The notes under the pieces: model-generated | The model's input: the letters and a program-made list of their open reading frames with translations, nothing else | Databases searched by the model: none | Told to the model about the DNA's origin: nothing | Shown here: positions 1 through 27,650 of the stretch, piece after piece | Position numbering within the stretch: the first letter of the stretch is position 1 | Layout of the letters: every line of letters begins with the position of its first letter | Position numbers and translations under genes: made by a program | IMG/VR virus record: IMGVR_UViG_3300044911_000197 | Span: 1 to 27,650 of that record | Source: a virus | DNA: 27,650 nucleotides | Strand: one strand, 5' to 3'

Positions 1-458
1 TGTGGATTATCATCTACATTTTGAACATTCCAGTTACTATCAAAATAAATTATTGATCCATTTTTAGTTTTAACTGTTTTAGCATTTAATTCTTTTGCTT
101 GCTTTTTCATTGCTTCCCAATCTGGAATCCAATAACCTTCAGCATTAAATGATCCAGCATCTTCAATAACAGGAACAGTTCCACCATCTTGCATTTGTGG
201 ATACTCATCTACATAGTCTGCTCCAGGAAATACATAATCTTGTCCTGGATACATCATTTGTGGTTCTCCCATATTAGGGTATGCCATAACAGGATACGGT
301 ACACCCTGCATTGTTATAGTATCAGATGGAATTCTAGTTACCTCACCTGGATGTGCCCATTGTCCTTTTGGATCTACAATAATATTTTTTGGTGCTGCAA
401 ATCTCTTAGTCTTATTTAATTCTCTAGTAGCTTTGCTTAGTACTTTTTTGTTACCCAT
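1..458 (-). CDS. Virion-type protein of unknown function, N-terminal part (C-terminus beyond the window)
   Basis: The reading frame opens with ATG at 458 and stays open to the left edge, giving about 152 residues. It starts with a basic stretch (MGNKKVLSKATRELNKTKR). A Pro/Tyr/Met-rich stretch follows, with TRIPSDTITMQGVPYPV at about residues 41-57, MMYPGQDYVFPG at 68-79 and EYPQMQDGG at 85-93. I have seen this N-terminal pattern in environmental phage proteins but cannot assign a function. Its ATG overlaps the TAA of the 1869-aa muzzle-type gene by one base (TAATG), so it belongs to the tail operon and is probably translationally coupled. The QMQDGG element resembles the GG motifs of the basic proteins at 16501-18690. 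It could be a tail or ejected protein; that is inference from position only. Confidence 0.75.
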   Translation of the reverse strand, partial: MGNKKVLSKATRELNKTKRFAAPKNIIVDPKGQWAHPGEVTRIPSDTITMQGVPYPVMAYPNMGEPQMMYPGQDYVFPGADYVDEYPQMQDGGTVPVIEDAGSFNAEGYWIPDWEAMKKQAKELNAKTVKTKNGSIIYFDSNWNVQNVDDNP

Positions 459-3400
459 TATCTAAGAGATATTTGATTTTTACTATTTACAATTTTTAAG
501 ATCATGTTAGTATCTGAACTATCTTCTTTAATTAAAGTTAGGTAATTTAAGTAATGTCTAAACTTCTTTCTTTGTAGTTCAGATTTATTATAATCCAAGT
601 TTGTTGGGTTAAGAGTTCTCTTATAACCATTTGATTCAGTAAACCAAATGTTTCTATCTGCATAATTACCCTGTAATACAGTAGTACCTGGGATCACAGG
701 TCCTGTTGGAGGATAATCTGATCCTATTGGGAATTCTGATCTATCTCTAGTAATATCCCAGAACTGGTTAAATCTGTACTTGTTCTCTTCTTTACTAAAT
801 AGTATATCAAAAGAAGCTAGGTTAGATTGATTTAGTTTAGGATATTGCTCACTTAATGTAACATTATTCTTAGGAAAGATATTAAGATTTAAATATCCAG
901 AAACTTGTTCTGAGTTATATACTATAGCTCTATCAAAGTTATAATCTAATACATGAAAATGGTCAATACAGTTTTGTTCTCTTCTTCTATAACATTCTAG
1001 AATATACTCAATAGATTTAACTGTTGTTACAGTTTGACCTGTAATGATTGGAAGTTCTACTTCAAAAGGATATTGATCACCATAGAAGTTACAGAAACTT
1101 GAACAACCTTCATTATGTTTCCAGATACCATTCTTCTTGGTAGTAAGGAATACATCTTTTGTACCCATACTAAGATCTGGATGCCAGTCATGGAATGATA
1201 ACCAGAACTCATTTTTAGGGTCATAACTTACAGTCCATGATGCATCTTCAAATAGTATTGGATTACCTAATTGATATATACCTGGTTGAACAGTTCCATT
1301 AGCATTTTGTATTTGGAAATAATCTCCCTGTCCTTTTTTAGGACCAGATGTAATTAGTGGTACATAAATAATCTGACCACTAAAGTTTGGAGCTTTCCAT
1401 TTTTCTAGTAACTGATAGTCTCTTTTAGAGAAATATAGAATACTATTTTCATTATCATATAAAGACTGGCAACCAATACCTGATACAGGATTATCCTGAT
1501 ATGGGTAATCTGGAAAGTCATTAGTTAACTTATAAGGTAAGAAGTTATTAAACCACCATTTTAATCCAATCTGAGAGATCTCTTTTAAGTTACTTCCTAG
1601 TGAGAATATCTTAGCTTGGTTTTGTGAGATATAATAAATACCAGCAGGAGTAGAAATTACAGATAATCTATTCTGAGATGATCCGTATTCATAGAATGGA
1701 TCTGAGTTAATTACAGCTTGTCCTGGTTGACTAAATAAGCCACCATCTCCAATAGTAATCTTTGTTCCAAGATCTGTTTGTAAAGTATCTACACCCTGGT
1801 ACATTAATGGACTACTGTTCTTAAATGTAATTACAATACCATTCTTATTAATAGACTTAACTCCTGATATCTGGGACTGGAATTCCTTGTAGTTGTTTAC
1901 TAAGAATACAGACCAACTATCTTTAAGAGCTTCTTGTTGCTGTGGTAATGAATATATAATTCTATCTGGATAGTAAGTATAACATAACTTAGCTACGTTA
2001 GGATTATAATATCTACTCTGCAAATTACCGGATGAGAAGTACTGACTAAATGCTTTGGTAATACTTAGTGAATAGTCATATCTATATTCATTACCTCTAG
2101 TAATAATTTGCGGATCCATATTAAACATACTAACAATATCAGTATATCCATATGGGTCATAATATTTTTCTGCTTCTGTAATACCTTGTATTCTGAAATC
2201 TACAAGTACTTCAGATTCTACAAAGAAGTCTCTAACAGAAGATACTGCTAAATAGAAATAACAATCTTTTGGTCTAAATATTCCTGGATAGTTTCCAGCT
2301 GTACTGTCTCTGTAATCAAAACCATCATAGTCCATTTTATAGAACTGTGTAGGCCTCCATCCTGTACCAGGAGCAGCACCACCACCAAAGAACTGAGTAA
2401 ATATATTTGAGAAATCAGATATATCATACTTAGTAGAGTTTACCCAGAATTTTGGTTCCGGTATCATTTGTCTAAGTATGTAGTTAAATTCAAATCCATC
2501 TGGTTGACCATACAACCAATCATAGAAGAAGAACATTGAATTCTTCTCAGTATATCTATTTACAAATGTATCTCCGCCAAAGAATATTGGTGTAAGAGTA
2601 ATTTTATTTATAGTGTATTGAGTTCCTGTTGAACATGTGTACTGTTCTGGCCAAAGATGATTTACATAATAACTATCATCTAATTTTTGCTCACATGGAG
2701 TAATTACAATCTGTTTGATTGATTCCAACTGCCCATACTGATTTCTCTTTCTAAACTTAATTGCACCATAGTGACTGGCAATTGGTAGAGAAAACCCTGT
2801 AGATATATTATTATCACTAAAAGATGGTCCGGAAATATTACCCCAAGCATTACCTTGTCCAGAACCATTGTTGTCAAAGTATGACATTGTCACAAGTGAC
2901 TTATCATAATATCCACCAGATGAGTTTAAAATAAACTTAGGACCTAAATCTACTCCGGCAGGATATGCTGGTTGGAAGTATGGACCACTTAAAGTTCTTA
3001 AAACTACTGAGTCAGATCTTTTAAGATTATTAATGGAGTATCTTTTATTAGCTACCACCGGCCACTGAGATTGATAATATGGTACTTCTTGTATATTACC
3101 TCTAATATAAAAAGCATCATCAATTTTTAATCTAGTAACATATGGTTGAGAAGCTCTTTGAATAAAACTTGGAGGTAAGAAACTATCATATAAACCATGT
3201 GATATCATCTGCAGTGCATACTGATCAAATGGTAAGAATGCATATATTACTTGAAGAGTAGCATCAGCACCTTCAGAAAAATAGTAGAAGAACTTATTAA
3301 GTGCACCCAGTACGTTACTAGCTAGTTGAATAAGAGCATTGTTAGAACCTGACTCAAGAAGACTAGCCGCAGATACTTCTACATCAATCTCTGGAGCAGT

Positions 3401-6067
3401 AAATGTCCCACCATTTTCAAAACCTACATTATAATTAAATTCATTGAAAATTTCTGATAGACTTGGTGTATTAGGAAAACCAACAATACTACTTATAAAA
3501 TTACCAGTAAAATAATTATTTAATCTACTAAAGAATGAACCTTGTGGACTAAGAATAGGGTTATTTGGAAATTGTGGGTTACCTACGTCTTGTTGTATGT
3601 TTAAAGTTGTGTTAGGATCCCAATTTCCTGTTGTACTAATGCTACCACCAAGAGTAGGCGCAGTAGCAAAAGTACCCTGAACATCCGGAAATAATTGTTT
3701 TGTAAAACTAGCACCAGGTTGTTTTATAGTTTGTTTACCAGTAAGAGAAACAATTGCTTCTACAAATCCAATAAGTAGTGCAAGTCCCATAGCAGCATCA
3801 CTAATAAGTTTAAACTTAGGATGCTCATCAGGATACTTAAACTGTTGTGCTGAATAACCACTTAGTGCACCATATAGTTTTAGTTCACTTCCTTCTAAGA
3901 AAGGAGTTCTAAACATTGTATCTGGTGAGTGAAAAGTATTGATTTCAATTGGAATAGTCTGAGTATATCCTGTATCTACTTTGATGTATGGATCATTAAA
4001 CTGGAAGTTATCCTGACCAGCACTTCCAGTATTCATTGGAGACTTCAAACAGTTAAATGGATAGTTAGGATAAAGACCAGTTCTATTTCTTGCAACGTCT
4101 CCTTTAATCTTATAGGTTCTCATATTATTGAGCATACCTTTTGCAATAATAGATTTGTTACCTTCTCTAGATCCTCTTAATATTTCATAACCTACAATGC
4201 CCGGGATATCATTACCATCATTATCTTTTGGTAATGGAATTTTTTCAAACACTACACCCATCAATCTAATGTTTAGATTATTTGAGTCTCCTGGTACAGA
4301 AGCTGTACTTGGTCTATAATGTAGAGTATTAGCATTTAAATAATTATCTGGAAACTTATGATGTCTAATATTAAGACCACATAGATCATTAGGATAAATA
4401 GTATTTCCTTGTGAATCTATATAAGTTGCATGACCATCTGAACCAGTCCAGCAATGTACACTTGGATTCCATATTTCAGATTGATTATCTGGATATATCT
4501 CAGATGATTCCCAGTAACCCATTTCTCCAGAAGCAACTACTACACCGCCATCATTTGTAGTTGTACCAAGTATAGATGCAACACCATTTGTATTGGCTGT
4601 GTTATACATCTCAAATAGTTGATCTGAATCTGTAAGTGTATTTACATCATTAATATTATCTGTTCTCTCATTACCGGTTACTTGTGTAGTTGTTCCAGTA
4701 AGAGTGTATGTATAATCTTGTGGAGGTCTTCCTGGAATATGATATGATGCAGACTTGTCTCCGGTATTGTATACCCAACGGATGAAGAATGCATATACTT
4801 CATCTCTTAAGTAACTACCTTTATTACCACCCTTTACATAGTAGTCTGCAGGATATTCAACAGATACCCACTTAGCTCTAATTAAATTAGCAAGTGGCTG
4901 ATAATTAAAATCAAATTTAGATCTTGGACCAACTCTTAACAAATAGTTATTTACATCTGTCATTTGATCAGATGTTTCATAAACAGGATTTGTAATAGGT
5001 ATAAACTGTAATGGAATAGTAATTAAATCATCTTTAATCTGATCTAGTTCAATTACATTAGTTCTTGTAGAATATGTACCAATCTGTTTTGCTACAGTAC
5101 CTTGATTAATATTCTGTACAACTACTAGAACAAACTCATCAAAGTTTTCTTGATCAGCTTCTACATTGATTGTAATAGCTCCTTGTAAGTCGTCTGGAAA
5201 ATAAATTGGTTGAGTGTTACTTGGGGAAAAATAATCTGTAACTCTCTGACCCTTTATTAAATAAGCAATAACAGCAAAGTATGTTCCATTTCTAAGTGTT
5301 CCTCCAGACTCACCTCTTTGAATAGAAAGACATGGTGTTTGAACAAGTCTTGCAAGTCTAATGTGATCACAGTCTAATTCATTTGTATCATCACATGTAA
5401 CACAGTTAGCATTAGTAGAACAATCTTGTACCCATGCTACTCCTGGCCATAATGTAAGATCACCTGTAGGATTAACATATTGATTCACTGCAGTATTATA
5501 AACTGCTTGTGTAGGGTTAGTAATTGTACTAAGTTGCCATTCATAGTCATTAGATGGCCAAGTTTGTGGATCACCAACATTTAAGAATCTATCTGGATTT
5601 AAACCATCTGCCCAATATACTTGCCATGAACAGTCTTCTCTTTCTCTAGACGATCCTGATATAAGAAATCTTTTATCAAACCCTAAACATTCATCTTGTA
5701 CAATAGGTCTGTAAATACATCTTTCTTCTTCTAGTAGTCCAATCTCTGACATAACAGGTTTACCATTCAAAGCATGTCCTGCTGAATAGATTATCCACTT
5801 ATCTGAATAAAGATGAATTGCACCAATTATGTAAACATCTGTTACAGCATTTGCACCAAATGTTGGCATAGTTGTTCCAACTGCAGCACATAGTATGTTT
5901 GATGCTTCATTAGATAAAGTACCTAAGTTACCTTCTGCAGTATTGTTAGTTGCATTGCGGGCATGTATCCACATACCTTCTGATACAAATGAAGGATCAG
6001 AATCTTTATTAAGACCCTTAACAAATGTATTAGTAATACTCTGAGATGTATTCTGTAATTTTGCCAT
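458..6067 (-). CDS. Giant tail 'muzzle'/tail-stabilization protein, crAss-like (T7 gp12 / P22 gp10-type role)
   Basis: This 1869-residue protein is the largest in the window. Its N-terminus (NTFVKGLNKDSDPSFVSEGM, then HARNATNN) matches the pattern that opens large propeller-type tail nozzle proteins, where the first residues lead into repeated beta blades. The C-terminal third carries blocks I associate with crAss-like tail-stabilization proteins: GIGCQSLYDNENSILYFSKR, then LSFHDWHPD, then WKHNEGC before FYGDQYPFEVE. By family analogy it forms the distal tail tube and nozzle below the ring proteins. Hydrophobic helical stretches at about residues 757-778 (MGLALLIGFVEAIVSL) and 907-966 are unusual for a beta-propeller protein. 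A Cys cluster lies near residues 215-230. Both ends overlap neighbouring genes by one base (TAATG). It is longer than typical nozzle proteins of T7 or P22. The crAss-like assignment rests on remembered family patterns, not a search. Confidence 0.75.
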   Translation of the reverse strand: MAKLQNTSQSITNTFVKGLNKDSDPSFVSEGMWIHARNATNNTAEGNLGTLSNEASNILCAAVGTTMPTFGANAVTDVYIIGAIHLYSDKWIIYSAGHALNGKPVMSEIGLLEEERCIYRPIVQDECLGFDKRFLISGSSREREDCSWQVYWADGLNPDRFLNVGDPQTWPSNDYEWQLSTITNPTQAVYNTAVNQYVNPTGDLTLWPGVAWVQDCSTNANCVTCDDTNELDCDHIRLARLVQTPCLSIQRGESGGTLRNGTYFAVIAYLIKGQRVTDYFSPSNTQPIYFPDDLQGAITINVEADQENFDEFVLVVVQNINQGTVAKQIGTYSTRTNVIELDQIKDDLITIPLQFIPITNPVYETSDQMTDVNNYLLRVGPRSKFDFNYQPLANLIRAKWVSVEYPADYYVKGGNKGSYLRDEVYAFFIRWVYNTGDKSASYHIPGRPPQDYTYTLTGTTTQVTGNERTDNINDVNTLTDSDQLFEMYNTANTNGVASILGTTTNDGGVVVASGEMGYWESSEIYPDNQSEIWNPSVHCWTGSDGHATYIDSQGNTIYPNDLCGLNIRHHKFPDNYLNANTLHYRPSTASVPGDSNNLNIRLMGVVFEKIPLPKDNDGNDIPGIVGYEILRGSREGNKSIIAKGMLNNMRTYKIKGDVARNRTGLYPNYPFNCLKSPMNTGSAGQDNFQFNDPYIKVDTGYTQTIPIEINTFHSPDTMFRTPFLEGSELKLYGALSGYSAQQFKYPDEHPKFKLISDAAMGLALLIGFVEAIVSLTGKQTIKQPGASFTKQLFPDVQGTFATAPTLGGSISTTGNWDPNTTLNIQQDVGNPQFPNNPILSPQGSFFSRLNNYFTGNFISSIVGFPNTPSLSEIFNEFNYNVGFENGGTFTAPEIDVEVSAASLLESGSNNALIQLASNVLGALNKFFYYFSEGADATLQVIYAFLPFDQYALQMISHGLYDSFLPPSFIQRASQPYVTRLKIDDAFYIRGNIQEVPYYQSQWPVVANKRYSINNLKRSDSVVLRTLSGPYFQPAYPAGVDLGPKFILNSSGGYYDKSLVTMSYFDNNGSGQGNAWGNISGPSFSDNNISTGFSLPIASHYGAIKFRKRNQYGQLESIKQIVITPCEQKLDDSYYVNHLWPEQYTCSTGTQYTINKITLTPIFFGGDTFVNRYTEKNSMFFFYDWLYGQPDGFEFNYILRQMIPEPKFWVNSTKYDISDFSNIFTQFFGGGAAPGTGWRPTQFYKMDYDGFDYRDSTAGNYPGIFRPKDCYFYLAVSSVRDFFVESEVLVDFRIQGITEAEKYYDPYGYTDIVSMFNMDPQIITRGNEYRYDYSLSITKAFSQYFSSGNLQSRYYNPNVAKLCYTYYPDRIIYSLPQQQEALKDSWSVFLVNNYKEFQSQISGVKSINKNGIVITFKNSSPLMYQGVDTLQTDLGTKITIGDGGLFSQPGQAVINSDPFYEYGSSQNRLSVISTPAGIYYISQNQAKIFSLGSNLKEISQIGLKWWFNNFLPYKLTNDFPDYPYQDNPVSGIGCQSLYDNENSILYFSKRDYQLLEKWKAPNFSGQIIYVPLITSGPKKGQGDYFQIQNANGTVQPGIYQLGNPILFEDASWTVSYDPKNEFWLSFHDWHPDLSMGTKDVFLTTKKNGIWKHNEGCSSFCNFYGDQYPFEVELPIITGQTVTTVKSIEYILECYRRREQNCIDHFHVLDYNFDRAIVYNSEQVSGYLNLNIFPKNNVTLSEQYPKLNQSNLASFDILFSKEENKYRFNQFWDITRDRSEFPIGSDYPPTGPVIPGTTVLQGNYADRNIWFTESNGYKRTLNPTNLDYNKSELQRKKFRHYLNYLTLIKEDSSDTNMILKIVNSKNQISLR

Positions 6068-7137
6068 TACATTACTCTTCTATTGTAGTCATTATTTCTA
6101 TAGTTCCTGTAAGCTAAAGTATTTGGTGAATAGCTTTCAAACATGTAGTAATATTTACCATACATTGCTTTTCTATTAGCCCACCACATATCAGCCATTT
6201 CTCTGAAGTTTGGAGTATTGACAAGACTTAGTGCTGCATTTCTTGCAGTTCTTACTCTTTGCTCAATGAGTTGCATTCTTTGTGCAACATCTTCTCCGTT
6301 TAAATAAAGATTCTCCATGATCCTAGCCTTTAATGCATACTCATAGTATTCATTAAGTAAGTCATGATCTGGAACTAATAGATTACCATTTTCATCTTCC
6401 ATTTGACCCTGATAGTTTAGATACACTTTACCAGTTTGGAAAGTAGTAAATAAGAACCCATCTTTAATCCATCCTTGATTTGGTGTGTTCCAATAGAGAT
6501 TAGGACAGTCACATTCAATGTTCTGACTTGTCTTCATCCTTAGTGGAAAGAGTTGTGTATAAACTCTTGTAGTTCCAGGATTACTAATCACTTGAACAAG
6601 TTCATACTTATCACCTTTACAATTCATAAATACTCTTGGTCTTGTACATACATCTCCATAAGGAGCAAGAGGATTGTATTCTGTTGGAATAGGATTAGGA
6701 GCACATGTAGCAGGACAAGTATTATCCGGACATGCTGCAGTATGATTGCATGGGTTAGCATTACAGGTTGCACAGTTTACAGTTTGTGGTGCACATACAT
6801 CAACGGTAGCTGGTGTCTCTACATATGGAACTTCTTGAATATTAGTTCCACCCACAAAACCATCATAACCAAGATGCTCTACAAACTCCCCACAAATAAA
6901 AGCAAAGTTAAATGTATAGAAGTCATCAGGTAATTTTACTTTACCGTGACATACATCTAAGATCACTTCTCTTTGTTGATTAATTCTTAAGCCAAGATCA
7001 TAGTTAAGTTTCTTAACTAATTTAATCAACTGCTGAGGCTCTATCATATTTTCTAGAGCAAATGTATTTAGGTCAACAGTTACATCTTCTAACAATTGAT
7101 TAAATGTTCTATATCTAAGTGTGTAATTGAAGTCCAT
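6067..7137 (-). CDS. Tail ring / tail-tubular protein (crAss-like) with a cysteine-rich insert
   Basis: A 356-residue protein with a helical N-terminus (residues 1-60, including LLEDVTVDLNTFALENM and QQLIKLVKKLNYDLGLRINQ). A beta region with KLPDDFYTFNFAF (68-80) follows, which is typical of head-tail adaptor and tail-tubular proteins of podoviruses, and the C-terminus is again helical (about 265-330). Its place between the 220-aa ring protein and the muzzle protein supports a ring below the portal. Residues 108-150 form an insert with seven cysteines (115, 122, 125, 130, 136, 141, 145) in CxxC-like spacing, suggesting a metal-binding or disulfide-stabilised surface loop. The start overlaps the upstream TAA (TAATG), as does the stop with the next ATG, so translation is probably coupled. 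The exact ring position cannot be told from sequence alone. Confidence 0.65.
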   Translation of the reverse strand: MDFNYTLRYRTFNQLLEDVTVDLNTFALENMIEPQQLIKLVKKLNYDLGLRINQQREVILDVCHGKVKLPDDFYTFNFAFICGEFVEHLGYDGFVGGTNIQEVPYVETPATVDVCAPQTVNCATCNANPCNHTAACPDNTCPATCAPNPIPTEYNPLAPYGDVCTRPRVFMNCKGDKYELVQVISNPGTTRVYTQLFPLRMKTSQNIECDCPNLYWNTPNQGWIKDGFLFTTFQTGKVYLNYQGQMEDENGNLLVPDHDLLNEYYEYALKARIMENLYLNGEDVAQRMQLIEQRVRTARNAALSLVNTPNFREMADMWWANRKAMYGKYYYMFESYSPNTLAYRNYRNNDYNRRVM

Positions 7138-7799
7138 TATCTAAGATTATTTTGACTATCATCTGCAGTATCTGATGTTACTTGTAATGATATAGTTAGT
7201 TCTTTAACTGTATATTGTTCAATTTCTGAGAACAAGTATTCTGGAAATGGTAATGGTTGGTCTTGTCTTATTAAACAATCATCTGTTGTACAAGTATCTG
7301 CTTGTCCTTCAAAGATTGCTTCTACTCTTACAGCATCCCAATCTACATTAGGAAAGTATAAGTAACCATTTAAATACCAGAAATAAATACTTCTGTTATA
7401 CTTAAAGGTTGTAGTTTTAGTCATAGAAACCCAAGTACCAGGATCTGTACGGAATAATTCTATAGTACCATCTATTGAAGACACTGTACGTATAATAGGT
7501 CCAAATACACCATCTAAGATTGTGGGAAGTTTTTCTTTTGATCTTTTAAAGTAACATCCGGAGTATACACCAATGCAACCAGCTTCTACTTTATCTACAT
7601 CAATTAGTTCTACATAAGGTAGTACTTGAAAAATAGAACTAATTTTCATTAGTCTAAACTGATTGTCTTCTCTTTTTAAAAGAGTCTGGCCATACTTAGT
7701 TAATAGAAAGTATATATTTCTATCAGTTAAGAAAGCATCTTCTTTTACTGCTTTGAGTGTATTTCTAACTCTTGAGATTGCTTCTCCAATTGTGGTCAT
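7137..7799 (-). CDS. Head-tail connector / tail-tubular ring protein (P22 gp4-like position, crAss-like)
   Basis: A 220-residue protein. Residues 1-45 are helical (MTTIGEAISRVRNTLK, then FLTDRNIYFLLTKYGQTLLK), followed by a mostly beta core. The C-terminal helix begins near LFSEIEQYTVKELTISLQ. This helix-beta-helix layout and length fit podoviral connector proteins, and crAss-like phages carry a similar gene beside the tail-stabilization gene. Residues 170-178 contain a short CTTDDC element. The start ATG overlaps the TGA of the 193-aa gene in an ATGA junction, and the TAA overlaps the next ATG by one base. Assignment to a specific ring is inference. Confidence 0.6.
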   Translation of the reverse strand: MTTIGEAISRVRNTLKAVKEDAFLTDRNIYFLLTKYGQTLLKREDNQFRLMKISSIFQVLPYVELIDVDKVEAGCIGVYSGCYFKRSKEKLPTILDGVFGPIIRTVSSIDGTIELFRTDPGTWVSMTKTTTFKYNRSIYFWYLNGYLYFPNVDWDAVRVEAIFEGQADTCTTDDCLIRQDQPLPFPEYLFSEIEQYTVKELTISLQVTSDTADDSQNNLR

Positions 7800-8377
7800 A
7801 GATCAAATTCATTATAGTCTTTTAAACCATCTTGTTGTTGCTTTAAAAGAACACTTTTATAATACTGTTTTCTACTTTCAAGTCTTAGTTTTTTTGTAGG
7901 GTCAACTACAATATAAGTATTCCAGTTTTCAGGATAGTTCTTAGCAACAGATCTTTTAAAATCTCTATTGGCAACAAACTTCCACAACTCTCTATTCTTC
8001 ATCTTATGTTTTATTGCAAAACTTGTAAAGAATATCTTAGCCAATTTACCATCTGTTTCCCAATTCTTATTTGTAACTCTTACACCATATTTCTTGGACT
8101 TAGCATAATCAATATTCTCTTTCCTACTATTGTTACACGTACCAATAAAAATCCAGCCTACAGAGTTAGGTAATTGCATACCATCTCTTGTATCTATTAC
8201 TTTTGTCCAAACACTTTTATTAAAAGATCTGATGACCTTCTTTAATGTGTCATTATCCACATTCTTGTATCTGGGATACTTTTTTCTAAAACTATCAAAG
8301 AACTCTTTGTTCAACATAGTATGTACTTTGGGTCTGTATCTTGGACCTGTTAGATCCGGACTTTTAAATTCATTCAT
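7796..8377 (-). CDS. Conserved crAss-like structural-block protein, possibly IHF/HU-like
   Basis: A 193-residue basic protein. It begins with helices (FFDSFRKKYPRYK, TLKKVIRSFNKSVWTKVID), followed by GMQLPNSVGWIFIG (66-79), a strand-turn-strand region with VTNKNWETDGK (101-111), and LWKFVANRDFKRSVAKNY (131-148). The order of helix pair, 'LP..G' strand, extended beta arm and a terminal F/R/K segment resembles the HU/IHF layout. Genes called IHF-subunit-like have been described in crAss-like structural blocks. It may bind DNA, or be a ring component that borrowed the fold. It is the first gene of the tail operon, after a terminator and a candidate promoter. No individual HU signature residue is secure, so the IHF label is tentative, although that this is a real gene is near certain. 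Confidence 0.45.
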   Translation of the reverse strand: MNEFKSPDLTGPRYRPKVHTMLNKEFFDSFRKKYPRYKNVDNDTLKKVIRSFNKSVWTKVIDTRDGMQLPNSVGWIFIGTCNNSRKENIDYAKSKKYGVRVTNKNWETDGKLAKIFFTSFAIKHKMKNRELWKFVANRDFKRSVAKNYPENWNTYIVVDPTKKLRLESRKQYYKSVLLKQQQDGLKDYNEFDL

Positions 8378-8415
8378 ACCATATAGATTAATATACTAAA
8401 AATTATGCACTTTAG

Positions 8416-8423
8416 CAAATATA
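8416..8423 (-). promoter_or_regulatory. Candidate Bacteroidota-type -7 promoter element for the tail operon
   Basis: The minus strand reads TATATTTG, an exact match to the Bacteroidota -7 consensus TAnnTTTG, 38 bases 5' of the ATG at 8377. It lies just downstream of the terminator U-tract (8429), where a new promoter would be expected. No TTG is found at the usual -33 distance, where the terminator hairpin lies instead, so this could be chance in AT-rich DNA or need a phage-specific factor. Confidence 0.35.
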
Positions 8424-8428
8424 GTAAT

Positions 8429-8459
8429 AAAACAAAACCCCCGCGAGTGCAGGGGCTTT
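8429..8459 (-). terminator. Rho-independent terminator after the fibre / cysteine-rich gene block
   Basis: On the minus strand an 11-bp stem (AAAGCCCCTGC with GCGGGGGTTTT, two G-U wobbles) closes a 4-base loop. It spans 8434-8444 and 8449-8459 and is followed by GTTTT. It lies 37 bases after the stop of the 181-aa gene and separates that block from the tail operon. It would also form the 3' end of the candidate small RNA at 8468-8492. Confidence 0.85.
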
Positions 8460-8467
8460 GCCTTGTT

Positions 8468-8492
8468 GTCACAGAAACCAACAAACTGTAAC
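8468..8492 (-). ncRNA. Candidate 3'-UTR antisense small RNA: hairpin loop complementary to three start-codon leaders
   Basis: On the minus strand, GTTACAG (8492-8486) pairs with CTGTGAC (8474-8468), giving 7 bp with one U-G, and encloses an 11-base loop TTTGTTGGTTT (8485-8475). The loop is the exact reverse complement of AAACCAACAAA, which lies 1-2 bases before the ATGs at 12867, 19719 and 22716. With the closing G (8486) the match to the 22716 leader extends to 12 bases. The element starts 3 bases after the stop of the 181-aa gene and is followed 8 bases later by the Rho-independent hairpin. A stem-loop with an exposed seed plus a terminator is the usual build of a 3'-UTR-derived regulatory RNA. 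Alternatively, it is a DNA or protein-binding copy of the same motif in inverted orientation. Confidence 0.4.
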
Positions 8493-8495
8493 TTC

Positions 8496-9041
8496 TTAGA
8501 ATATTAAAACAGCTCTTAGTCTAACTGTTGCACCAGATGGTCTTGTAATATTAATTGTAATTAAACCAGTAACATCATCTACTGATACAACATAATATGC
8601 TGTTGGAGATTCATATGGTTGTATTAATCTCCAAGTAGAACCTGCTAAGTACCATAGACTGATTACAAAGTCAGAGTATTCAGATCCATCTAAACTACAA
8701 TATGATGGTGTGATACCACAAGCTGCTAATTCTGCTTGTGTAATTGTTAATGTAGTTTGATCAAAGTCTGTATCAATTTCTTTAATATATCTTAATTTTT
8801 GTTGGGTTAGTTCTTCACAGAAATAATCAACAACATTATTTAAAGCTGTAGCAACATTAGTATCAGTAGATACAACAGTGTCAAGTCCACAGTCAATGTC
8901 TGCACCAGTATAGATAATACACTGTGCGTCAAATACTTCAGAACATGGCTCCGGATCTGGGCAACCTGCTGGCGTAGGACATGGTGGAAGAGTTACTAAT
9001 GCATCTTCACATCCACAATTTTTACATTTATTAATTGACAT
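8496..9041 (-). CDS. Cysteine-rich virion-type protein sharing an N-terminal module with the adjacent fibre protein
   Basis: A 181-residue protein. The N-terminus holds a dense cysteine stretch (Cys 6, 9, 11, 21, 27, 33, beginning KCKNCGCED) that could be a small metal-binding knuckle. Residues 32-75 contain PCSEVFDAQCIIYTGADIDC, which aligns with PCSPISSNCVIWQGPDIPC in the neighbouring 554-aa protein; a predicted helix ending in Cys follows in both. The C-terminal half is beta-rich, with TAYYVVSVDDVTGLITINI and a terminal strand pair. The shared module may anchor both proteins to the same virion site. It is the last gene before the terminator at 8429-8459. I do not recognise a named family. 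Confidence 0.6.
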   Translation of the reverse strand: MSINKCKNCGCEDALVTLPPCPTPAGCPDPEPCSEVFDAQCIIYTGADIDCGLDTVVSTDTNVATALNNVVDYFCEELTQQKLRYIKEIDTDFDQTTLTITQAELAACGITPSYCSLDGSEYSDFVISLWYLAGSTWRLIQPYESPTAYYVVSVDDVTGLITINITRPSGATVRLRAVLIF

Positions 9042-9053
9042 ATCTTTTTAGTA

Positions 9054-10718
9054 TTATGGACAAACAGTTGAGAATCCAGTTTCAGTATTACATGGGTCTA
9101 CATAAGCTACTAGACCATCAATTGAAAAGTTAAATCCTCCAATTTGGTTTTCATCACCAGCATCACATGAGAATGGCCATGTTAAATTAAATGTATCTGA
9201 TACTAATGGAAAGTTAGCATTAGACGGTGCATTATGAATATCTGATCCAGTACCAATATAGTTAGGTAAATATTCACCAACTCTTACATTACTTGTAACT
9301 AATCTTAGTGGTGAGTTACCTTGGATACCAGCACCTCTTGTTGATGTAATTTCTATATCATGAACTAGTTGAACTGTCAATCCTTTTGTTGATGTAACAA
9401 AAACTCTAATTGCTGATGTTAAACATGTACCGTAGGTAGGATCAACATCAATAGATCTAAGTGCTACATCCCATGCTTTATAATAACTATTATCTAAGTT
9501 TCCTGCTGTAACAGAAGGTGGAATAACAGCTCCTCCATTATTAAATAAAATTGCACCGTTAGCATTAATACTACATCCACCTGGACCACTCCATGTTGTA
9601 CATCCTGCTACAGAGTTATATGCACCAGTAGATGTTAATGGAACAACACTTCCTGGAGATGAAGGATTCTCTAATGGAACATATACAGTTCCTCTAAAGT
9701 GAATTTGATTTCCAATTCTTCTACACTGCGGTCTATTTACTCCTGAATAATATGCAAATCCTTGAAGATCTACCCAACCAGTATCTGTAATATTTGCTGT
9801 AATAACATTACCTGTATTATCTAGATTTACAGTTGCTGTGTTAGCTACTGTAATTGAGAATGTACTTACATAGTTATATACATCACAAATAGCAATCCAT
9901 AAGTTATTAATAGCATCTGCTGCTGTAGAAAGATTTGATGATATTACCCATGTTCCAGCATAAGCTACAGAGAACGCTGTACCAAATACAAGTGATGTAT
10001 CAGCATCTGTAATACATTGTGATAGTACTGCTGCAGTAATATCTGATGCTTCTCCTGTTGCAGACTTTAATGTACAGTAACCATAAGTACCATCATTGAT
10101 TAAAGCATTTAAAACTGTATCAATAGGATAGTTACCCGGTGATACTACAGTTCCACTAAGAGTACAGTTTACAGGAATAGATGGTAATGTAAATACTGGA
10201 GCTGGTGCTGATTCAAGAGCAGTAACTCTAAGATCTAAATTTGTAATGCTTGCTTGAATAGTTGCAATTTCTGTAACTAAAGAACATACTTTTTTTCCAA
10301 TTTCTATAGCATATTCTGAAACTGTCATTACAGTAACTCCATCTACTATAAAACAATTTGCAACAGTAACCGGAGTATCTGCTCCTGTTGATTTAGTTGT
10401 GTTCACAATTGAACTTGTAGCTGGGTCAGCAAGTGTATCAATCTCAGTTTGTAGTGCACAAATTCTATCAATTAAGAATTGAATAAGTGCTTGAAAATCA
10501 TTTGGAGGACATGCAACCAAATTAAAACATGACAGATCATAGTTTGTCACATTTAAAATATCTAGAACTGTACATAATTCTGTAGCCAGTTTAGCAACAA
10601 CATCTGATACAGTGTCACCTGTGCAAAGTTTAATGCACGGAATATCTGGTCCTTGCCAAATCACACAATTAGATGAAATTGGACTACAAGGTTTATTATC
10701 TAAGTTCAAAGGTTTCAT
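9054..10718 (-). CDS. Fibre-like tail or head appendage protein
   Basis: A 554-residue protein. It has an N-terminal cysteine module with CVIWQGPDIPC (18-28) and a helix VSDVVAKLATELCTVLDIL (38-56). Further helical segments follow, including a heptad-like coiled coil at about 141-170 (SLVTEIATIQASITNLDLRV), and then alternating beta segments. From residue 314 comes a segment typical of fibre C-termini: GWVDLQGFAYYSGVNRPQCR and GNQIHFRGTVYV, the 'GW..l......rpq.R..gn.v..rG' pattern seen in phage fibre and tip domains. The C-terminal 200 residues are Gly/Ser/Thr/Asn-rich, as expected of a receptor-binding tip. It follows the 646-aa repeat protein after 19 bases and precedes the related 181-aa protein. 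A trimeric fibre is inferred; which virion part it decorates is unknown. Confidence 0.65.
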   Translation of the reverse strand: MKPLNLDNKPCSPISSNCVIWQGPDIPCIKLCTGDTVSDVVAKLATELCTVLDILNVTNYDLSCFNLVACPPNDFQALIQFLIDRICALQTEIDTLADPATSSIVNTTKSTGADTPVTVANCFIVDGVTVMTVSEYAIEIGKKVCSLVTEIATIQASITNLDLRVTALESAPAPVFTLPSIPVNCTLSGTVVSPGNYPIDTVLNALINDGTYGYCTLKSATGEASDITAAVLSQCITDADTSLVFGTAFSVAYAGTWVISSNLSTAADAINNLWIAICDVYNYVSTFSITVANTATVNLDNTGNVITANITDTGWVDLQGFAYYSGVNRPQCRRIGNQIHFRGTVYVPLENPSSPGSVVPLTSTGAYNSVAGCTTWSGPGGCSINANGAILFNNGGAVIPPSVTAGNLDNSYYKAWDVALRSIDVDPTYGTCLTSAIRVFVTSTKGLTVQLVHDIEITSTRGAGIQGNSPLRLVTSNVRVGEYLPNYIGTGSDIHNAPSNANFPLVSDTFNLTWPFSCDAGDENQIGGFNFSIDGLVAYVDPCNTETGFSTVCP

Positions 10719-10737
10719 ATCTATAATATACTAATTA

Positions 10738-12678
10738 TTAATTAGAATTACAAGTCTTTAGAGTATTACAACCACATGCAGTTTGACCACATCCACAAGA
10801 GGATTGAGTACAACCACAAGTTGATTGACCACAACCACAAGCAGGTACTTCACATGCATATAGTGGATCTCTTAAAGCTTGTAAATCAATTAATTGTTTT
10901 TTAATTAACCATTTATCATTTTCTTCAGGACAGCAGTTACTAATACCGTATCTAAGTTCTAGTACTGACTTGTATAAAATCTCTGAAGATTTACATGTTA
11001 TTTTCTCATACTTCTCTGTACTACAGATAGGAGTTACATAACCAGGTTGTACAGATCTTTTTGGATAGATCTGTGGAGGACATGTATGAACATCATTAAT
11101 TAATGTACAATCACCAAAATACTCTACATAGTCTGTAGGATAAGATGATAACCAATGTGCCATACAGATTCTTTCTGATCTTTCTCCTGAAAGTAATGTT
11201 ATTGTTTGTACAGTTCCTTCACAATCTAGATAATCATAGTTATGAGCTATTGTGTCATGATTCTTTATTCTAGAACATATACATGGAAAACTAGTAAGAC
11301 AGTCTAAACATGTATCAAACTCTTGTGATATATCTCCAATAACACCGGCATTTAAACTTGATTGAGATATTGCAACACTCCAGCATATTGTTGGACACCA
11401 CTCAAGAGTAATAACTTGACCTACATAAGCTGATAGATCTGTTGAAGTAATTACATCAGCTTCAATATCTGCACAATCTGAAAGAATATAGTATATAGTC
11501 TTACATGCTTCACAATCATCAAATGCTTCTGTAACTGTAGTAGGTACATCTGAAGGAATTGGATTTGGATATTCATATACAATCCAGCATCCAGGACAGT
11601 CATTACCTAATTGAACAACTTGATCTACATATGCACTAAGATCAGATGACGTATAGATAATTGCATTAGAATCATCACAGTTTACAAGTTTATAATTTGG
11701 ATCTGGATTACATTCTTCACATGAGTTGTATGCTTGTAGTACAACAACATCAATGGCACAATCACAGTCTACAACATTGTTAACTATCCAACAGTTGTCA
11801 TATCCTTGGATTTGAACAATTTGTCCAAGTATAGCATATGGAGATAATGATTGATCAGTAGAATAAATTGGATCTAAAATTCCATCACAGTCTATTAGTT
11901 CAAAACATTGTGAAGGACATAAACCATCTACACAGTCACCGTGGTTTGTAATACTTAAGTTTGGTCCAGGAGACGGATTTGTAAATGGGTATACTCTAGA
12001 ACAATCTTTCCAGTAACCATTTACAAATGTACTTACTGGATTACCATCACAGTCTACATATTCTAACTTTGCAGATCCTATAATCTCATAACACTCACAA
12101 TTACAAGTACATGGTATATCAGCATCTACACCAACAATAGTAATTGCATTAAGGCAATCTGGTGCAAGGGTGACCATATAACAATCAAATCCACCATCTG
12201 CAGTTACCTGTATTAATACACTAGTTCCTACATATGCTGATAAATCTGAATCAGTTGTAAATGGTGGAATACTACCATCACATGAATATAATGTATAACA
12301 TTGTGCTACACAATCTGGACAGAAGCCTGGAGTAGCATCAGTACAAGGATCTTCATACGTTGTTGTACTATCCCAAATATAATTACCTCCAAAGTTTGTA
12401 GGAATAATATTTAAATTACCATAATTAGTTCCATTAATTGGACTTGTAGGATCAGAAGCCAGACCTCTAAATATTCTATAACATTGATTTGTTAAAGGAA
12501 CATAAGTATTAGTTAATGGATCATAACCAATTGCTGGAGGACCATTGTAAATATTAATACCTAATTCAGGTGCAGCAGTAGTACTATTAAAACTAAAGTA
12601 TAATATATTTCCTCCACAACAAGGTTCAAAACCAAAGAATGTTGCTGATTGTCCAGGAGGAGGAGGAAATGTTGTCAT
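10738..12678 (-). CDS. Cysteine-rich tandem-repeat virion-type protein
   Basis: A 646-residue protein built from two kinds of beta-rich, cysteine-containing repeat. Type A has the core 'Y.L..CD......Y(T/S)..DLS.YVGQVV.L......CW.V', often ending in 'aFdsCe.C'. Copies lie at about residues 127-180, 258-323, 329-392 and 396-460, including SSDLSAYVDQVVQL and STDLSAYVGQVITL. Type B, at about 197-254 and 468-535, has 'Y.DC.G', then 'GDC', then 'CP'. A helix KWLIKKQLIDLQALRDPLYA leads into a C-terminal cysteine knot with four CGC triplets (614-637). The Pro-rich start is MTTFPPPPG. The repeats resemble those in environmental phage appendage proteins. It is probably a surface or adhesion protein next to the fibre genes; no enzymatic motif is seen. 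It starts 3 bases after the 61-aa zinc-ribbon gene. Confidence 0.65.
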   Translation of the reverse strand: MTTFPPPPGQSATFFGFEPCCGGNILYFSFNSTTAAPELGINIYNGPPAIGYDPLTNTYVPLTNQCYRIFRGLASDPTSPINGTNYGNLNIIPTNFGGNYIWDSTTTYEDPCTDATPGFCPDCVAQCYTLYSCDGSIPPFTTDSDLSAYVGTSVLIQVTADGGFDCYMVTLAPDCLNAITIVGVDADIPCTCNCECYEIIGSAKLEYVDCDGNPVSTFVNGYWKDCSRVYPFTNPSPGPNLSITNHGDCVDGLCPSQCFELIDCDGILDPIYSTDQSLSPYAILGQIVQIQGYDNCWIVNNVVDCDCAIDVVVLQAYNSCEECNPDPNYKLVNCDDSNAIIYTSSDLSAYVDQVVQLGNDCPGCWIVYEYPNPIPSDVPTTVTEAFDDCEACKTIYYILSDCADIEADVITSTDLSAYVGQVITLEWCPTICWSVAISQSSLNAGVIGDISQEFDTCLDCLTSFPCICSRIKNHDTIAHNYDYLDCEGTVQTITLLSGERSERICMAHWLSSYPTDYVEYFGDCTLINDVHTCPPQIYPKRSVQPGYVTPICSTEKYEKITCKSSEILYKSVLELRYGISNCCPEENDKWLIKKQLIDLQALRDPLYACEVPACGCGQSTCGCTQSSCGCGQTACGCNTLKTCNSN

Positions 12679-12681
12679 AAT

Positions 12682-12867
12682 TTATTTTTTATATCTATCT
12701 TTTCCCCAAACTTGATTTGTTTGAGATACTGTTGCTGTTGTTTTTCTTTGAGTTAGTCCTGCTTCATATGTTTTAACACATCCTGAACATACAGTTTTAC
12801 CATCTGATGCTGTTCTTTTCTGACACCCACATGATAGTTTCTTTTTACAGTTTGGACAATTTGCCAT
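12682..12867 (-). CDS. Small zinc-ribbon protein
   Basis: A 61-residue basic protein with CPNCKKKLSCGC (4-15) and VCSGC (26-30). These paired CxxC-type knuckles should bind one zinc ion, possibly with extra cysteines. The C-terminus is polar and ends in WGKDRYKK. It lies between the 186-aa and 646-aa genes, with gaps of 19 and 3 bases. Its CGC element resembles the CGC triplets at the C-terminus of the 646-aa protein, so the two may act together. The leader before its ATG contains the shared 11-mer AAACCAACAAA. Its function is unknown; a chaperone or assembly cofactor is possible. Confidence 0.7.
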   Translation of the reverse strand: MANCPNCKKKLSCGCQKRTASDGKTVCSGCVKTYEAGLTQRKTTATVSQTNQVWGKDRYKK

Positions 12868-12868
12868 A

Positions 12869-12880
12869 TTTGTTGGTTTT
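12869..12880 (-). promoter_or_regulatory. Shared leader motif AAACCAACAAA before the 61-aa gene
   Basis: The minus strand reads AAAACCAACAAA one base before the ATG at 12867. This is one of three exact copies of the 11-mer adjacent to start codons in the window. The gap from the upstream stop is only 19 bases, so the motif occupies most of it. It acts in mRNA, if at all, as a ribosome-binding leader or an antisense target. Confidence 0.5.
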
Positions 12881-12886
12881 AAATTT

Positions 12887-13447
12887 TTAGCAATTTACAC
12901 AATCTAATTTATTTAACATCTTTAAAGCATAGTTATAAAGTGTCATTCCTTTCTGAGGATCATGACAGAATTCTACTTTTGCTTTAGCAGCTTCTAAATA
13001 CATTTTGATTAAGCCAAGTTGCTCAAGTCTTTGTTTTGTTCTAAGTGGTGGCTCACATGCATTAGCATCCACCTCACACAAAATATTATAATACTTATTT
13101 AAAGCATAACTAATTCTCATATGATTGTATTCTACAAATACCTGATCATTAGGAGAAACACTATACTTAATTACATAAATACCATCTGGTAAATTAGCGT
13201 ACTGAGTTCCACAGTTTGCAGTCTGTAAATTAAGATCACAAGCAGTTAATGTAATATGTCCACTTGCTACGAACTCAGTCATCTGAGTTCCTTCTAGTTG
13301 AACAGAGTATGCAAACCCAGGAACAGTTACATTTAATGTAGGACATGTTACTGGCAACAAATCAGAATATACACTAGTATCCATAATCTTTAGGACACAG
13401 GTATTCATAACTGTTGGAACTTCTAAACTTAATACGTGATTAGCCAT
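12887..13447 (-). CDS. Virion-type protein of unknown function (beta N-terminus, helical C-terminus)
   Basis: A 186-residue protein. Residues 1-120 are mainly beta, with LNVTVPGFAYSVQL, FVASGHITLTACDL and the distinctive LPDGIYVIKYSVSPNDQVFV (86-105). Residues 130-186 are helical (RLEQLGLIKMYLEAAKAKVE, then LYNYALKMLNKLDCVNC). The pattern of 'LPDGiY.i.yS..P', a helical 'A.a.ve.C' segment and a terminal 'L.k.dC..C' recurs in structural blocks of aquatic phages as far as I recall, but I know of no assigned role. It follows the terminator at 13457-13498, with no clear promoter in between, so some read-through is implied. It heads the segment leading to the repeat and fibre proteins. Confidence 0.6.
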   Translation of the reverse strand: MANHVLSLEVPTVMNTCVLKIMDTSVYSDLLPVTCPTLNVTVPGFAYSVQLEGTQMTEFVASGHITLTACDLNLQTANCGTQYANLPDGIYVIKYSVSPNDQVFVEYNHMRISYALNKYYNILCEVDANACEPPLRTKQRLEQLGLIKMYLEAAKAKVEFCHDPQKGMTLYNYALKMLNKLDCVNC

Positions 13448-13456
13448 AGGTGTTTA

Positions 13457-13498
13457 ATAAAAAAAGGGGATAGGAGTTTGTAACTCTTCTCCCCTTTT
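13457..13498 (-). terminator. Rho-independent terminator after the 563-aa virion gene
   Basis: On the minus strand AAAAGGGGA (13498-13490) pairs with TCCCCTTTT (13470-13462). After a small internal loop there is an inner GAGTT/AACTC stem, and a T-run (TTTTTTT, then ATT) follows. It begins 23 bases after the 563-aa stop. It should set the level of the 186-aa gene and beyond relative to the abundant upstream gene. Confidence 0.8.
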
Positions 13499-13520
13499 AG
13501 ATTTTTATTCTTCTTTACTC

Positions 13521-15212
13521 TTAGTTACAAGAAACTACATTGTAAGGATTGTACACTGGAAGTGTAGGGAATGCAGTTAAAGAACTACAATCAGTCTCAC
13601 ATTCAAATGGTTCAATGTTACATCCATTATTACAACTAATTAACCAATCTTCTACAGTACTATAGAATGTACTTAATGGATCTTCTGAGTAAACAGTTAA
13701 TGCATACTGATCATTATCAAAAGTACCAGTTGGGTTATTGAAACGTGGTACATTGTGAATAAGTACGTATCTGTAGTATAAACCACCACGGTTAATAGTA
13801 CTGATAATTTGGTTACCTTGAGTAATTTCACGGATACGGAAGTCAGTAGCTAAGAAGTTTTGTCTGTAAGATTCTGACAATTTTAATTCTCTAAGAACTG
13901 TTTCACCAAGACCTTGTACTTGACGTCCTTGACACTCAGTTACAACACAAAGTGTAGTAAATAAACATGGTTCACCATTGTAATCTACTTCAGATGCATA
14001 AAGTTTAACTGGCTCTTTTTCATAGAAGTCAGAAACTTGGAATGTACAGTCACCAAATCTAGTGTCAACATAAGCACCGTTTAAGATCAAACCTGCACAA
14101 GCATCAGTAATGTGTCCAGCAGATACATAGTTATCCCAAGTATCAGCACCTTCTGCAGTTAAGAAAGCAGCAGAAGTTCCTGGAGCATACCAAAGGGTAC
14201 CATCTTCAGCTTGTACTACCGGTTGAATAAATGGAGAAATAATTGGATTATTTACAATTCCATTAGCCCAAGCAATCATTACTGTAGTTGAGTCAACTGC
14301 TACTGGAGCAATTGCATCTGGTGCACAACATCCTGTGTATGCATCAACAGTTGCATAAGCATTGTGGTTTAAGAAACGTAATGCAGGAGAACCTTTAACA
14401 TCCAAACGGAGGTAGTAAGTTTCACCACATAAGAATTCTTTGCAGCACTCAGCTACAGTACCACAACCAGTTTGTGGATGAGCATCAGTTACATTATTAA
14501 TTGTATAAACAGCAAGAGTACCTGGAGTTCCAGAAGGAGAAACAATTGTTACAGTATTACCTACCGCATAACCTTTACCTGGATTAACAATACCTGTTAC
14601 TGTTGGTACACCAGCAGCAATTGTAATGCTAAGAATAAGACCAGTACCAGTACCTGTTACAGTTGTTGTTTCAACAGCTACAGCAGTAGTTGAGTTAGGA
14701 GCATATCCTACACCTGCTGTTGTGATAGATCCACCTTCTACACCACCACCAGTAGTCCAGTAAGTAGAACCTACGTGGATTACATTGTTTTGTGGACCAC
14801 ATGGAGCTACAGAATAGAAACGTGATACATACTTAGGGTTAATCATTTTAGACTTGTTAGTCTCTTGGTAACCACCTGCCAAAGGACCAATCTTATCATT
14901 GTCATAAATTGCAGAACCTGCAAGATAGATATTACAACAATCAGATGGAGTGATTGTCAAGTTAGTACTTGGATTAAAAATACCAAAGTAACCATTGGTA
15001 TAAGTTGAAGAAGCATCTGCTTTCAACTGATTTAATCCATAAGTAGGTACACCTGGAGTAGTTACAAAACCACCATCAGTTGTAGTAACAACTGTAGAGC
15101 CGTCAAGTAAAGTCACTGTAAATGCACCTGGATTAGTAGGAGTAGCTGAACCAGCACGGGTCTCACCTGTCCCTAAAAATGCTTTTTCAAAAGCATGATT
15201 AAAATAAGCCAT
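13521..15212 (-). CDS. Major virion structural protein of unknown role, with an inserted beta domain
   Basis: A 563-residue protein starting MAYFNHAFEKAFLGTGE. It is a compact beta-rich structural type. Conserved-looking blocks include NNVIHVGSTYW (142-152), CGETYYLRLDVKGSPALRFL (262-281) and, near the C-terminus, GLYYRYVLIHNVPRFNN. Between residues about 158 and 245 sits a Gly/Thr/Val-rich insert with two 'GxGY' turns (GVGY 167-170; GKGYAVGN 212-219), a repeat type common in phage appendage proteins. It interrupts what otherwise looks like one domain. The gene has its own upstream AT-rich palindrome and candidate promoter and its own strong terminator, which suggests high expression as an auxiliary capsid, head-decoration or tail shell protein. 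I cannot choose between these. Confidence 0.6.
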   Translation of the reverse strand: MAYFNHAFEKAFLGTGETRAGSATPTNPGAFTVTLLDGSTVVTTTDGGFVTTPGVPTYGLNQLKADASSTYTNGYFGIFNPSTNLTITPSDCCNIYLAGSAIYDNDKIGPLAGGYQETNKSKMINPKYVSRFYSVAPCGPQNNVIHVGSTYWTTGGGVEGGSITTAGVGYAPNSTTAVAVETTTVTGTGTGLILSITIAAGVPTVTGIVNPGKGYAVGNTVTIVSPSGTPGTLAVYTINNVTDAHPQTGCGTVAECCKEFLCGETYYLRLDVKGSPALRFLNHNAYATVDAYTGCCAPDAIAPVAVDSTTVMIAWANGIVNNPIISPFIQPVVQAEDGTLWYAPGTSAAFLTAEGADTWDNYVSAGHITDACAGLILNGAYVDTRFGDCTFQVSDFYEKEPVKLYASEVDYNGEPCLFTTLCVVTECQGRQVQGLGETVLRELKLSESYRQNFLATDFRIREITQGNQIISTINRGGLYYRYVLIHNVPRFNNPTGTFDNDQYALTVYSEDPLSTFYSTVEDWLISCNNGCNIEPFECETDCSSLTAFPTLPVYNPYNVVSCN

Positions 15213-15232
15213 TTTTTCTAAGTTTTAATTAA

Positions 15233-15275
15233 TAAATATATACTATAATATAGTGAAAGTTTTTAAAACTTCCAA
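15233..15275 (-). promoter_or_regulatory. Candidate promoter/operator region upstream of the 563-aa gene
   Basis: The 65-base gap contains the perfect 13-base palindrome ACTATAATATAGT (15242-15254). On the minus strand two -7-like boxes can be read: TATATTTA (15233-15240), differing from TAnnTTTG in its last base, and a weaker TATATTAT (15245-15252) that lies 20 bases after a TTTTG (15277-15273). An inexact GGAAGTTTT/AAAACTTTC inverted repeat without a T-run lies between. The gap has the features of a regulated promoter, but AT-rich DNA makes chance matches likely. Confidence 0.35.
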
Positions 15276-15277
15276 AA

Positions 15278-15793
15278 TTATTTTAAGAAAAGTAATTTAT
15301 ACTTAGTTGAGTTAATTGAATCCTTAACTAAGTCTAAGTTATTTACAATCTCAGAGTATGGTAACATACCTTGGAGTTTGTTAATTGTATTATATAAATC
15401 TCTAAGATATCCTACAGCATCTGCTACAGTATCTAAAGTTCTAATAGGCATATCTTTGTAACTTAAAAGTTTCTCTGCTACACCCTGATATCCTTCTACT
15501 AAAGTATCTGCATGTCCATGAAGACCATCATAAAATTCTCCAAGAGCTTTATGAGCTGCAAATGAACCATCTCCTTTTACTTTTAAATGAAGTCTATGAA
15601 AACTAATAGCAGCATTCATCATCTCTGTTGCACATGCTGCTGTCATAGTATCCAGTGAACTACCACCAACTCCCGCGTCCGGAGTAGGTTGTGGTTTAGC
15701 TGGTTCACTATTAGGTTGTGTAACAACAGTCTGAGGTCTGCTAATTGTTTTTGCAGGTTCAGGATTTCTTCTTAACATTCTAGATTTTTCCAT
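15278..15793 (-). CDS. Dps/ferritin-like protein with a complete ferroxidase signature
   Basis: A 171-residue protein. Residues 1-45 are Pro/Ala/Gln-rich and probably disordered; residues 46-171 are predicted all-helical. The helix pair at 50-108 carries HLKVKGDGSFAAHKALGEFY (69-88) and then HADTLVE (94-100). His69, His81, Asp96 and Glu100 have spacings of 12, 15 and 4, identical to the Dps inter-subunit ferroxidase site (E. coli His51, His63, Asp78, Glu82). 'H..vkG..f...H..f.e.Y' is the Dps signature. By family it would oxidise and store iron, or sequester it to limit DNA damage. The helical part is shorter than a full Dps chain, so it may form a smaller assembly. Its place inside the structural block, beside a connector gene, hints that it is virion-associated. 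The disordered N-terminus could be a docking tail. Confidence 0.7.
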   Translation of the reverse strand: MEKSRMLRRNPEPAKTISRPQTVVTQPNSEPAKPQPTPDAGVGGSSLDTMTAACATEMMNAAISFHRLHLKVKGDGSFAAHKALGEFYDGLHGHADTLVEGYQGVAEKLLSYKDMPIRTLDTVADAVGYLRDLYNTINKLQGMLPYSEIVNNLDLVKDSINSTKYKLLFLK

Positions 15794-15798
15794 TATTT

Positions 15799-16497
15799 TT
15801 AGTTGTTACGTTCTGCAGTTTCTGTACCCCTAGAGAATTGGTTTCCTGATTCAATATCTCCAGCAATAATACTTACTGCTTCATCAATTATTACTTCTAC
15901 TATATCATCTTTAAATTCACATTCTACATTCTGTGTAGACTGAACACTTGTATATGGGTCTACACATCCTTGTATCTGAATTTTAATTGGCTGTCTATAG
16001 TAGATTAGATCTGCACTCTGTATTTCAAATTCATTATTGGTATAGATGTGAGTAGTATTACCAATTAGAGTAGCAAATGTTTCTCCCCACTCAAAGCTTG
16101 GTTGTTTACCTTTATCTCTTAGCAATACATTTAGATCACCTTCTTGAGCAAGATATACTGTCATTCTTCTTTTCTCACAGCATTCTTGTTTAGCATAAAC
16201 ATCCACTCTTTTCCACTGTAAATAATTTTCTGGAAGATCTCCAAAATAATAATACTCTTTATCTATAAGTGGAAGTGGTTCTCTTTTTAATAATACTTGA
16301 AGATCATCTTTTCTTCTAGTTGATCCTTCATCACCTTCTTTAACTAAGTTAATACCATGCAATTGTCTTCTAGCCCACTCAACTTGTGCTTTATTAAATG
16401 CCTCAACTATTTGCCAACACTCAATGTTGTCATAGTCTTGGCTATCTAATTTATTAAGCCGCTGCTTGATCTTTATTTCAATTGTGCTATTTAACAT
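15799..16497 (-). CDS. Head-tail connector / ring protein (crAss-like)
   Basis: A 232-residue protein. The N-terminus is helical (TIEIKIKQRLNKLDSQDYDN, then WQIVEAFNKAQVEWARRQL, residues 4-42). A beta core follows with YYFGDLPENYLQWKRVDVYA, and the C-terminus has FKDDIVEVIIDEAVSIIAGD (about 196-215), an amphipathic helix typical of podoviral connector and ring proteins. Length and fold order fit an adaptor directly below the portal. In crAss-like phages several ring proteins of this kind build the collar. The stop lies 5 bases before the Dps-like gene. It is separate from the other ring genes of the tail operon (7137-6067), so it may be the proximal adaptor; this is inference. Confidence 0.55.
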   Translation of the reverse strand: MLNSTIEIKIKQRLNKLDSQDYDNIECWQIVEAFNKAQVEWARRQLHGINLVKEGDEGSTRRKDDLQVLLKREPLPLIDKEYYYFGDLPENYLQWKRVDVYAKQECCEKRRMTVYLAQEGDLNVLLRDKGKQPSFEWGETFATLIGNTTHIYTNNEFEIQSADLIYYRQPIKIQIQGCVDPYTSVQSTQNVECEFKDDIVEVIIDEAVSIIAGDIESGNQFSRGTETAERNN

Positions 16498-16500
16498 TTC

Positions 16501-16959
16501 TTATCTTTTTTTAGCCATCTTCTTTAAAGTAACGGCAAGAGCTTTTCTCTTTGGTGTACAAGTTGGTTTTGACATTGGAGTACAGTAACCTTTGTGTGCA
16601 GGGTTAATAGCTTTTTGAATCCACTTCTTATCAGTTGATCCACCCTTCTTCATCATAATAACTGGTGAAGAAACTAATGTTGCTTTTTTCTCACCACCCT
16701 TTTTTGCAATAAGATTAGAATTTTTCTTAGCTGCTCTTTTTGCTTGTCTAACAGGTTTGTTCTCCTTTATGTTTTTTGCAATTCTAGTACCAATTGCAGC
16801 TGCACCAGCACCAAGTATTGTTGCAGCAACTTTAGCACTTGGTGTACTAAATGCTCCTGGTTTTTTAGCCCATGGAACACATTTACCATCTACACAACCA
16901 TGTTCTGGAGGACAGTCTGATCCGTAGTTACAGTTCTGAGTTCTTTTAGTTACTGCCAT
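16501..16959 (-). CDS. Small basic protein with N-terminal cysteine module and GG motif
   Basis: About 152 residues, strongly basic. The first 30 residues hold four cysteines (10, 16, 22, 27) in a compact, EB-module-like pattern ('CNYGSDC', then 'GCVDGKC'). A Gly/Ala-rich hydrophobic segment follows (VAATILGAGAAAIGTRIAKN, about 43-62). The C-terminal half is Lys/Arg-rich, with MMKKGG (about 101-106), KKWIQKAINPAHKGYC and TPKRKALAVTLKKMAKK. The C-terminal block resembles small basic proteins I associate with aquatic phages. Its composition suits nucleic-acid binding or a packaged core protein. It is the last of five consecutive basic genes with gaps of 2-12 bases. No function is established. 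Confidence 0.6.
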   Translation of the reverse strand: MAVTKRTQNCNYGSDCPPEHGCVDGKCVPWAKKPGAFSTPSAKVAATILGAGAAAIGTRIAKNIKENKPVRQAKRAAKKNSNLIAKKGGEKKATLVSSPVIMMKKGGSTDKKWIQKAINPAHKGYCTPMSKPTCTPKRKALAVTLKKMAKKR

Positions 16960-16961
16960 GA

Positions 16962-17360
16962 TTATTTCTTTTTTCTAATTGTACCACCCATTTTCTTACG
17001 TGCGCCTACAGGAACAGTACCTACACCAGATGAAGATCTAACTCTACCTGGAGCTGGAGAATGTTGTACTGGAACAGATGCACCAAACTTAGCTTTCTTT
17101 TTAGCACCAACAATTCTGTCTGCTGCAGTAGGTTTAGGATTTTTATCTACACCAGCTTTTACTGAAAGCATACCAAAGCTAGTTGCACCACCCTTAGCCA
17201 TCTTCTTAACCATACCACCTTTTTTCATAGTATCAATACCTTGGTAGTTAGGACCTGTTGGACCTCCATTAGGAATACCAGCAATAAAAGATTTAGATGC
17301 ACCACCTTTTTGCATTTTTTTCATAGCACCACCACATTTAGCACAAGCAACTTTTTTCAT
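16962..17360 (-). CDS. Small basic Gly/Lys-rich protein with repeated GG motifs
   Basis: About 132 residues, very basic and probably disordered. It begins with VACAKCGGAMKKMQKGGA, combining one CxxC pair with a first GG motif. MKKGGMVKKMAKGGA lies at about 45-59 and KKMGGTIRKKK forms the C-terminus. The middle contains GVDKNPKPTAADRIVGAKKK. The repeated Met-Lys-x-Gly-Gly units match those in the neighbouring 229-aa and 152-aa products, so these genes share a short linear motif rather than a fold. The start leader is A/T-rich with no Shine-Dalgarno. A DNA-condensing or ejected virion protein is possible, but this is inference. Confidence 0.6.
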   Translation of the reverse strand: MKKVACAKCGGAMKKMQKGGASKSFIAGIPNGGPTGPNYQGIDTMKKGGMVKKMAKGGATSFGMLSVKAGVDKNPKPTAADRIVGAKKKAKFGASVPVQHSPAPGRVRSSSGVGTVPVGARKKMGGTIRKKK

Positions 17361-17372
17361 AATATATAATTT

Positions 17373-17654
17373 TTAACAGTTCCACTTTCTCAAAGACTTA
17401 TTAATCCTTGAGTTAGGATCATTAGCTGTCTTAGAGCTTGTAAGTTTTTTCTTCATGCCAGACATTCTAGCACAAAAAGATTTTCTCCTATTAGCATCTT
17501 TACTATCTGGAGCAAGCTTTGATGGTTTAGTAGTTACAGCAGTTTTAAGTTTACTGCCAGGATTAGCTTTTCTATAAGAAGCAACACCTTTAGCATTAAG
17601 ACCTCCGGATGGATTCTTACCTTCTTTTCTTTGCCATGCTGGAGACTTTGCCAT
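17373..17654 (-). CDS. DUF6321-like small basic protein
   Basis: A 93-residue protein with the pattern I recall for DUF6321 proteins of environmental phages: SPAWQRKEGKNPSGGLNAKG (4-23), then SYRKANPGSKL, then RRKSFCARMSGMKKKL and the terminal SLRKWNC. All blocks appear in the expected order and the length fits, so it looks intact. The molecular role of the family is unknown as far as I know; the two cysteines and high Lys/Arg content suggest metal or nucleic-acid binding. It lies 2 bases after the DUF5872-like gene, and the two often occur together. Confidence 0.65.
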   Translation of the reverse strand: MAKSPAWQRKEGKNPSGGLNAKGVASYRKANPGSKLKTAVTTKPSKLAPDSKDANRRKSFCARMSGMKKKLTSSKTANDPNSRINKSLRKWNC

Positions 17655-17656
17655 AA

Positions 17657-17995
17657 TTATGCTTTTTTAACTTTTCTACCCATCCCTACTCTTGACTTCT
17701 CAGCCTTCTTAGCAGCTAGTTTAGAAGGAGTTAATTCATATTTAGTTTTAGGTGTATCCTTAGATACTTTCCTTGTTGGCCGGCAGTATTCATTTTTACC
17801 ACCGGCTCCACAAGGTTTTCCTGATTTTGTATCTTGCCATTTTTCTGCTTGCCATCTTTTTAAGTCAGATCCTGCTTTTGTTTTTCTAACATTGCCAGAA
17901 CCTTTCCTACATTTAGCAATAGCTTGAGAAGCCCTTGCTGAAGGAAACACAGCATACTGTGCTTTTACTTTACTATAGCATGCATCTTTTGGCAT
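17657..17995 (-). CDS. DUF5872-like small basic protein
   Basis: A 112-residue protein with two recognisable blocks. Residues 3-30 (KDACYSKVKAQYAVFPSARA, then IAKCRKG) match the 'KDACY.KVK..Y.V.PSA.AS....KCRK' pattern. Residues 45-87 (LKRWQAEKWQDTKSGKPCG, then YCRPTRKVSKDTPKTKYEL) match the DUF5872 pattern. The paired cysteines may bind metal. The family occurs in environmental phages and large DNA viruses, and its function is unknown. It is the second of the five basic genes in transcription order. Family membership rests on remembered sequence patterns. Confidence 0.65.
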   Translation of the reverse strand: MPKDACYSKVKAQYAVFPSARASQAIAKCRKGSGNVRKTKAGSDLKRWQAEKWQDTKSGKPCGAGGKNEYCRPTRKVSKDTPKTKYELTPSKLAAKKAEKSRVGMGRKVKKA

Positions 17996-18000
17996 AGTAA

Positions 18001-18690
18001 TTATTTTTTACGCATTGACATGCCATACTTAGCTTTAGGTACAGCAGTCTTAGGAGCAGAACTAATTCCACCAACTTTTCCTCTAGCAACTTTAGATGCT
18101 GCAGCTCTAGGATTAACACCAGACTTAACACCATGAGATCCAGCAGATTTTAATGCAGATACTTTAGCATTAGAATTTACCATACCACCAGTTTTCATAA
18201 CTTTTCTAGGAGATTTCATTTCTTTAGATGAAACCATTCCTGTTTTCTTTGCATCTTGTCTACCTTGTCTAGTAAATGGAATATAGGTACCTTTGTTACC
18301 TTCACTACCAGGAGCATCTTTAGTACCCATTACATAATCAGTAAAGCCCTTACCTTTTGCAGTTTTTCTTGCAGCAGCTTTTTGACTAATGGTACGTCCA
18401 CCATCTTGATACTTTTTAACAGCACCACCTTTTTTCATTCCTGAACCACCGGTTGTACCAGTTCTTGTATCTCTAATAGCTTTTGCAGCTTCACCTGCTG
18501 CTACTGCTGTTTTAGCTACATTGCCAGAAATGTTAGCTACTTTTTCATAAGTAGATGGTTCTGTACCAGCTTCAATTCTTTTGAGTTTAGCTTCACGTTG
18601 AGCATTTTTAATATCTGCTCTAGTTACTCTACCGCCATCCTCATATTTTTTAGTGGTGCCACCCATCTTCTTCTTAACCATTTTTTTCAT
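18001..18690 (-). CDS. Basic protein with duplicated GG...KKY(E/Q)DGGR repeat
   Basis: A 229-residue, highly basic, low-complexity protein. A 15-residue unit occurs twice, at about 7-21 (KKMGGTTKKYEDGGR) and 85-99 (MKKGGAVKKYQDGGR); a partial unit VMKTGGMVN lies near 165. Between the copies is an Ala/Lys helix region (ADIKNAQREAKLKRIEAG; SGNVAKTAVAAGEAAKAIRD). The C-terminal third is Ala/Lys/Ser-rich and ends in KAKYGMSMRKK. It heads the run of five basic genes and starts 12 bases after the 338-aa gene. The composition recalls packaged, DNA-neutralising viral core proteins, but no fold is recognised. The double GG motifs could be protease sites or docking motifs; this is inference. Confidence 0.6.
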   Translation of the reverse strand: MKKMVKKKMGGTTKKYEDGGRVTRADIKNAQREAKLKRIEAGTEPSTYEKVANISGNVAKTAVAAGEAAKAIRDTRTGTTGGSGMKKGGAVKKYQDGGRTISQKAAARKTAKGKGFTDYVMGTKDAPGSEGNKGTYIPFTRQGRQDAKKTGMVSSKEMKSPRKVMKTGGMVNSNAKVSALKSAGSHGVKSGVNPRAAASKVARGKVGGISSAPKTAVPKAKYGMSMRKK

Positions 18691-18702
18691 TTTATTTTAA
18701 TT

Positions 18703-19719
18703 TTAAGAGTTCCAAAATTTCTCACAGGCTTTGTTGAGATCTGTTAGAACATCTTCATTTAAAGGGTTCTTTAAGTATTCAACTACATCTGACACGTTTC
18801 TTCCTAATAATGCATTAGTCTTAGCATGGTAGATGTAACCATCAGCCTTATTAATAATATACTTAAAAAATACGGAATCTCTAACAATTGATTTAATTTT
18901 TAGTGTTTCCATATCTAAGTTTACAGCTTCAAGGAAAGACTTAGCAGCTCTTTCTTTGTTGCTTTCAACTCCTTCTCCATTAATGTACAAGTCCATATTC
19001 TCATACATAACATCATTAGGAGTTGACTTTCTATATTGTGTACTGTTACCATCTACTACTTTAGCTACATAGAATAGTTTAGTACTGTTCTTGTCAAATA
19101 ATTTCTGAAGTTCAGAAAGTGCTTTGTTGCGCATTTTCTTGTATTCAGTTCTTGCAATAACTGTCTGTTCTTGTTTGTCTAAGTAGAACTTAGGTGGAAC
19201 AGCTCTTGATCTTGCATCATCAAAACTTTTTGCTACAATAGAAAAACCACCAGCTTCAATAGCATAAAGTTTAATTCTATCATATGGATCATTGGGATCT
19301 AAGAATACAGGTTCATTACCACAAGCAATATTAATTCTATTCCAGAATTCTTTATTGTCAGGCTTAAGTAATTTTACTTTATTCCAGAACTGAGGATCCT
19401 CAACATCTAGAACATTTGCTGCTAACTCTGTTTCAAGTTCAGCAATAGCTGTTCTAATTTCTTTAATTCTTGCTTCTTTGTCTTCACCTTTTAGAAGTTT
19501 AATCTCTGGTGCAAATTCATTTAGACCTGTGAGATATCTAATAACTCCATTTTGCTCAAGACAAGCAAGTTGTTCAAAGTGCTTAACTCCATCATATAGA
19601 GATAAGCCATAAGATTCTAGTCCCATATTAGAGACTGAGTTGTCAAAGAACGGACGGACTGCAATTGCTGTTTTTTTAACTGTGCCGTGTCCAGTTTCTA
19701 CCATTGTGAAATTTTCCAT
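18703..19719 (-). CDS. Structural-block protein of unknown function (338 aa)
   Basis: A 338-residue protein, mostly helical and charged. It opens with MENFTMVETGHGTVKKTAIA. A short coiled coil lies at about 79-97 (DKEARIKEIRTAIAELETEL), and a long basic helix is seen near residues 185-210 (EYKKMRNKALSELQKLFDKN). The C-terminus pairs a beta hairpin (FFKYIINKADGYIYHAKTNA) with helices ending in KACEKFWNS. I recall related proteins in other Bacteroidota phage structural blocks but no assigned role. It lies between the major capsid gene and the basic-protein cluster, after a strong terminator. It has its own leader with two tandem copies of the AACCAACAAA element and a TATATTTA box, so it is probably independently controlled. 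Confidence 0.55.
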   Translation of the reverse strand: MENFTMVETGHGTVKKTAIAVRPFFDNSVSNMGLESYGLSLYDGVKHFEQLACLEQNGVIRYLTGLNEFAPEIKLLKGEDKEARIKEIRTAIAELETELAANVLDVEDPQFWNKVKLLKPDNKEFWNRINIACGNEPVFLDPNDPYDRIKLYAIEAGGFSIVAKSFDDARSRAVPPKFYLDKQEQTVIARTEYKKMRNKALSELQKLFDKNSTKLFYVAKVVDGNSTQYRKSTPNDVMYENMDLYINGEGVESNKERAAKSFLEAVNLDMETLKIKSIVRDSVFFKYIINKADGYIYHAKTNALLGRNVSDVVEYLKNPLNEDVLTDLNKACEKFWNS

Positions 19720-19721
19720 GT

Positions 19722-19754
19722 TTTGTTGGTTTTATTTTTTGTTGGTTAAATATA
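19722..19754 (-). promoter_or_regulatory. Leader with tandem AACCAACAAA motifs and a -7-like box before the 338-aa gene
   Basis: The minus strand carries an exact AAACCAACAAA 2 bases before the ATG at 19719 (motif 19722-19733). A second near-copy, TTAACCAACAAA, lies 5' of it (19738-19749). Overlapping it upstream is TATATTTA (19747-19754), a near match to TAnnTTTG, immediately after the major capsid terminator. The order terminator, -7-like box and start recurs at 8416-8459. Confidence 0.45.
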
Positions 19755-19757
19755 AAG

Positions 19758-19784
19758 AAAAAAAGGGAGGAGTTTCCCCCTCCC
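19758..19784 (-). terminator. Strong Rho-independent terminator after the major capsid gene
   Basis: On the minus strand GGGAGGGG (19784-19777) pairs with CTCCTCCC (19772-19765), giving 8 bp with one G-U, across a GAAA tetraloop; seven Ts follow. It lies 18 bases after the capsid stop. This is the cleanest terminator in the window and suits a very abundant late transcript. Confidence 0.9.
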
Positions 19785-19802
19785 TATCCTTTCTAGTTTA
19801 GA

Positions 19803-21419
19803 TTAGAATGATCCACCTGTTACAGGGTTTCTCATAACAATTTTCAACACTTTAGTTGGGTCTTTAACCCAGATTGCTGGCATTGTTTGGCTCATCATTA
19901 CACGGTAACCATTGAACTGACCAGAAGACTGGAAGCCTTGGCTACGTCCCATGTAGTCCATAGTACCATTTTGATACCACCATTTCAATTGATTATCCCA
20001 AGACAATTTCAATAAGAAGATGTTGTCATTAGTGTTATCAGTGATATCAAAAATAATGAATGAGTAAGAAGATAATGGGAAACCATCTACAATTGGGTTC
20101 TCAATATCATTTGTATGAACATTGTCAAATGCTGGGTTAAGAACAAACTTAACATTTGCCAAGAATGGGATTACATATGAAGTATATGCAAAACCAAAGT
20201 TCAAGTCCATACCTTTACCAGTGATTGCACCGATATCAGCAGCCTGGATAAGAAGACCAGAAGAGATAGCCTCTTGTTTGATAGCCTCATTAACCATTCT
20301 CATACCACCCATACCAGTTTGTACAATCAAGCTACGTTTTGGATCTGGACCTTGGAACTCAACCTTACCATTGAAGAAGTTGTAGATCTCAGAACGGAAC
20401 AAGTCAAGTGTGAAGTTATTTTTGTTGTATACTCTTTTGAATGAGTTATCCAACTGCTTCCAAAGACCCACAGACAATCTAACATCATCTGGACCATCCT
20501 GACGTACTCTACCACCATGACCCCACATGAGGTATGTTTCAATGTCAGTTGCAATTTTAGATAAGTGAGCAGCTTCCATGTTAGTCAAGAATGTACGTGA
20601 CAAGTTACCGTTGTCAAATGCTTTCTTAACAGAATCTTTACCCATTACTTTAACCATGTCTTCCAAAGAAGTGATTGATGGATCCATAGTTTTGTCAAAT
20701 GATCTCCAGATCTCAGTTACAGGAACTGTACCATCTGCATTCATTCCACCTTTGATCATCAAGTCAGCACGGCTAGAAATAGAGTAGTGTACGTGAGCTT
20801 CTGCACCACCTACGTAGTTGTAGAATTCACGGAAACCTGCATTAGTAATGATGTCAGAGAATCTTTCACCATACTCACCTCTTGCAGAACCTTTACGGAA
20901 TACTTTAGTACCATTAGCCAAATACTTGTTGTCAAGATATTTGTAGTTGTCATTGTTTACCAATTGCACAGTATAGATAAAACCATCACCTAATGGAAGG
21001 ATATCTTCTTGTGTAATGTACATCTCAACACCGTTGTATTTGTCATAAGTGATGATGTCACCATGTCCAAATTCTCTTTTGTTAAGTTTGATACGGAATG
21101 TAGTACCATCAACACCTTTAAAGTCATTGCCTGGTTCAACATCTTCAACAATGTAAGGAAGGTCAATAGAAACCGGAGTTTGCCATCTGTATTCCCCACG
21201 TGCGTTATCTACCATGATAACATTTTTTCCACCAAATGATGACATTTGATAAAGAGGCATTTCTACCTTTTGAGCCATAGCCCAAAGATCCACTGGACCA
21301 AGATCCATTGGCTCTGCATCTTTCAGCATGTTCACCAAGTGGTAAGAATCCACATGGGAACTTGCGTTGTAAGCGGTATCCCTAAGGAATATACCATTGT
21401 TCATTACTGGAGTTGCCAT
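19803..21419 (-). CDS. Major capsid protein (crAss-like, HK97-fold expected)
   Basis: A 538-residue protein lying directly after the putative scaffold gene and followed by the strongest terminator. It opens MATPVMNNGIFLRDTAYNAS, then LKDAEPMDLGPVDLWAMAQK and LYQMSSFGGKNVIMVDN, blocks I associate with crAss-like capsid proteins. Later blocks include YRWQTPVSIDLPYIVEDVEP, RSLIVQTGMGGMRMVNEAIK and, at the C-terminus, DYMGRSQGFQSSGQFNGYRV followed by MRNPVTGGSF. The beta-rich core with helical stretches and the length fit an HK97-fold capsid with insertions. Unlike many other products in this block it has almost no cysteine. No processing site is evident. Position and sequence agree, but no structural search could be run. 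Confidence 0.8.
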   Translation of the reverse strand: MATPVMNNGIFLRDTAYNASSHVDSYHLVNMLKDAEPMDLGPVDLWAMAQKVEMPLYQMSSFGGKNVIMVDNARGEYRWQTPVSIDLPYIVEDVEPGNDFKGVDGTTFRIKLNKREFGHGDIITYDKYNGVEMYITQEDILPLGDGFIYTVQLVNNDNYKYLDNKYLANGTKVFRKGSARGEYGERFSDIITNAGFREFYNYVGGAEAHVHYSISSRADLMIKGGMNADGTVPVTEIWRSFDKTMDPSITSLEDMVKVMGKDSVKKAFDNGNLSRTFLTNMEAAHLSKIATDIETYLMWGHGGRVRQDGPDDVRLSVGLWKQLDNSFKRVYNKNNFTLDLFRSEIYNFFNGKVEFQGPDPKRSLIVQTGMGGMRMVNEAIKQEAISSGLLIQAADIGAITGKGMDLNFGFAYTSYVIPFLANVKFVLNPAFDNVHTNDIENPIVDGFPLSSYSFIIFDITDNTNDNIFLLKLSWDNQLKWWYQNGTMDYMGRSQGFQSSGQFNGYRVMMSQTMPAIWVKDPTKVLKIVMRNPVTGGSF

Positions 21420-21447
21420 TGTATATATTAATTTAAATTGTTACTAC

Positions 21448-22716
21448 TTAAAATCTCTTGAACAAATTATTTGGTCTAGAGAGTGTTCTTTGCGGTTTAT
21501 TACCTGCTCTTCTTGGTTCATCAGATTCTTGAACACCAGAAGAAGTAATTTTTCTTGCCTCTTCAGTTTTCAATTGTCTAACTGTTTTTTCTACAGCAGC
21601 TTTAGAACCTTGATCTTTAATTCTACTTTTATATCCATCTGGATCAGAAAGTAACCAAAGAGCTTCTGAAATTAAATCATGTCTTGGTTCTACAAACTGA
21701 TACTTTTCTAGAAGGTGTCCTAATAAATTAGTTTGTCTTCCTGAAATAGATGGATAACTTGGTTGTACTAATCCTGAGTATAACATACTCTGAGTTTTCT
21801 TATCAAGTTTAATTCCATTTAGCTCTCCTGAAACAAGAGTATTATATACATTCTCAGTATATACTCTAGCTTGTTGAGCTTGTTGTTCTTTCTTGTGTTC
21901 TTGTTCTGCAAGCTTTCTAGCCACAACTTCTTCTTGCATTCTGTCTAACTTCGGTTTAAACTGTTGAGCCTTTTGCTCTAGTCTACCCATGTCAGCCCAG
22001 TCATTGATCTCTGCTTCAATCTCTTCTGGTGTACCAAATCTTGTAGCATATAAGTATTGTCTTGCAATCTCTGCTTGATCATACTCATTAGTTGGATCAA
22101 GATCAATTACTTCTTCTACTTCTGCAAGAGTTCTAAAAAGAGATTTAAGATCTGTACCACCGTCAGCTACATACTTAGCTGCTACTTGAAGTTCTTCAGG
22201 AAGAGATTGAAAGAATTCTCTTGGAGTAGATTCTCTTACTTTGTTCTCTCTTTCTTGGAAGTTAGCTTCAAATAGTTCTCTAAAATCTTTGGTAGTATAT
22301 TCTTCTAATGGTTTATCATCATCAAAAGGAATAAGTGTACCTTCTTCAATCATTTTAAGAGCTAACTCAGAAAGACCTGACTTATCTACTTTAGGTCTTC
22401 CTTTGTTTCCAGTCTCCTCTTCTTGACTGATCATGTCATCAAGTTGAGCAATTGCTTCTTCTACTTGTTTAGTAGAAGGTTGTGCTGCTGCATCATCAGA
22501 ACTATCTGCTGATTTGTCAAGGAACGTGGTGTCTAAATCCTGTGGTTTTGAAAACACAGACTTTGGACTGTCATCTGAACTATCTTCTCCTGCCGGTAAC
22601 ATTACATTATCTGCACCTGGCATCCCAAATAGTTCATCAATATTTACATCTACCTGGCCTACCGTTGTAGTATCCAGCACCTGATCTTCCTCAGGATTTT
22701 TTGTTGGTTCTGCCAT
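21448..22716 (-). CDS. Putative capsid scaffolding protein
   Basis: A 422-residue, highly charged protein between portal and major capsid, the usual place for a scaffold. Residues 1-110 are acidic and probably disordered (DEDQ-rich, with DSSDDSPK and KSADSSDD). The middle is helical (FRELFEANFQERENKVRE; PREFFQSLPEELQVAAKYVA). A long coiled coil covers about 250-285 (KLDRMQEEVVARKLAEQEHK). The C-terminal 60 residues are basic and end in RRAGNKPQRTLSRPNNLFKR, suitable for capsid docking. No protease motif is seen. The leader has the AAACCAACAAA motif one base before ATG, so scaffold translation may be specifically controlled. The role is inferred from position and composition. Confidence 0.6.
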   Translation of the reverse strand: MAEPTKNPEEDQVLDTTTVGQVDVNIDELFGMPGADNVMLPAGEDSSDDSPKSVFSKPQDLDTTFLDKSADSSDDAAAQPSTKQVEEAIAQLDDMISQEEETGNKGRPKVDKSGLSELALKMIEEGTLIPFDDDKPLEEYTTKDFRELFEANFQERENKVRESTPREFFQSLPEELQVAAKYVADGGTDLKSLFRTLAEVEEVIDLDPTNEYDQAEIARQYLYATRFGTPEEIEAEINDWADMGRLEQKAQQFKPKLDRMQEEVVARKLAEQEHKKEQQAQQARVYTENVYNTLVSGELNGIKLDKKTQSMLYSGLVQPSYPSISGRQTNLLGHLLEKYQFVEPRHDLISEALWLLSDPDGYKSRIKDQGSKAAVEKTVRQLKTEEARKITSSGVQESDEPRRAGNKPQRTLSRPNNLFKRF

Positions 22717-22717
22717 G

Positions 22718-22729
22718 TTTGTTGGTTTT
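22718..22729 (-). promoter_or_regulatory. Shared leader motif AAACCAACAAA before the scaffold gene
   Basis: The minus strand reads AAAACCAACAAAC directly before the ATG at 22716. Twelve bases (AAACCAACAAAC) are complementary to the hairpin loop and closing base at 8475-8486, the longest match of the three leaders. The rest of the 95-base gap (22730-22811) is AT-rich, with a CTATATAG palindrome near 22793-22800 and no clear -33/-7 pair or terminator. Confidence 0.5.
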
Positions 22730-22811
22730 GTTTATAATTTAATATACAAATTAAACTTCAAATATTTAAAATGGGCTTGATAATTTTTTGGACTATATAG
22801 CTATCCATTAT

Positions 22812-25556
22812 CTATTTCTTCTCAGAAGATTTTTTATCAAATCTATTTTTATTTTCTCTAGCAATTTGTAACTGTTTATCTGCTATTTCTTTCTGAGCTT
22901 GTAACTTCTGTCTTTCAAGATCCATCTTCTGGGACTGTCTAAGATTTTCATTACTTTGTTTCTCTCTCTGAAGATCTGTTTGTTGTTGATACTGTTCAGA
23001 CTGTCTAATATCTTTCATAGCATCTTCATAGTCTGATTGCATGTTTTTATTTACATCAACCATAGAACCATAACCAGCAGCTCTAATTTCAGCAACCAAG
23101 ATATCTCTTTGTCTATCTTTTTCTTTTTCCATAGCTTGAGCATCAAGTTTCATTTTCTCAATTTCTTGTTGAGATTGAATTTGTTGCTGTTGCATTTGTT
23201 GTTGTTGTTGCATTTCTTGTTCTTTCTGAGCTTGTTGTTTTTGTTCAGAATCTTTAAGAGCTGTGCTTAGTTCAGATATGGATTCAGATTGAATAACTTT
23301 ACCAAGATCATAGATAGATGCTCCGGTAGTATTGTTCTGCATTGCCATTTGTTTAAGTTGCTCAAGAAGAGCTCTATGGTTTGCAGTAGTACTACAGAAG
23401 ATATTAAGATCTCTCATTAAAAGATCAGTACCATTAATTTCAAAGTTTACTTTTTCATCTGCTCCAGTAATATAACTTAGTCTTGCAGATGGTTTAGTTG
23501 AGTTATAATACTGAGCTAGGTCAGTACGCATTTGGTGTACCCTAGGCATTAGATAATCACAGTGTTGGATAAAGAATACCTCTGTCTGTGCATAAGATGC
23601 AGCAGCTGCTTGTTCTACACCTGTAGCAGTCATTTGAGATAACTGTTGTCCCATTCTTTGTGGGTTCACACCAATTACTTCATATGCCTGTTGTTTAAAG
23701 TGATTAGCTAACTGAATCCTTGACATTAATCTTTCTGTCTGAGCAAGATCAAGTTTCTGGAAGTGCTGGAAGTTTAATGCATTCTCTGTATTTGTAATAG
23801 AAGTATCAAGAGGAAGGATCTGGAAGTTCTTCATTGCTACATATGCATTAGCATAATTACCTTTACCCCAGTCTTCACCAAGAGAGTGCTTAGGTAAAGT
23901 ATTCTGATCAAGCATAATTACAGTACCAAGTTCATCTACTAGAATATCTGCAATCTGATTGTTTACAATGTTATACCCAATCTGGTATGGCTTCATCAAG
24001 TCAATAAGAGCAGTTGACTTAGTATTTCTATCTGAGAATACAGCTCCTTCTACTGGAAGTTTACAACCATACAAACTATTGTCTCCTTTAAATTGGAACT
24101 TAAGTGGAGCAATATGATTATTTTGTAGACCAATATAGATTGGAGAGAACCCACCAGGATTATTCATACCCCAGAATGAAGGAAGGTTTGGACCAATTTT
24201 AACACCACCCCAAACTTCATTTACCCAAATCCAGTCAATATGTTCTCCAAAGATTACATTATCTCTTGTCTTATTTTTAAAGAGTCTTGTATCATATACA
24301 GGTTTGTCAATTACTTTATAAGCTTCGGTAACAATTTCAGTTAATACTTCTCCTGTATCAGTTACTTTAGTTAAGTGTCCAACTTTTCTCTGAGACTTCC
24401 AGTAAGCTGTTGTTACTCTAAGTAAGAAAGCAGTACCTTGATCAAAATAATCTTCTCCTTGTGATAAGATTTGATTTACAATATCACCTCCATTATATAC
24501 AGAACCTGCTGCTGCAGTTGTAAATTGTCTGTATGCTAAAGAAGGCATATTAGTATTCCAATCATGTGACTTTGTAGCATCATAGAATGAACCATCATTC
24601 TGTAGTCCACCAATGTTATAACCTGCTGATCTAATTGGATAAATTGCTTCAAGTGCCTCAAGTTGCTCTTCAGTCATGATATAACCATACTTATCAATAA
24701 CATCAGATACTGTAAGCATGTCTATTTTACCTACCCAGTTACCTTGAGAAATATATCTTGCATCCGGAGATTTGTGATAGAATGTAATTGCAGGATTCCA
24801 GAGTTCTACTTCATAGTCATCTTCCATCATGTGGAAGTGCCAGAACTCTCTATCTGTAATGAGCATATCACGGAAACCTCTTTCTTCAAGTTCATCCATT
24901 TTAAACCTCTCAACATCTACTTTATGTTGGTGAGTTGCCCATTCTTCAATCATTGATCTGTAATTCTTTTTAAAGAATTGTTCAATCTCAGGAAGACTTT
25001 TAAGTTTATCTGGTGCAATTTCTTCTTGAGCTTCTGCTGAGTTTGGATCTAGTCCTTGTTCAATGAGTGCTGTAATAACTTTTGTTTGAGCATCAGCAAG
25101 AAGAGTTTCTTCTATCATTACTCTTTTCTGCTCAAGCATTTCATTATATGAAAGCTCATCAATAGCTCTGTATGTAAGTTTAGTAGATCTTTTAGCAAAT
25201 TCAGCTACCAGAACATTAACAACATTTGGAATAATAGGATAGAACTTTAACTCTAATACTGAGGGATCATCTTTAGTAAGTAGATCTACAACATCTCTAT
25301 ATTCATTGTTTTCTTCAACTATATAATCTGTTCTGTCAATAATACCTTTTGCAAGCTTATAATTTTTCATAAGCTTACGGGCATTTCTACGGATTTGTTT
25401 TAGACCATTCCATTCTAACCAGTCTAAGTTCCAAGCTGCCCATTCATCATCTTTTTCTTTTTCAGGTAAAAATTGAAGAGGTTGCATAACACTACCAAGT
25501 CTGTTATGCTGAACCTTAGCACCCTTCTTTAACTGTAAAGCATTATATACCTGCAT
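22812..25556 (-). CDS. Portal protein (crAss-like)
   Basis: A 914-residue protein, long for a portal but usual for crAss-like phages. It starts 5 bases after the terminase stop, and terminase followed by portal is the classic order. The N-terminal half is mixed (LQFLPEKEKDDEWAAWNLDW; DREFWHFHMMEDDYEVELWN; FYHKSPDARYISQGNWVGKI). The central part has the helical stem-type region (GVNPQRMGQQLSQMTATGVE; AAASYAQTEVFFIQHCDYLM). The last about 147 residues are a Gln/Glu/Lys-rich coiled coil interrupted near residue 827 by AAGYGSM, consistent with the barrel extension that channels DNA inside the head. The stop is TAG, showing that TAG is read as stop here. It forms the dodecameric packaging vertex. 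Confidence 0.85.
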   Translation of the reverse strand: MQVYNALQLKKGAKVQHNRLGSVMQPLQFLPEKEKDDEWAAWNLDWLEWNGLKQIRRNARKLMKNYKLAKGIIDRTDYIVEENNEYRDVVDLLTKDDPSVLELKFYPIIPNVVNVLVAEFAKRSTKLTYRAIDELSYNEMLEQKRVMIEETLLADAQTKVITALIEQGLDPNSAEAQEEIAPDKLKSLPEIEQFFKKNYRSMIEEWATHQHKVDVERFKMDELEERGFRDMLITDREFWHFHMMEDDYEVELWNPAITFYHKSPDARYISQGNWVGKIDMLTVSDVIDKYGYIMTEEQLEALEAIYPIRSAGYNIGGLQNDGSFYDATKSHDWNTNMPSLAYRQFTTAAAGSVYNGGDIVNQILSQGEDYFDQGTAFLLRVTTAYWKSQRKVGHLTKVTDTGEVLTEIVTEAYKVIDKPVYDTRLFKNKTRDNVIFGEHIDWIWVNEVWGGVKIGPNLPSFWGMNNPGGFSPIYIGLQNNHIAPLKFQFKGDNSLYGCKLPVEGAVFSDRNTKSTALIDLMKPYQIGYNIVNNQIADILVDELGTVIMLDQNTLPKHSLGEDWGKGNYANAYVAMKNFQILPLDTSITNTENALNFQHFQKLDLAQTERLMSRIQLANHFKQQAYEVIGVNPQRMGQQLSQMTATGVEQAAAASYAQTEVFFIQHCDYLMPRVHQMRTDLAQYYNSTKPSARLSYITGADEKVNFEINGTDLLMRDLNIFCSTTANHRALLEQLKQMAMQNNTTGASIYDLGKVIQSESISELSTALKDSEQKQQAQKEQEMQQQQQMQQQQIQSQQEIEKMKLDAQAMEKEKDRQRDILVAEIRAAGYGSMVDVNKNMQSDYEDAMKDIRQSEQYQQQTDLQREKQSNENLRQSQKMDLERQKLQAQKEIADKQLQIARENKNRFDKKSSEKK

Positions 25557-25561
25557 ATTTA

Positions 25562-27650
25562 TTATTTTAAGTTCTTAAAGGCTGACCTATTAAAAACTTG
25601 ACCGTTAATAACTTTAGACCCATGTCCCATATGACGGAACGGGGTTCTATTTAATTTAAACAAATTATTTGACTTTTGCAAGTTTTTAGAAGCATCATCC
25701 ATTACTACTCTTTTAGAATAACCTCTGTTAGCTTGTTGTATTCTCATAAATGCAACTAGTGCTGCAAATGATACAAGTCTATCCACGTTGACTCCATCAG
25801 CATACTCTTGCATTTCTTTAAGTAACATGGGATCCGGGATCCTCTCTATTCCGTACTTTGTACGTACAATTGTACCATCTGTTTTAGTTTCTATATCTAG
25901 TTCTTCTTTACAGTATTCAATAGCATAACTTAATAAATGAGCCTTAAATAATGTACCGGTGTTTTTCCAACCATACTCTTGGAATACGTTAGCATTTGCA
26001 CCAAGATCTTTTAAGAATAAGATCTGACTCTTAGGAACTAAGTATCTCTGTTTCTTTCTAGAGATCATATACTGGATAAATAATGAGATGTTATTCTCTA
26101 TTACTGTCCATGCATTGTACCATTCTATAATTAGTTCTAGTCTCTGGTGAGTTTTATTGATATCATCAAATCTACCACACCAAGCTGCTACAATCTTATC
26201 TGGTTCTATGTATGTTTCTGTTTCTCCCATAGTAACTCTAGTAACTTCTACCGGAGCTTTCATTATATAGATAGAACAGAGTGATTCTGATGTTGTAGTC
26301 TTACCTTCTGACACGGGGTCAATAGATGCATAGTACTGTCCAAAAGTTGGATCCTTTATTGGTCTTTCCCATACAACAAGTACACCAGTTTTATCTTCTG
26401 TTTTCTTACTTATAGGAAACTCTTTAATTGGTTGCTTATCTGTAGATTTCACAGCTACTTTACCATTTTCATCTGTAAAAATATCTAGAAACTCATAAGC
26501 ATATTCTTTCTCCTCTATTCTTCTTGATTGAGCAGCAACTAAGTGTGGAGGAAACACAGACACTGTTCTGTGTGCAAATGCTTCTTGAATGTTTCTTGGG
26601 TGCTGAGAAATACGTAACTGATAGTCTTCTGGAGCAAGTTCTTTTTTCCATTGCTCAAACTGTTTGTCAAGAGCTTCTAATGCTTCTTCTACAAGTGAAT
26701 TACCAAAGTCATCTATGTATGGAGGCATTGACCATTGCTCAGGAATAAACAAACCTGACAAACCTACAGTTCCTTTATTATCTATAAGATTACTTTCTAC
26801 AGCATAAATATCTTTAGAAAGTGGGTTAAGAATCATTTCTCTTAATGGATTACACTGAGACAAGTCACCCACAGATCCTGCTGCAATAAACATACCTGTA
26901 GTAACCATACCTGAGCGCATAGCCGGGCGCATGTACTCATATGTCTGGTCCATCTTAGGTGCAATCCCTGCTTCCTCATGGAAGAAGTACTTTACTGGAC
27001 CCCCTACACCATTTGTTGGATCTTTCTCAAATGACATACCTTGTATGGTACCCTTAAGACCAACCTCTGTTTTTCTATCTCCTTTTCTTACCTCAATCTT
27101 TTGTTGCCACATCATTACCTTGTCTGGAGACATAGGTCTATACCATGCAGTATGTTCATTTAAGAAAGCTGCATATTCCTGTAAGAATTTCCAGGATCCT
27201 TTCTCATTGATGTAGTCTTTAAGACTTGCTCCCATCTTAAGAGTGACCCCAGCTTCAAACCATTGTTGGTTTATAAACTTACCCATATGGTAATAAGAAG
27301 ATGCAATCTGACGTTTCTTAAGAATAGCAGCATGTTTATAGTTTATCTCAGCAAGTAATTCATATAGAGCCATATGATACTGAGCATCTCTAATTTTAGC
27401 AAAGTCAAACTTCTGTTGTTCCTTATCAAAGATTGGTAAGAAGTTAAGCCACATATAGTATTCTCTTGCAAGAAACCATGTGTTAGTATCATCTTTTACA
27501 ATTATCCCCTTCCTGCATTTTGTTTTTTGATCATCCCAATAGGATATGAAGTCTTTTGATTTGAATGGGGCTGTGCAATATACTCCTGTATCTCTAAACT
27601 TTCTTGACTCAGATACAAATACCTGATTAGTTGTACTGTTGAATCCGTAA
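25562..27650 (-). CDS. terL: Terminase large subunit, N-terminus beyond the window
   Basis: The frame is open through the right edge, giving 695 visible residues. The first Met (27454) is internal, because 65 in-frame codons upstream continue a plausible protein (QVFVSESRKFRDTGVYCTAP; WFLAREYYMW). Counting from that Met: a variant Walker A / adenine-binding segment AAILKKRQIASSYY lies at 42-55, Walker B with catalytic acid VKYFFHEEAG at 154-163, and a coupling-type segment TTGMFIAAGSVGD at 185-197. The nuclease domain has Asp379 (YYASIDPVSEG), Glu453 (WTVIENN) and Asp558 (GVNVDRLVSFAALV), the expected RNase H-like triad. It uses ATP to drive DNA into the prohead through the portal and cuts the concatemer. 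The Walker A lacks the canonical GKT/S but is in the right place, as in other divergent terminases. Confidence 0.92.
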   Translation of the reverse strand, partial: YGFNSTTNQVFVSESRKFRDTGVYCTAPFKSKDFISYWDDQKTKCRKGIIVKDDTNTWFLAREYYMWLNFLPIFDKEQQKFDFAKIRDAQYHMALYELLAEINYKHAAILKKRQIASSYYHMGKFINQQWFEAGVTLKMGASLKDYINEKGSWKFLQEYAAFLNEHTAWYRPMSPDKVMMWQQKIEVRKGDRKTEVGLKGTIQGMSFEKDPTNGVGGPVKYFFHEEAGIAPKMDQTYEYMRPAMRSGMVTTGMFIAAGSVGDLSQCNPLREMILNPLSKDIYAVESNLIDNKGTVGLSGLFIPEQWSMPPYIDDFGNSLVEEALEALDKQFEQWKKELAPEDYQLRISQHPRNIQEAFAHRTVSVFPPHLVAAQSRRIEEKEYAYEFLDIFTDENGKVAVKSTDKQPIKEFPISKKTEDKTGVLVVWERPIKDPTFGQYYASIDPVSEGKTTTSESLCSIYIMKAPVEVTRVTMGETETYIEPDKIVAAWCGRFDDINKTHQRLELIIEWYNAWTVIENNISLFIQYMISRKKQRYLVPKSQILFLKDLGANANVFQEYGWKNTGTLFKAHLLSYAIEYCKEELDIETKTDGTIVRTKYGIERIPDPMLLKEMQEYADGVNVDRLVSFAALVAFMRIQQANRGYSKRVVMDDASKNLQKSNNLFKLNRTPFRHMGHGSKVINGQVFNRSAFKNLK

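Follow-up and report, generated by a model that had tools for sequence, protein, structure and literature searches.

The antisense RNAs of the RNA-OUT/RNA-IN (IS10), CopA/CopT, Sok/hok, and RNAIII/RNAII systems are encoded opposite their targets. In phage P22, control of scaffold synthesis is exerted by a protein; the scaffolding protein itself autoregulates scaffold synthesis. Phage regulatory RNAs have been reviewed recently, and a 2025 review of phage small RNAs covers OOP, aQ, VpdS, PreS, 24B_1, and PAK_P4as15 (PMC12197685); the words 'crAss' and 'capsid' are absent from its text, and no regulon shared by scaffold and post-capsid genes was seen in its passages. No published description of a system such as the one considered here was found in the open-access literature, which is weak negative evidence, and post-transcriptional control in crAss-like phages is, as far as could be found, essentially undescribed.

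The locus considered here is a hairpin in a crAss-like phage that probably serves as an RNA switch on the production of three proteins. Unlike RNA-OUT, CopA, or Sok, one hairpin faces three leaders that lie 4-14 kb away, and the complementarity is confined to a loop of about 11 nt. A cis-encoded antisense RNA of the RNA-OUT, Sok, or OOP type was considered and rejected, because the targets lie elsewhere, 4-14 kb off and on the same strand. The hairpin resembles RNA-OUT, CopA, Sok, and RNAIII in that a stable hairpin loop, often with a YUNR motif (PMC6562991), pairs with a ribosome-binding region.

The late block, the hairpin, and the leaders

The window, which is the whole 27.65-kb stretch of DNA that was analysed, is part of a crAss-like phage. 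Its portal, major capsid, and large terminase proteins match PHROG head families, Pfam recognises two tail ring proteins (CrAss_Ring_1 and CrAss_Ring_2), and Crassvirales records share about 25% identity with the terminase; a near-identity search of phage records with window positions 8000-12000 returned no match. The main genes are on the minus strand, and the hairpin and its three predicted targets run in the same direction within one block of about 14 kb. The features discussed are as follows.

8429-8464, minus strand: intrinsic terminator directly after the hairpin, seen in the fold and also behind the hairpin in relatives
8468-8492, minus strand: putative regulatory hairpin with stem GTTACAG/CTGTGAC and loop UUUGUUGGUUU at 8475-8485, indicated by the fold, by relatives, and by stem covariation
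8496-9041, minus strand: 181-aa gene whose 3' UTR holds hairpin and terminator (8429-8492); relatives vary in the gene and keep the hairpin
12682-12867, minus strand: zinc-ribbon-like protein of 61 aa, predicted target, with conserved cysteines (CxxC..CxC..CxxC)
12869-12879, minus strand: leader of the 61-aa gene, AAACCAACAAA, an exact match 1 nt before the ATG at 12867
18703-19719, minus strand: predicted target, a 338-aa protein whose gene follows that of the major capsid protein
19722-19732, minus strand: leader of the 338-aa gene, AAACCAACAAA, an exact match 2 nt before the ATG at 19719
19738-19748, minus strand: second copy upstream in the 338-aa leader, TAACCAACAAA, a near-match
21448-22716, minus strand: probable scaffolding protein of 422 aa, predicted target, placed between portal and major capsid
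22700-22710, minus strand: second scaffold site, GAACCAACAAA, 10-of-11 complementary, lying beyond the ATG in codons 3-6
22717-22728, minus strand: scaffold leader AAACCAACAAAC, directly before the ATG at 22716, complementary to the loop and to one further base, in the stem

On the minus strand the 181-aa gene is followed by GAA-GTTACAG-TTTGTTGGTTT-CTGTGAC-AACAAGG.. and then by a GC-rich terminator. Positions 8492-8468 (GTTACAG-TTTGTTGGTTT-CTGTGAC) form 7 bp, one of them G-U, around an 11-nt loop that contains a YUNR (UUGG) U-turn motif. The minimum-energy and centroid folds (-34.4 kcal/mol, z -4.3) both contain hairpin and terminator stem, and 0 of 200 shuffles reach that energy; the 7-bp stem, 11-base loop, and Rho-independent terminator named in the original prediction are all there. 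The terminator, whose tail is TTTTGTTTT, was overlooked by a simple terminator scan, and it would be common to the candidate hairpin RNA and the upstream 181-aa mRNA. No promoter for the candidate short RNA was recognised, and Rfam, at gathering and permissive thresholds, gave nothing credible (the best hit was rnk_pseudo, at 28.7 bits against a cut-off of 55).

Other signals are scattered through the late block. A TATATTA-type box stands upstream of the scaffold, 193-aa, 554-aa, and 563-aa genes (22729-22760, 8378-8400, 10719-10737, and 15213-15277), is conserved in relatives before the scaffold and 193-aa genes, and may be the late promoter element of the phage. Further hairpins with T-runs that resemble intrinsic terminators occur at 19720-19802, in the gap between the capsid and 338-aa genes, and at 13448-13520, in the gap between the 563-aa and 186-aa genes.

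The sequence AAACCAACAAA occurs exactly four times in the window: once at 8475 on the plus strand, as the complement of the loop, and at 12869, 19722, and 22718 on the minus strand, 1-2 nt before the ATGs at 12867, 19719, and 22716, so that the exact complement predicted before three start codons is borne out. The motif is of low complexity; with one mismatch or fewer there are 12 matches in the window against 1.5 (sd 1.3) expected, and 0 of 100 shuffles reach 12. The 12-base match described for the scaffold is present, with the qualification that its 12th base pairs with a G of the stem and not with the loop. The original prediction had also counted 10-of-11 matches elsewhere in coding DNA as a caveat; the near-matches TAACCAACAAA and GAACCAACAAA sit in the leader or start of a target. 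The name 'scaffold' is positional, since the 422-aa protein has no PHROG or Pfam match and its structure model is mostly helical and of low confidence; a PDB fold search with the model of the 338-aa protein gave no match at E<=0.001.

Conservation of loop, stem, and leaders

Inner-clade relatives comprise 80 loci from a search with the 563-aa protein and more from a second search using a divergent member. A GUUGG search anchored on the neighbouring 193-aa gene had no failures; the hairpin precedes the terminator in 62 of the 62 first-search loci that reach the 181-aa/193-aa junction (43 distinct sequences), and it is retained in one relative (L127) whose upstream gene is strongly diverged. Among distinct inner-clade leaders an AACCAA core is found in 42/42 for the scaffold, 54/54 for the 338-aa gene, and 62/63 for the 61-aa gene, or 158 of 159 leaders of the three target families, as against 0 of 583 leaders of 17 other families from the same loci, the major capsid gene among them. 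The core mostly ends 4-7 nt before the ATG. Two copies of the motif lie within 50 nt in 59% of inner-clade 338-aa leaders, and a further complementary site is found in the first codons of 30% of the scaffold genes. Loop and leaders are conserved together in these relatives, and the match therefore exceeds chance.

Six long relatives (100-118 kb, in the 100-122 kb class) carry one such hairpin each. When the duplex energy of the loop was computed in each against all 109-141 gene starts, the three targets fell within ranks 1-8: ranks 1-3 in two genomes, within 1-4 in two, 1-5 in one, and 1-8 in one. The real loop was among the best 2-4 of all 120-165 rearrangements of its G/U letters, and those that did as well or better carry that core in a shifted position. 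Good scores in single genomes also go to a few other genes, including several small ones on the opposite strand, which are possible additional targets. One gene of 64-67 aa, opposite the late-block strand, has a loop-matching leader in L085 (near 11117), L107 (near 14705), and L095 (near 17054), and is a possible extra target.

The stem turns over while the loop stays. Across all lineages, 45 distinct hairpins use 27 different 4-bp stems to close the loop, with compensatory changes; each of the five loop-proximal stem pairs occurs as 5-6 standard pair types, and the loop core UUUGUUGGUUU is almost invariant, an invariance that in the outer clade is partly a result of selection because those hairpins were sought by GUUGGU or UUGG. 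In a formal count over eight distinct 7-11-7 hairpins, 100% of cells are paired and both sides change in 4 of 7 pairs, measures of covariation that 0-1 of 500 shuffles matched.

Outer-clade relatives, obtained by capsid-anchored searches, show roughly 66-88% capsid identity. Most of those in which the end of the fibre block is readable have the hairpin and terminator, on stems that include AATGTTTAG, CACTGG, AGAGGG, GTCTGG, AGCGG, and TGTTACG. AACCAA is kept in 71-82% of automatically called leader starts, some of which are miscalled; automatic first-ATG starts are wrong for some genes, such as the 61-aa homologue of L224, and were corrected only where stated. In two members (L297 and L251) the leaders read AAACCAAAC, and 7 contiguous pairs and a bulge remain. 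Contigs of this phage group, L174-L180, are binned in MAGs of Chitinophagaceae, Bacteroidales, Campylobacteraceae, and Patescibacteria, bacteria so different that the binning gives no host identity. In several outer-clade phages among L305-L322 coding sequence of a similar kind lies upstream of the matched 193-aa homologue, a pattern that tandem copies of the 193-aa gene could produce.

A distant clade, kin of Leptolyngbya phage Lbo-JY46 with capsids about 28% identical, has the hairpin before a terminator in G073, G074, G075/G076, and G078, and variant hairpins in L182 and L187. Its scaffold-position and post-capsid genes have AAACCAA-type leaders, and the target leaders are among the better-pairing ones, not always the best. 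In the gut crAss-like phages cr130_1 and cr50_1, in Bohxovirus, and in Lbo-JY46 itself there is no TTGTTGGTTT and no such hairpin, and in Flavobacterium phage FpV4 there is a single TTGTTGGTTT, outside such a hairpin; the leaders read in all of these lack the motif.

The original prediction held that loop and leader motifs should change together, and one lineage, L224, clearly shows it. Its loop is UUGGUUGGUACU; ACCAACCAA stands in its scaffold and 338-aa leaders, and, once the start is corrected, ACCAACUAACCAAC in that of the 61-aa gene. Its three leaders (scaffold, 338-aa, 61-aa) pair with their own loop at -13.7, -13.7, and -11.1 kcal/mol, compared with -9.0, -9.0, and -9.9 for the consensus loop. 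Beyond L224 the evidence for co-change is suggestive. In L304, with a loop similar to that of L224, the scaffold leader fits its own loop better (-12.8 versus -9.0 for the consensus loop) and the 338-aa leader fits it worse (-8.5 versus -12.4). In L187, with loop UUUUGUUUGGUUUU, own-loop pairing is better for the scaffold and zinc-ribbon leaders and worse for the third. Elsewhere, because the loop is almost invariant, changes are small and without matching leader changes (L084, L075, L076, and L058), and to L084, L075, and L076 the expected co-variation does not extend.

Loss is also joint. L194 and L199 keep the block-end terminator and have no hairpin, and their scaffold leaders, like the 61-aa leader of L194, carry ACAGAAG, as in L196, where the junction is unreadable, the leaders of this lineage having changed to AAAACAGAAG; L199 still has a single AAACCAACAC, displaced, ahead of its 338-aa homologue. 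Where the junction is readable, no group of relatives was found that keeps the leader motif without the complementary loop, a pattern named in advance as one that would speak against the element. The AAAACAGAAG motif in L194, L196, and L199 may be a replacement control element. A replacement hairpin complementary to AAAACAGAAG was sought in the L194 lineage and rejected; the matches in the stretches read are not loops before the kept terminator.

Proposed mechanism and alternative readings

Base pairing of the loop with the three leaders is well supported by these comparisons; we further infer repression, late timing, and a free short transcript acting in trans. The likely reading is that an antisense RNA element, encoded in the 3' UTR of the gene that precedes the late-block terminator, keeps ribosomes from starting translation of the scaffold and two other proteins. 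The stem would present the loop 5'-UUUGUUGGUUU-3' single-stranded, next to the intrinsic terminator, and the loop would pair with A/C-rich leaders (consensus AAAACCAACA) just upstream of the three start codons. A YUNR motif can form a U-turn and speed pairing in other antisense RNAs (PMC6562991). The resulting duplex of 8-11 bp, a few nucleotides before the AUG, should block initiation because the end of the core is about 4-7 nt from the AUG, within the ribosome footprint. Flavobacterium johnsoniae, which initiates without Shine-Dalgarno sequences, needs adenines at -3, -6, -12, and -13 and little structure around the AUG, and more generally initiation in Bacteroidota is tuned by leader adenines and by little structure near the AUG (PMC6847099). 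The RNA would accumulate when transcription reaches the end of the block, and the turn-down of the scaffold and its two partners would therefore be late. Action in trans is argued because one hairpin per genome faces three separate sites.

A broader proposal, modestly favoured, is that this is an old regulon of environmental Crassvirales, in which one 3'-UTR hairpin RNA per genome silences the scaffold and two partners through a near-invariant 11-nt loop and so sets the stoichiometry of capsid assembly or ends head production; it would have persisted down to about 28% capsid identity, and at least one lineage would have lost the whole of it.

The same pairing could have the opposite effect, with the RNA protecting or activating the leaders; it might, for instance, guard the 5' end of the scaffold mRNA against decay. 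About 15-20 nt upstream of the scaffold leader motif, both in the window and in many relatives, lies a TATATTA box, so the motif may adjoin an mRNA 5' end and a duplex there could be stabilising. This reading is judged unlikely, as in nearly all targets the core ends 4-7 nt from the AUG, inside the initiation footprint, and the 61-aa target lies inside an operon and not at an obvious 5' end.

Rated lower still is pairing in cis on one long late transcript, between leader and 3' UTR, as a closed-loop mRNA, or through coupling of termination and translation, with no free small RNA. Although targets and hairpin are co-directional in the block of about 14 kb and the hairpin is always directly at the terminator, three sites for a single hairpin in each genome suit a trans-acting RNA better, and terminator-like hairpins break the block, for instance before the 338-aa gene.

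That the leader motif is a translation enhancer or a protein-binding site, with coincidental complementarity to the loop, is very improbable. A-rich leaders do favour initiation in Bacteroidota (PMC6847099), and a low-complexity motif suits this reading, but the motif is confined to three families (158/159 versus 0/583) and absent from the capsid gene, and the loop stays complementary although the stem has turned over completely, with one co-loss. Scarcely credible, finally, is the idea that the loop is kept because it forms a local pseudoknot with the CAACAA that follows the stem, and that it matches the leaders as a by-product: in the window GUGACAACAAGG can pair with loop UUGUUG, but the tail varies (inner-clade forms are AACUGG, AACGGG, and AAAUGG, and L267, L180, and L203 have unrelated sequence) while the loop is conserved, the GGUUU half of the loop and the exclusive motif of the leaders are left unexplained, and an H-type pseudoknot is largely refuted by the lack of a conserved downstream strand that pairs with the loop.

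Significance and relation to known regulatory RNAs

The antisense reading describes a small, defined circuit of one loop and three leaders, with sharp predictions for compensatory mutants, and the balance of scaffold and capsid is its obvious biological use. If true, it would give an RNA answer to the classical question of scaffold balance in head assembly, and would do so in hosts whose translation does not depend on Shine-Dalgarno pairing. Unannotated phages can also be screened for the element by its loop, a simple marker.

Among known regulators the locus has two marks of a trans-acting sRNA: a conserved structured RNA with its own terminator, and a single-stranded seed that is complementary to several targets and conserved together with them. 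It is like bacterial sRNAs derived from 3' UTRs in its place between a stop codon and an intrinsic terminator, its short conserved seed, and its several targets, and unlike them in being phage-borne, with targets in the same phage block. With OOP, aQ, VpdS, PreS, 24B_1, and PAK_P4as15 it would share the base pairing of a phage RNA with phage or host transcripts (PMC12197685). The proposed outcome is that of the P22 system, namely feedback on scaffold synthesis, and the difference from P22 is that the proposed effector is an RNA rather than the scaffolding protein.
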